Part shown: piece by piece, positions 1 through 47,290 of the stretch
Numbering within the stretch: position 1 is the stretch's first letter
How the letters are laid out: every line of letters starts with the position of its first letter
Assembly (NCBI GenBank): GCA_024330215.1
Contig: JANDLU010000020.1
Location: 1-47,290 of the forward strand
Direction: 5' to 3'
Source of the DNA: Candidatus Gaiellasilicea maunaloa
Lineage (GTDB): Bacteria > Actinomycetota > Thermoleophilia > Gaiellales > Gaiellaceae
Length of the DNA: 47,290 bases
The notes under the pieces: model-generated
The model's database searches: none
The model's input: only the letters and a program-made list of their open reading frames with translations
Told to the model about the DNA's origin: nothing
Position numbers and translations under genes: made by a program

Positions 1-1
1 G

Positions 2-220
2 GGTCCTATTGCGACCGATGCCCTCCGCGCGCGGCTGGCGCGCCGCGCCGTCGAGGGCGGGCTCGCCGTCGAGGACGCGCTCGCCGAGGCCGCCGCCGGA
101 ACCGCCCTCGGCCGGATGGCGACCGAGGAGGAGGTCTCGCAGGCGGCCCTCTTCCTCGCGAGCGATCTCTCCGCGGGGATCACCGGCGCGCTCCTCCCGG
201 TCGACGCGGGCATCCTCTGA
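2..220 (+). CDS. SDR-family oxidoreductase, C-terminal part (cut by window edge)
   Basis: This reading frame is open from the first base and stops at TGA 218-220. About 72 residues are visible. They end with an alpha-helical stretch, then ATEEEVSQAALFLASD, then an ITGALLPVDAGIL tail. This is the standard C-terminus of classical short-chain dehydrogenases (PF13561 type): helix, F-L-x-S-D, then G-x-x-x-x-V-D-G/A-G. The catalytic Tyr/Lys and Rossmann motifs lie outside the window, so the substrate cannot be inferred. The stop codon overlaps the next ATG (TGATG), showing translational coupling to the cupin gene and membership of a four-gene operon reaching to 2324. Confidence 0.85.
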   Translation, partial: GPIATDALRARLARRAVEGGLAVEDALAEAAAGTALGRMATEEEVSQAALFLASDLSAGITGALLPVDAGIL

Positions 221-564
221 TGCTGATCCGCGCCGGAGAGCGGCCCGAGGTGGAGGCTCCCGAGGACGATCTCGTGCTGCGGGCGCACGTCCGTGTCGAG
301 GACGGAGTCGGCCTGAGCCTGACCCACGTGCGCCTCTCCGGCACGCACCGGCCGCTTAGGACGACCCGCTCGGCCCGCGTCTACTACGTCCTCGAGGGCT
401 CTGCCCACTTCACGCTCGGTGCGGCCGAACCGTTCGTCGCGAAAGCCGGAGACGTCGTCATCGTTCCGCGCGGCGAGCTCTACTCGCTCGACGGTGAGCT
501 CACCTACCTCGTCCTGAACGCGCCCGCGTACGTCGAGGGCGACGACCTCTACGAAGAGCGCTGA
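220..564 (+). CDS. Small cupin-domain protein
   Basis: This 114-residue protein fits a single cupin barrel. It has a YYVLEGSAHFTLG turn near residues 59-71 (cupin motif 1 end) and AGDVVIVPRGELYSL near residues 82-96 (cupin motif 2). The usual HxH and Glu metal ligands of motif 1 are not evident: the equivalent stretch reads THRPLRTTRSARVYYVLEG. It may therefore be a non-metal or sensory/binding cupin rather than a dioxygenase. The ATG shares a base with the upstream stop and its own stop abuts the next ATG, so it is translated as part of the oxidoreductase operon. The substrate is unknown. Confidence 0.8.
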   Translation: MLIRAGERPEVEAPEDDLVLRAHVRVEDGVGLSLTHVRLSGTHRPLRTTRSARVYYVLEGSAHFTLGAAEPFVAKAGDVVIVPRGELYSLDGELTYLVLNAPAYVEGDDLYEER

Positions 565-1326
565 ATGACCCTGGAAGGAAGGACGGTGCTCGTCACCGGC
601 GCCTCGAAGGGGATCGGCGCTGCGATCGTGCGAGCGCTCGGCGAGCGAGGAGCCGCCGTCGTCGCCCACTACGGCGGCGACGAGGCTGGCGCCCGCGCTG
701 CGACCGCGGCGATCCCAGACGACCGGAAGCTGCTCGTCGGCGCTGATCTGGACGACCCGGCCGCCCCGCTGGGCCTGTGGGCGGAAGCCGTCGCCTGGCG
801 TGGCCGAATCGACGTCCTCGTCTTGAACGCGGCGCTCATGCTCGAGACGGCGCTCGACGCCGAGGAATCCATCTGGAGCGACGCCTGGGAGCGGACGCTG
901 CGCGTCAACGTGCTCGCCCCGGCGGCGCTGATGCGCGAGGCCGTGCGTCACTTTCGCGAGCGGGGCGGCGGCACGCTGATCACGCTCTCGAGCTGGGCCG
1001 CCCAGCGCGGCGCCGGCAACTCCGATCTCGTGGCGTACGCCGCGTCGAAGGCCGCCGTCAAGGCGATGGCGCAGACGATCGCGCGCAACCACGCGGCCGA
1101 CGGCGTCCTCTCCTATGTCGTCGCGCCGGGCGTCGTCCGCACCGGGATGTCGGAGCGGGCCGCCGCGAGTCGGGGCGGGGAGGAGGCGCTGACCGCGACG
1201 CTCGCGATGGGTGAGTGGGTGCCGCCCGAGGACGTCGCCGGCCTCGTCGCGTTCCTTGCCACCGGAAGCGTCCGTCATCTGACCGGCGCGACGCTCGACG
1301 TCAACGGTGCGAGCTACATCCGATGA
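565..1326 (+). CDS. SDR-family NAD(P)-dependent oxidoreductase
   Basis: This 253-residue protein has the full classical SDR layout. It has the TGASKGIG cofactor motif at residues 11-18, an NAA motif after strand 4, an active-site serine in ITLSSW, and YAASK with Tyr158 and Lys162. The C-terminus is HLTGATLDVNGASYIR. It is related to FabG-like 3-oxoacyl reductases, but the family is too broad to name a substrate. Its ATG directly follows the cupin stop, and its own TGA overlaps the ATG of the LLM gene (ATGA). Two SDRs, a cupin and a flavin oxidoreductase in one operon suggest a small-molecule catabolic or modification pathway. Confidence 0.9.
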   Translation: MTLEGRTVLVTGASKGIGAAIVRALGERGAAVVAHYGGDEAGARAATAAIPDDRKLLVGADLDDPAAPLGLWAEAVAWRGRIDVLVLNAALMLETALDAEESIWSDAWERTLRVNVLAPAALMREAVRHFRERGGGTLITLSSWAAQRGAGNSDLVAYAASKAAVKAMAQTIARNHAADGVLSYVVAPGVVRTGMSERAAASRGGEEALTATLAMGEWVPPEDVAGLVAFLATGSVRHLTGATLDVNGASYIR

Positions 1327-2324
1327 GATTCGGCGTCTGGTACGACCTGCGGAACCCGCCGCGCTGGCACCGGCCCTACGCGGAGCTCTACCGCGAGGCT
1401 CTCGACCAGATCGCCTGGGCCGAATCCGCCGGCTTCGACGCCGCGCTGGTCTCCGAGCACCATGTCACCGACGAGGGCTACCTGCCGTCGGTCTTCCCGT
1501 TCCTCGCCGCTCTCGCCGTGCGCACGACCACGATCCGGCTCGGCTCGGCCGTCCTGCTCGCGCCCTTCCACCATCCGATCCGCCTCGCCGAGGATTCAGC
1601 GTTCGTCGACCAGCTCAGCGGCGGCAGACTCGAGCTCGGCCTCGGGCTCGGCTACCGCCGCGACGAGTTCCGCGCGCTCGGTGTGCTGCGAGCGGAACGG
1701 GGGACGCACACCGAGGAGCTGATCGAGGTCGCTCGCCGAGCCTGGACGGGGGAGCCGTTCTCCCATCGCGGCGCCCATTGGAGCTTCGAGGATGTCACGG
1801 TGACGCCGACGCCCTTCCAACCCGGCGGCCCGCCGCTCTGGCTCGGCGGCGGCACGGCGAAGGCCGCAGAGCGCGCCGGCCGGCTCGGCTGCCACTTCAT
1901 GCCCGACGCCTACATCCCCGTCGAGCACTACGCGACCTACCGGCAGGCGCTCGCGGAGGCGGGCCACGATCCGGCCGCGTTCGAGGTGGCGATCAACCCG
2001 ACGGTCTTCGTCGCTGAAGATCCCGAGCGCGCCTGGGCGGAGATCGGCGAGCATCTCCGCTACCAGTACAACCGCTACCGCGAGTGGTTCGCGGCGGGCG
2101 GCGAGACGCCGGCGAAGACGGCAGCGAGCCGGGACGAGCTCCCGCGCGAGCGCTACCTGATCGGGACGCCCGAGCAGGTGAGCGCCGGGATCGAGGCCCT
2201 CTACACGCGGCAGCCGTTCGACCGCCTCTTCTTCTGGGCGCGACTGCCAGGTCTGTCGCTGGAGGCGAGTCAACGCTCGCTCGAGCTCTTCGCCGAGCGC
2301 GTGCTGCCGCACTTCGCCGGCTAG
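1323..2324 (+). CDS. LLM-class (luciferase-like) flavin-dependent oxidoreductase
   Basis: This 333-residue protein belongs to the bacterial luciferase-like family (PF00296), a TIM-barrel using FMN or coenzyme F420. Recognisable features are the start MRFGVWYDLRN, SEHH at about residues 44-47, IRLGSAVLLAPFHHPIRLAE, the GGRLELGLGLGYRRDEF strand and the C-terminal GTPEQVSAGIEAL. Start choice: ATG 1323 overlaps the preceding TGA (ATGA) and gives the conserved N-terminus. Upstream in-frame starts would run into the SDR gene. The stop TAG shares the palindromic CTAG 2321-2324 with the stop of the convergent M24 gene, so the two genes end on the same four bases. F420 use is likely in an actinobacterium but cannot be proved from sequence. 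Confidence 0.88.
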   Translation: MRFGVWYDLRNPPRWHRPYAELYREALDQIAWAESAGFDAALVSEHHVTDEGYLPSVFPFLAALAVRTTTIRLGSAVLLAPFHHPIRLAEDSAFVDQLSGGRLELGLGLGYRRDEFRALGVLRAERGTHTEELIEVARRAWTGEPFSHRGAHWSFEDVTVTPTPFQPGGPPLWLGGGTAKAAERAGRLGCHFMPDAYIPVEHYATYRQALAEAGHDPAAFEVAINPTVFVAEDPERAWAEIGEHLRYQYNRYREWFAAGGETPAKTAASRDELPRERYLIGTPEQVSAGIEALYTRQPFDRLFFWARLPGLSLEASQRSLELFAERVLPHFAG

Positions 2325-3409
2325 ACGACGGTGAGCTCGCGCGTGAAGCTGTTCAGTGCCTCGCAACCCGTCGCCGTTACGACCACGGTGTCCTCGACGT
2401 GGATCGGGGTGTCGCGGGCGATGAAGGCGCCCGGATCGATCGTGAAGACCATGCCTTCCTCGAGCGGATCGTCGTTTCCGAGCTGGAGGAGCGGCGGCTC
2501 GTGCGCGTCGCCGAGTCCGACGCCGTGACCGACCTTCCAGACCTGCTCGTAGCCGGCCTCGCCCATCGCGGCGGCGCAGGCGATATGGATCGTCTCGGCG
2601 CAGACGCCGGGGCGGACGGCGGCGATGGCCGCGTCGTAGGCGTGCAGCGTCGCCTCGTAGAGCCGCCGGGCGTCGGTGCTCGGCTCTCCGAGGAAGACGT
2701 TGCGCGCCGTGTCGGCCCGGTAGCCGCCGTGCGAGCCGGGGAAGAGGTCGACGTCGACGATCTCGCCGGCCTCGAAGCGGCGGTCGGTCAGGTGGTGGAA
2801 GGCTCCGGCGATCTCGAGCGACTCCGAGCCCGCCTCGATCATCGCGCGGACGATCTCGGTTCCCGCCTCAGCGACGGTCACGCCCGGTCGCAGCACCTCG
2901 ACGGCCCGGCGGTAACCGGCGTCGTGCGCCGCCGCCGCGAGCCGGAGATGCTCGAGCTCGTTCGCGTCCTTGACGGTTCGCAGCCGGTCGAACACTCGGC
3001 TGGCGCGCCGCAGCCGCACCGCCGGGACCTCGGCCGCGAGCAAGGCGGCGTCTCCGAACCAGAGCGAGTCCTCGACCCCGATCGTCTCGCCGCCGAGACC
3101 CGTGTCCGCGAAGGCGCGGCGAAGCGCATCGCCTGGATCCTGCCCGTCCAGGTAGGTGAGCACGGCCCGCACCGGGGAGCGTTCGAGCTCGAAGATCCGG
3201 GCGTGCATCTCGCTGACCACCAATGCCGGCTCGCCGTCGACGGGCACGAGCACCGCGGAGAGCCAGAGCGGCCAGCCGCCCGGATGGGCGCTCTCGCCGG
3301 TCAGCCAGCGGAAGCTCGGCCCGGCAGTGACGTAGAGACCGGCGAGTGCGGACTCCGCGGTCAGCGTCCGCGCGCGCTCGAGTCGGTTCCCGTAGTGCGG
3401 TCCAGCCAC
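2321..3409 (-). CDS. M24-family metallopeptidase (Xaa-Pro aminopeptidase / creatinase fold)
   Basis: This protein of about 362 residues has an N-terminal creatinase-like domain and a C-terminal pita-bread M24 domain. Metal-ligand positions are visible: VDVDLF (Asp), YRADTAR (Asp), VGHGVGLG (His), FTIDPGAF and HVEDTVVVT (Glu). In most aminopeptidases the fourth ligand is Glu in an EPG motif; here it is Asp (IDPG). The best start is GTG 3409, giving VAGPHYGNRLERA. An ATG at 3463 would add 18 residues that do not look like the family. Function may be Xaa-Pro dipeptidase or a creatinase relative; all five ligand positions are filled, favouring a metallopeptidase. It is convergent with the LLM gene and divergent from the DAO gene. 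Confidence 0.85.
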   Translation of the reverse strand: MAGPHYGNRLERARTLTAESALAGLYVTAGPSFRWLTGESAHPGGWPLWLSAVLVPVDGEPALVVSEMHARIFELERSPVRAVLTYLDGQDPGDALRRAFADTGLGGETIGVEDSLWFGDAALLAAEVPAVRLRRASRVFDRLRTVKDANELEHLRLAAAAHDAGYRRAVEVLRPGVTVAEAGTEIVRAMIEAGSESLEIAGAFHHLTDRRFEAGEIVDVDLFPGSHGGYRADTARNVFLGEPSTDARRLYEATLHAYDAAIAAVRPGVCAETIHIACAAAMGEAGYEQVWKVGHGVGLGDAHEPPLLQLGNDDPLEEGMVFTIDPGAFIARDTPIHVEDTVVVTATGCEALNSFTRELTVV

Positions 3410-3463
3410 GTCCGCGATCGTACTCAGGCATCGCCCAACCCACGACGAACAGGAGACCCGCAT

Positions 3464-3664
3464 GCCCTGGGCCGGATCGTCGTCGACTACGGCGACCGCG
3501 AGGAGACCGTGACGGGGGGACAGGCGTACTACGTCGAGCCGGGGCATCTGATCTCCTTCGAGGAAGACAGCGAGGCGGTCGAGTTCACCCCGACGCACGA
3601 GCTCGAGCGGACTCTCGAGGTAGTCCGGGCGAATGTGGCGCGCGCGAAGCCGGATGGCGACTGA
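3464..3664 (+). pseudogene. 5'-truncated cupin-domain gene remnant
   Basis: An open frame reads GRIVVDYGDREETVTGG, then QAYYVEPGHLISFEE and a C-terminal ELERTLEVVRANVARAK, ending at TGA 3662-3664. This looks like the C-terminal half of a roughly 110-residue cupin family whose members normally begin with a CPHxGYxxKGR-like stretch. No ATG, GTG or TTG precedes GRIVV in frame. Further upstream the frame only mirrors the antisense M24 gene. The only internal start is GTG 3509, which would yield half a barrel. The remnant still overlaps the DAO ATG by 11 bases, as an operon partner would. I infer that the 5' half was lost when the M24 segment was juxtaposed. Confidence 0.6.
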
Positions 3665-4769
3665 CGCAGCCGATGTCGCCGTCGTCGGCGCCGGGATCGT
3701 CGGTCTGGCGGTGGCGCGGGCCCTGCGCGAGCGCGGGGCATCGGTCATCGTCTGCGAGCGCACGGGAATCGGCTCGGGCCAGTCGGGCGTCCAGCCCGGC
3801 GGTGTCCGCCGCCAATGGGGGACGGCGACCGGCTGCCGGCTCGCCACGGAGTCGTTCGCGTTCTGGAGAGAGGCGCAGAGCCTGCTCGAGAGCCCGGTCG
3901 AGCTCCGTTTCCGCGAGTGCGGCTACCTCTTCGTCGCCCATTCGGAGCCGATGCTCGCGCGTCTGCGCGCGAACGTCGCGATCCAGAACGCCGAAGGCGT
4001 GCCCTCGCGCATCGTCGACCCGACGCAGGCGGCAGACCTCGTCCCAGGTCTGCGCACGAAAACCCTTTCCGGCGCCGCCTGGTGCGCGCAGGACGGCTAC
4101 TTCGACCGTCCGCAGGCGGTGGTCGAGGCCTTTGCCCGCGACGCGGACGTCCGGCTTGGTGAGGTGACCGAGTTGCGTCGCGCGGCGGGCGGCTGGGAGG
4201 TTCTCTCTGGCTCAGGCGTCGTGTCGGCCGCAAGCGTCGTCCTCGCCGCCGGAGTCGACTCGGCCCCGCTTGCCGCCGAGCCTGGCATGACGCTGCCGCT
4301 CGAGCGCGAGGAGCGCCATCTCTTCCTCAGCGTCCCGATCGCCGATCGCCTAGTCGAGCCGCTCGTCGTCTCGATCGAGCGCAGCTTCGCCGCGAAGCAG
4401 CTCGCCGACGGGCGCGTGCTCGCGAGCGACCTCGCCGCGACGGGCGACGCGGCCGCCGGCGCCCCTCGCTGGCGGGCACGCGTTCGCGAGGGGATCCGCG
4501 AGCTGCTCCCGGTCCTGGAGTACGTCGACTTCCCGATCCTGGCGAGCGGCGCCTACGACGTGACGCCGGATCGGCAGCCGATCCTCGGCCCGCTCGGCGA
4601 CGGCCTGTACGTGGCGGCAGGATTCAGCGGCCACGGCTTCATGATCGCGCCCGCGGTCGCCCGGATCCTGGCCGATGCCGTCGAGGGTCGCCTCGATCCG
4701 ATCCTCGACGTCCTCGACCTCGCGCGGTTTCAGGAGAGCCGCCTCTTACCGGAGCCGCAGGTTGTCTGA
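3654..4769 (+). CDS. FAD-dependent DAO-family oxidoreductase (monomeric sarcosine/glycine oxidase-like)
   Basis: This 371-residue protein starts MATDAADVAVVGAGIVGLA, a dinucleotide-binding GxGxxG close to the N-terminus as in D-amino-acid oxidase family members (PF01266). It contains SGQSGVQPGGVRRQWG, typical of the FAD-ribityl region, and a C-terminal DRQPILGP followed by LYVAAGFSGHGFMIAP, a signature of sarcosine/glycine oxidase-type enzymes. It probably oxidises an N-alkyl or alpha-amino acid, making H2O2 or passing electrons on. ATG 3654 is chosen because it precedes the FAD motif by the usual distance; an ATG slightly upstream (3633) lies inside the cupin remnant. The exact substrate is unknown. 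Confidence 0.85.
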   Translation: MATDAADVAVVGAGIVGLAVARALRERGASVIVCERTGIGSGQSGVQPGGVRRQWGTATGCRLATESFAFWREAQSLLESPVELRFRECGYLFVAHSEPMLARLRANVAIQNAEGVPSRIVDPTQAADLVPGLRTKTLSGAAWCAQDGYFDRPQAVVEAFARDADVRLGEVTELRRAAGGWEVLSGSGVVSAASVVLAAGVDSAPLAAEPGMTLPLEREERHLFLSVPIADRLVEPLVVSIERSFAAKQLADGRVLASDLAATGDAAAGAPRWRARVREGIRELLPVLEYVDFPILASGAYDVTPDRQPILGPLGDGLYVAAGFSGHGFMIAPAVARILADAVEGRLDPILDVLDLARFQESRLLPEPQVV

Positions 4770-4780
4770 GCCTGACTGAG

Positions 4781-4801
4781 CTTGTGTTGGAACAACACAA
4801 G
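4781..4801. promoter_or_regulatory. Palindrome CTTGTGTT-N5-AACACAAG, copy 1
   Basis: Perfect 8-bp arms CTTGTGTT and AACACAAG are separated by GGAAC. The site lies 11 bp after the DAO stop. The same 21-bp design occurs at 4839-4859 and at 22219-22239. The constant arm sequence and 5-bp spacer with variable centre are what a dimeric repressor site looks like. A weak hairpin terminator or a dispersed palindromic element is the alternative. Confidence 0.55.
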
Positions 4802-4838
4802 CGCGCTCGACCCACGGAGCGGTGCGGTGGACGATGAC

Positions 4839-4859
4839 CTTGTGTTGTTGAAACACAAA
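4839..4859. promoter_or_regulatory. Palindrome CTTGTGTT-N5-AACACAAA, copy 2
   Basis: The arms match copy 1 except for the last base; the spacer is GTTGA. It lies 32 bp upstream of the TIGR04076 gene start (4892), where a promoter or operator would be expected. Copies 1 and 2 start 58 bp apart, roughly five and a half helical turns. Confidence 0.55.
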
Positions 4860-4891
4860 GTTTGCCGAGGCCGTCTCACTATGCTCGGCAG

Positions 4892-5206
4892 ATGACCGAG
4901 ATGCGGCTCTACGACGTTCGCGTCACCGTCGAGCGAATCGAAGGTCGCTCGGTCTGCGGGCTCGCGGTCGGCGACTTCTTCGAGGTCACGGAGTCGAGTC
5001 GCGTCCGGATCCCGGAGGGGCGTCACTTCTGCCTCTTCGCGATCCAGGCGGTGCTGCCGCTCCTCCCGGCGAAGATGCGGCGCCTGCCCGCTGAGGACTG
5101 GCTCGAGCGGGACAACCTCGTCGCCTGCCCGGACCCCGACGAGCGCCTCGTGATGCGGATCGAGCGGCTCGGCGAGCGCTCGTTGCGGACCGAGGACCTC
5201 ACGTAG
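4892..5206 (+). CDS. TIGR04076-like small protein
   Basis: This 104-residue protein has the order expected of the TIGR04076 family: a YDVRVTVERIEGRSVCGLAVGD opening block of beta strands (split here: residues 6-27), a FEV strand, a HFCLFAIQAVLPLLPA block near the middle and CPDPDERLVMRIERL near the C-terminus. The biochemical role of this family is not established; conserved cysteines suggest metal or substrate binding. ATG 4892 is used; ATG 4898 would also keep the conserved block. It follows two copies of a palindromic candidate operator, and its stop codon TAG forms the left end of the fold-back element at 5204-5369. Confidence 0.65.
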   Translation: MTEMRLYDVRVTVERIEGRSVCGLAVGDFFEVTESSRVRIPEGRHFCLFAIQAVLPLLPAKMRRLPAEDWLERDNLVACPDPDERLVMRIERLGERSLRTEDLT

Positions 5207-5369
5207 TGCCTCTGCCGGCAATGCCCTCCTGGCCCCTGGCGCGCGATCAGCGGCGCCAGGCGTCGTCCTCGCTCGCCTCGATAGCCCCAGCTATCGAGGC
5301 TCCCTGCGTGCCAGCCTGGCTTGCTGCTCACGCCCCAGGAGCGAGGCCGCACTACCGGCAGAGGCACTA
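5204..5369. repeat. 166-bp fold-back element with 15-bp terminal inverted repeats
   Basis: The ends are perfect inverted repeats: TAGTGCCTCTGCCGG (5204-5218) and its complement at 5355-5369. The centre holds an 11-bp perfect inverted repeat, GCCTCGATAGC (5275-5285) and its complement at 5290-5300, around CCCA. The arms between pair imperfectly (shared CCTGG, GCCAGGC and similar words), so the whole element can fold as one long hairpin. It starts and ends with TA, as expected for a miniature element using a TA target. The left end supplies the stop of the upstream gene and the right end abuts the GTG of the next gene. Confidence 0.65.
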
Positions 5370-6275
5370 GTGCGGGAGCTCGGGCTCGGGCTGCTCACCG
5401 ACCAGGAACCAGCGGACTACGAGTGGATCGCTCGCCGGGCCGAGGAGGCGGGAGTCGACGTGCTCTCGGTCTTCCACGACCTCCTCTACCAGCCGGCGAT
5501 CGGGCCGCTCCTCCTGATGGCGCGCTCGACCGAGCGGATCCGGCTCGGCCCGGCCGCGCTCAACCCGTTCACGCTCCACCCGTACGAGATCGCGGGCCAG
5601 ATCGCGGTTCTCGATCGCGTCTCTCGGGGCCGCGCCTACCTAGGGCTCGCGAAGGGCGCCTGGCTCGACCGACTGGGACTCGACGAGAAGCAGCCGTTGA
5701 CCGCCTTGCGCGAAGCGGTCGAGATCGTGACGAAGCTCCTCGCAGGCGATCCGAGCGGCGTCGCGGGCGCGCGCTTTCGGCTCCAGCCCGGGACGGTGCT
5801 CGCCTACCGGCGCGAACGGAGGCGCGTCCCGCTCCTGATCGGCACGTGGGGTAGACGAACGACGGCGTGGGCAGGAACCGTCGCCGACGAGCTCAAGCTC
5901 GGCGGCTCCGCCAACCCCGGGCTGGTCCCGGTCGTGCGCACGTGGCTCGACAACCCGGAGGTCGAGATCGTCGCCGGCTGCGTGACCGTCGTCGACGAGG
6001 ACGGAAGCTGGGCTCGGGAGCGGGCTCGTGCCGTCGTCGCCCCGTACCTCGAGGTCGTCGCGAAGCTCGATCCGACGTTCGAGCTCCGGCCTGGGGAGGA
6101 GCCGCCGCTCGACCGCTTCACGATTGCCGGCACGCCGGAGGACGTGGCCATGCGCGTCGAGGAGCTCTGGGCCGCCGGCGCAGGCCGGGTCGAGCTGGGC
6201 ACCCCGCAGGGCCGGACGACGCGCGCGGGTGTCGATCTGATCTGCGACCGCGTCCTCCCACTCTTGCGCCGTTGA
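5370..6275 (+). CDS. LLM-class F420/FMN-dependent oxidoreductase
   Basis: This 301-residue luciferase-like TIM-barrel protein has the N-terminal strand RELGLGLLTDQEPADYEW, STERIRLGPAALNPFTLHPYE (residues ~50-71; conserved R-x-x-L-G strand), RGRAYLGLAKG and the C-terminal FTIAGTPEDVAMRVEEL. The profile resembles F420-dependent methylene-tetrahydromethanopterin-reductase-like enzymes. The start is GTG 5370, immediately after the fold-back element; no good Shine-Dalgarno sequence is visible because the element supplies the upstream bases. It may originally have been co-transcribed with the TIGR04076 gene. The substrate is unknown. Confidence 0.87.
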   Translation: MRELGLGLLTDQEPADYEWIARRAEEAGVDVLSVFHDLLYQPAIGPLLLMARSTERIRLGPAALNPFTLHPYEIAGQIAVLDRVSRGRAYLGLAKGAWLDRLGLDEKQPLTALREAVEIVTKLLAGDPSGVAGARFRLQPGTVLAYRRERRRVPLLIGTWGRRTTAWAGTVADELKLGGSANPGLVPVVRTWLDNPEVEIVAGCVTVVDEDGSWARERARAVVAPYLEVVAKLDPTFELRPGEEPPLDRFTIAGTPEDVAMRVEELWAAGAGRVELGTPQGRTTRAGVDLICDRVLPLLRR

Positions 6276-6310
6276 GCGGCGGGCGGCCCGTTCGGGCACA
6301 CCCGCCGCTC
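6274..6310. terminator. Bidirectional hairpin between convergent genes
   Basis: GAGCGGCGGG (6274-6283) pairs perfectly with CCCGCCGCTC (6301-6310). A second smaller stem (GCCCG/CGGGC) sits inside the loop. It lies exactly between the stops of two convergent genes (LLM protein and solute-binding protein). There is no long T-run, as is common in high-GC genomes. Confidence 0.65.
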
Positions 6311-6317
6311 GAGCGAG

Positions 6318-8021
6318 CTACTCGCCGATCGTCACCGTCGCGAACGACTCGTTCGTCGTCGGGCTCGGCACGTAGCCTTCGATGTTCGCGTTGAACGCGA
6401 GCGCCGACTTCGAGTGCGCAACCGGGATCCCCGGCAGGTACTCCATGATCGTCCGGTTGATCTCCTGGTAGTCGCTCTCGCGCTTGTCGACGTCCGGCTC
6501 GACCTCGGCCTCGTCGAGCGCCTTGAAGAGCGCCGGGTTCGAGAACCCCCACTGCGGCTTCTGGCCCTGGAAGAAGATGCCGATGAAGTTGTCCGCGTCG
6601 GCATAGTCACCGGTCTGGCCGAGGAAGTTGAGGGCTCCGCCCTTCCCGACGAGCACTCGTCCGAGGTAGTCGGGATTCCAGGGCGCGCTCTTCGGCACGA
6701 CCTTGAAGCCGGACTCGTTCAGGCTGGCCGCAAAGGCCTCGAAGTTCCGCTTCGGATCGGGCATGTACGGCCGCGAGACGTCGGTCGGATACCAGAACTC
6801 GACCTCGAGCGGCAGCGTGACGCCGGCCTTCCGGAGTAGCTGCTTCGCCTTCGCGGGATCGTACTCGTACTCCCTCACCCCATCCTCCGCGTAGCCGGAC
6901 AGAGTCGGTGGCATGAACTCCTTCGCGACCTGGCCGAGGCCGCCGTAGAAGTTGTCGACGACGGCCTGCCTGTCGAGCCCGTGAGCGACGGCCTGTCGCA
7001 CCTCGAGCTTGTCGAACGGCTTCACCTTCTGGTTGATCGTGACGTAGAAGATGTTGAAGGCTGGCCGCTCGAGGATCTGCAGGCTCTTGTCTCCCTCGAT
7101 CGTCGGGATGTCCTGGGGCTCGACGAGGTCGTACCCCTGGATCTCGCCCGTTTGCAAGGCCTGGAGCCGCGCGGCGTTGTCGGCGATTGGTCGGATGATC
7201 ACCTTGTCCAGCTTGGCCTGATCGCCCCAGTAGTCCTCGTTGCGCACGAGCGTCAACCTGTCGCCGACCTCCCAGGACTCGAGCTTGAAGGGTCCCGTGC
7301 CGGTTGGATGCTCGGTGCCGAAGGTGCCCGAGGGGCTGAAGCCGGTGTCGTCGACGGTGCCCTCGTCGGCCTTGAACTCGGCGAGCGCCTTCGGGCTCGC
7401 GATCGAGAACGGAGCCAGCGTCAGCGCGCCCAGGACGGACGCCGACGGCCGCGTCAGGTTGATCTTCACCGTCGTTGCGTCGCTCGCTTCGCAGCTCGCG
7501 TAGAGGCTCTTGCCGAGCGCCTCGTTCTCCTTGATGTTCTTGGCGTAGCCGCCGAAGGTGACCTGCCAGTAGTACGACGCCCCGGCGCTCTGCGTCGGGC
7601 CCGTGAAGTTGTACCAACGGTCGAAGTTGAAGCAGACGGCCTCGGCGTTGAAGTCGGTGCCGTCATGGAACGTGACGCCCTCGCGGATCGTGAAGGTGAT
7701 CGCCTTCGCGTCCTCGGAGACCTCCCAGGATTCGGCGAGCCCAGGGACGAGCTCGGTACCGCCGGGCTCGAGGTTGATCAACGTCTCGAAGATCTGCGAG
7801 GCGGGACGGATCGACTCGCCGTCGCTCGCGAGCGCCGGGTCGAGCGAGATGGGATCAGCGGCTCCGGCAAAGACGAGCGTGCCACCTGCGGCCTCCCCGT
7901 TCGTCTCGGCCGCCGTCGTGTTGCCGGAGGCCTCGTTGTCGTCGTCACCGCCGCATCCCGCCACCATGGCGAGCGCGACGATGACCAGGAAGAGCGCCGG
8001 CCACCGCCACTGATTCCGCAA
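6318..8021 (-). CDS. ABC transporter solute-binding lipoprotein, peptide/nickel family (SBP_bac_5)
   Basis: This 567-residue extracytoplasmic binding protein has an N-terminal basic/hydrophobic signal LRNQWRWPALFLVIVALAMV and a lipobox MVAGC with the lipidated Cys at about residue 23, followed by an acidic, Thr/Glu-rich linker. The mature part has the family-5 pattern (PF00496): ISLDPALASDGES, GVTFHDGTDFNAEAV, FAFSI-like strands and VRQAVAHGLDR. The start TTG 8021 is preceded by AGGAG at a 4-base spacing, better than any ATG. It binds a peptide or similar solute for an importer. No permease is adjacent; the oligopeptide ATPase at 45-47 kb is too distant to assume partnership. Confidence 0.9.
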   Translation of the reverse strand: MRNQWRWPALFLVIVALAMVAGCGGDDDNEASGNTTAAETNGEAAGGTLVFAGAADPISLDPALASDGESIRPASQIFETLINLEPGGTELVPGLAESWEVSEDAKAITFTIREGVTFHDGTDFNAEAVCFNFDRWYNFTGPTQSAGASYYWQVTFGGYAKNIKENEALGKSLYASCEASDATTVKINLTRPSASVLGALTLAPFSIASPKALAEFKADEGTVDDTGFSPSGTFGTEHPTGTGPFKLESWEVGDRLTLVRNEDYWGDQAKLDKVIIRPIADNAARLQALQTGEIQGYDLVEPQDIPTIEGDKSLQILERPAFNIFYVTINQKVKPFDKLEVRQAVAHGLDRQAVVDNFYGGLGQVAKEFMPPTLSGYAEDGVREYEYDPAKAKQLLRKAGVTLPLEVEFWYPTDVSRPYMPDPKRNFEAFAASLNESGFKVVPKSAPWNPDYLGRVLVGKGGALNFLGQTGDYADADNFIGIFFQGQKPQWGFSNPALFKALDEAEVEPDVDKRESDYQEINRTIMEYLPGIPVAHSKSALAFNANIEGYVPSPTTNESFATVTIGE

Positions 8022-8089
8022 GATGCTCCTTTCGCTGGGACCAAACAGACTTTGAGCAGTATCGCGCACCGGATCCTCCGAGGCAAGCA

Positions 8090-8109
8090 ATGCGTACAAT
8101 CGTGCGCAT
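8090..8109. promoter_or_regulatory. Imperfect palindrome in divergent promoter region
   Basis: ATGCGTAC (8090-8097), AATC, GTGCGCAT (8102-8109): seven of eight arm positions are complementary. It overlaps a TACAAT hexamer (8095-8100) that could be a -10 box. It lies between the solute-binding protein gene (start 8021, leftward) and the SnoaL-like gene (start 8129, rightward), so it could control either. Confidence 0.35.
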
Positions 8110-8128
8110 CGCGAACATGAAGGCAGCC

Positions 8129-8617
8129 ATGGAACTGACCGCAGCCATTCGAGAGCTCGAAGACCGTCAGGCGATCGCGGAACTGATCCACGCCTACTGC
8201 GACCACTTCGACCGGAACGAGCCGGAGGCCGTGGCCGCGCTCTTCACCAAGGATGCGACCCTCGACTACGGGCCGGAAGCGGCGACGATCGTCGGCTCGG
8301 ACGCGATCGCGGCGACGATCGCGGTGGGGCTCGAGCAGACGTTCGCCGCGACGAGCCACCACGTCTCCAACGTCCGGATCTCGTTCGACGCGCCCGACGC
8401 CGCGCGCGGGGTCACCTACCTCTACGCGTGGCACCGCTATCGCGACGGCTCCCCTGACGGGCAGCTCTGGGGCCGCTACCGTCACCGCTTCGAGCGCACG
8501 ACCGCCGGCTGGCGGATCGCCGAGCTCGTCCTCGAGGCCGCCGGCACGATCGACTTCCACCGGGCGACGATGCATCCGATCGGACGCCGTCAGGGGTCAG
8601 CTGCGCCCGGGCGGTAG
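8129..8617 (+). CDS. SnoaL-like (NTF2-fold) protein
   Basis: This 162-residue protein matches the SnoaL_4 / nuclear transport factor 2-like pattern. It has a helical start MELTAAIRELEDRQAIAEL, then HAYCDHFDRNEPEAVAALF, DATLDYG, then TSHHVSNVRI and WGRYRHRFERTTAGWRIAEL. This fold occurs in ring-hydroxylating dioxygenase beta subunits, cyclases and dehydratases. With no catalytic partner nearby the role is open. ATG 8129 is preceded by AAGG at about 5 bases; ATG 8117 and 8090 are in-frame alternatives, but 8090 falls in the likely promoter. It is divergent from the solute-binding protein gene. Confidence 0.8.
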   Translation: MELTAAIRELEDRQAIAELIHAYCDHFDRNEPEAVAALFTKDATLDYGPEAATIVGSDAIAATIAVGLEQTFAATSHHVSNVRISFDAPDAARGVTYLYAWHRYRDGSPDGQLWGRYRHRFERTTAGWRIAELVLEAAGTIDFHRATMHPIGRRQGSAAPGR

Positions 8618-8855
8618 GAGCGTACTCGGACGGATCGGATGGGAAGTCCTGTCGCAACGCTCTCGGCTTCGACGCCGCGAGCTTGGGCTCGGGCGCAAAC
8701 GGGCGATCCGCATCGACACCGGTTTCTCACCACTCCGACCGGCGGGGCGGTTTTCGGCGCCGGTTACGGGGTAGGTCGGGCTGGCTCGACGAGCTCGGGC
8801 GAAACGGCAAACGAGATGGCGGCTGTGGCTTGCCGCCGCGAGACAGGAGGCATCG

Positions 8856-9056
8856 GTGGAGACGAAGCGCGAGGACGAACTCGACCCGACGAAGGATGCA
8901 GACGATGGCGAGCCCGAGCCGCTCGACCCCGAGGATGCGGAAGAGTCCGGGTTCGTCGGCGGGAGCGGCGGGCCGGCCGGGATCATCTACGGCGAGGACG
9001 ACGAGGCGGACGAGCATGGCGACCGCCTCGCAAAGGGACCGGACGAGAATCGCTGA
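8856..9056 (+). CDS. Small acidic hypothetical protein
   Basis: This 66-residue, strongly acidic protein starts at GTG 8856 (METKREDELDPTKDADDGE) behind a near-perfect ribosome binding site AGGAGG at 8845-8850 with 5-base spacing. Composition is rich in Asp, Glu, Gly and Pro with no hydrophobic segment, so it is probably cytosolic and largely disordered. No family is recognised. It lies 36 bp upstream of the GlgC-like gene on the same strand and may be co-transcribed with it. The strong ribosome site is the main reason to accept it as real. Confidence 0.6.
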   Translation: METKREDELDPTKDADDGEPEPLDPEDAEESGFVGGSGGPAGIIYGEDDEADEHGDRLAKGPDENR

Positions 9057-9092
9057 CCGCGCCGTTTCCGGAGTGGCCGAGCGAGGTCGAGC

Positions 9093-10199
9093 TTGAGAGC
9101 ACGCCGCGGGAAAGTCCTCGGGCTCATACTCGCCGGGGGCGAAGGGGGTCGGCTCGGGCCGCTCACGGAGGGCCGCGCGAAGCCGGTCCTCCCCTTCGGC
9201 GGCGTCTATCGGCTGATCGATTTCCCGCTCTCGAACTGCCACCACAGCCGCGTCTCCGATGTGTGGGTGATCCAGCAGTACGAGGCTCACTCGCTGTCTG
9301 CCCATCTCGCGAACGGCCGGCCCTGGGATCTCGATCGGACCTGGGGTGGACTGGCTGTCGTCCATCCCACGACGGGAGGGGATGAGAACGAGAGCGGGTT
9401 CTACGAAGGGAACGCCGACGCGATCCACCGCAATCGCGAGGCGATCGAGAGCTTCGACCCGGAGCTCGTGCTCGTCTTGAGCGCGGACGCCGTCTACCGG
9501 CTCGACTACGAAGAGGTGCTCGAGCGGCACCGGGAGCGCGGCGCCGAGGCGACCGCCGTCACCACGGTGAAGTCGGCGGAGGAGGCGTCGCGCCTCGGTT
9601 CCGTCACGGTTGACGGCAGCGGGCTCGTGACGGCATTCGAGTACAAGGCGGACGAGCCGCAGAGCGACATCGTCACCACGGAGGTCTTCGTCTACGACGC
9701 GAAGGTGCTCCTCGACACCCTCACCGAGCTCGAGGACGAGGACGGGGGACTCTCCGACTTCGGTCATTCGCTCCTGCCGCGACTCGTCGAGCGGGGCACC
9801 ACCTGGGCACACGACCTCGGCGGCTACTGGCGCGACGTCGGCACTCTCGAGAGCTACTGGCAAGGACACATGGATCTGCTCGAGCCCGAGCCCGAGCTCC
9901 GGCTCGACGACGAGGAGTGGCCGATCCTCACGCGCGCCTCCCAGCGCCCGCCGGCCCGCGTCGAGGCCTCGGCCAGGATCGAGGCCAGCCTGATCTCGCC
10001 GGGCTGCGCCGTAGGGGGTCGCGTGATCCGCTCCGTGCTCGGGCCGGGCGTCGTCGTCGACGAGGGAGTGGCGGTCGTGGAGTCGGTCGTGCTCGGCGGC
10101 TCCCGGATCTCCGCCGACCTCGCTCGGACGATCGTCGACGAAGGCGCCGACGTGACGACCGCGGCCACCGGCGGCGACGAGCCTGCTGTCGTCGCCTAG
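9093..10199 (+). CDS. Glucose-1-phosphate adenylyltransferase-like nucleotidyltransferase
   Basis: This 368-residue protein has the ADP-glucose pyrophosphorylase signature. It has LILAGGEGGRLGPLTEGRAKP (nucleotide and sugar-phosphate loop, residues ~11-31), FGGVYRLIDFPLSNC, GNADAIHRN, the VLVLSADAVYRLDY strand carrying the catalytic Asp, GYWRDVGTLESYWQGHMDLL, and a short C-terminal left-handed beta-helix. It is somewhat shorter than typical GlgC (about 400 residues) and has NADAIHRN and LSADAVY in place of the more usual TADAV and SGDH, so it may be a GlgC/GlgD variant or use another nucleotide. The TTG start has GCGAGG six bases upstream. The nearby alpha-glucan phosphorylase suggests glycogen metabolism. 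Confidence 0.8.
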   Translation: MRARRGKVLGLILAGGEGGRLGPLTEGRAKPVLPFGGVYRLIDFPLSNCHHSRVSDVWVIQQYEAHSLSAHLANGRPWDLDRTWGGLAVVHPTTGGDENESGFYEGNADAIHRNREAIESFDPELVLVLSADAVYRLDYEEVLERHRERGAEATAVTTVKSAEEASRLGSVTVDGSGLVTAFEYKADEPQSDIVTTEVFVYDAKVLLDTLTELEDEDGGLSDFGHSLLPRLVERGTTWAHDLGGYWRDVGTLESYWQGHMDLLEPEPELRLDDEEWPILTRASQRPPARVEASARIEASLISPGCAVGGRVIRSVLGPGVVVDEGVAVVESVVLGGSRISADLARTIVDEGADVTTAATGGDEPAVVA

Positions 10200-10208
10200 T
10201 CTAGGGGC

Positions 10209-11399
10209 CTAGTCCGGAAGGAGCGGGACGGCCGGGCTCTGGTCGCTCCCGAGGAGCACGGCCCGGGTGACGGCGTTCGCGCCGTAGCGCTCGCACACCT
10301 CGTCGAGCGCGGCATCGAGGAAGTGACAGCTCGCGTGGGCGAACGGCAGGGCGAGCTGCACGGCCGCATCGTCCTCGAGGTTGGCGAAGGCGACGCCGAC
10401 GAGGGTGAGACCGCGGCGCTCGATCAGCGGGAGCGCCGAGGTCAGCAACCTCCTGGCGGCGACGAGGAGCACGGCGGTCTCGGCGGTCGCCTGGGGGAGC
10501 GTCTGCGAGCGGGTCGCACGCGAGAAGTCGCCGAAGCGGAGCCGGAGGACGACGGTACGCGCGATTCGCCCGGCGCCTCGGAGCCGGCGGCTGACCCGGT
10601 CGACGAGGCCGATGAGCACCGCTTCGATCGCGTCGGGCGACCTCGGCGAGCGGCCGAGCGCGCGCTGCGAGCCGATCGAGCGGCGCCGGCGGCCAACCTC
10701 CACCGGTCTCGGGTCGCGGTTGTGGGCGAGGGCATGGAGGTGCCGGCCGGATGCGCGTCCGAGCAGGAACTCGAGCGTCGTCCGATCGAGCTGCGCGACC
10801 TGGCCGACCGTCGCGATCCCGCGGCCGTGGAGCTTGGCGGCGGTCACCGGCCCGACGCCCCAGAGCCGCTCGACGGGAAGCGGGTGGAGAAATGCGAGCT
10901 CCCGTTCTGTCGGCACCACGAGCAGGCCGTCGGGTTTCGCGACGCCGCTTGCGACCTTCGCGAGGAACTTCGTCCTCGCGACCCCGACCGTGATCGGGAG
11001 ACCGACTCGCTCGCGCACGTCGCGGCGGAGCCGGATCGCGATCTGCGCGGGCGAGCCCGAGAGCCGCTCGAGGCCACGCACGTCGAGGAAGGCCTCGTCG
11101 ATCGAAAGTCCCTCCACGAGCGGCGTCGTGTCCTCGAAGACGTCGAACACCGCTCGGCTCGCCTCGGTGTAGGCCGAGATCCGGGGCTCGACGACGACCG
11201 CCTCCGGGCAGAGCCGACGAGCAAGCGCGCTGCTCATCGGCGTTCGGATCCCGTACGCCTTCGCCTCGTAGCTGGCCGCCATGACCACCCAGCCGCCGAC
11301 GAGCACCGGCCGGCCGCGCAGCCTTGGATCGTCCCGTTGCTCGACGGACGCGAAGAACGCATCGAGATCGGCGTGCAGGATCGTTCCGACAGCGCGCAC
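10209..11399 (-). CDS. dinB: DNA polymerase IV (Y-family, translesion)
   Basis: This 396-residue Y-family polymerase begins VRAVGTILHADLDAFFASVE and carries the catalytic motifs DLDAFFASVEQ and SIDEAFLDV. It has a helix-hairpin-helix GVGPVTAAKLHGRGI and a C-terminal little-finger domain ending near VQLALPF, residues that in other DinB proteins act as the beta-clamp box (QLxLPF). It copies damaged templates at low fidelity. The only reasonable start is GTG 11399; further upstream the frame crosses the LexA box. It is probably SOS induced, given the perfect operator immediately upstream. It lies downstream of glgP on the same strand with an 80-bp gap. Confidence 0.93.
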   Translation of the reverse strand: MRAVGTILHADLDAFFASVEQRDDPRLRGRPVLVGGWVVMAASYEAKAYGIRTPMSSALARRLCPEAVVVEPRISAYTEASRAVFDVFEDTTPLVEGLSIDEAFLDVRGLERLSGSPAQIAIRLRRDVRERVGLPITVGVARTKFLAKVASGVAKPDGLLVVPTERELAFLHPLPVERLWGVGPVTAAKLHGRGIATVGQVAQLDRTTLEFLLGRASGRHLHALAHNRDPRPVEVGRRRRSIGSQRALGRSPRSPDAIEAVLIGLVDRVSRRLRGAGRIARTVVLRLRFGDFSRATRSQTLPQATAETAVLLVAARRLLTSALPLIERRGLTLVGVAFANLEDDAAVQLALPFAHASCHFLDAALDEVCERYGANAVTRAVLLGSDQSPAVPLLPD

Positions 11400-11412
11400 G
11401 AACGAATGTTCG
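11399..11412. promoter_or_regulatory. LexA (SOS) box of dinB
   Basis: CGAACGAATGTTCG matches the Gram-positive LexA consensus CGAACRNRYGTTCG at every position. Its first base is also the first base of the dinB GTG start. LexA bound here would block initiation or early elongation of the dinB transcript. Confidence 0.85.
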
Positions 11413-11478
11413 CATCGGGACGGCCCCCTTTCAAGCCTCACGTGACCGCGCGCCACTTCCAGCGCCGGCCGCGCCGGC

Positions 11479-13188
11479 CTACGAGTCGCTGCGGGCGGCC
11501 TCGTGCGCTGGCAGGTAGTAGCGCTCGACGTACTCGATCACGGCGCGGTGCATCGAGAAGCGCGGCGCGAGCTGCGCGATCGACTCCTGCATCATCGTCA
11601 CCCAGCGCTCGCGGTCGCCCGTGAACGTCGGCACGATCTCGTGCTCGAGCAGGCGGTAGAGCTGCTCCCGGTCCGCCTCGTCGGAGACGCCGTCGATCGC
11701 CCAGCCGACTTCCGCCGAGTAGCCCTCTGCCCACCAGCCGTCCAGCACGGAGAGATTGAGGACGCCGTTGACGGCTGCCTTCATCCCGCTCGTCCCGGAG
11801 GCCTCGAGCGGGCGCGTCGGTGTGTTCAGCCAGACGTCGCAGCCGCGCACGAGCGTCCGCGCAAGGCCGATGTCGTAGTTCTCGAGAAAAACGACACGGC
11901 CCTGGGCACGGCGCTCGCGTGCGAGCTCGACGATCTCCTGCATCACATCCTTGCCGGGCGCGTCCGCGGGGTGTGCCTTGCCGGCGACGACGAGCTGCAC
12001 CGGGAGCGCGAGCAGCCGCTCGACGTCCGAGAACACGAGGCCGGCGCGCTTGTAGGTCGCGAAGCGCCGCGCGAAGCCGATCGTGAGCAGGTCGCGCTCG
12101 ATTCCCGCCCGCTCGGCGAGGCGCGCCTTCGCCGCAGCGTGCACTCGCCAGAGCGCTTCGGGGTCGGTCACCCGCGCCGATTCCCAGCTCGCCTCGTCGG
12201 GCGGCGCCTCGGGGCGGACTCCAGCGGAGCGCAGGAGCTCCGCGAGAGCCGGATCGAGCCAGGTGCCGAGATGAACGCCGTTCGTGACGTGCCCGATCGG
12301 CGTCTCCTGCCCCGGCCAGAGCCACTCCCACATCTCGCGCGCGACCTCGCCGTGCAGCCCGGAGACGCCGTTCGCCGACGACGAGAGGCGAAGCGCAAGC
12401 GGGGTCAAGCCGAAGCCGGGCTCGTCGCCCGAGCGGCCGAGGTCGAGCAGCGCCTCCTCCCCGAGCCCCGCCTCCGCCGCAAGCGGCCCGACGTAGCGAG
12501 CGACGAGCTCAGCCCCGAAGACCTCGTTGCCGGCCGGCACGGGGGTGTGCGTCGTGAAGACCGACGAGCGACGGACGTGCTCGAGCGCCGCCTTCGTCTC
12601 GAGCCCGCCGGCGACGAGCGCACGCACGCGCTCGATCTGCAGGAAGGCGGAGTGTCCCTCGTTCAGGTGGAAGACGGTCGGCTCGATCCCGAGCGCGGCG
12701 AGCGCGCGGATGCCTCCCACCCCGAGCAGCAGCTCCTGGCGGATCCGGTGCTCTCGATCGCCTCCGTAGAGCGCATCCGTGAGCCAGTCCACCTCGAGCA
12801 GGTAAAGCGGGACCGAACCGACGTCCTTGCGCCAGACCGCCGCCTCGATCGCGGTTCCGCCCACGTCGACCTCGACCGAGACCGGCTCGCGCTCGAGCCC
12901 CGCCGCTTCCGGGTCGACCGGTTGGTAGTCCTCGGTCTGCCGCCCCGCGGCGTCGATCCCCTGCCGGAAGTAGCCGCCGCGATAGAGGAGCCCGACGCCG
13001 ACGAGTGGGAGCCCGAGGTCGGCAGCCGCCTTCAGGTGGTCTCCCGCGAGCACGCCGAGGCCGCCCGAGTAGATCGGCAGCCGCTCGTGGAGGCCGAACT
13101 CCATGCTGAAGTAGGCGACCCGAAGTCCCTCGTCCCGTGCTCGGGCGCGCTCCCACCAGCTCACGGCGTCTGCGGTCACGTGCGACAC
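11479..13188 (-). CDS. glgP: Alpha-glucan (glycogen/maltodextrin) phosphorylase, short form
   Basis: This protein of about 569 residues phosphorolyses alpha-1,4-glucan to glucose 1-phosphate. Hallmarks are VAYFSMEFGLHERLPIYSGG, then LGVLAGDHLKAAADLG, FHLNEGHSAFLQIER, HVTNGVHLGTW, GFARRFATYKRA, FLENYDIGLA and EASGTSGMKAAVNG, where the Lys (about residue 470) is the pyridoxal-phosphate attachment position. It lacks the N-terminal DUF3417-type domain found in many actinobacterial long forms, so it is the compact TIGR02094 version. GTG 13188 or GTG 13179 are both possible starts; the family block begins soon after both. It follows the small protein gene at 13214 by 25 bp and likely forms an operon with it. 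Confidence 0.92.
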   Translation of the reverse strand: MSHVTADAVSWWERARARDEGLRVAYFSMEFGLHERLPIYSGGLGVLAGDHLKAAADLGLPLVGVGLLYRGGYFRQGIDAAGRQTEDYQPVDPEAAGLEREPVSVEVDVGGTAIEAAVWRKDVGSVPLYLLEVDWLTDALYGGDREHRIRQELLLGVGGIRALAALGIEPTVFHLNEGHSAFLQIERVRALVAGGLETKAALEHVRRSSVFTTHTPVPAGNEVFGAELVARYVGPLAAEAGLGEEALLDLGRSGDEPGFGLTPLALRLSSSANGVSGLHGEVAREMWEWLWPGQETPIGHVTNGVHLGTWLDPALAELLRSAGVRPEAPPDEASWESARVTDPEALWRVHAAAKARLAERAGIERDLLTIGFARRFATYKRAGLVFSDVERLLALPVQLVVAGKAHPADAPGKDVMQEIVELARERRAQGRVVFLENYDIGLARTLVRGCDVWLNTPTRPLEASGTSGMKAAVNGVLNLSVLDGWWAEGYSAEVGWAIDGVSDEADREQLYRLLEHEIVPTFTGDRERWVTMMQESIAQLAPRFSMHRAVIEYVERYYLPAHEAARSDS

Positions 13189-13213
13189 AAGCGGGGAACC
13201 TACCGAGTGCCGA

Positions 13214-13537
13214 CTAGCGCGCGCGAGGGTCGAGCTTCTCGACGTACTCGCCGGCCTCGCCGTCCTTGCGCACGATCCAGTGCGATTCGTGCTCCGCCAC
13301 CAGTTCCTCGATCTCGGGCGTGTAGTGGTTCGGAAGCACGACGAGCTGCTTGGCGTCCTTCCGAATCGCCTCGTACTCGGCGGGCGCGAGCGTGATCCGA
13401 AAGGTGCAGTCGACGTTCGCACACTCGCAGAAGTAGTCGTAGGTGCCGCCGCCGTGCTCGGCCGCCTCCTGCACGCGCTCGTTGACCTCGCGGAACAGCG
13501 CCTCGTTTTCCGCCATCCGCTTCTCCCGCGCGTCCAC
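13214..13537 (-). CDS. Small Cys-containing protein of unknown function
   Basis: This 107-residue protein starts GTG, giving DAREKRMAENEALFREVNERV, a charged helix. It then has YDYFCECANVDCTFRITL, a CxCxxxxC cluster that could bind a metal, and ends with PEIEELVAEHESHWIVRKD and GEAGEYVEKLDPR. Proteins of this pattern are common hypotheticals in actinobacteria; no function is established. Position directly upstream of glgP (25 bp gap, same strand) suggests co-expression, not necessarily a role in glycogen use. Start chosen because the helix MAENEALFREVNER is the conserved-looking block; an ATG eight residues later would also be possible. Confidence 0.7.
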   Translation of the reverse strand: MDAREKRMAENEALFREVNERVQEAAEHGGGTYDYFCECANVDCTFRITLAPAEYEAIRKDAKQLVVLPNHYTPEIEELVAEHESHWIVRKDGEAGEYVEKLDPRAR

Positions 13538-13887
13538 GAATCCACTCTACTCGTCGTCGGCGCCTGGTTTGCGCGGCCGGGCGTCGGTGACAGAGAGCCA
13601 TCGCCCCGGACGCTCAGCAGACGCCAAGTAGCGGACGCGGGCCGAGCTCGACGCGCTCGCGGAGTCGAGCGCGCAGGACTCGCCGCGCAGCTAGTGCACT
13701 GTCTCTAAAGCGGCCGTTGTCAGCACGCGACAATCCTGCGACCGGACGACGGCGCGGGCGCATGACTGGCGTGGCGTCGGCGCCCGGCGGCTGGTGTAGC
13801 GTCCCTCCCACTATCCACCAGCTCTCATAGCAGGTGGATCGAAGACCGGGGTTCTTCCGGATCCCCTTCCCGAGGCTGGGAGCAAGC
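13538..13887. other. Gene-free divergent intergenic region (about 350 bp)
   Basis: No convincing coding frame on either strand. The region separates the leftward small-protein/glgP unit from rightward ridA, so it should contain two promoters. The only clear structure is the dyad at 13813-13839. A weaker TTGTC/GACAA pair occurs near 13728. Nothing else is recognisable. Confidence 0.5.
13813..13839. promoter_or_regulatory. Dyad upstream of ridA
   Basis: ATCCACCAGCT (13813-13823) and AGCAGGTGGAT (13829-13839) pair at 10 of 11 positions around CTCAT. It ends 48 bp before the ridA ATG, so it may be an operator or an RNA hairpin in the leader. Confidence 0.4.
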
Positions 13888-14283
13888 ATGGAGCGCCGGA
13901 TCGTCAATCCGTGGACATGGCAGGATCGATTCGGCTACGTCCAGGCCAACGAGATCAGCGGCATGGAACGCGTCTTGGTCTGCGCCGGCCAGACCTCGGT
14001 CGACGCCGATGGGCAGCCGCTGCACGAAGGGAACATGGGTGCCCAGGTCGGGCAGGCACTCGACAACCTCGAGGCCGTGCTGGGTGAGGCGGGCTTCGCG
14101 CTCGCCGACGTCGTCCGTATGAACTTCTTCGTCACAGATGTGGACGAGTTCTTCCAGGCGGGCGAGATCTACGGCGCCAAGCTCGCGGCGGCCGGCTGCA
14201 GGCCGGCGATGACTCTGCTCGGCGTTTCGCGTCTCGCCCTCCCGCCGCTGCTGGTCGAGGTAGAGGCGACCGCTGCGAAGTAG
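13888..14283 (+). CDS. RidA/YjgF-family protein
   Basis: This 131-residue protein has the RidA (YjgF/YER057c/UK114) pattern. It has VLVCAGQTSVDADG near residues 30-43, then GAQVGQALDNLEAVLGEAGF, DVVRMNFFVTDVDEF and a C-terminal CRPAMTLLGVSRLALPPLLVEVEA. The Arg in the CRPA segment corresponds to the substrate-carboxylate-binding Arg of the family. RidA proteins hydrolyse reactive enamine/imine intermediates released by PLP enzymes; this divergent member might act on another imine. ATG 13888 has GGGAG five bases upstream. It is monocistronic or leads the DUF488 gene 43 bp downstream. Confidence 0.88.
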   Translation: MERRIVNPWTWQDRFGYVQANEISGMERVLVCAGQTSVDADGQPLHEGNMGAQVGQALDNLEAVLGEAGFALADVVRMNFFVTDVDEFFQAGEIYGAKLAAAGCRPAMTLLGVSRLALPPLLVEVEATAAK

Positions 14284-14326
14284 CGATTGTCCCGCACGTC
14301 CGGGCGACGCTAAGCCAGGTCCCGGC

Positions 14327-14812
14327 GTGCAGACCGTTGCCACGATCGGCGTGTACGGCTTCACGGCGGAGATGTTCCTCGACCGCCTGCGTGAGGCCGA
14401 CGTGGGCCGGCTGCTGGACGTGCGACAGCGTCGCGGAGTGCGCGGCAGCGACTACGCGTGGGCGAACTCCGCGCGACTGCAGGCCGCGCTGGCTGAGGCT
14501 GGCATCGAGTACCGCCACCACAAGGAGCTGGCTCCCACCACCGAGCTACGCCAGCTGCAGTACCGCGAGGACGACCGGCGGGGAGTCGGCAAGCGGTCGC
14601 GCACGCAGCTTGCGCGCAAGTACCGCGAGCGCTACGTCGCCGAGATCCTCGACCGCGCGGACCTCGATGCGGTAGTAGCCGAGTTACCCACCGAGCGGGG
14701 GGCGGCGCTGATGTGCGTGGAACGCGACCCGGAGGCCTGCCACCGGTCGTTGATAGCCGAGCACCTGGCCGCGGACTACGGGATCGAGGTGACCCATTTT
14801 CGTCCCGAGTAA
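14327..14812 (+). CDS. DUF488-family protein
   Basis: This 161-residue protein opens with VATIGVYGFTAEMFLDRLRE, then VGRLLDVRQRRGVRGSDYAW, and ends with a MCVERDPEACHRSLIAEHLA motif. These blocks (T-I-G, L-D-V-R, C-E-x5-C-H-R) define DUF488, a family of unknown activity sometimes linked to DNA-repair or stress contexts. It starts at GTG 14327, directly before the conserved first strand. It follows ridA by 43 bp on the same strand. Downstream the sequence decays into gene remnants. Confidence 0.85.
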   Translation: MQTVATIGVYGFTAEMFLDRLREADVGRLLDVRQRRGVRGSDYAWANSARLQAALAEAGIEYRHHKELAPTTELRQLQYREDDRRGVGKRSRTQLARKYRERYVAEILDRADLDAVVAELPTERGAALMCVERDPEACHRSLIAEHLAADYGIEVTHFRPE

Positions 14813-14855
14813 TTTGTCCCGGCCTGTGCGCGGTTGGATGGCTAGCCTCGAATGA

Positions 14856-15320
14856 GTGCTCGCCGACTTCGAAGCGATCGATCGCCGTCTGGATGGTCCT
14901 GCGACCCACCGCTTCCGGGCGAGGTTTCGCCTGTACGGTCGCGAGCGGGCGCGTGCTGCTGCGCGGTCGAGACGCGATCCGGGAGCACGCGGGCACGTTG
15001 ATCGCGCAGCGCGTGGCGCCGGCCGCACCGCGCAAGGACGGCAAGCAAACCCCTTACCGCGGGCACCCCGTGTTCGTGGCGCAACACGCCACCGCCACCT
15101 GCTGCCGCACGGTGCTCGATACCGTCCTCGAGGGCAACGTCGCGATCGGCGCCGGCGACGACGGCATCGACGTCGACAGTGCCTCGACGACGCTGACCCG
15201 CAACGTCGCGCTCCACAACGGCGACCTCGGATCGAAGCTGTCGCGGGCGTGCTCGACGGCGACGGGAACCGCGCCGCGGCCAATGGAAATCCAGCCCAAT
15301 GCACGAACGTGGCTTGTTGA
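14856..15320 (+). pseudogene. Chimeric remnant: DUF4186 N-terminal part joined to a beta-helix C-terminus, two frameshifts
   Basis: Frame 1 from GTG 14856 reads VLADFEAIDRRL and RFRARFRLYGRERA, resembling the N-terminus of DUF4186. The next segment continues in another frame: RDAIREHAGTLIAQRVAPA, KDGKQTPYRGHPVFVAQHA and TATCCR, the DUF4186 core. At about 15112 it switches without a stop to TVLDTVLEGNVAIGAGDDG, DVDSASTTLTRNVALHNGDL, a right-handed beta-helix repeat. At about 15231 one missing base shifts the frame back, giving VLDGDGNRAAANGNPAQC and the stop at 15320. Two shifts and an internal fusion of unrelated families mean the product is almost certainly not functional. Confidence 0.75.
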
Positions 15321-15385
15321 CGGGCAGGAGGCCGGGATCCGCGCCGAGATCTGTCCTCATCACATCCAGCTTCCTGGGAGGAACG

Positions 15386-15701
15386 ATGCTCGAGCGCAGG
15401 CAAGCGACCGGCCGGCCGAGAGCCGTGGTCGCGGCCGTCATCTTGGCGGCCGTGATCGCGGGCGCCACGGCCGTCGTCGCCGACGCGGCGGCGCCCGGGA
15501 AGTCTGAAGCAGCTCACCCGCTACCCGTCTTCGAAGGTCGTCTTCGCCGGCTCGTTCTCGCCGGATGCGAAGCGGATCACCTTCTCCAGGTTCACGTCGT
15601 ACTACCCGGGCGTCTTCGTGATGCGGGCGAACGGAACCGGAATGCGCCAGGTCAGCAACAGCCGGTACGACGTCGGGGCTGACTGGGGGAGAGGCCGGTG
15701 A
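15386..15701 (+). pseudogene. Internally deleted PD40/TolB-like beta-propeller gene
   Basis: ATG 15386 has GGGAGG four bases upstream and begins a signal peptide: a basic start MLERRQATGRPR, hydrophobic AVVAAVILAAVIAGATAVV, then ADAAAPGK. At about 15500 the sensible frame changes to one reading LKQLTRYPSSKVVFAGSFS, PDAKRITFSRFTSYYPGVFV and MRANGTGMRQVSNSRYDVGA, ending at TGA 15699-15701. The second part is the last blade of a TolB-like/PD40 propeller. Such proteins are several hundred residues, so most blades are missing and the junction is out of frame. It is preserved with intact start and stop ends but a lost middle. Confidence 0.7.
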
Positions 15702-15728
15702 GGATCGACTCCGCGCTGGAGAGGACGA

Positions 15729-16169
15729 TCAGCGGCGCGTGAAGACGTAGTCGTTCGCCTTCGCCTGCATGTGGCAGCCGGCGCAGCCGGACTCGGGGAA
15801 GGGAACCTTCGTGAACCGCGCCGTCCGCGAGGTGCGCGTGAACTCCTCCCAGCGCCAGCCGCCGTTCGCGCTGCCCCGGATCTTCCGCATGGTCGCGACG
15901 AGCGAGAGCCACTGCTGGCCGGGCGGAGTTGCCGTCTTGACGACGATCGCGCCGATTGGATACTTCGCGCCGGTCTTCCGCTTGCTCGCGTAGACCTGCT
16001 TCGTCCCCTGATGGGCGGGCGAGCCGCCGCGGATCGGCTTCGCGTTCAGCTTCGGCCACTTCGCGTAGCCGTCGACGTAGGCGGGGATCCCGTTCGCGTC
16101 CGTCCGGGCACCAGCGGATCCCGCGATGGTGAGCGCGAGGAGTGCGCCGAGAATCGCCGCCGCCTTCAT
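15729..16169 (-). CDS. Cytochrome P460-family protein
   Basis: This 146-residue secreted protein has a signal peptide MKAAAILGALLALTIAGSAG ending near residue 21. The mature domain includes YVDGYAKWPKLNAKP, then HQGTKQVYASKRKTGAKYPIG and a heme-c attachment motif CAGCH at residues 129-133 close to the C-terminus. This is the layout of the cytochrome P460 / cytochrome c' beta family (PF16694), periplasmic mono-heme proteins involved in hydroxylamine or NO oxidation, or of unknown role. It starts 27 bp after the stop of fhs on the same strand and may be read through from the sarcosine oxidase operon, although a functional link is not obvious. Confidence 0.82.
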   Translation of the reverse strand: MKAAAILGALLALTIAGSAGARTDANGIPAYVDGYAKWPKLNAKPIRGGSPAHQGTKQVYASKRKTGAKYPIGAIVVKTATPPGQQWLSLVATMRKIRGSANGGWRWEEFTRTSRTARFTKVPFPESGCAGCHMQAKANDYVFTRR

Positions 16170-16196
16170 CTCGAGGATCCTAGGCCGATCGCGGGC

Positions 16197-17867
16197 TCAG
16201 AACAAGCCGACTGTTCGGCCGTCCTCGTCGATGTCGACGGTGAAGGCAGCCGGGCGCTCGGCGAGGCCGGGCATCGTCTGCATGTCGCCGCAGAGGGCGA
16301 CGAGCCAGCCCGCCCCCGTGTAGGCGCGAATGTCCCGGACGCTGACGGTGAAGCCCTCCGGGGCGTTCGCGAGGCTCGCGTCGTGCGAGAGCGAGAGGTG
16401 CGTCTTCGCCATGCAGATCGGGAGCCGGTCGAGCCCCGCCGCCGTGAAGGCCTCGATCTTCTCCCTTGCCGTCTTCAGCAGGAAGATGTCGTCGGCGCCG
16501 TAGACGCGGGTCGCGATCGCGCGGATCTTCTTCTCGATCGGCGCGTCGATCGGGTAGGTGTGGTCGAAGGACGGCGCCTCGCGCGTTGCATCCACCACGG
16601 CCTCGGCGAGCGCCGCAGCGCCCGCTCCGCCCCGCTCGAAGCCTTCGTTCAGCTCGGCCGCGTGCGCGCCGTAGTCGAGCGCGAGCCGGCGGACGAGCTC
16701 GACCTCCTCGTCCGTGTCGCCGGGGAAGCGGTTGACCGCGACGACCGCCTTGAGCCCGAAGCCGTGGACGATCTCGAGGTGGCGCCGTAGATTCGCGGAG
16801 CCGCGCTCGATCGCCGCGAGCCCACCTCCGGGCTCGTCTCCGTGGTGCTCGAGCGCCCGCACGGTCGCAACGAGGACAACCGCGCTCGGCGAGAGCCCGC
16901 CCGCGCGGCAGACGATGTTCAGGAACTTCTCCATTCCCATGTCCGAGCCGAAGCCGCTCTCGGTGACGACGTAGTCGCCGAGCTTGAGCGCGACGAGGTC
17001 CGCGACGAGCGAGTTGTTGCCGTGCGCGATGTTCGCGAACGGGCCGCAGTGGACGAGCGCCGGCTGGCCCTCGAGCGTCTGGACGAGGTTGGGCTTCAGC
17101 GCGTCCTTCAGCAGCACCGTCATCGCGCCGGCGGCGTTCAGGGCCTCGGCCGTGATCGGCGCGGCGTTGAAGGAGTGGCCGACTGTGATCGCGCCGAGCC
17201 GCCTGCGGAGGTCGAAGAGGTCGCGCGCGACGGCGACGATCGCCATCACCTCGGACGCCGCGGTGATGTCGAAGCCGGTCTCGCGCACGTAGCCATTCGT
17301 GCGGCCGCCAAGCCCGACCACGATCTGCCGGAGCGCGCGGTCGTTCATGTCCACGCAGCGCCGCCAACTGATCGAGAGCGGATCGATCCCGAGCGCGTTT
17401 CCGTGGAGGAGGTGCGACTCGAGGAGCGCCGCGAGCAGGTTGTTCGCGGCGCCGATCGCGTGGAGGTCGCCCGTGAAGTGGAGATTGAGATCCTCCATCG
17501 GGACGACCTGCGTGTAGCCGCCGCCCGCCGCGCCTCCCTTGATCCCGAACACGGGTCCGACCGACGCCTCGCGGAGGCAGAGCACCGGGCGCTTGCCAAT
17601 CGCGCCCAGTCCCTGGGTGAGCGAGACCGAGGTCGTCGTCTTGCCCTCGCCGGCCTTCGTCGGGGTGATCGCGGTGACGCAGATCAGCTTTCCGTCGGGC
17701 GTGTCGGCAAGCCGTTCGAGCACGGAAAGGTCGACCTTCGCCTTGTGCCGGCCGTACTGCTCGACCTCCTCGGCGAGGAGACCCGCCTCCTTGGCCAGCT
17801 GCACGATCGGGCGGAGCTGCGCGGCCTGCGCGATCTCGAGGCTGGAGGGCATCTCGGTCTTTGTCAT
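16197..17867 (-). CDS. fhs: Formate-tetrahydrofolate ligase
   Basis: This 556-residue enzyme ligates formate to tetrahydrofolate with ATP, or runs in reverse. The P-loop-like ATP motif TPTKAGEGKTTTS is at residues 69-80, followed by CLREASVGPVFGIKGGAAGG, GDLHAIGAANNLLAA, GRTNGYVRETGFDITAASE, VHCGPFANIAHGNNS and VVTESGFGSDMGMEKF, all diagnostic of FTHFS. Length is normal. ATG 17867 overlaps the soxB stop by one base (TGATG), so it is the last gene of the sarcosine oxidase operon. This fits disposal of the methylene/formyl-tetrahydrofolate formed during sarcosine demethylation. Confidence 0.97.
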   Translation of the reverse strand: MTKTEMPSSLEIAQAAQLRPIVQLAKEAGLLAEEVEQYGRHKAKVDLSVLERLADTPDGKLICVTAITPTKAGEGKTTTSVSLTQGLGAIGKRPVLCLREASVGPVFGIKGGAAGGGYTQVVPMEDLNLHFTGDLHAIGAANNLLAALLESHLLHGNALGIDPLSISWRRCVDMNDRALRQIVVGLGGRTNGYVRETGFDITAASEVMAIVAVARDLFDLRRRLGAITVGHSFNAAPITAEALNAAGAMTVLLKDALKPNLVQTLEGQPALVHCGPFANIAHGNNSLVADLVALKLGDYVVTESGFGSDMGMEKFLNIVCRAGGLSPSAVVLVATVRALEHHGDEPGGGLAAIERGSANLRRHLEIVHGFGLKAVVAVNRFPGDTDEEVELVRRLALDYGAHAAELNEGFERGGAGAAALAEAVVDATREAPSFDHTYPIDAPIEKKIRAIATRVYGADDIFLLKTAREKIEAFTAAGLDRLPICMAKTHLSLSHDASLANAPEGFTVSVRDIRAYTGAGWLVALCGDMQTMPGLAERPAAFTVDIDEDGRTVGLF

Positions 17868-19081
17868 CAGTGCGAGACGGCCGCCGCCGCCAGCTCGGAG
17901 ACGAGCGTATCGGTGGAGAAGCGCTCGAGCGCGAACGGTGCGATCAGCGCCGGAGTCCGCTTCGTCGCGACGAGCTCGGCGAGCGTCGTGCCGACGATCG
18001 GCGCGGCCTTGAAGCCGTAGGTGCCCCATCCGGCGGAGACGAGGAAGCCTGCGACCTCGGTGACGCCGAGAATCGGGCTGAAGTCGGGACTGATGTCGCA
18101 GAGCCCTGTCCATTGCCGCAGCACGCGCGCGCTCTCGAGCTGCGGGAAGAGCTCGAGCACGTGCCGCGCCGAGTACTCGAGGAAGGGGAACGTGCTCGTG
18201 CCTCGGTAGGTCGTGTACGGCTCGATCTCGGCGCCGATCAGGATCTCGCCGCGGTCGGTCTGCGAGACGTAGACGTGCATCTGCGACGAGACGATGATCA
18301 CGTCGAGGAACGGCTTCAGCGGCTCGGTCACGAAGGCTTGGAGGATATGCGTGGTGATCGGCAGCGGCACGCCCGCGAGATCGGCGACGAGCGTCGACCA
18401 GCCGGCCGTGGCGCTGACGACGGCGTCGCAGGCGATCTCGCCGCGGTTCGTCCGAACGCCGGTGACGCGCCCGTTCGCGCGCTCGATCCCCGTCACCTCC
18501 GTGTAGGGATGGATCTCGACCCCGCGCCGGTCGGCGCTGCGCGCGAGTCCCCAGACGACGGCGTCGTGCCGGATGATCCCGCCGGGCGGGTGGTAGAGCG
18601 CGCCCAACACCGGCCAGGTCACCTCGGTCGAGAGGTCGAGCTCCGGGCAGAGCTTCGCGATCTCGTCCAGCCCGACGAGGCGGCTCTCGATCCCGAGCAG
18701 CTGGTTGACCTCGGCGCGTTCGGTGGCCGTGATCAGCGCGCGGTCGGAGTGAGCGAGGGTCAGGTGGCCGAGCTGTGAGAAGAGGAGGTTGAAGTCGAGC
18801 TCGCGCGAGAGCCCCTTGTAGAGCTCGACGCTCTGCTGGTAGAACGCCGCGCCCTCGGGTGTCCGGTAGTTCGAGCGGATGATCGTCGTGTTGCGGCCGG
18901 CGGCGCCCGAGCCGATGTAGCTCTTCTCGAGCACGGCGACGTCCGTGATCCCGTGGTTTCTCGCCAGGTAGTACGCAGTCGCGAGGCCGTGCGCGCCGCC
19001 GCCGACGACGACGACGTCGTAGCGCCGCTTCAGCTCGCCGCGGGGCCGCCACATCCGTCTCGTGCGGAAGATGTCCTTCAT
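17867..19081 (-). CDS. soxB: Sarcosine oxidase, beta subunit
   Basis: This 404-residue subunit carries noncovalent FAD and covalent FMN in the heterotetramer. It begins MKDIFRTRRMWRPRGELKRR, then has YDVVVVGGGAHGLATAYYLA with the dinucleotide motif at residues 22-36, followed by YIGSGAAGRNTTIIRSNYRT, a stretch typical of SoxB. The C-terminus has QWTGLCDISPDFSPILG and GWGTYGFKAAPIVG. ATG 19081 overlaps the soxG TGA (ATGA). In most genomes soxB is the first gene (B-D-A-G); here it is fourth, followed by fhs. Confidence 0.95.
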   Translation of the reverse strand: MKDIFRTRRMWRPRGELKRRYDVVVVGGGAHGLATAYYLARNHGITDVAVLEKSYIGSGAAGRNTTIIRSNYRTPEGAAFYQQSVELYKGLSRELDFNLLFSQLGHLTLAHSDRALITATERAEVNQLLGIESRLVGLDEIAKLCPELDLSTEVTWPVLGALYHPPGGIIRHDAVVWGLARSADRRGVEIHPYTEVTGIERANGRVTGVRTNRGEIACDAVVSATAGWSTLVADLAGVPLPITTHILQAFVTEPLKPFLDVIIVSSQMHVYVSQTDRGEILIGAEIEPYTTYRGTSTFPFLEYSARHVLELFPQLESARVLRQWTGLCDISPDFSPILGVTEVAGFLVSAGWGTYGFKAAPIVGTTLAELVATKRTPALIAPFALERFSTDTLVSELAAAAVSH

Positions 19082-19566
19082 CGGAGTCCGGCCATCGCGT
19101 CGAGCACGACCGCGGCGACGTGGTCGCCGTACTCCTGCGCGAAGAAGAGGCGGAACTCGTCCTCATCCCGGAGGACGGTGCACTGGATGCCGGCGACCGC
19201 GCCCATGGCGGGGAGTCCGTCGAGATCGAGATCGGTCAGCCGGCGCATGAGCCGCTCTCCGCTGAGCGCGAGGCCGGCGAGGGCGGCCGAGACGTCGACC
19301 GCGCCGAGCTGGGCGGCGAGCGCCGGCGCGGCCTCGGCCTCGCAGAGGACGAGCGTTCGATTGGGCGCGATCCGAACGACCTCGGGCGCGCCCGCCTCGA
19401 GCGCGGCGTCGAGCTCGCGGCGAACCTCGAGTTTCCCGAGCGTCGAGAGGTCGCGGAGCGCATCGCCCGCCCCCGCGAGGGCGTGCTCGAGCGGGGACCG
19501 GTACCGGGGCGAGACGCCGTCGACGGCGCTCGCGAGGGACGGGCTGAGAAAAGCCAGATCGCTCAC
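19078..19566 (-). CDS. soxG: Sarcosine oxidase, gamma subunit
   Basis: This 162-residue protein starts VSDLAFLSPSLASAVDGVS and contains VRRELDAALEAGAPEVVRI, GAVDVSAALAGLALSGERLM and AGIQCTVLRDEDEFRLFFAQ, then YGDHVAAVVLDAM. These blocks agree with SoxG, a small structural subunit related to the aminomethyltransferase C-terminal fold. GTG 19566 is chosen because it overlaps the soxA stop (GTGA) and gives the family length; the frame upstream is antisense-like and lies within soxA. Its own stop overlaps the soxB ATG. Confidence rests on context as well as on sequence. Confidence 0.85.
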   Translation of the reverse strand: MSDLAFLSPSLASAVDGVSPRYRSPLEHALAGAGDALRDLSTLGKLEVRRELDAALEAGAPEVVRIAPNRTLVLCEAEAAPALAAQLGAVDVSAALAGLALSGERLMRRLTDLDLDGLPAMGAVAGIQCTVLRDEDEFRLFFAQEYGDHVAAVVLDAMAGLR

Positions 19567-22154
19567 GAGCGCAGTCTCGTTCCCTCGGGATCGAAGAACG
19601 GCCGCGCACGAACGACGGCCGGCTGCAGGCTCCCATTCAGCCGAATCTCCAGTCGCGATCCCTCCTCGGCGAGCGCCGGCGGCACCCAGGCGAGCCCGAT
19701 CGAGCGTTGCAGCTCGTCGCTCCAGCGGGCGCTCGTCACCCGACCCGCGGGCCGGCCGGCCACGACGACCTGCGAACCCTCGGCCGGCACAGCGGCGCCG
19801 TCCAGCTCGAAGCCGACGAGCCGCTCGCGCGGGCCCCGCTCCTGGAGGTGCTCGAGCGCCCACTTGCCGACGAAGTCCTCCTTGTCGAGCTTGACGATCC
19901 AGGGCATCCCGGCGTCGATCGCGTTCGACTCCGAGTCGGTGTCCTGGCCGACGATGATGTGCTGCTTCTCGAGTCTGAGGATCCGTTGCGCCTCGAGGCC
20001 GAACGGCCGCACGCCGAGGTCCGCTCCCCGCTCGAGCAACGTGTCCCAGAGATGCTCGGCGAGCGGGCTCGGGCAGTGGATCTCGTAGCCGAGCTCACCC
20101 ACGAAGCCGATCCGCAGGAGGAGGCACGGAGTGCCCGCAACCGGAGCCTCCTTCAGGTCGAGGTACCTGAAGCCGTCCGGCGAGACGTCGAGCTCGGTCA
20201 GCCGGCCAAGCAGCTCGCGCGCGTTCGGGCCGGCGACGTTCACCGCAGCGAGCGCGCCCGTCACGTCGACGATCTCGACGTCCATCCTCCAGACCGCGTT
20301 CCACCACTCGAACCATTCGAGCACCGCCTCCGCGCCCGTCGAGGTCGTCGTCACGTAGAGCTGCTGCTCGGAGAGCCGGCCGATCGTGCCGTCGTCCATG
20401 ATCCGGCCCGCGTCGGTGCCGAGGACTCCGTAGCGGATCCGGCCCGGCTTCAGGTCCACGAATCGGTTCGGGTAGAGGCGCTCGAGGAACGCGACGGCGT
20501 CCGGCCCGCTCACGACCAGCTTCCCGAGCGTGGAGACGTCGATCACGCCGACGGCACGGTGCACCGCGCGTGTCTCCTCGGCGGGATCGCCGTAGGAGTG
20601 GACGCGGCGCCAGGCGCCCGCCCACATCATCCGGGCGCCGAGCTCTTCGTGGCGGCGATGGAGCGACGTGTGCTTGACGGGCTCGTGGCCGCGCCCGGCG
20701 AGAAGGCCGAGCGTCACCGGCGACCAGGGCGGGCGAGCCGTCGTCGTCCCGATCGCGGCCTCGTCGCTGCCCGTTTCCCGCGCATAGAGGCGAACCGAGG
20801 CCAGGTGGCAGAGCCGGCCTTGGCACGGCCCCATCGTCACCGTCGTGTAGCGCTTCGCGAGCTCGAGCGAGTCGAAGCCCTCCGCGATCGCGCGCCGGAC
20901 GTCCTTCGTCGTCACGTCCTCGCAGAGGCAGACGAAACGCCTCTTTCCGGCTGAAGCCGGAAAGAGGTTAGGAACGGCATGGCTTGTGCCCGCCACCGAG
21001 CCGGCGGCCTCGACGTTCGCCGGGAGGTCGCGCGGGACGAAGATCCCCGTTGCCGCGTCGTACTCGATCCTCGCGCCCGCCTGCGCGAGCAGGGAGTAGG
21101 CGGGCTGGCGGCCGGAGGACATGACGAGTAGGTCGCAGGCGACGGTCTCCCCGTCGACCCGAACCGAGGCAAGCCGACCCTTCCGGCCTCTCGCGACGAT
21201 CTCCTTCGGGGGCCGCTCGTTCAGGTCGAAGACACGGGCGACCTCGGTTCCCGCAGCACGGAGATCGTCGACGATCGGTTCGACAGCGGGCGCGATCACG
21301 ACGGCGCGCTCGCCAGGCCTCAAAGCCCACTCTCTAACCAAACGGCGAATGCCGTTTGGCAGCATCACGCCGACGAGGTCGTTCCCTGGAAAGACGAGCG
21401 GTTGGTCGAGCGAGCCGGTAGCGACGACGATCCGCTCAGCCCGGAAGCGGAGCAGGACGTTGCCGGCGTCGACGGGAACGAGGCCGCCCTCGTAGATCCC
21501 GATCGCCCGTGCCGGCGCGACCACCTCGATTCCGAGCTCGTCCAGCCCGCCGAGCTCGAGGGAGAGGCCCTCGTCGACGAGCACGACCTGCTCGCCGGCC
21601 GCGGCGGCCGCACGCGCCGCAGTCACCCCGCCCTCGCTGCCGCCGATCACGAGCACCTGCGTCCGGCGGTGCTCGGTATCGAACCGCCGCGTCCGCCGCC
21701 CGTGCCGGTCGACCCGCCCGAGCCCGGCGAGGTTCCGCAGCACCTTCTCGTAGTACGGCCAGGCCCAGCGTGGCCGGATCATCGTCCGGTAGTAGAAGCC
21801 GACGGGGGTGAACGGGCCTCCGATCTTCCCGATCACCGCGAGCGCGTCCCGGTCGAGCGAGCCGAGCACGTTCTGGGCGCGCACGACGGCTCCGGCGCGG
21901 GCCGGCTCGATGCAGGCGCGAATGCCCGGCGCGCCGTCGACCTGCATCAGGCAGTTCGGGCACGAGCCGGTGCAGCAAAGGAGGCCGCGCGGGCGGTGGT
22001 ACTTGAAGCTGCGCGAGAAGACCCGGCGGCCTCCCGCATAGAGCGCGGAGGCGATCGTGTCGCCCTCGAACGCCTCGACGGTCGCGCCTTCGAACGTGAA
22101 GGTGAGCGGACGGGTGCGATCGAGCCGCTCGCCCGGTTGCGCCGGCAGCCGCAT
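19563..22154 (-). CDS. soxA: Sarcosine oxidase, alpha subunit
   Basis: This 863-residue multidomain subunit begins with a 2Fe-2S ferredoxin-like domain with Cys60, Cys61, Cys65, Cys68 and Cys81 (GLLCCTGSCPNCLMQVDG). It continues with an NAD-binding oxidoreductase domain (VLVIGGSEGGVTAARAAAAA), a second Cys-rich segment FVCLCEDVTTKDV / GPCQGRLCH near residues 405-440, and a C-terminal GcvT-like folate-binding domain from about residue 500. It is shorter than usual (about 940-1000), mostly in the middle NAD domain. Two perfect palindromes sit in its coding sequence (20940-20967 and 21338-21359). ATG 22154 overlaps the soxD stop. It oxidises sarcosine to glycine, passing the methyl group to tetrahydrofolate. 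Confidence 0.93.
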   Translation of the reverse strand: MRLPAQPGERLDRTRPLTFTFEGATVEAFEGDTIASALYAGGRRVFSRSFKYHRPRGLLCCTGSCPNCLMQVDGAPGIRACIEPARAGAVVRAQNVLGSLDRDALAVIGKIGGPFTPVGFYYRTMIRPRWAWPYYEKVLRNLAGLGRVDRHGRRTRRFDTEHRRTQVLVIGGSEGGVTAARAAAAAGEQVVLVDEGLSLELGGLDELGIEVVAPARAIGIYEGGLVPVDAGNVLLRFRAERIVVATGSLDQPLVFPGNDLVGVMLPNGIRRLVREWALRPGERAVVIAPAVEPIVDDLRAAGTEVARVFDLNERPPKEIVARGRKGRLASVRVDGETVACDLLVMSSGRQPAYSLLAQAGARIEYDAATGIFVPRDLPANVEAAGSVAGTSHAVPNLFPASAGKRRFVCLCEDVTTKDVRRAIAEGFDSLELAKRYTTVTMGPCQGRLCHLASVRLYARETGSDEAAIGTTTARPPWSPVTLGLLAGRGHEPVKHTSLHRRHEELGARMMWAGAWRRVHSYGDPAEETRAVHRAVGVIDVSTLGKLVVSGPDAVAFLERLYPNRFVDLKPGRIRYGVLGTDAGRIMDDGTIGRLSEQQLYVTTTSTGAEAVLEWFEWWNAVWRMDVEIVDVTGALAAVNVAGPNARELLGRLTELDVSPDGFRYLDLKEAPVAGTPCLLLRIGFVGELGYEIHCPSPLAEHLWDTLLERGADLGVRPFGLEAQRILRLEKQHIIVGQDTDSESNAIDAGMPWIVKLDKEDFVGKWALEHLQERGPRERLVGFELDGAAVPAEGSQVVVAGRPAGRVTSARWSDELQRSIGLAWVPPALAEEGSRLEIRLNGSLQPAVVRARPFFDPEGTRLRS
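20940..20967. repeat. Perfect 28-bp palindrome inside soxA
   Basis: CCTCTTTCCGGCT (20940-20952) and its exact complement (20955-20967) flank two bases. In the soxA frame it encodes about nine residues (NLFPASAGKR region) just before the conserved CLCEDVT motif. A 13-bp perfect arm is longer than codon constraint would produce by chance and suggests an inserted palindromic unit or a structured mRNA site. Confidence 0.6.
21338..21359. repeat. 22-bp palindrome inside soxA
   Basis: CCAAACGGC (21338-21346) and GCCGTTTGG (21351-21359) are perfect arms around GAAT. It encodes the LPNGIRRL part of the NAD domain. It lies 398 bp from the other palindrome in soxA and has an unrelated arm sequence. Confidence 0.5.
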
Positions 22155-22480
22155 CAGACGGCCGGCTCGGGTGGGATCGCGGCGTCCGCGGGCTCGACCG
22201 GACCGTCGGCGAGGGGAGCTTGTGTTTCAGAAACACAAGCGTCCGTCCGTAGCACCTCGTTCGTCCTTGTATCGCGCTCGGCCTGGAACCAGAGCTCGCA
22301 GCCGAGCCGGTGGAACCACCACTCGCGCTGGACGCCGGCGACATTCGCCCGGAAGTACAGATAGGAGCCGAGCTCGCGGACGTCGGGCCGCTCCTGCGGG
22401 CGGGCGGCCAACTCGCCGCCGTAGGCGAACTCGTTCACGTCGCGCGGGCCGCAGCTAGGACAGGACAGGCGAAAGGACAT
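22154..22480 (-). CDS. soxD: Sarcosine oxidase, delta subunit
   Basis: This 108-residue zinc-binding subunit starts MSFRLSCPSCGPRDVNEFAY. Cys7 and Cys10 plus His57 and Cys61 (WWFHRLGCELWF) form the expected zinc site; then AERDTRTNEVL closes the conserved SoxD core at residue 77. The remaining 31 residues are a low-complexity tail. The tail's first residues (81-87) are encoded by copy 3 of the CTTGTGTT palindrome, so the tail may be an acquired extension. It is the first gene of a D-A-G-B-fhs operon, each junction overlapping. Its start is 84 bp from the divergent hyuA promoter region, which carries a candidate GntR operator. Confidence 0.92.
   Translation of the reverse strand: MSFRLSCPSCGPRDVNEFAYGGELAARPQERPDVRELGSYLYFRANVAGVQREWWFHRLGCELWFQAERDTRTNEVLRTDACVSETQAPLADGPVEPADAAIPPEPAV
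22219..22239. promoter_or_regulatory. Palindrome CTTGTGTT-N5-AACACAAG, copy 3 (inside soxD)
   Basis: The arms are identical to copy 1 and the spacer is TCAGA, so the perfect arms extend to nine bases. It lies in the 3' end of soxD, 65-85 bp upstream of the soxA start in transcription direction. It could regulate the distal part of the operon, act as an mRNA hairpin, or be a mobile palindrome that landed in the coding tail. Confidence 0.5.
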
Positions 22481-22545
22481 GCAACGGCACCGTACAGAGA
22501 CGTGGGCGGCTGCTGCTCTCCCCGTGAAAATCGTTGGTCAGTGAC

Positions 22546-22562
22546 ATATATAGAAGGTATAC
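22546..22562. promoter_or_regulatory. RTATAY-N5-RTATAY site A (hyuA / soxD divergent region)
   Basis: ATATAT-AGAAG-GTATAC. All 12 defined positions fit the consensus RTATAY-N5-RTATAY shared with three other sites in this cluster. The right arm merges into TACAAT (22560-22565), a plausible -10 box for hyuA. It lies between the divergent soxD and hyuA genes and so could control both. Confidence 0.65.
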
Positions 22563-22584
22563 AATGCGTGAGGTGGAGGCGAAG

Positions 22585-24603
22585 GTGTCGACAACCGCGC
22601 CCGCCGAAACGGCGCCGGCTACGACGATGGGGCCCGTGCAGACGCGGATCGGCGTGGACGTGGGCGGCACCTTCACCGATCTGGTCGCGCTCGTCGACGG
22701 ACAGCTCTCGACGACCAAGGTTCCATCGACCGCGGACGATCAATCGATCGGGATGCTCGACGCGCTCCGCGCGTCAGGCGTCGACCTAGGTAGCGGCGTC
22801 AGCCTCGCCCACGGCATGACCGTCGCGACGAACGCGCTGCTCGAGCGGCGGGGGGCGCGCGCCGCGCTCGTGACCACGGAGGGGTTCCGTGATCTGCTCG
22901 AGATCTGCCGCCAGGACCGCCCCTCGATGTACGACCTGACGGAGGACCGCCCGCCGCCCCTCGTCCCGCGCGAGCTGCGGTTCTCGGTGCGGGAGCGAAT
23001 GGGTCCGGACGGTGTCGTCGAGGCGCTCGACGAGGAGAGTCTCGCGTCGGTCGTCTCGGCGCTCCAGGAAGCCGATGTCGAGGCCGTCGCGGTCTGCCTG
23101 CTCTTCTCCTTCCTGCATCCCGAGCACGAGAGGCGCGTAGGCGAGGCGCTGAGGCGGGCCCTTCCTCAGGTCCATGTCTCGCTCTCGAGCGAGGTGCTGG
23201 CCGAGTTCCGCGAGTTCGAGCGCTGCTCGACGGTCGCCGCCGACGCCTATCTCGCGCCGCGGCTTTCCAGCTATCTGCTCGGGCTCGCCCAGCTCCTTGC
23301 GGAAGCCGGGATCCCCGCTCCGTTCGTGATGCAGTCCTCGGGCGGCGTGACCGAGATCGAGGGCGCCGTCGCGCGGCCCGCCGCATGCATCCTCTCCGGT
23401 CCCGCCGGCGGTGTGATCGGCGCCGCCTACACGGCGAAGGAGAGCGGCTACGACAATCTGCTCACGTTCGACATGGGCGGGACGAGCACCGACGTGGCTC
23501 CCGTCGTAGGCGGTCGGGTCCAGATCACGACCGAGTCGATCGTCGCTGGGATTCCGATCAAGTTCCCGATGGTGGACGTTCACACGGTGAGCGCCGGCGG
23601 AGGATCGATCGCATGGGTGGACGAGGGTGGAGCGCTGCGCGTCGGTCCGCGCTCGGCCGGGGCGAACCCGGGCCCGGCGAGCTACGGCCGCGGCGGCAGC
23701 GAGCCCACCGTGACCGACGCGGACCTGTTGCTCGGATACCTGTCCGGCGACGCGGTTCTCGGCGGCGAGGTGGTGCTTCGCGCGGAACTCGCGGAGCAGG
23801 CGCTCGCGTCGCTCGCCTCGAAGCTCCAGATGACGGCGCTCGAGCTGGCTCACGGCATCGTGGAGGTGGCTGACGCCGAGATGGTGCGGGCGCTGCGGGT
23901 GATCAGTGTCGAGCGCGGCCTTCATCCGCGCGAGTTCGTGCTCGTCGCCTACGGTGGGGCCGGGCCGCTCCACGCCTGCTCGCTCGCAGAGGAGCTCCGG
24001 ATGGAGACCGTGCTCGTTCCGCGTGCGTGTGGTGTCCTCAGCGCACTTGGACTCACCGTCTCCGATCTCCGGCGCGATTACGTCAGGCCGTTCTTCGCAG
24101 CGCTTCCGCTCGCTGCGCCGGCGCGCGCCGAGGCAGCGTTCGCGGAGATGGAGGCATGCGCGGGGCGCGAGCTCCAGGAGCCCGCACTGGAGCGTCTCGC
24201 CGATGTCCGCTATCGCGGACAATCGTTCGAGCTGACGGTGCCGGCGGACGACCTGCACGCACTTGCCGACGAGTTCCACCTCGTGCACGAGCGGCGCTAC
24301 GGCTTCCGGATGGAAGGCGAGGGGATCGAGCTCGTGAACGTCCGGCTCGTGGCGACCCTCGGTGTCCGGCGTCCGCGCCTGCATGAGCCCGCCCCGGCCG
24401 TTCAGCTTCCCGAGCGGCATCGATCGGCGAACTTCGCAGGGGACTGGGTCGACGTCGACGTCCTCGACCGGGAACGGCTCGGCGTCGGCTCCAGGGTGGT
24501 GGGACCGGCAATCGTCGAGTTCAGGGAAGCCACCTGTCTCGTCCGTTCCGGCTGGGGAGGCAGCGTCGACGAGAGCGGCTCGCTCGTCCTGCGCAGGCAA
24601 TGA
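22585..24603 (+). CDS. hyuA: Hydantoinase/oxoprolinase family protein, A subunit (HyuA type)
   Basis: This 672-residue ATP-dependent ring-opening subunit has RIGVDVGGTFTDLVAL at about residues 21-36 and a second actin-like ATPase motif LLTFDMGGTSTDVAPV near 293. It also has GSIAWVDEGGALRVGPRSAG and a YGGAGPLHACSLAEEL block, all diagnostic of the hydantoinase A / acetone carboxylase beta / 5-oxoprolinase superfamily. GTG 22585 is preferred: GGAGG lies five bases upstream and it falls after the presumed -10. ATG 22564 overlaps that -10, and ATG 22627 is the other alternative. With HyuB it would hydrolyse N-methylhydantoin, 5-oxoproline or a related cyclic amide; acetone carboxylase would need a gamma subunit, not seen. 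Confidence 0.92.
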   Translation: MSTTAPAETAPATTMGPVQTRIGVDVGGTFTDLVALVDGQLSTTKVPSTADDQSIGMLDALRASGVDLGSGVSLAHGMTVATNALLERRGARAALVTTEGFRDLLEICRQDRPSMYDLTEDRPPPLVPRELRFSVRERMGPDGVVEALDEESLASVVSALQEADVEAVAVCLLFSFLHPEHERRVGEALRRALPQVHVSLSSEVLAEFREFERCSTVAADAYLAPRLSSYLLGLAQLLAEAGIPAPFVMQSSGGVTEIEGAVARPAACILSGPAGGVIGAAYTAKESGYDNLLTFDMGGTSTDVAPVVGGRVQITTESIVAGIPIKFPMVDVHTVSAGGGSIAWVDEGGALRVGPRSAGANPGPASYGRGGSEPTVTDADLLLGYLSGDAVLGGEVVLRAELAEQALASLASKLQMTALELAHGIVEVADAEMVRALRVISVERGLHPREFVLVAYGGAGPLHACSLAEELRMETVLVPRACGVLSALGLTVSDLRRDYVRPFFAALPLAAPARAEAAFAEMEACAGRELQEPALERLADVRYRGQSFELTVPADDLHALADEFHLVHERRYGFRMEGEGIELVNVRLVATLGVRRPRLHEPAPAVQLPERHRSANFAGDWVDVDVLDRERLGVGSRVVGPAIVEFREATCLVRSGWGGSVDESGSLVLRRQ

Positions 24604-26144
24604 GCCGTCGAGCCCTCGACCCGGTCACGCTGTCCGTGCTCGCGAGCGCCCTGGGCGGGATCGCGGAAGAGATGGGCTCCGTGCTGATCCGCAGCGCCTA
24701 CTCGTCGAACATCAAGGAGCGCCGCGATTGCTCGACCGCGCTCTTCGACGCGCGCGGACGCATGGTCGTCCAGGCCGAGCACATTCCCGTTCATCTGGGG
24801 GCCATGCCGGAGGCAGTGGCCGCGGTGATGAGTCGCGATCCGAGGCCCGGCGATGTTTTCGCGATCAACGACCCCTACTCGGGCGGCACGCACCTGCCGG
24901 ACATCACGCTCGTCTCTCCGATCTCACACGGCGAGTCGGTGATCGGCTACGGCGTCACGCGCGCCCATCATTCCGACGTCGGGGGAAACCGGCCCGGGTC
25001 GATGCCGAGCGACTCCCGCGAGATCTACCAGGAGGGCCTGATCATCCCGCCGGTGCGCCTCGTCGAAGGATGGGAGCCGGTGAGCGACGTGCTCGACCTG
25101 ATTCTCGCGAACGTGCGGACGCCGGCGATCAGGCGCGGCGACCTGCGGGCGCAGATCGCGGCAAACCGGCTCGCGCAGGAGCGAACGGCCGAGCTGATCG
25201 ACCGTCGCGGCCTCGAGACCGTGCTCGCGGCCTTCGACGAGGTGATCGCGTATGCCGAGCGGCGGACGCGGGAATGCATCCGCCAGCTTGCCGACGGCGT
25301 CTACTCGGCCGAGAGCGAGATCGAAGGCGACGGGACGAACCCGGATGACATCCTGATCCGCGTAACCGTGACGATCTCGGCCGACACGGTTCTCATGGAC
25401 TTCCAAGGAACCGCCGGCGCGGCCGCCGGAAACGTCAACTGCCCGCTGTCGGTGACGCGCTCGGCGTGCTACTTCGCGCTCAAGGTGCTGCTTCCCGCGG
25501 ACGTCCCTGCGAATGCCGGTAGCCAGGCTCCGATCACGGTGCTCGCGCCCGAAGGATGCCTCGTCAACGCTCGCCGACCGTCGGCCGTCGTGGCCGGGAA
25601 CGTGGAGACGAGTCAGCGGCTGGCAGACACCGTGCTGCTCGCACTCGGCCAGGCGGCCGACGTGCCCGCGCAGGGTCAGGGAACGATGAACGTCGTCGTC
25701 ATTGGCGGCTCGGAGTGGACGTACGTCGAGACGCTCGGCGGGGGCCAGGGCGCGAGTCGCCTGGGACCGGGCCCATCGGGTGTGCACGTCGGGATGAGCA
25801 ACACCCTCAATACGCCGATCGAGGCGCTCGAGCTCGAGTACCCGATTCGGGTCGAGCGGTACGAGCTCGCCTACGGGTCGGGCGGTGCCGGCAAGCACCG
25901 TGGCGGGGACGGGATCGTTCGTGCGCTCCGCGTCCTCGAGCCGGCGACCCTGTCACTCCTCACCGATCGCCGGAGGCACGCTCCGGCGGGGGCGCACGGT
26001 GGTGAGGACGGGCGGCCCGGACGCAACCTCCTCGGCGACGAGACATTGCCCGCCAAGGTGAGTCGGGCTCTGGAGCCGGGTGATCTGGTGACGGTCAACA
26101 CGCCCGGCGGAGGAGGATGGGGGCGCGTTGAAGGCTCCGCCTGA
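24600..26144 (+). CDS. hyuB: Hydantoinase/oxoprolinase family protein, B subunit (HyuB type)
   Basis: This 514-residue protein has the PF02538 pattern: a start region RALDPVTLSVLASALGGIAE, then VLIRSAYSSNIKERRDCSTA, FAINDPYSGGTHLPDITLVS near residue 90, GVTRAHHSDVGGNRPGSMP and a late YGSGGAGKHRGGDGIVR block. The HHSDVGG motif carries likely metal ligands. ATG 24600 overlaps the hyuA TGA (ATGA), so A and B are made in equal amounts as a complex. The substrate cannot be fixed by sequence; the nearby sarcosine oxidase operon makes N-methylhydantoin an attractive candidate. Confidence 0.92.
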   Translation: MSRRALDPVTLSVLASALGGIAEEMGSVLIRSAYSSNIKERRDCSTALFDARGRMVVQAEHIPVHLGAMPEAVAAVMSRDPRPGDVFAINDPYSGGTHLPDITLVSPISHGESVIGYGVTRAHHSDVGGNRPGSMPSDSREIYQEGLIIPPVRLVEGWEPVSDVLDLILANVRTPAIRRGDLRAQIAANRLAQERTAELIDRRGLETVLAAFDEVIAYAERRTRECIRQLADGVYSAESEIEGDGTNPDDILIRVTVTISADTVLMDFQGTAGAAAGNVNCPLSVTRSACYFALKVLLPADVPANAGSQAPITVLAPEGCLVNARRPSAVVAGNVETSQRLADTVLLALGQAADVPAQGQGTMNVVVIGGSEWTYVETLGGGQGASRLGPGPSGVHVGMSNTLNTPIEALELEYPIRVERYELAYGSGGAGKHRGGDGIVRALRVLEPATLSLLTDRRRHAPAGAHGGEDGRPGRNLLGDETLPAKVSRALEPGDLVTVNTPGGGGWGRVEGSA

Positions 26145-26658
26145 GCGCCGGGCTCCGACCCGAAAGCCTCGCCCTCTGTCGCCTCTCGGTGTGGACCCCG
26201 CACGGGCGTCGCTGAGGCTCGAGCGTCGAATCGAATGGGCGGACACCGATGCGTCGGGTCACTGGCACAACACGGCTGCGTTGCGATTCGTCGAGTGGGC
26301 CGAGCGGATCCTCCTCGATCGGCTCGGCCTGCTCGAGGACAGCTACGGGCGGATGCCGCGGGTGCACATCACCGTGGACTTTCGCCTGCCCCTACGGTTC
26401 AACGAGCTTGCGGAGATCGTGCTCGAGATCATCGAGGTCGGCAGGACCTCGGTCACCTACCGCGCGGACATCAGCCGCGGCGGTGAGATCGCGGCCCAGC
26501 TTTGCTTCGTGGCCGTCCTGCGTGGCGATGATGGAAGGCCGACTGCCTGGGCCGAGGAGACCCGGCGGCTGCTGACGACCGCGGGGCCGCAGGTGCCCGA
26601 GCTGCTTCCGAGCCCGACGCACGACGGGCCGGGCACTCGTCGCCTGCCCCGCCCCTGA
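26128..26658 (+). CDS. Hotdog-fold acyl-CoA thioesterase (4-hydroxybenzoyl-CoA thioesterase-like)
   Basis: This protein of about 176 residues has the hotdog motif EWADTDASGHWHNTAALRFV with the Asp near residue 39, then RMPRVHITVDFRLPLRFNE and TSVTYRADISRGGE, as in YbgC/4HBT thioesterases. These hydrolyse acyl-CoA to free acid and CoA. The N-terminal 20 residues are poorly conserved, so translation may begin at TTG 26128 (coupled, overlapping hyuB by 17 bases) or at GTG 26191. It is the third gene of the hyu transcription unit. Part of its C-terminal coding sequence is repeated just after its stop (see the 26672 repeat). Confidence 0.82.
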   Translation: MKAPPERRAPTRKPRPLSPLGVDPARASLRLERRIEWADTDASGHWHNTAALRFVEWAERILLDRLGLLEDSYGRMPRVHITVDFRLPLRFNELAEIVLEIIEVGRTSVTYRADISRGGEIAAQLCFVAVLRGDDGRPTAWAEETRRLLTTAGPQVPELLPSPTHDGPGTRRLPRP

Positions 26659-26671
26659 GTTGACCGTCAGC

Positions 26672-26715
26672 TGGTCGGACGAGACCCGCGGCTGCTGACG
26701 ACGGCCGGGCCGGGA
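26672..26715 (+). repeat. Partial duplication of the thioesterase 3' end
   Basis: The segment GAGACCCGCGGCTGCTGACG and following bases repeats, with small indels, the stretch 26553-26590 inside the thioesterase gene (about 35 bp, offset about 119 bp). It lies after the stop codon and before the convergent GcvH-like gene. It looks like a short tandem duplication that has begun to diverge. Confidence 0.55.
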
Positions 26716-26723
26716 CGCCTGCG

Positions 26724-27119
26724 CTACTCGAAGCCTGCCGTCGGGGCGACGAGCGCGTCGTACTGATCGGCGGTCAGGAGCGTTTCCACCATCCCCGGAT
26801 CGCTCGGGGCGATCGCGATCAACCAGACCCCGTACGGATCGTCGTTGATCCGTTCGGGCGACTCGCCGGCCTCGCCGTTCACCCCGACGATCTCGCCCGA
26901 GACCGGCGCGAAGAGATCCGACGCCGCCTTGAGCGACTCGATCGTTCCGAACGGCTCTCCGGCCCGCACCGCCGAACCGGTCGCCGGAACGTCCACGAAG
27001 CTGATCTCACCGAGTTGGCTCTGGGCGAAATCGGTCACCCCGATGAGACAGCGGCTCGCCGACTCGACGCGGATCCACTGGTGCTCGGGTGTGTAGCGGC
27101 GATCGGAAGGTGTTGTCAT
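26724..27119 (-). CDS. GcvH-like lipoyl-carrier protein
   Basis: This 131-residue protein shows the glycine-cleavage H fold: RRYTPEHQWIRVES, IGVTDFAQSQLGEISFVDVP, then GTIESLKAASDLFAPVSGE with the lipoylation Lys64, and NDDPYGVWLIAI. In glycine cleavage GcvH shuttles the aminomethyl group among P, T and L proteins. None of those is in this window; it stands alone, divergent from the acyl-CoA synthetase and sharing its operator region. It may be a genuine H protein for glycine made by the nearby sarcosine oxidase, or a specialised lipoyl carrier. ATG 27119 starts 20 bp from operator site B. Confidence 0.88.
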   Translation of the reverse strand: MTTPSDRRYTPEHQWIRVESASRCLIGVTDFAQSQLGEISFVDVPATGSAVRAGEPFGTIESLKAASDLFAPVSGEIVGVNGEAGESPERINDDPYGVWLIAIAPSDPGMVETLLTADQYDALVAPTAGFE

Positions 27120-27138
27120 GGCAGTAGGCTCGCGCGCG

Positions 27139-27155
27139 ATATATCTTACATATAT
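27139..27155. promoter_or_regulatory. RTATAY-N5-RTATAY site B (gcvH-like / acyl-CoA synthetase divergent region)
   Basis: ATATAT-CTTAC-ATATAT fits the consensus fully. It sits 20 bp before the GcvH-like ATG and 33 bp before the synthetase ATG, so a bound regulator would control both directions. AT-rich arms stand out in a sequence of otherwise high GC. Confidence 0.65.
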
Positions 27156-27188
27156 GGAACGGATCCGAGCGACGCGGCGCTGCTGTTG

Positions 27189-29324
27189 ATGCTTGCCACG
27201 GAAGCGGAGCGGACGGAGAGCCTACGGGCATTCTTCGAGCCTGCTGCGATCGCCGTGATCGGCGCGTCGCCGAATCCCGCCCGCGGCGGCCACCGGATCC
27301 TGAGGAATCTCAGCGGCCATTTCACCGGCGACCTCTACGCCGTCAACCCGAACGCCGAAACCGTACTCGACCGGAAGTGCTATCCGACCGTGCTGGACGT
27401 GCCCGGCGAGGTCGACCTCGCTGTCGTCTTCGTTCCTGCCGCCGCCGTTCCCAGCGTGGTCCGCGACTGCGTCGAGAAGGGCGTCAGGGCCGTCTGCATC
27501 GAATCGGGAGGGTTCGCGGATGCCGGGCTTGCGGGGGAGGCCCTGCAAACGGAGCTCGAGCTGGCCGTCGCGGGCACGACGACTCGACTGTGGGGCCCCA
27601 ACTGCGCCGGCTACGTGTCCACGAATCCGCCGCTCTCGACCTCGTTCGTGGTCACGCCCGGCAATCTCGAGCCTGGCAACGTCTCGTTCGTCGCTCAGAG
27701 CGGGATGATGGCCGCTGCGCTGCTCGTCCAGATCCTGACGCAGGACCGGTTTCGGGTCGACAAGGCCTGCTCGATCGGCAACAAGTGCGACGTCGACGAA
27801 TCCGACCTGCTCGAGTTCCTCGCGGAGAGCGACGGCTCCGACGTGATCGCGTTCTATCTCGAGTCGATTCACGACGGCCCTCGGTTCGCGGCGGCCTGCG
27901 ATCGAGCCGGAAGGCATGCGTCGCTGCTCGCGCTCGTCGGTGGCCTCTCGCAGAGTGGGGCGGAGGTCGCGCTCAGCCACACCGGCTCGATTGCGGCCGG
28001 AGAGGCCGCCGTGGCGGGTCTCCTGCGGCAGCACGGCGTCCTTCAGGTGGATGACTTCATGGAGCTCGTGGATCTCGCCGATCCGCTCTCGCGGCTCGCT
28101 GTGCGCGGCTGCGGCGACTCGATCGCGGTCCTGACGTTCAGCGGCGCGGCAGGCGTCGTCGCAGCCGATCTGTTCTCGACGCGCGGCCTGCGTCTGGCGA
28201 CGCTGTCCGAGCGCACCACGGCCCGACTCAGGGAGCTGTACCCGAGCTGGCTCGAGCCCCAGAATCCGGTCGACGTGTGGTCGACGGTCGAGCTTCGGGG
28301 GCTCGAGCGGACGATCGCCGACTCGCTCGAGGCCCTGCTCGAGGACGACGCCGTCGACGCGGTGCTCTTCATGCCGCTCGCGTTCGAGTTCTTCGCCGCG
28401 CGGGAGCTCGAGGCGTTTGCGCGGCTCGCTCGGGCGAGCACGAAGCCGATCGTCGCCTGGCCATTCGGCGAGGACGGGCCGCTCGCGATGTGGAGAACCG
28501 TGCTCCGCGAGGCCGATGTCGGCGTCTGCCGGAGCCTGTCAACCGCTGTTCGCGTGCTGGAGGCGCTCGTCTGCCGTCAGCGGGCTCTGGAGAGGACGGA
28601 CGCGCTCGAGCGCGAGCCGCCAGCGCCGCTCGTGCTGCCGTCGCTGCCACGCGGCAGCGGGCCGATAGCCGAGGACATTGCGAAGCGGATCCTCACCGCC
28701 GCCGGGCTGGATGTCGTCGACGAGCGGGTTGCCGATACCGCCGCCGAGGCGCTTACTGCCGCTGCCGAGACCGGGTATCCGGTCGTGCTCAAGCTCGTAG
28801 GAACAGGATTGGCTCACAAGACCGACGTCGGCGCCGTCCGCGTCGCTCTGACATCGTCAGCGGCCGTTGCCGAGGCGGCGGGCGAGCTGCTCGCGCTCGC
28901 CTCCAGTCTCGGGGCAGAGGACTCGCGGCTCCTGATCCAACCGATGATCGAGGACGGCGTGGAGACGATCGTCGGCGCCCGCCGCGATCCACGGTTGGGC
29001 CCTCTCGTCGTCTTTGGGATGGGCGGGATCTTCGTCGAGACGATACGCGACGTGTCCGTCCGCGGGGCGCCGCTCACGGCTCAGGATGCGCGGGCGATGA
29101 TCGGCGAGGTGCGAGGCGCCCGCGTGCTCGAGGGCGTTCGCGGCCGGTCGGCGGTCGACATCGGCGCGCTCGTGCAGGCACTTCTGGCGATGTCGAGGTT
29201 CATTCTCGCCGCCCCGCCGACCGTCGTCGAAGCGGAGGTCAACCCGCTCGTCGTTCGTCCCGAGGGCCTCGGGGCGGTCGCCGTCGATGCGCTCATCGTT
29301 CTCGAGAAGGAGGAAGGCAACTGA
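27189..29324 (+). CDS. Acetate-CoA ligase (ADP-forming)-type acyl-CoA synthetase, fused alpha-beta
   Basis: This 711-residue protein joins the alpha part (CoA-binding FEPAAIAVIGASPNPARGG, residues ~16-34, and succinyl-CoA-ligase-like domain) to an ATP-grasp beta part (from about residue 495, with GYPVVLKLVGTGLAHKTDVG). The phospho-accepting His is visible in ALSHTGSIAAGE (His264). It interconverts acyl-CoA plus ADP and Pi with acid plus ATP plus CoA, or activates acids; substrate range in the family is broad (acetate, pimelate, aryl acids). ATG 27189 gives the normal N-terminus; no Shine-Dalgarno is evident and the leader from operator B is short. It overlaps the dehydrogenase gene downstream (TGATG). 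Confidence 0.92.
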   Translation: MLATEAERTESLRAFFEPAAIAVIGASPNPARGGHRILRNLSGHFTGDLYAVNPNAETVLDRKCYPTVLDVPGEVDLAVVFVPAAAVPSVVRDCVEKGVRAVCIESGGFADAGLAGEALQTELELAVAGTTTRLWGPNCAGYVSTNPPLSTSFVVTPGNLEPGNVSFVAQSGMMAAALLVQILTQDRFRVDKACSIGNKCDVDESDLLEFLAESDGSDVIAFYLESIHDGPRFAAACDRAGRHASLLALVGGLSQSGAEVALSHTGSIAAGEAAVAGLLRQHGVLQVDDFMELVDLADPLSRLAVRGCGDSIAVLTFSGAAGVVAADLFSTRGLRLATLSERTTARLRELYPSWLEPQNPVDVWSTVELRGLERTIADSLEALLEDDAVDAVLFMPLAFEFFAARELEAFARLARASTKPIVAWPFGEDGPLAMWRTVLREADVGVCRSLSTAVRVLEALVCRQRALERTDALEREPPAPLVLPSLPRGSGPIAEDIAKRILTAAGLDVVDERVADTAAEALTAAAETGYPVVLKLVGTGLAHKTDVGAVRVALTSSAAVAEAAGELLALASSLGAEDSRLLIQPMIEDGVETIVGARRDPRLGPLVVFGMGGIFVETIRDVSVRGAPLTAQDARAMIGEVRGARVLEGVRGRSAVDIGALVQALLAMSRFILAAPPTVVEAEVNPLVVRPEGLGAVAVDALIVLEKEEGN

Positions 29325-30364
29325 TGGCAGAAACCATGCGAGCAGTGGTTCTCGAGTCGTTCGGAGGGCCCGAGGTGCTTGGGCCGCTTCGAGAGGTGCC
29401 GGTGCCCGAGCCGACGCCGGACGAGATTCTCGTACGGGTGCGCGCGTGCTCGGTGTGCTACCTCGACTCGATCATCAGGAGAGGGATCCGGCCTGGGATC
29501 GAGCTCCCGTTGATCCTCGGCCACGAGATAGCCGGGGAGGTGGTCGACCGCGGTCGCAACGTGAACGGCTTCGGACCGGGGACGCGCGTCGCCTCGACTT
29601 ATCGCGCGCCGTGCGGGCACTGCTACTACTGCCGGGACGAACGCAGCATCTTCTGCACGAACGTGCAGGGCGTCGGCGTCGAGCGCAACGGAGGCTACGC
29701 AGAGTACGTGGTGCTGCCTCCGGCGAGTCTGAGCGAGATCCCGGAGGGCGTCGCCTACGAGGCCGCGTCGTTCGCGGGCTGCGTTCTCGGCGCCGTGTAC
29801 CGGGCAGTGCGAGAGAAGGCGCGGGTGCGGCCGGGCGACACCGTGCTCGTGACCGGGGCGGGCGGCGGAGCCGGGATCCATACGGTTCAGCTCGCCGCAC
29901 TCGCTGGGGCGCGCGTACTTGCGGCGACGACGTCGCCTGAGAAAGCGGTGCTGATCGAGGCGAACGGCGCCGACGAGGTCCTCACGGGGAGTCCGGAAGA
30001 GGTGCTCGAGCGAGTGCGCGAGCTGACGCACGGCCGCGGCGTCGAGATCGTCATCGACTGCGTCGGGCAGGCAACCAGCAGTCTCAGCCTTCGTTCTCTG
30101 GCCCGCGGCGGCCGGCTCGTCTTCGTCGGCGAGCTCGGAATCGAACCGACGAAAGTGAGCGTCGCCCGGATGCTCTATCGGGAGACCGAGATCTATGGTG
30201 TGGCCAGTCCCTCTGCCGGAGAGCTCTCGACCATCCTCGACCTCATCGCGTGGGGGAGGATCAAGCCGGTCATCAGCGATGTGCTTCCGCTCGAGGGCGC
30301 GGCTGAGGCGCACCGGAAGCTTGGCGAGCGCGCGAATGTCGGCAGGATGACGCTCAAGCCGTGA
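29324..30364 (+). CDS. Zinc-dependent alcohol dehydrogenase family protein (MDR)
   Basis: This 346-residue medium-chain dehydrogenase/reductase has a GroES-like domain with catalytic-zinc ligands suggested by Cys45 (SVCYLDS) and LILGHEIAGEV (His67, Glu68). The structural-zinc lobe has Cys97, Cys100, Cys103 and Cys111 (CGHCYYCRDERSIFC). The Rossmann motif VLVTGAGGGAGIHTVQLA follows. It probably oxidises an alcohol or reduces an aldehyde; the GAGGGAG motif resembles quinone-oxidoreductase or acryloyl-CoA-reductase-like members. ATG 29324 shares its A with the stop of the upstream synthetase, so the two are co-translated. Confidence 0.9.
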   Translation: MAETMRAVVLESFGGPEVLGPLREVPVPEPTPDEILVRVRACSVCYLDSIIRRGIRPGIELPLILGHEIAGEVVDRGRNVNGFGPGTRVASTYRAPCGHCYYCRDERSIFCTNVQGVGVERNGGYAEYVVLPPASLSEIPEGVAYEAASFAGCVLGAVYRAVREKARVRPGDTVLVTGAGGGAGIHTVQLAALAGARVLAATTSPEKAVLIEANGADEVLTGSPEEVLERVRELTHGRGVEIVIDCVGQATSSLSLRSLARGGRLVFVGELGIEPTKVSVARMLYRETEIYGVASPSAGELSTILDLIAWGRIKPVISDVLPLEGAAEAHRKLGERANVGRMTLKP

Positions 30365-30409
30365 GCGGTACGCTTCGTCCAGGATCGGGCGAACGAGAGA
30401 AGGTCGGAG

Positions 30410-31153
30410 ATGCCGCGTAAGGATCGCCTGCTGATGCAGCGGGCCTATGACGAGATCAAGCGGCGGATCATCACGCTAGAGCTCGAGCCCGGCGAGAGGA
30501 TCGACGACTACCAGCTCAGTGTCGAGCTGGCGTTCAGCCGGACGCCGGTGCGCGAAGCTATCTTCCTGCTCGGAGCCGAGGGGTTGGTGGACATTCGGAC
30601 GAAGGCAGGGTTCATCGTGCGTCCGCTCGACCTCATCGACATCACGCACCTCTTCGAGGCGCACGTGGTACTCGCCAAGGCGGTCGCACGTCTCGCTGCG
30701 AGTCGCGCCACCGCTGCCGACCTCGAGCTCCTGTCGAAGCAGGCCGCCGTCGTCAGGGCCGCAATCGACGCTCGCGACTACCTGGCGATCACAGCGGCGA
30801 ACGCCGTGCTGCACCGGCTCGAGGCGACCGCAGCTCGCAACAAGCACCTCGAGAGCATGGCCGAGTCGATTCACGACCAGGGTCAGCGTCTGGCCTATCT
30901 CTGTTTCGGCGGCGGCGGGGGGGAGTGGAGCGAGCTGAGCGAGCACTTCGACGCCGTCTGCAAGCACCACGACGAGATGATCGCCGCCTTGACGGCGCAC
31001 GACGCGGATGAGGCCGAGCGCGTCTCGACCGCGCATGTCAGGCTCTTTCGGCAGCGGGTCCAGCGGTACCTCGATTCCGATGCGATCAAGGATTTCACGC
31101 TCACCGACGAGGACTTCGCGCTCGTCTCGCTCGCGGGTCCCGGCGCGACGTAG
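30410..31153 (+). CDS. GntR-family transcriptional regulator, FCD (FadR) subfamily
   Basis: This 247-residue regulator has an N-terminal winged helix-turn-helix (YDEIKRRIITLELEPGERID, then SRTPVREAIFLLGAEGLVDI, residues ~13-62). Its C-terminal all-helical FCD effector domain has metal-site-type His/Asp residues in AANAVLHRLEATAARN and HFDAVCKHHDEMI and a late AHVRLFRQ. FCD regulators bind short palindromes and respond to carboxylic acids. It is encoded in the middle of a catabolic cluster whose promoter regions carry RTATAY-N5-RTATAY, and it is the only GntR gene in the window, so it is the natural candidate ligand of those sites. ATG 30410 has AGAAGG upstream. Confidence 0.92.
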   Translation: MPRKDRLLMQRAYDEIKRRIITLELEPGERIDDYQLSVELAFSRTPVREAIFLLGAEGLVDIRTKAGFIVRPLDLIDITHLFEAHVVLAKAVARLAASRATAADLELLSKQAAVVRAAIDARDYLAITAANAVLHRLEATAARNKHLESMAESIHDQGQRLAYLCFGGGGGEWSELSEHFDAVCKHHDEMIAALTAHDADEAERVSTAHVRLFRQRVQRYLDSDAIKDFTLTDEDFALVSLAGPGAT

Positions 31154-31158
31154 CCTCC

Positions 31159-31202
31159 TTTACGGTGCGCTTACGCCGCCTTGACGGTGTGCTGACATCA
31201 GC
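31159..31202 (+). promoter_or_regulatory. Tandem 11-bp direct repeats upstream of a secreted hydrolase gene
   Basis: Four consecutive 11-base units start at 31159, 31170, 31181 and 31192: TTTACGGTGCG, CTTACGCCGCC, TTGACGGTGTG, CTGACATCAGC. Units 1+2 and 3+4 form a 22-bp repeat (TTKACGGTGYGCTKAC). Direct repeats with 11-bp phasing are typical of OmpR/PhoP-class response-regulator boxes. The repeat ends 41 bp before the ATG at 31243. Confidence 0.5.
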
Positions 31203-31242
31203 GGCTCATGCTGCCTGCGTCGTCGACCATTCGAGGAGAAAC

Positions 31243-32244
31243 ATGAGACTCATACTCGGCATCGGATCGGTCTGTGCCTTCGCTGCGTCGATTGCGGGCG
31301 CCGTCGGCCTCGCCGCCGGTCCAGCCGCGTCTGCGGGCAGCAAGGCGCTACCGCTCGGCTCGCTCTCGCTCGGTGTCTCCGGCCCGGGCGACGCGCCTGC
31401 GGGGTTCACTGCGCGATCGTTCAGCGTCCGCTGCCCGGGCGTCCCTGAGCCGGCTGAAGGGATCATCGCGACTGCTCCGGCATTGGCCAGGGCTCGTGGC
31501 GTCATCATGTTCTTCAGCGGCGGTCTTGGTACGGGGTACTGGGGCGCTCGCACAGAGAGCCTCGAATTCTTCGAGGCGTTGCGCCGGGACGGCTTCACGC
31601 TCGTCCAGGTGCGCTGGGTCGACAGCTGGATGGAGAGCACCCCCGGTGAGCGGGTGGGGCCTGCGCGGCTCGCCTGCAGGCCCGCGACTGTCGTCAAGTG
31701 GGCGCACGATCGAATCTTCGAGCCGCTGGGAGTCAAGCCGGCGAACGTGGGACGCTGCGGGTTCTGCATCACCGGCAACAGCGGCGGCGCCTCACAGGTC
31801 TCGTACGCGCTCAGCCATTTTGGGCTGGAGACGCTGCTCGACGCCGTCGTGCCGACGGGCGGACCGCCACACGCAGCACTCGCGAAGGGTTGTCTCGGGA
31901 GCGACCGCTCGTCCGCGCTTCCCGCCGGCAAGATCGACGGCTCGTACGGGTTCGCTCGTGGGCGCGGTCCGTGTGCGCGGCGAGATGAGTCCTTCCGTGC
32001 GCGCTGGCTGGGCGACGGCATCGCGACGGGCGGGAACGACTTCTTCCATCCGCGGACCCGAATCGCATTCATTCTCGGGGGCCAGGACCCGACGAGCGCC
32101 GTGCCTCAGGCGGCGGAGTACGTCGCGCGGCTCCGCGTTGCGGGCTCACGGCGGGTTACCGTGCGCCGCCCGCCGGACGTGCCACATGGAATTGCGGGCT
32201 CGAAGGCCGGCCTCGTGTTGCTGAGAGCGCTCCTGCGCGCTTGA
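31243..32244 (+). CDS. Secreted alpha/beta-hydrolase-like protein of unknown function
   Basis: This 333-residue protein has an N-terminal signal peptide MRLILGIGSVCAFAASIAGA with a likely cleavage after ASAG near residue 31. A FCITGNSGGASQ motif near residue 170 resembles a nucleophile elbow (GxSxG). FILGGQDPTSAVPQAAEYV suggests the acid loop, and PPDVPHGIAGSKAG a late His, together a possible Ser-Asp-His triad. Several Cys pairs fit disulfides in an exported protein. ATG 31243 follows GAGGAG at four bases. It is transcribed with the cluster orientation but has its own repeat-rich promoter region and may be independent of the GntR regulon. Substrate unknown. Confidence 0.75.
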   Translation: MRLILGIGSVCAFAASIAGAVGLAAGPAASAGSKALPLGSLSLGVSGPGDAPAGFTARSFSVRCPGVPEPAEGIIATAPALARARGVIMFFSGGLGTGYWGARTESLEFFEALRRDGFTLVQVRWVDSWMESTPGERVGPARLACRPATVVKWAHDRIFEPLGVKPANVGRCGFCITGNSGGASQVSYALSHFGLETLLDAVVPTGGPPHAALAKGCLGSDRSSALPAGKIDGSYGFARGRGPCARRDESFRARWLGDGIATGGNDFFHPRTRIAFILGGQDPTSAVPQAAEYVARLRVAGSRRVTVRRPPDVPHGIAGSKAGLVLLRALLRA

Positions 32245-32261
32245 CCAGAGCGCGCGAACTG

Positions 32262-33842
32262 TCAGTTGCCGCCCGAGGCCGCACGCTCGCGCAGGACCTT
32301 GCGCTGGATCTTGCCGCTCATCGTCTTCGGTAGCTCCGCCACGAACTGGATCTCCTTCGGCACCTTGTAGGGTGCGATCACGCCGCGGACGGTCTCGCGG
32401 ATCTCCTCCGCCAGCTCCTCCGACGCGGCGCGACCGTGCTTCAGCACGACGTACGCCCTGATCCGCTGTCCGAGCTCGGGATCCGCGACGCCGACAACGC
32501 CGCTCTCGAGCACGTCGGGATGCGTCATCGTGGCGGACTCGACCTCGCCGGGGGAGATGCGATACGCGCGGCTCAGGATCACGTCGTCCGCTCGTGAATG
32601 GAACCAGAAGTAGCCGTCGTCGTCGCGGTAGGCGAGATCGCCCGAGTAGAACCAGCCGCGGCGGTGCAACGCCCGCCACTGCTCCTCCTGCTTCCGATAG
32701 CCGAGCGCGAGCGCAGGATCGTCGGAGGCGAGACAAAGGTTCCCGACCTCGCCGTTAGGAAGCTCGCGACCGGCGTCGTCGACGATCGCGCAGCGCCTGC
32801 CCGGGAGCGGGAGGCCCATCGAGCCGATCCTGGGAGGGCGCCCGACGACGTTCGCGATGTACGGGTGTCCCTCGGTCGAGCCGATCATCTCGTACATCTC
32901 GAAGCCGAACGTTCGCTTGACGGCCCGGTAGGTGTCCTCCGGGAGCGGTTCGCCACCGACGAGGGTCATTCGCACCGAGCTCAAGTCGTATCGCTCGACG
33001 TCAGGGACGGAGAGCAGGAAGCGGAACATCGTCGGCACGCCCATGAAGATCGTCAGCTTCAACCGCTCGACCTCTGCGAGAAACCGCGCCGGCTCGAACC
33101 GCCCGCAGAACAGCGATCCCTGCGCTCCGACCGAGAGCGGCCAGAGGATGCTGAAATCGAGCGTGATCAGCGAGCTGAGCTCGATGGGCACCATCATGTG
33201 GTCGTCTGCGGTCAGCCGGAGCTGGATGTGCGCCACCGGGTCGCCTGCCGCGACGATCATGCGGTGCGCGTGCTCGACGCCCTTGGGCTTTCCGGTCGAG
33301 CCGGACGTGTAGATCGCGTACGCGGGATCATCCGCGCCGGTGTCGGCGGCGTCCAGTTCGGGTGAGGCGTGCGCCATCAGCTCTGCGAACTCGGATTCGA
33401 GCACGAGGATGTCGCGCAAGGTCGGGCAGTCCGACGCTACCTCGTCGACGGGTTCTCGGACATCGGCGCCGGTGAGCACGAGCTTCGAGTCGCTGTTTAC
33501 GATCGTGTGCCCGACCTCCCAGGCGCGGAACAGCGTGGTGGAGGGGATCGGCACGGCGCCGATCTTCATCCCGCCCAGCACCGTGGCTGCGTAGTCGAGC
33601 GAGTTCTGCGCCCGGATGACGAACCGGTCGCCAGGCTCGAGCCCGAGTGTGAGCAGCGCGTTTCCTGCCCTGTTGCAGCGCTCCTCGAGCTCCGCATAGG
33701 TGAGTGAGGCGCCCTCGCACTGAAGCGCGGGACGGCCGCCTCTGCCTTCGCGCACGTGCCTGCTGACGATCCGATCGGCGATGTTGAGGCGCTCGGGGAT
33801 CTCGAGGAAGCCGGGCGGCAGCACGTCCGCCGCCGACGTCAC
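32262..33842 (-). CDS. AMP-forming acyl-CoA synthetase (acid-CoA ligase)
   Basis: This 526-residue ANL-superfamily ligase has the P-loop motif YTSGSTGKPKG at residues 178-188, GSTEGHP (A5-like), YSGDLAYRDDDGYFWF, SRADDVILSRAYRISPGE and the catalytic Lys near residue 511 in KTMSGKIQRK. It makes an acyl-adenylate and then the acyl-CoA thioester. The pattern resembles benzoate/medium-chain acid CoA ligases, but the substrate pocket cannot be read reliably. GTG 33842 overlaps the crotonase stop (GTGA), so it forms an operon with that gene; it converges with the secreted hydrolase gene 17 bp away. Confidence 0.92.
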   Translation of the reverse strand: MTSAADVLPPGFLEIPERLNIADRIVSRHVREGRGGRPALQCEGASLTYAELEERCNRAGNALLTLGLEPGDRFVIRAQNSLDYAATVLGGMKIGAVPIPSTTLFRAWEVGHTIVNSDSKLVLTGADVREPVDEVASDCPTLRDILVLESEFAELMAHASPELDAADTGADDPAYAIYTSGSTGKPKGVEHAHRMIVAAGDPVAHIQLRLTADDHMMVPIELSSLITLDFSILWPLSVGAQGSLFCGRFEPARFLAEVERLKLTIFMGVPTMFRFLLSVPDVERYDLSSVRMTLVGGEPLPEDTYRAVKRTFGFEMYEMIGSTEGHPYIANVVGRPPRIGSMGLPLPGRRCAIVDDAGRELPNGEVGNLCLASDDPALALGYRKQEEQWRALHRRGWFYSGDLAYRDDDGYFWFHSRADDVILSRAYRISPGEVESATMTHPDVLESGVVGVADPELGQRIRAYVVLKHGRAASEELAEEIRETVRGVIAPYKVPKEIQFVAELPKTMSGKIQRKVLRERAASGGN

Positions 33843-34648
33843 GGCAACCTCACCTTCACCTGGTCGTTGCGTCCCTCTTTGTTGACGAACCGGCGCAGGC
33901 TGGCCTTGAAGTACGGGTGTGCGAGCGAGTCCATGATGTTCTGGATCTCGAACTCGGTGCATTCCTCGATCGACTGGCGCCAGCCCATGTGGAAACGCTC
34001 CTTCGCCATCGCCTGCAGGTGCGTCGGGCCTGCCGCGAGATCGGCGGCGATCGTGGCAACGTGCCCGCGGAACTCGGCCTGCGGATAGACGCGGTTGACG
34101 ATTCCCCACTCGCGCGCCTCGTCGGCCCCGAGCGTCTGATTCGTCAGCATCATCTCCATCGCCCGCCGGAAGCCGACGATCTTCGCGAGCGTGTAGCTCG
34201 TGGCTCCATCATTCGCGACCCCGTTTGCATGCCAGGAGCAGAGAAATCGCGCCGAGTCGACGCAGACCGCCATGTCGGACGCGAGCACGATGCCGAAGCC
34301 CCCGCCGGCGGCGATCCCATTGACAGCGGAGAGCACCGGGAGACGGATGCGGGTCAGCTTGTGCATGACCTGATGCCACCACATCGCCTTGTAGCGGAAG
34401 TGATGGTCGATTTCGGCGTCGCCTTCGTCGATGGGAACCTCCTTGAGGTTGATCCCTGCGCAAAACGCCTTGTCGCCCGCGCCGGTGAGCACGAGCGCGC
34501 CGACGTCGTCGCGTTTCTCGATCCGGTACAGCGCGTCCATCACTTCCTGGAGCGCGTCGATGTCGAGGGCGTTGGCCACCTCCGGCAACGTGAACGTCAA
34601 TGTCGCGACGCCGTCGGCGACGTCAAGCGAGATTCGGTCGTACTCCAT
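33839..34648 (-). CDS. Enoyl-CoA hydratase/isomerase (crotonase) family protein
   Basis: This 269-residue crotonase has oxyanion-hole segments AFCAGINLKE (residues 61-70) and NGIAAGGGFGI (110-120). The second catalytic Glu of hydratases aligns with Glu165 in AMEMMLT, but the first (usually PE in the loop before G-x-x-P) is replaced: the stretch reads SWHANGVANDGATS. It may therefore be an isomerase, hydrolase or unusual hydratase. ATG 34648 has AAAGGAG nine bases upstream. Operator site C lies 42 bp upstream of the start, and the downstream CoA ligase overlaps it, so acid activation and beta-oxidation-type chemistry are co-expressed. Confidence 0.9.
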   Translation of the reverse strand: MEYDRISLDVADGVATLTFTLPEVANALDIDALQEVMDALYRIEKRDDVGALVLTGAGDKAFCAGINLKEVPIDEGDAEIDHHFRYKAMWWHQVMHKLTRIRLPVLSAVNGIAAGGGFGIVLASDMAVCVDSARFLCSWHANGVANDGATSYTLAKIVGFRRAMEMMLTNQTLGADEAREWGIVNRVYPQAEFRGHVATIAADLAAGPTHLQAMAKERFHMGWRQSIEECTEFEIQNIMDSLAHPYFKASLRRFVNKEGRNDQVKVRLP

Positions 34649-34689
34649 CTCGATCGACTCCTTTCCCTCTGGAGGGTTCAGCTGCACTG

Positions 34690-34706
34690 GAATATGAACC
34701 ATATAT
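34690..34706. promoter_or_regulatory. RTATAY-N5-RTATAY site C (crotonase promoter)
   Basis: GAATAT-GAACC-ATATAT fits the consensus at 11 of 12 defined positions. It lies between livF (whose stop is at 34726) and the crotonase start at 34648, indicating a separate promoter for the crotonase/CoA-ligase pair although they follow the liv genes on the same strand. Confidence 0.58.
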
Positions 34707-34725
34707 CGAGCTGGGTTGTCCGGCC

Positions 34726-35433
34726 CTAGCCGACGCCGAGGAAAGCGCGCGCGGTCTCCGGATCAGCACGAAAGACGTCGGCCGTCGCGCGGTAGACGAT
34801 CTCGCCCTTCGTCATGACGGTGACTGCGTCGGCGAGCGACAGGGCGACGTGGAGGTTCTGCTCGACGAGGAGCGCCGAGAGCCCGTGCTCCCGCAGGCCG
34901 GCGATCAAGCCGGCGATCTGATCTACCGCCTTCGGCGCCAGACCCTCCGACGGCTCGTCGAACAGGACCAGACGCGCGTTCGCCAGCAGCGCTCGCCCGA
35001 TCGCGAGCATCTGCTGCTCGCCTCCGGAAAGCTGTCGTCCGCGGTGCCGCCGACGCTCGTACAGGCGCGGCAAGAGCTCGTAGACCGAATCGAGGTCGTG
35101 GCGGCCGTCCCGCGACCGGTGCGCGAGCCTCAGGTTCTCCTCGACGCTCAGCCGCGAGAAGATCCGCCGGCCCTGCGGCACGAGCGCGATTCCGCCGCGC
35201 GAGATCTGATCGGGCGTGCGGCCGGAGAGCTCCTGCCCCCCGAACCGGATCGACCCCGCCGACGGCTGCACCAGTCCCATGATCGCGTGGACGAGCGTCG
35301 TCTTGCCGACGCCGTTCCGTCCGAGCAGCGCCACGACCTGTCCCTCCTGAACCGCGAGATCGACACGCTGGAGGACTACGCTGCGACGATATCCCGCGCG
35401 CAGGCCGTGGATGTCGAGTAGAGGCTCGATCAT
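34726..35433 (-). CDS. livF: Branched-chain amino-acid-type ABC transporter ATPase, LivF
   Basis: This 235-residue ATPase has Walker A GRNGVGKTT, Q-loop region IALVPQGRRIFSRLSVEENL, signature LSGGEQQMLAIGRALL and Walker B LVLFDEPSEGLAP. The RRIFSRLSVEENL stretch is characteristic of LivF. It powers, with LivG, import through LivH/LivM. ATG 35433 shares a base with the livG stop. Liv-type importers carry branched-chain amino acids but also aromatic acids, amides and urea; the neighbours (CoA ligases, crotonase, hydantoinase) suggest a carboxylate or cyclic amide here. Confidence 0.96.
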   Translation of the reverse strand: MIEPLLDIHGLRAGYRRSVVLQRVDLAVQEGQVVALLGRNGVGKTTLVHAIMGLVQPSAGSIRFGGQELSGRTPDQISRGGIALVPQGRRIFSRLSVEENLRLAHRSRDGRHDLDSVYELLPRLYERRRHRGRQLSGGEQQMLAIGRALLANARLVLFDEPSEGLAPKAVDQIAGLIAGLREHGLSALLVEQNLHVALSLADAVTVMTKGEIVYRATADVFRADPETARAFLGVG

Positions 35434-36230
35434 CAGTCGGATTCGAACAGCTTCGCGAGGTGCTCGCCCTCGCCGAGATAGGCGTCCTGCACCGCACGCG
35501 AGCCGCGGATCGCCTCCGGCGTCCCGTCGGCTATGAGCTTGCCCGCGTCGAGAACCGAGATCCAGGTCGCCAGCTCGAAGACGACGTCCATGTCGTGCTC
35601 GACCATGAGGATCGTCAGCGAGTCCGGCAGAGTGACGATCATGGCGAGAAAGGCCATTGCCTCGTCACGTGACATGCCCGCGGTCGGCTCGTCCATGAGG
35701 ACGAGCGAGGGCTCCGTCGCGAGCGAGACGGCGACGTCGAGCTGGCGACGCTGTCCGTGGGAGAGGGCGCCGGCCGGTATGGCCTCCCTCGAGCCGAGGC
35801 CGACGAGGGAGAGGAGCTCTCGCCCACGCTCGCTCACCCGTGTCCTCCGTCGAGCTGACGGAAAGAGCCGACGTGCGACACCGGCTTGCTGCTGTACCGC
35901 AAGCTCGACGTTTGCGAGCACGCTCAGCCCGTCGAACAGGCTGGTCTGCTGGAAGGTCCGTCCCAGACCAAGCTGTGTGCGGACGTGCTCCTGGACCCTC
36001 GTGATCTCCTTGCCGGCGAAGACGATTCTGCCCCGCGTAACGCGTTGCGTGCCCGTGATGACATGGAACAGCGTCGACTTTCCTGCGCCGTTCGGGCCGA
36101 TCAGCGCGTGGCGCGCTCCCACGTCGACCGACAGCGACACCGCGTCGAGCACCAGCAACTCGCCGTAGAGCTTGGTGACGTCGCGAAGCTCGAGCGCAGG
36201 CGGATCTTCCCGCTCGGTGCCGGCTGTCAC
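35433..36230 (-). CDS. livG: Branched-chain amino-acid-type ABC transporter ATPase, LivG
   Basis: This 265-residue ATPase has Walker A GPNGAGKST, the Q-loop GLGRTFQQTSLFDGLSVLAN, a modified signature LSHGQRRQLDVAVSL and Walker B LVLMDEPTAGMSRDE. The QQTSLFDGLSV block and the C-terminal AYLGEGEH are typical of LivG. The start GTG 36230 overlaps the livM stop (GTGA). It is slightly longer than average because of an N-terminal REDPPALELRD lead. It is one of five genes in livK-H-M-G-F order. Confidence 0.96.
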   Translation of the reverse strand: MTAGTEREDPPALELRDVTKLYGELLVLDAVSLSVDVGARHALIGPNGAGKSTLFHVITGTQRVTRGRIVFAGKEITRVQEHVRTQLGLGRTFQQTSLFDGLSVLANVELAVQQQAGVARRLFPSARRRTRVSERGRELLSLVGLGSREAIPAGALSHGQRRQLDVAVSLATEPSLVLMDEPTAGMSRDEAMAFLAMIVTLPDSLTILMVEHDMDVVFELATWISVLDAGKLIADGTPEAIRGSRAVQDAYLGEGEHLAKLFESD

Positions 36231-37219
36231 GCTGGCTCGCCCGCAGCCCTCTCGGTCCGCCGTGTGAGGAGCCCGCCGACCCTCGCCGAGAGACCGCTGA
36301 TCCCACGCGGCAGCAGGTAGACGACGCCGATGAACACGAGGCCGAGCACCAGACGCCAGTGCTCGTTGAAGGCCGAGGAAAGCTCATCGCGAATGACGAA
36401 GACGAAGGCGGAGCCGAGCACGGCGCCGACCAGCGTCGCCCGGCCACCGATGATGACGGCGATCAGCGCCAGCGCGGAAACCTCGAAGGAGACGCCGCTC
36501 GGCGACATGAAGCTCGACTGCTGGACGGTCAGCGAGCCGGCGAACCCTGCGACGGCGCCCGCGAGGCAGAATGCGGCGAGCTTGTAGCGGGAGGTGGCGT
36601 AGCCGAGCGAGCGCATGCGCGACTCGTTCTCGCGAATGCCGACGAGCGCCCTGCCGAACGGGGAAGCGACGACCGCGCGCAGCAACCCGAGACCGAACAG
36701 GAACGCGACGAGCGCGTAGTAGTAGAAGGCGGTGCCGCCGTCGAGCGCACCGCCGCTGTCGCCGGGTCCGAGCGTCGGCTTCGGGGTTGGCAGCCCGTTG
36801 GCGCCGTGCGTCAGCGAGTCCCACGTGATCGCGAGCGTGAAGAGCAGCTGCGCGAACGCGAGCGTGAGCATCAGGAAGTAGACCCCGCGTGTGCGTACGG
36901 CCAGCCAGCCGGTCGCGGCGGCCACAATGCAGCTCGAGGCCACGCCGGCAGCGAGCCCGGCGAAGACGTTGTCGGTCAGGTGGATCGCGATGAGCGCAGT
37001 CGCGTACGAGCCGACGCCGAGGTAGGCGGCGTGACCGAGTGAGAGCAGTCCCGTGTAACCGACGAGCAGGTCGAGGCTGGCCGCGAAGAGGCCGAAGATG
37101 AGGATCTCGGTGAGCAGGAAGAGGCGGAAGTCGCCGAGGAGCAGCGGTGCGACGACGAGCAGGAAGACGACAGCGAGTTGCACGAGCGGACGCGCAGGAC
37201 CGGGAGCGAGCGCTCTCAT
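36227..37219 (-). CDS. livM: Branched-chain amino-acid-type ABC transporter permease, LivM
   Basis: This 330-residue membrane protein has about eight to ten hydrophobic segments. Diagnostic blocks are LLVGYTGLLSLGHAAYLGVG near residues 51-70, YFLMLTLAFAQLLF, the cytoplasmic EAA-like loop PFGRALVGIRENESRMRSLG and YKLAAFCLAGAVAGFAGSL. The C-terminal tail is basic (LLTRRTERAAG). ATG 37219 overlaps the livH stop (ATGA). It forms the translocation pore with LivH. Confidence 0.96.
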   Translation of the reverse strand: MRALAPGPARPLVQLAVVFLLVVAPLLLGDFRLFLLTEILIFGLFAASLDLLVGYTGLLSLGHAAYLGVGSYATALIAIHLTDNVFAGLAAGVASSCIVAAATGWLAVRTRGVYFLMLTLAFAQLLFTLAITWDSLTHGANGLPTPKPTLGPGDSGGALDGGTAFYYYALVAFLFGLGLLRAVVASPFGRALVGIRENESRMRSLGYATSRYKLAAFCLAGAVAGFAGSLTVQQSSFMSPSGVSFEVSALALIAVIIGGRATLVGAVLGSAFVFVIRDELSSAFNEHWRLVLGLVFIGVVYLLPRGISGLSARVGGLLTRRTERAAGEPA

Positions 37220-38112
37220 CGGCTGCCGAAGAGACCTTCGGGGCGGACCGCAAGCACGATCACCATCGCGCCGAACAGGGCGAAGGGAGCGGCCTGTGGG
37301 ACGAGCGCGATGCCCAGCGATTGCACCTGCCCGATCACGATCGCGCCGACGAAGGCGCCGGGAATCGAGCCAAGCCCGCCTATGACGATCACGATCAGCG
37401 CCAGGATGAGCACCTCCGCATCCACTCCGGGGCTCAGGCTGAGGATCGGCGCCCCGATGACGCCGCCGAACGCCGCCAGTGCGGTGCCGAGAGCGAGGAC
37501 GGCGAGCATCACGCGGCCGACGTTGATGCCGAGGGCGGAAACCATGGCCCGGTCCTCCACTGCGGCCCGGAGCACCGCGCCGACCTGCGTCCGCTCGACG
37601 ACGAGATACACCACGACCGCAAGCGCGAAGCCAACGCCCATCACGGCGAGCCGGTAGGCGGGGTAGAACTGCCCGAGCACCTCGACGCTGCGCTGGAGGA
37701 AGACCGGCGAAGGGATCGACTGGAAGTCGCTGCCCCAGAAGATCGTGGCCAGATCAGCCAGCACGAACGCCAGGCCGAAGGTGAGGAGCGCCTGATCGAG
37801 ATGACCACGATGCCGAATGGGGCGGAGAATGCCGCCGAGCGCCAGCCCGGCGACGGCTCCGAAGGCGACGGCGACGGCGACGCCGACGAGCCAGCTTTGA
37901 CCTTCTTTGACGATCACCTGGTAGGCGACGTAGCCCCCGAGCAGGAAGATCGCGCCGTGGGCCAGGTTGAGGACGTCCATCAATCCGAAGATCAGCGATA
38001 GCCCTACAGCCATGGTGAAGAGCAGCATCCCGACGGCCAGGCCGTTGAGGATGCTGACGAGGTTCTCGTTCAAAAAACCAGGGAGCGCCGCCCCGACCGC
38101 AGGGGTGGTCAT
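37216..38112 (-). CDS. livH: Branched-chain amino-acid-type ABC transporter permease, LivH
   Basis: This 298-residue membrane protein has typical LivH segments: LLFTMAVGLSLIFGLMDVLN, NLAHGAIFLLGGYVAY, an EAA-like loop RTQVGAVLRAAVEDRAMVSA and ALGTALAAFGGVIGAP, then GGLGSIPGAFVGAIVIGQ. ATG 38112 is preceded by a GGGGGAAAG purine stretch. It starts 18 bp after the livK stop, completing a continuous importer operon. Confidence 0.96.
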   Translation of the reverse strand: MTTPAVGAALPGFLNENLVSILNGLAVGMLLFTMAVGLSLIFGLMDVLNLAHGAIFLLGGYVAYQVIVKEGQSWLVGVAVAVAFGAVAGLALGGILRPIRHRGHLDQALLTFGLAFVLADLATIFWGSDFQSIPSPVFLQRSVEVLGQFYPAYRLAVMGVGFALAVVVYLVVERTQVGAVLRAAVEDRAMVSALGINVGRVMLAVLALGTALAAFGGVIGAPILSLSPGVDAEVLILALIVIVIGGLGSIPGAFVGAIVIGQVQSLGIALVPQAAPFALFGAMVIVLAVRPEGLFGSR

Positions 38113-38130
38113 CGTAACTTTCCCCCGCAG

Positions 38131-39369
38131 TTATTTACCGGGATCGCGGAAGCTCCCGAGGTTGGAGAGCAGTTTGTTCTGCCACTTCCCGTTCTCGAAC
38201 CGCGCCTGCCGCAGGTAGAAGTTGCGGATCGGATTCTGCGTTTTCGGATCGAGGGTGAAGATCCCCGACGGCGTCTGGAACGTCCCGACGTTCTTCATCG
38301 CCTTCAGGAACCGTGCCTTGTTGCTCGTGTCGCCCTGGATCGATTTGAGCGCCTCGTCGAGGAGTTGCGCCGCGTTGTGTCCCGTCGCGGCGAAGGTCGA
38401 CGGTTCGCCCGTGCCGTAGAGCCGCTCGTACGTCGCGAGGAAGCGCGTGTTGCGCTGATTCTTCAATTCAGCCGCCCAGATCGCGCTCGTGCCGACGCCC
38501 TGCGCAGCGCTTCCCTGTGCATTGAGCACCGGTGCGGGGTCGGTGATGAAGGCGCCATGAAGCGGGATCGACCGCTTCAGGCCGAACTCGGAGTATTGCC
38601 GCACGAACCTGATCGCCTCTGCGCCGGGGAAGAAGGCGAACACCGCGCTCGGCCGCGCGCTCTGGATCTGGGAAAGGAAGGGCTGATAGTCGGTGACGGT
38701 GCCGAACGGCGGAAACACCTGGCCGCCGATCTTGCCCCCGGCTTTCTGGAACGTGTCGACGAAGCCGGCCATGATCTCCTGGCCGGCGGAGTAGTTCGGG
38801 GCTGCGGTGAAGACGCGGTCCTTCGCGATGTTCCGGTAGAACCACCGACCCATCGACGCGCCGATCATGTAGTTCGTGTACGCGGCGCGAAAGATGTACG
38901 GCGAGGATTCTCCACGCGTCAGCTCGTCCGCCGCCGCCTGCGAGATGATGAGCGGAACCTTGGCCGAGTGGAAGAAGTCGCGCAGGGCGATCGCGACGTT
39001 GGACGGAACGACACCCGTGACGATGTCGACCTCGCGCTCGCTGACGAGCTTCTCGGCCTTCTGCAGCGCCGTCCGCGGGTCGCCCGCGTCATCCTCGACG
39101 AAGAACTGGATCTTCCGGCCGCCGAGCCGGCTGCCGTTTTGGCGGACGTACGTAACGAAACCCTTTTGCAGATCGGCGCCCACCGATCCGAGCGGCCCGC
39201 TCAACGTGAGCAGCTGGCCGATCCGGAGCGGTCTCGACTGCCGGGCCGCCCCCCAAGCCACGTCCTCGAGCCGGCCGAGCGGAAGCGCGGGGACGCTCAT
39301 GAGAGCGGCCGCCGCGCCCGCGCGCTTCAAGATCGCTCGACGTGTGAGGGTCGTCTCCGGTTCGTCCAT
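38131..39369 (-). CDS. livK: Liv-type ABC transporter substrate-binding protein, Tat-exported
   Basis: This 412-residue periplasmic-type binding protein starts MDEPETTLTRRAILKRAGAA, in which TRRAILK is a twin-arginine export motif, followed by AAALMSVPALPLG. The mature part has LRIGQLLTLSGPLGSVGADL, FFVEDDAGDPRTALQKAEKL, FRAAYTNYMIGASMGRW and the TGHNAAQLLDEALK segment of PF13458 proteins. Tat export suggests folding before secretion and surface attachment by other means, since no lipobox Cys is seen. ATG 39369 follows GGAGG at five bases. Operator site D is 27 bp upstream of the start. It defines transporter specificity; the ligand is unknown. Confidence 0.94.
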   Translation of the reverse strand: MDEPETTLTRRAILKRAGAAAALMSVPALPLGRLEDVAWGAARQSRPLRIGQLLTLSGPLGSVGADLQKGFVTYVRQNGSRLGGRKIQFFVEDDAGDPRTALQKAEKLVSEREVDIVTGVVPSNVAIALRDFFHSAKVPLIISQAAADELTRGESSPYIFRAAYTNYMIGASMGRWFYRNIAKDRVFTAAPNYSAGQEIMAGFVDTFQKAGGKIGGQVFPPFGTVTDYQPFLSQIQSARPSAVFAFFPGAEAIRFVRQYSEFGLKRSIPLHGAFITDPAPVLNAQGSAAQGVGTSAIWAAELKNQRNTRFLATYERLYGTGEPSTFAATGHNAAQLLDEALKSIQGDTSNKARFLKAMKNVGTFQTPSGIFTLDPKTQNPIRNFYLRQARFENGKWQNKLLSNLGSFRDPGK

Positions 39370-39395
39370 CGTCGCCTCCTCGTTCATCCGCTTCT

Positions 39396-39412
39396 GTATA
39401 CGGGTGGTATAT
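39396..39412. promoter_or_regulatory. RTATAY-N5-RTATAY site D (livK promoter)
   Basis: GTATAC-GGGTG-GTATAT fits the consensus at all 12 defined positions. It lies between livK (leftward start 39369) and the deiodinase-like gene (rightward start 39568), 27 bp from livK. Confidence 0.65.
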
Positions 39413-39567
39413 TGCCGCAGTCGGGCGACAAGGTCAAGCGAAGCGAGGTGGTCGCGGGTGTCCTGGATCAGCACAGACCCACGCCCGAACGGGCAGAGTT
39501 GGATGCGGTTGGCGGCCTCAAAGAGGACACCTCGGACTAACCCCTTGCGGGCCGTCGCCCGAATCTC

Positions 39568-40305
39568 ATGACCGAGCCGGCGCCCAGGTACCAGGAGTAC
39601 AACTATCCGAACTTCCTCGCAGGCACGGACGAAGCGGAGTGGGCCGATTTTCAGAGCCGGATGCGCGTCGGCACGACGGCTCCGGACTTCGAGGCGCTTC
39701 GGCTCTCGGACGGCGCGACCGTGCGGCTCAGCGAGTACACGGCCGAGAACACGGTCGTGCTCGAGTTCGGTAGCTACACCTGACCCTTCTGCACCCTGGC
39801 GTGTCCAGGCATGGAAGCACTGGCAGAGGAGTATCGGCCGAAGGGGTTCGAGTTCCTCTTCGTCTTCACTCGCGAGGCGCATCCGGGGGAGAACTTCCCG
39901 CGTCATGCGAGCACGGAGCAGAAGCTCGAGCACGCACGTGCGTTCCGCGATCGCCTCGGAGTGCGGCGCTCGATCCTGGTTGACGACCTCGAGGGAACGG
40001 TTCATCACGCCTACGGGCTCTTGCCCGACATGTGCTACGTGATCGGTCCGCGCAACCGTATCCTCTATCGCGCCGACTGGACGAACGCCGACGCGCTCCA
40101 GATGATCCTCGACTACCAGCTCACGCGCTCCGAGCAGCGCCTGTCGAACGTAAAGGTCGGGCCGAACTACTGCGAGTTCCTCGGCTTCCGGCCGCGCGTC
40201 TGGGACAAGGTCGTGGCGCACATCCAAGCCAATGGTCCTCAGGCCGTCGAGGACTGGAAGGCCGCCATCGAGTACTGGAATCAGCACCCTCCGTCGCACG
40301 GGTAA
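39568..40305 (+). CDS. Deiodinase/redoxin-like protein with in-frame TGA, candidate selenoprotein
   Basis: Reading TGA 39781-39783 as selenocysteine gives a 245-residue protein with Sec72. The first 71 residues end TVVLEFGSYT; the next codons are TGA-Pro-Phe-Cys, then TLACPGMEALAEEYRPKG and FEFLFVFTREAHPGENF. GS-x-T-(U/C)-P-x and the later (Y/F)-x-REAHP are marks of the iodothyronine-deiodinase/AhpC-TSA-like redoxin family, in which the U/C position is catalytic. The same frame stays open for 174 further codons with normal codon bias and family residues (DDLEGTVHHAYGLLPD). A CxxC-type UPFC site fits a thiol peroxidase or reductase. A nonsense mutation or base error is the alternative. ATG 39568 has no strong ribosome site. 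Confidence 0.8.
39784..39809 (+). promoter_or_regulatory. Candidate bacterial SECIS element
   Basis: Eleven bases after the TGA, CCTGG (39795-39799) and CCAGG (39805-39809) form a perfect 5-bp stem with the loop CGTGT, which contains GU. Spacing of 11 nt to the base of the apical stem and a GU in the loop match the Escherichia coli fdhF SECIS layout recognised by SelB. The stem is short, so support is moderate. Confidence 0.55.
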
Positions 40306-40374
40306 GGGCGCGCACGAGCGGATCGAGCGACTAGAACAGCGGAAGGCCGCCGAGCTTCTCTAACCTCGTCCTCC

Positions 40375-40398
40375 GGAGCACGGGAGCACGGGAGCAGG
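40375..40398. repeat. Short tandem repeat GAGCACGGG
   Basis: The 9-base word GAGCACGGG occurs about two and a half times in tandem in the gap between the convergent deiodinase-like and methyltransferase genes. It is a minor microrepeat with no evident function. Confidence 0.5.
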
Positions 40399-40406
40399 AA
40401 TGACAC

Positions 40407-42158
40407 CTACGCAGCCCGCCGGATCTCGAGCAGGTAGGCGACCATCAGCTCCTCGTCCCCGAAAGTCAGGTGGTAGGCATCGGAAAGCTGCTCGGCGCGG
40501 CCGATCTGCTCCCGATTCTCGGCGAAGAGGGGGCTGAACCGGAAGAACGAGTAGTCCGCGACCTCGGCGGCGAGACCCGCCTGCTCGAGCAGCTCCGCCG
40601 TCCGGAGCTGGCCGAGAATCGAGAGCTGCATCACGTACGCGACGCCACCGGGCGCGAGCAGCCGCGGCAGCAGCCCGAATAGATGGTCGAGCAGGTTTCG
40701 GCCCCAGTAGTCGAGCGGCCGGTGGGTCGCGCGACCGAACGGATCGACGGGCACCTGATAGAGGCTTGCGACGACGACGTCGTAGGCATCCTCGGGGTCA
40801 TAGCCGAAGAGATCGACCTCGTGGGCCGAGACGCGCTCGGCGACGCCGTTGCGAAACGCATTTGCGAGCGTGTTCGCGACGGCGCTCCGCTGGAGGTCGA
40901 TCGCCTCGACCGCCGTAGCGCCGTTGAGCGCGAGCTGGATCGCGAGCAGCCCGGTGCCGCAGCCGACGTCGAGGCACCGTCCGCCCTGGCCGGTGCCGTT
41001 CCGTGTCAGATGCTTCCAGACGAGCAGGCTGCCCTCGGTGGGAACGAAGACGCCAGGCTCGCACACGAGCTCCGGGAACGGGAGCGGAAAGAAGCTGCGA
41101 CCCTGCTCGTCCGTCCACGGCTGCGCCGGAACCGGGCTGCGGCGTCTGGGCTCGCGCTCGGTCTCAGCCGGCGCACTGCGCGGCCGTCCGGCCGTCGTGC
41201 CGGCGATCGCCGCCCGCGCGGCGGCGATGTGCTCCGGCGAGGTGCCGCAGCAGCCGCCGACGATCTGCGCGCCCTGCTCACGCCAGGCGAGCGCGAGCTC
41301 CGCGTATCGCTCCGGCCCTGTCTCCTCGTCGAACCGCCAGCCCGCATCGGAGAAGTAACCGAGGTTGGGGTAGACCCCGAGCGGGAGGTCGGTGAAGTCA
41401 CGCAGCCAGGGGAGCATCCCGTCCAGATGCTCGGGCGGCAGGCAGTTGATCAGGAGCGCCGAGACACCGAGCTCCTCGAAGCGCCGTGCCGCGCGACCGA
41501 AGAGATCGCCTTCGGGACCGCCCCAGTGCTGGCCATAGACGCCGCAGACGCCGTGCCGGCAGCGGCGGAACGAGAGCCAGACCGGGATGCCGCTGGCGAG
41601 CGCGGCCTCGATCGCCCCGATCGTGAAGCCCTCCCGGATCAGCGACATCGTCTCCAGCAGGAGCAGGTCGGGCGGATCGTCACGGAGAGCGCGCAGCAAC
41701 AGCTCGAGCGAGGCCTCCCGCTCGACGCTGTCCACGTCGCCGTTGACGCTGAAGGCGACTGCGCACGCGCCGGTTCGCCCACCCTCGTCGATCGCCTGCC
41801 GTGCCAGTGCGATCCCGAGGCGGGCCACGTCCAGCCAGTGCGTGGTCGCCGAGCGCACGGGCCCACCGGCATCGAGCTCGGCAGCCGCCAGTACCGCCCA
41901 CGTGTTCGTCGAGATCACGTCGCACGGAACATCGACGTAGCGGCGATGCACGTCCTTGACGGCGTACGGAGTGTCGTACAGCGCCCATGTTCCCCAGAGC
42001 CCGCGATCCGAGTTGCGCAGGTCGCCGGCCCGGGCGTGCGCGCGCTCGAGCTCGGTCGCGTTCGCGCCGTCCAGGATCACCGGCTCGCCCGCTTCGAGCA
42101 GGTCGACGATCCGCTCGTATGCGGGTGCGAGCGTCGTCGCCTGAGCCGCGCTGCTCAT
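40407..42158 (-). CDS. Fusion: homocysteine S-methyltransferase domain plus SAM-dependent methyltransferase domain
   Basis: This is a 583-residue two-domain protein. Residues ~1-320 form a homocysteine S-methyltransferase barrel (PF02574): EPVILDGANATELERA, DVISTNTWAVLAAAE, the first zinc Cys in LLINCLPPEHLDG and the paired zinc Cys in GGCCGTSPEHI near residue 302. After a Pro/Arg-rich linker, residues ~370-583 form a class I methyltransferase with CLDVGCGTGLLAIQLALNGA (SAM motif I, about residue 396) and VVVASLYQVPVDP (motif IV-like). One half could make methionine from a methyl donor and the other use SAM, a methyl relay in one chain. It lies 8 bp downstream of the BHMT-like gene on the same strand. 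Confidence 0.88.
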   Translation of the reverse strand: MSSAAQATTLAPAYERIVDLLEAGEPVILDGANATELERAHARAGDLRNSDRGLWGTWALYDTPYAVKDVHRRYVDVPCDVISTNTWAVLAAAELDAGGPVRSATTHWLDVARLGIALARQAIDEGGRTGACAVAFSVNGDVDSVEREASLELLLRALRDDPPDLLLLETMSLIREGFTIGAIEAALASGIPVWLSFRRCRHGVCGVYGQHWGGPEGDLFGRAARRFEELGVSALLINCLPPEHLDGMLPWLRDFTDLPLGVYPNLGYFSDAGWRFDEETGPERYAELALAWREQGAQIVGGCCGTSPEHIAAARAAIAGTTAGRPRSAPAETEREPRRRSPVPAQPWTDEQGRSFFPLPFPELVCEPGVFVPTEGSLLVWKHLTRNGTGQGGRCLDVGCGTGLLAIQLALNGATAVEAIDLQRSAVANTLANAFRNGVAERVSAHEVDLFGYDPEDAYDVVVASLYQVPVDPFGRATHRPLDYWGRNLLDHLFGLLPRLLAPGGVAYVMQLSILGQLRTAELLEQAGLAAEVADYSFFRFSPLFAENREQIGRAEQLSDAYHLTFGDEELMVAYLLEIRRAA

Positions 42159-42166
42159 CGCCCGCG

Positions 42167-43222
42167 TCAGAGCTTCGCCGCGTAGTCCTGGTTGTGCTGC
42201 TTCAGGGTCTCGTCGGTGCCGAGGAACGCGTGCTTCGACATGTCGGCGCTGTACCTGCTCGCGGGCGGGTCCTTGCCGAGCGCCTCGGCGACGCTGCGGA
42301 TGTGGTGCGGCGCGGCGCCGCAGCAGACGCCGAGGTAGTTGACACCGAGCTCGTGGGCGGCCCGAGCGAACTCGCCGAGCTCGTAGCGGTTGCAGACGAA
42401 GGGGTCGAGCGCGGTTGGGAACGGCCGCCCGCCGGGGATGCAGTCGCAGTCCCGGTCCCGCAGCGACTGGAACGTCGGCTCGTCCTCGTGGGTGCGGTAA
42501 GGCACCGGAAGCGCGGCGACGTGACCGCTGACGGCCTCACGGACTGCAGCCACGAGCGGAAGCATCGTCTTCGGGCCGCGGATGCAGTTCAGGCCGACGA
42601 CATCGGCGCCCGCGTCCTCGATTCGCTTGCAGGCCTCCGCCGGCGACCAGCCCTCCCGAGTGGTCGCTTCCTGGTGCATCGCCAGCGTGACGACCGCGGG
42701 CACACCCGCTGCCTTGACGACCTCGGTCGCGATCAGCGCTTCCTCGCCGTACGAGAACGTCTCGGCGATGACGAAGTCGACGTCGGCGTCGATCGCCCAG
42801 GCGACCTGCTCCTCGAACATCGCGCGCACGTCGCGGCGAGAGCTGTGCTCCGGAGCGAAGACGTTCGTGTTGCAGATGTCGCCGGCGAGCAGCGCGTCGC
42901 CCTCGTCCGCGACGCCCTTCGCGGTCGCGAGCGCGGCCCGGTTCATCGTCTCGAGCAGATGCTCCTTGCCGATCAGGCGCAGCTTCTCGCGGTGCGCGTA
43001 GTAGGTGAACGCCTCGACGACGTCCGAGCCCGCGTGCACGAACTCGCGGTGGAGCTGCGCGACGAGCTCGGGGTGCTCGAGCACGACCTCCGGGACGAAC
43101 GCGCCCGCCTGGAGGTAGCCGCGGCGCTCGATCTCGAAGAGGTAGCCCTCGGCGCAGATCACGGGTCCTTGGTCGAGGCGCTCGAGCAGGCCGAGCTTCT
43201 GTCCCACCGCGTTCTCGCTCAT
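42167..43222 (-). CDS. Betaine-homocysteine S-methyltransferase-like protein
   Basis: This 351-residue homocysteine S-methyltransferase family enzyme (PF02574) has AEGYLFEIERRGYLQAGAFV at the N-terminus, SDVVEAFTYYAHREKL, GDICNTNVFAP, the first zinc Cys in VGLNCIRGPKTM and the paired Cys in LGVCCGAAPHHIRS. Betaine-homocysteine methyltransferases have this length and layout, transferring a methyl from glycine betaine (giving dimethylglycine, a precursor of sarcosine) or a related donor. ATG 43222 has AGGAG about eight bases upstream. It is upstream of the fusion methyltransferase and divergent from iclR, whose product probably regulates both. Confidence 0.9.
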   Translation of the reverse strand: MSENAVGQKLGLLERLDQGPVICAEGYLFEIERRGYLQAGAFVPEVVLEHPELVAQLHREFVHAGSDVVEAFTYYAHREKLRLIGKEHLLETMNRAALATAKGVADEGDALLAGDICNTNVFAPEHSSRRDVRAMFEEQVAWAIDADVDFVIAETFSYGEEALIATEVVKAAGVPAVVTLAMHQEATTREGWSPAEACKRIEDAGADVVGLNCIRGPKTMLPLVAAVREAVSGHVAALPVPYRTHEDEPTFQSLRDRDCDCIPGGRPFPTALDPFVCNRYELGEFARAAHELGVNYLGVCCGAAPHHIRSVAEALGKDPPASRYSADMSKHAFLGTDETLKQHNQDYAAKL

Positions 43223-43318
43223 TCCGATTCTCCTCTCTTCGACGGCTTCGCGAGCCATGCTTGCAGTTTCGGCTCGAGAAAGAAATAGTGTTGCCCCTAT
43301 GGAGACGAACCGACGTCC

Positions 43319-44089
43319 TTGAGCCAGCCTGCCGGACGGCGTGTCGCCGCCGTTCAGCGCGCCCTCTCGGTGCTCGACGAGCTCGCCGCCGCGCAGGTCG
43401 ACCTCGGCACGAACGAGCTCGCGCGCCGGACGCGGATCAACGCCAGCTCGGTCTCGCGGCTCCTCGCCACGCTCGGCGAGGCGGGCGTCGTCGAGCACGT
43501 GCCCGAGACCGGGCGCTACCGGCTCGGCCTGCGCCTGCTCGAGCTTGGGAACGCGGTGCTCGAGCGGCTCGACATCCGCACGATCGCGCGAGGTCGGCTG
43601 GAGGCGCTCGTCGCCTCGACCGGCGAGACGGCGACCCTGTCCGCTCCAGGTCCGGCGGAGTCGATCACGATCGATGTCGCTCAGAGCACCTCGACGGTGC
43701 AGAGCGTGCCGCGACTGGGCCGTCCGGGAGTGGGGCACGCGACCGCTACCGGCAAGATCGTGCTCGCGTTCGGTCTCGTGCCGCTCCCGGCCGGGCGGCT
43801 CGAGCGCTACACCGAGCGGACGATCGTCGACCGCGCCGCGCTCGGGCGCCACGTTGCCGAGGTCCGCGCGCAGGGCTGGGCCGAGGCGGTGGGCGAGCGC
43901 GAGCTCGATCTGAACGCGATTGCGGCGCCGATCCTTGGCCAGCGGGGGGAGCTCGTCTCCGTGCTCGGGGTCCAGGGGCCGGCGTCACGGTTCGACCGCG
44001 GAGCGATGCGAGCCGCCCTCGGGCCGCTGCTCGCGGGCGCCGCAGCGATCTCGAAGGGGCTGGGCGCCGGGCCGGGCGCGACAGCCTAG
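43319..44089 (+). CDS. IclR-family transcriptional regulator
   Basis: This 256-residue regulator has an N-terminal winged helix (VAAVQRALSVLDELAAAQ, then NELARRTRINASSVSRLLAT and RYRLGLRLLELG, residues ~8-76). The C-terminal GAF-like IclR effector domain has GVGHATATGKIVLAF, RGQGWAEAVGERELDLNAIA-type stretch (with Gln for the first Gly region) and ISVLGVQG-like strands. IclR regulators respond to small carboxylates or aromatic acids and often act on divergent neighbours. Here the divergent neighbour is the methyltransferase pair. The start TTG 43319 lacks a strong ribosome site but gives the family N-terminus. The yeiH-like gene overlaps its stop. Confidence 0.9.
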   Translation: MSQPAGRRVAAVQRALSVLDELAAAQVDLGTNELARRTRINASSVSRLLATLGEAGVVEHVPETGRYRLGLRLLELGNAVLERLDIRTIARGRLEALVASTGETATLSAPGPAESITIDVAQSTSTVQSVPRLGRPGVGHATATGKIVLAFGLVPLPAGRLERYTERTIVDRAALGRHVAEVRAQGWAEAVGERELDLNAIAAPILGQRGELVSVLGVQGPASRFDRGAMRAALGPLLAGAAAISKGLGAGPGATA

Positions 44090-45048
44090 TGCTGCGTGGG
44101 CTCGCCTGGCTGGGTCTCGCCACGGGAGCGGCGCTCGCGATCCACCGTGGGTTGCCGGCGATCCCGCCCTTCCCCCTGGCGCTCGCGCTCGGTCTCGCCG
44201 CGGCGAACCTCGGTCTGCTGAGAGGCTCGACGCGCGCCGCCTCCCGCGCGGCCGCCGATCCTCTCCTTCGAATCGGGATCGTCCTGCTCGGCTTCGAGCT
44301 CGCGGCGGGCGACGTCCTCGAGCTCGGGGCTGAGCGGCTCGCCGTCGTCCTGGCGGTCGTCGTTCTCACCTTCGCCGGGACGCGCTGGCTCGGCCGGAGG
44401 CTCGGTCTCAGCGGGCCGCTCTCGCTCCTGATCGCGGCCGGCTTCTCGATCTGCGGCGCCTCGGCGATCGCCGCGCTGCGGAACGTCGTGGACGCCGACG
44501 AGGAGGAGGTGACGGCGGCAATCGGCCTCGTGACGCTGTGCGGAACGCTGGCGATCGTCGTGCTCCCGCTCCTGCAGGGCCCGCTCGGCCTCGACGACGA
44601 GGCCTTCGGCGCCTGGAGCGGTGCCAGCGTCCACGACGTGGCCCAGGTCGTCGCAACCGCCTCGACGGCCGGTCCCGTCGCGCTCGCCGCGGCGGTGGTT
44701 GTCAAGCTGACGCGCGTGCTCTTGCTCGCGCCGCTCGTCGCGAGCGTGAGTCTGACGTCGCGCCTGCACTCGCTTCGCTCGCACCGGATCTCGTCCCCGG
44801 TGCCGCTGTTCGTCCTCGGCTTCCTGGTCGCGATCGCGCTTCGGACAGCGGGAGTCGTGCCCGATCCCGTGCTCGACGTGCTGGGCGACGCGAAGACTCT
44901 CGCGCTCACCGCGGCGCTCGCCGGGATCGGCGCGGGCACCGACCTCCGCAAGCTGGGACGACTCGGATCGCGACCGCTCGTGCTCGGCCTGCTTTCGTGG
45001 GCACTCGTCGCGAGCGTTGCCTACGCAGGCGTCGTCGTGACCGACTGA
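44089..45048 (+). CDS. YeiH-family (UPF0324) putative sulfate exporter
   Basis: This 319-residue polytopic membrane protein has eight to ten hydrophobic segments. It contains LLRIGIVLLGFELAAGDVLE, GFSICGASAIAALRNVVDAD, GLVTLCGTLAIVVLPLLQG and AWSGASVHDVAQVVATAS, the set of motifs that define the YeiH/UPF0324 family (PF03601). Members have been proposed as sulfate or other anion exporters. The GTG start at 44089 overlaps the iclR stop by one base (TAGTG), so it is co-translated with iclR. A link with sulfur or methyl metabolism of the adjacent homocysteine enzymes is possible but speculative. Confidence 0.88.
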   Translation: MLRGLAWLGLATGAALAIHRGLPAIPPFPLALALGLAAANLGLLRGSTRAASRAAADPLLRIGIVLLGFELAAGDVLELGAERLAVVLAVVVLTFAGTRWLGRRLGLSGPLSLLIAAGFSICGASAIAALRNVVDADEEEVTAAIGLVTLCGTLAIVVLPLLQGPLGLDDEAFGAWSGASVHDVAQVVATASTAGPVALAAAVVVKLTRVLLLAPLVASVSLTSRLHSLRSHRISSPVPLFVLGFLVAIALRTAGVVPDPVLDVLGDAKTLALTAALAGIGAGTDLRKLGRLGSRPLVLGLLSWALVASVAYAGVVVTD

Positions 45049-45066
45049 GGCGCACGAGAGGGACCG

Positions 45067-45134
45067 AGGGACAGTCCCTCGGACATGTCGCGAACCGACC
45101 TGTGGAGAACGGACAGGTCCGAGGGACTGTCCCT
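45067..45134. terminator. Long fold-back between convergent genes (terminator or palindromic element)
   Basis: AGGGACAGTCCCTCGGAC (45067-45084) pairs perfectly over 18 bp with 45117-45134. After one mismatch four more pairs extend it to a 22-bp stem around a 22-base loop. Each arm also contains the self-complementary AGGGAC-GTCCCT core. It lies between the stops of yeiH-like and the transporter gene, so it would stop transcription in both directions; no T-run is present. Confidence 0.65.
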
Positions 45135-45159
45135 TCGCGCAACGCCTCGCGTGGAGCGG

Positions 45160-47214
45160 TTAGACGCGGGCTACCTTCTTGTCGCTCTGGAGGCGGCGGA
45201 GCTCCTCGATCGGGATATGGCAGCGCATCGAGTGAGCCGGCTCGACCTCGGCGAGCGGCGGCTCCTCCTCCTCGCAGATCGCGCCGAGCTTGCGCGGGCA
45301 GCGTGTGTGGAAGACGCAGCCCGTGGGCGGCGAGGCGGCGCTCGGGATGTCGCCCTCGAGCCGGATCCGCTCGCGCTCGGTGCCGTCGATCGTGGGCACC
45401 GCCGAGAGGAGCGCCTCGGTGTAGGGATGATGGGGCCCGTCGAAGACGACCTCGGCCGGCCCGAGCTCCATCAGCCGTCCGAGATAGAGCACCGCGATTC
45501 GGTCGGAGAGGTAGCGCACGACGCCGAGATCGTGCGAGATGAAGAGGTACGCCACCCGGCGCTCGGCCTGCAGCTCGACGAGGAGGTTCAGAATCGCCGC
45601 CTGCACGGACACGTCGAGCGCCGAGGTGGGCTCGTCGCAGACGACGAGGCGCGGGTCGCCCGCGAATGCACGCGCGATCGCGACTCGTTGCTTCAGCCCT
45701 CCCGAGAGCTGGCCGGGTCGCGCGCTGACGTAGCGCTCGGCGAGCCGGACGGACTGCATCAGCTCGAGCAGGCGCTGCTCGGCAGGCCGACCGGTCAGGC
45801 CGGCGAGCTTCTTCAGCGACCGGCGCAGGATCCGCCGCACCTGGTGACGTCGGTTCAACGCCGAGTCCGGGTTCTGGAAGACGATCTGGAGCGCGCGTAG
45901 CTCCTCCGCCGAACGGCCGCGCAGCGCCGGCGAGAGCGCCTCGCCCTCGAGCGTGACACCGCCCGAGGTGGGCTCGAGGATCCCGAGGAGTGCGCGCGCG
46001 AGCGTCGTCTTGCCGCTCCCCGACTCGCCGACGAGACCGAGCGTCTCGCCGGGCCAGATCGCGGTCGAGGCGCCCACGAGCGCGTGGACGTCGTGACCCT
46101 GCTGCTTGAACACCTTGCCGAGGTCGTCGAACGCGAGCAGTGGCGCCTCCGAACGGTCGACGACCGGCAGCGCGAGATCGGCAGCGAGCACCCGCGGTAG
46201 CGTCTGTGCGCGCTTGTGGAAATGGCAGCGGCTGACGTGTGAGCCGCCTGCGTCGTAGAGCGGCGGTTCCTCGACGCGGCAGATCTCCTCGACGAGCGCG
46301 CAACGCGGCGCGAAGACGCAGCCGGGCAGCTCCTCGCCGAGATTCGGCAGGAAGCCCGGGATCGTGTCGAGTCGGCCGTGATCCTTCCGGGTACCGCCGC
46401 GCGGGATGCAGCGGAGCAGCCCGACGGTGTAGGGGTGGCGGGGGTCGCGCAGCACCGTCTCGGTCGCACCCTCCTCGACCAGTCTCCCCGCGTAGAGCAC
46501 GCCGACGCGGTCGCACATCTTCGCGATCACGCCCAGGTTGTGGCTGATGAAGAGGACCGAGGTCTGGAGCTCGGCCTGGAGCCTGGCGACGAGGTCGAGC
46601 ACCTCGGCCTCGACGGTGGCGTCGAGCCCGGTCGTCGGCTCGTCCAGGATCAGGAGCGCGGGATCGGTCGCGAGCGCCATGGCGATGATCACACGCTGCT
46701 GCATCCCGCCGGAGAGCTGATGCGGGTAGCGGGCGAGCACCGAGCCAGGGTCGGCGATCTGGACACGCGTCAGCGCTTCTCGCGCCCGCTCGAGCGACTC
46801 GCTCCTGCCGACGCCGCGGATCCGGAAGACCTCGGCCACCTGCCTACCGATCGTGAGCGACGGATTCAGGGCTGCGCCGGGGTTCTGATAGACCATCGAG
46901 ACCGACTCCGAGCGCAGGCGCCGGAGCTGCCCGCGCGAGAGCGAGAGCACGTCGCGGCCGTCGATCTCGATCTCACCGGAGCGGACGCGGCCGTTGCGGG
47001 GCAGGTACTGGACGATCGCAAGCGCGGCGGTCGACTTCCCGCAGCCCGACTCGCCGACGAGCCCGTACGCCTCGCCCCGCTTGACCTCGAGCGTCACCCC
47101 GCGCAGGACCTGGCGGTCGCGGCCGCGGACGCGGTAGACGACATCGAGGTCGCGCAGCTCGAGCGCGTGCGGCGTCGGAACCGGTTCGGGCAGCTCGATC
47201 TCTGCAACGCTCAC
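45160..47214 (-). CDS. Fused oligopeptide-type ABC transporter ATPase (DppD-DppF in one chain)
   Basis: This 684-residue protein has two complete nucleotide-binding domains. The first has [18 protein letters not shown] and [12 protein letters not shown], then a C-terminal OppD-like segment with [20 protein letters not shown]. The second has [18 protein letters not shown] and [12 protein letters not shown], then [16 protein letters not shown]. The Cys-rich tails (CxFxxRC-x5-C) are those of dipeptide/oligopeptide ATPases. The usual two genes are fused here. GTG 47214 is preceded by GGAGG at seven bases. It follows a permease gene whose end is visible at 47237. Confidence 0.94.
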
Positions 47215-47236
47215 CGGCCAACCTCCGGTTGGACGC

Positions 47237-47290
47237 TCATCGGTCGAGCACCTGTTGCAACCCGTCCGCGATCAGGTTGACGCCGACGAT
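47237..47290 (-). CDS. Oligopeptide ABC transporter permease, C-terminus (cut by window edge)
   Basis: The last 17 codons before TGA 47237-47239 read IVGVNLIADGLQQVLDR. This GVN-L-A-DGL-x-x-LD-R ending is the usual C-terminus of DppC/OppC-type permeases. It is 22 bp upstream of the fused ATPase gene on the same strand, as expected for a dpp/opp operon continuing outside the window. Confidence 0.8.
   Translation of the reverse strand: MVGVNLIADGLQQVLDR

Follow-up and report, generated by a model that had tools for sequence, protein, structure and literature searches.

The question raised by this locus is whether a TGA interrupting an otherwise open coding frame ends a gene or encodes selenocysteine (Sec) within one. 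The locus lies in a 47,290-nucleotide contig of Candidatus Gaiellasilicea maunaloa, and the whole of that stretch is called the window here. Translating TGA as Sec (U), we obtained from 39568-40305 on the forward strand a product of 245 residues with only one UGA, at codon 72, and a TAA stop at 40303-40305, which bears out the first-pass annotation of a single in-frame TGA in an otherwise open frame. A standard ORF caller breaks this gene into two fragments, as it presumably does those of its relatives, and the family is therefore probably under-annotated. The ORF list for the window gives only the downstream piece, of 164 amino acids, which starts from an ATG at 39811, 27 nt past the UGA. The features on which the argument rests are the following.

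39568..40305, forward strand: coding sequence of a predicted deiodinase-like selenoprotein (translation; Pfam T4_deiodinase, 54.6 bits, cut-off 27; pLDDT 94.3 across the frame)
39781..39783, forward strand: UGA codon 72, putative Sec codon (TGA in 85 and Cys in 16 of 101 distinct members; Sec machinery in the same genome)
39790..39792, forward strand: TGC codon of Cys75, second residue of a U-x-x-C pair (Cys in 72/72 clade members, 0/13 other Sec forms and 0/16 Cys forms)
39795..39809, forward strand: hairpin CCTGG-CGTGT-CCAGG, candidate core of a bacterial SECIS (covariation in 28 relatives; enrichment over synonymous shuffles in Sec genes only; fits the model quoted in PMC13188914)
39871..39885, forward strand: codons R102-E-A-H-P106, containing the EAHP motif common to animal deiodinases (Dio2/Dio3 alignment; R, E, H and P the same in all 72 clade members)

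One gene across an in-frame UGA

The UGA sits in the active-site context VVLEFGSYT-U-PFC, and matches to Pfam T4_deiodinase (54.6 bits), AhpC-TSA (47.8) and Redoxin (40.7) all span the break. A scan of the whole window picked out five TGA codons (562, 9054, 16197, 30362 and 39781) whose sequence on either side has a coding-like composition. Judged by their flanking residues, three of them (562, 16197 and 30362) resemble normal gene termini. The TGA at 9054 comes just ahead of another ORF, which leaves 39781 as the sole site where a single recognised protein family is split. With the NCBIfam model for deiodinase family proteins (NF038285) the window protein scores 73.9 bits, below the curated cut-off of 250, and its site, G-S-Y-T-U-P-F-C, does not match the TxxU motif of the Sec-containing peroxiredoxin (PMC1088965). 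That 39568-40305 is one intact gene read through the TGA is confirmed by the comparisons that follow, and we consider it nearly certain that the product belongs to the deiodinase-like family.

Relatives were drawn from three sources, namely the genome's own kin, a set of named genomes that supplied 80 loci, and 396 genomes of the phylum; their phylum labels are those in the MAG titles. Of 113 related stretches in the named genomes the best 80 were used, so that rare Cys members may have escaped notice. In the aligned entries column 72 holds TGA in 90 cases and TGC/TGT in 20. Leaving out four generic thioredoxin-like proteins (WASWC motif, Cys) and a few genes reached twice gave 101 distinct sequences, in which codon 72 is TGA (85) or Cys (16) throughout and nothing else. 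A tree of these sequences places 72 of them, the window gene included, in one clade (support 99/99) that carries TGA in every member and spans at least five phyla. Exactly 72 Sec sequences have Cys three residues past the UGA, and none of the 13 remaining Sec-type or the 16 Cys-type homologues has this C75. Also invariant in the clade, along with U72 and C75, are R102, E103, H105, P106, D139, H146 and W171.

Within this UxxC clade the closest partner of the window gene is L055 (MGR_bin294, Actinomycetota), and two Acidobacteriota sequences join next (100/100). The L055 gene, from a separately deposited assembly, is the nearest relative at about 90% identity and keeps the TGA. Comparison of the two gives a dN/dS of 0.14 before the TGA and 0.07 after it. 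Third codon positions hold most of the changes in both parts, and purifying selection acts on either side of the TGA. The degraded downstream sequence in close relatives that would have spoken for a broken gene was looked for and is absent, the L055 frame being intact.

A hairpin downstream of the UGA

The hairpin lies where it had been placed by the first-pass annotation, its 5-bp stem starting 11 nt past the UGA (CCTGG at 39795-39799, loop CGTGT at 39800-39804, CCAGG at 39805-39809). A published model of the bacterial SECIS, quoted in PMC13188914, specifies a loop of 3-9 nt with a G among its first two positions, a stem of 4-16 bp, a UGA-to-loop distance of 16-37 nt and a minimum free energy of at most -7.5. 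The window hairpin falls within every numeric limit of that model, with a 5-nt loop, 5 bp, G in second position, a distance of 16 nt and, folded as a 45-nt RNA, -10.6 kcal/mol. This energy is no better than that of dinucleotide shuffles (z +1.2), so that taken by itself the hairpin could be chance. We regard it as real because of the comparative evidence, which consists of enrichment over synonymous shuffles and covariation.

For the first of these, we scored hairpins with a stem of 5 bp or more, a loop of 3-6 nt and a G among the first two nucleotides of the loop, located at about +16 to +30, against within-gene reshuffling of synonymous codons. The thresholds were chosen after the hairpins of some members had been seen, and the same thresholds were applied to the shuffles and to the Cys genes. 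Such a hairpin is present in 65/82 Sec genes, where 21.9 are expected, and in 2/16 Cys genes, where 2.5 are expected; because the sequences are related, these counts are not independent events. This hairpin-specific test took the place of a general free-energy test over the 42 nt past the TGA, which is weak because the DNA is GC-rich (mean z -0.92 for Sec genes and -0.18 for Cys genes). For the second, a gap-free alignment of the 28-sequence clade around the window gene has standard pairs in 95% of the cells of helix 15-19/25-29, as against 21-49% for slid versions of the helix in the same sequences. Three of the five pairs have changed on both sides, position 15/29 for example being G-C, C-G or A-U.

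The common hairpin is absent from its usual place in a number of Sec members, mainly Pseudomonadota (L080, L087, L097, L099-L103, L106, L108, L109, L112, L115 and L122). Several of these fold a different, longer-range GC hairpin further downstream, which is possibly another SECIS type.

The hairpin also bears on the reading in which the UGA is a true stop, yielding a 71-residue product and a separate 164-residue protein from the ATG at 39811. This is what ordinary ORF rules deliver, and an ATG only 27 nt past the UGA lends it some plausibility. Such a stop would nevertheless break one thioredoxin-fold domain apart exactly where its active site lies, the Cys homologues are one continuous chain, and the hairpin is conserved in Sec genes only. 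We consider a true stop very unlikely.

Selenocysteine machinery in the genome

The first-pass annotation had made its Sec assignment depend on selA, selB, selC (tRNA-Sec) and selD, and all four are in the window's own genome (3.85 Mb, 97% complete). The selA gene (528 bits) and an adjoining selB (329 bits) lie on contig C123 and selD (340 bits) on contig C58, each over its curated cut-off. The tRNA-Sec is at the broken end of C123 with its 3' end cut off; it scores 49.5 bits with the covariance model, above gathering, and its anticodon reads TCA (UCA) in the sequence. ARAGORN does not report this truncated tRNA, whereas the covariance model does; ordinary tRNAs for Ser, Arg and Leu are among the other tRNA-Sec matches in the genome. 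Contig C162 has the same 3' half close to its start, joined there to another 5' part (L052:1-85, L054:263-350), perhaps as the result of an assembly or strain mix.

Among the relatives' genomes selA is over the cut-off in 57 of 101. The 29 tested genomes with UxxC members comprise 23 with selA over the cut-off, one with a fragment and five in which it was not found, L055's included, the completeness of these genomes not being stated. Since nine of the ten Acidobacteriota genomes with Cys members also have the gene, its presence does not separate UxxC from Cys genomes.

A Cys codon is only one base away from TGA and the genome is a MAG assembly, circumstances under which a nonsense mutation or a misread Cys codon might be suspected. 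The TGA recurs at the same codon in 85 of the 101 distinct sequences, from separate assemblies, the sequence past it is under purifying selection, and the Sec machinery is present, so that a pseudogene or sequencing error is hardly credible. It is equally hard to credit that a suppressor tRNA or an altered genetic code inserts a different amino acid: any readthrough would leave the same open frame, but the homologues have Cys or TGA only, as in Cys/Sec pairs, the full Sec system is there, and the neighbouring window genes are open without an internal TGA. Decoding of UGA72 as selenocysteine is, on these comparisons, almost certainly the correct reading, and the assignment made by the first-pass annotation, Sec in a deiodinase-like protein, is strongly supported by the machinery, the TGA/Cys column, the Pfam matches and the fold described below.

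A second deiodinase-like TGA gene is found in the same genome (L053:2781-3395, contig C47), with the TGA at the same place. Its motifs are GSYTUPPFR and REAHPEDGW, with the Trp kept and no Cys at +3, and by motif it is closer to the animal enzymes.

Fold, predicted chemistry and neighbours

An AlphaFold2 model built with 50 sequences has a mean pLDDT of 94.3 and a pTM of 0.92. Its top Foldseek matches are mouse Dio3 (E 2.2e-11) and then Dio2 (E 1.2e-10). VIA-align gives Z 19.0 for Dio2 and 18.2 for Dio3, compared with about 15-16 for the thioredoxin-like reductases DsbE and ResA. A sequence profile finds Dio3 at 3.2e-28, with residue 72 aligned to the active-site Cys which the solved cores carry instead of Sec. 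The proton relay of Dio2 consists of Ser127, Thr129, Tyr157, Glu160, His162 and His182 (PMC11592359), to which S69, T71, F100, E103, H105 and H113 correspond in our alignments, Phe100 standing where most relatives carry Tyr.

The window protein thus shares with animal Dio2 and Dio3 (9h48, 4tr3) the fold, the GSxTUP site, the EAHP motif and most of the relay residues. It differs from them in its U-x-x-C pair and in-frame bacterial SECIS, in having no membrane anchor evident in its N-terminal sequence, and in the loop D that carries a Trp after EAHP in the animal enzymes; here the sequence is REAHPGENF, and the loop, in which the Trp is missing, is shorter by about 9-12 residues. With thiol-disulfide oxidoreductases of the ResA/DsbE type it has in common the thioredoxin fold and a redox pair spaced as C-x-x-C in the same place. 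Unlike them it has Sec in place of Cys and the EAHP motif of deiodinases, and both the structural and the sequence match are lower (NCBIfam ResA, 29 bits, cut-off 170).

Closest in kind are the bacterial deiodinase-like selenoproteins of PF00837, with the same Pfam family, Sec place, bacterial SECIS and UxxC form (PMC1088965, PMC2398784, PMC9312934, PMC13188914). Four such sequences, plus Cys homologues, were reported in 2005 and argued to serve another function (PMC1088965), 22 followed in 2008 (PMC2398784), and two reviews list the UxxC form (PMC9312934, PMC13188914). The first sets were marine, and the reviews' UxxC form was compared by description only. Because these proteins are on record the window gene is not a first of its kind, and to call it an undescribed Sec protein, as the first-pass annotation did, was too strong; it belongs to a kind already described in bacteria, UxxC forms included. 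What we add is a complete Sec system in the same genome together with a second deiodinase-like TGA gene, and a Sec-only UxxC clade across several phyla with covariation support for its SECIS. The finding links an animal enzyme family that metabolises hormones with a bacterial branch that is widespread.

In the mechanism we propose, the hairpin, its loop 16 nt past the UGA, would recruit SelB carrying Sec-tRNA-Sec, and UGA72 would then, going by the comparisons, be decoded as selenocysteine. The thioredoxin/deiodinase fold, according to the alignments and model, would set Sec72 next to Ser69, Thr71, Glu103, His105, His113 and Phe100. Sec72 may attack an oxidised substrate, such as a peroxide or a disulfide, form a selenylsulfide bond with Cys75 and be regenerated by thioredoxin or a flavin disulfide reductase. 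This Sec72-Cys75 redox cycle, suggested by motif and fold, is probable. Our best reading is of a selenol redox enzyme and not a thyroid-hormone deiodinase, and the explanation as a whole (a deiodinase-like selenoprotein, Sec decoding and a predicted Sec72-Cys75 selenol redox enzyme) is in our judgement highly probable.

The resemblance to mouse Dio2 and Dio3, the closest solved folds, and the counterparts of most relay residues could also suggest a reductive dehalogenase or deiodinase of halogenated aromatics in place of a general thiol redox enzyme. Against this stand the shorter, Trp-less loop D, the U-x-x-C pair present instead, the lack of halogen-related neighbours in the window and the other function argued for bacterial forms (PMC1088965), and we consider it decidedly unlikely. 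A related proposal concerns the clade: among its 72 members, from several phyla, we found no Cys form, and one of our two scan patterns would catch Cys. It might be an obligate-selenium family whose chemistry, possibly reductive halogen removal or another reaction at which thiols perform badly, would require Se; we think this improbable.

For the selenol redox enzyme that we favor, a weak hint at an electron donor comes from a MerA/lipoamide-dehydrogenase-like flavin reductase within about 3 kb of the gene in five distinct loci (L069, L018/L081, L078/L137, L089 and L067). This proximity is suggestive only, because most of the loci belong to one subclade and two of the matches are weak (32-36% identity), and no flavin disulfide reductase is beside the window gene.

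The window gene stands alone on the forward strand between genes on the reverse strand. To one side are a Liv-type ABC importer, an enoyl-CoA hydratase and an AMP-dependent CoA ligase, and to the other two homocysteine S-methyltransferase-like genes. The first of these two, ORF 40407-42158, combines a part resembling homocysteine S-methyltransferase with one resembling a SAM methyltransferase, and the second (about 42167-43180) adjoins it. The first-pass annotation had placed the selenoprotein in a cluster with the Liv importer and CoA ligases. This is proximity only, on the opposite strand: Liv permease and binding-protein genes adjoin a relative only in L055, the nearest one, and clustering of the flanking ORFs gave no neighbour common across the clade. 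A functional link to the Liv importer and CoA ligases is not supported.

In the named strain Haloechinothrix aidingensis YIM 98757 (L069:930-6687) the UxxC gene is convergent with selB and selA (270 and 414 bits) and has the MerA-like flavin disulfide reductase upstream, which makes the bacterial function directly testable. A search of plasmids gave one distant match, L156:3246-5216 (Mycolicibacterium vanbaalenii plasmid NZ_CP126902.1), where a carboxymuconolactone decarboxylase family gene and a glutaredoxin-domain gene flank the deiodinase-like one.
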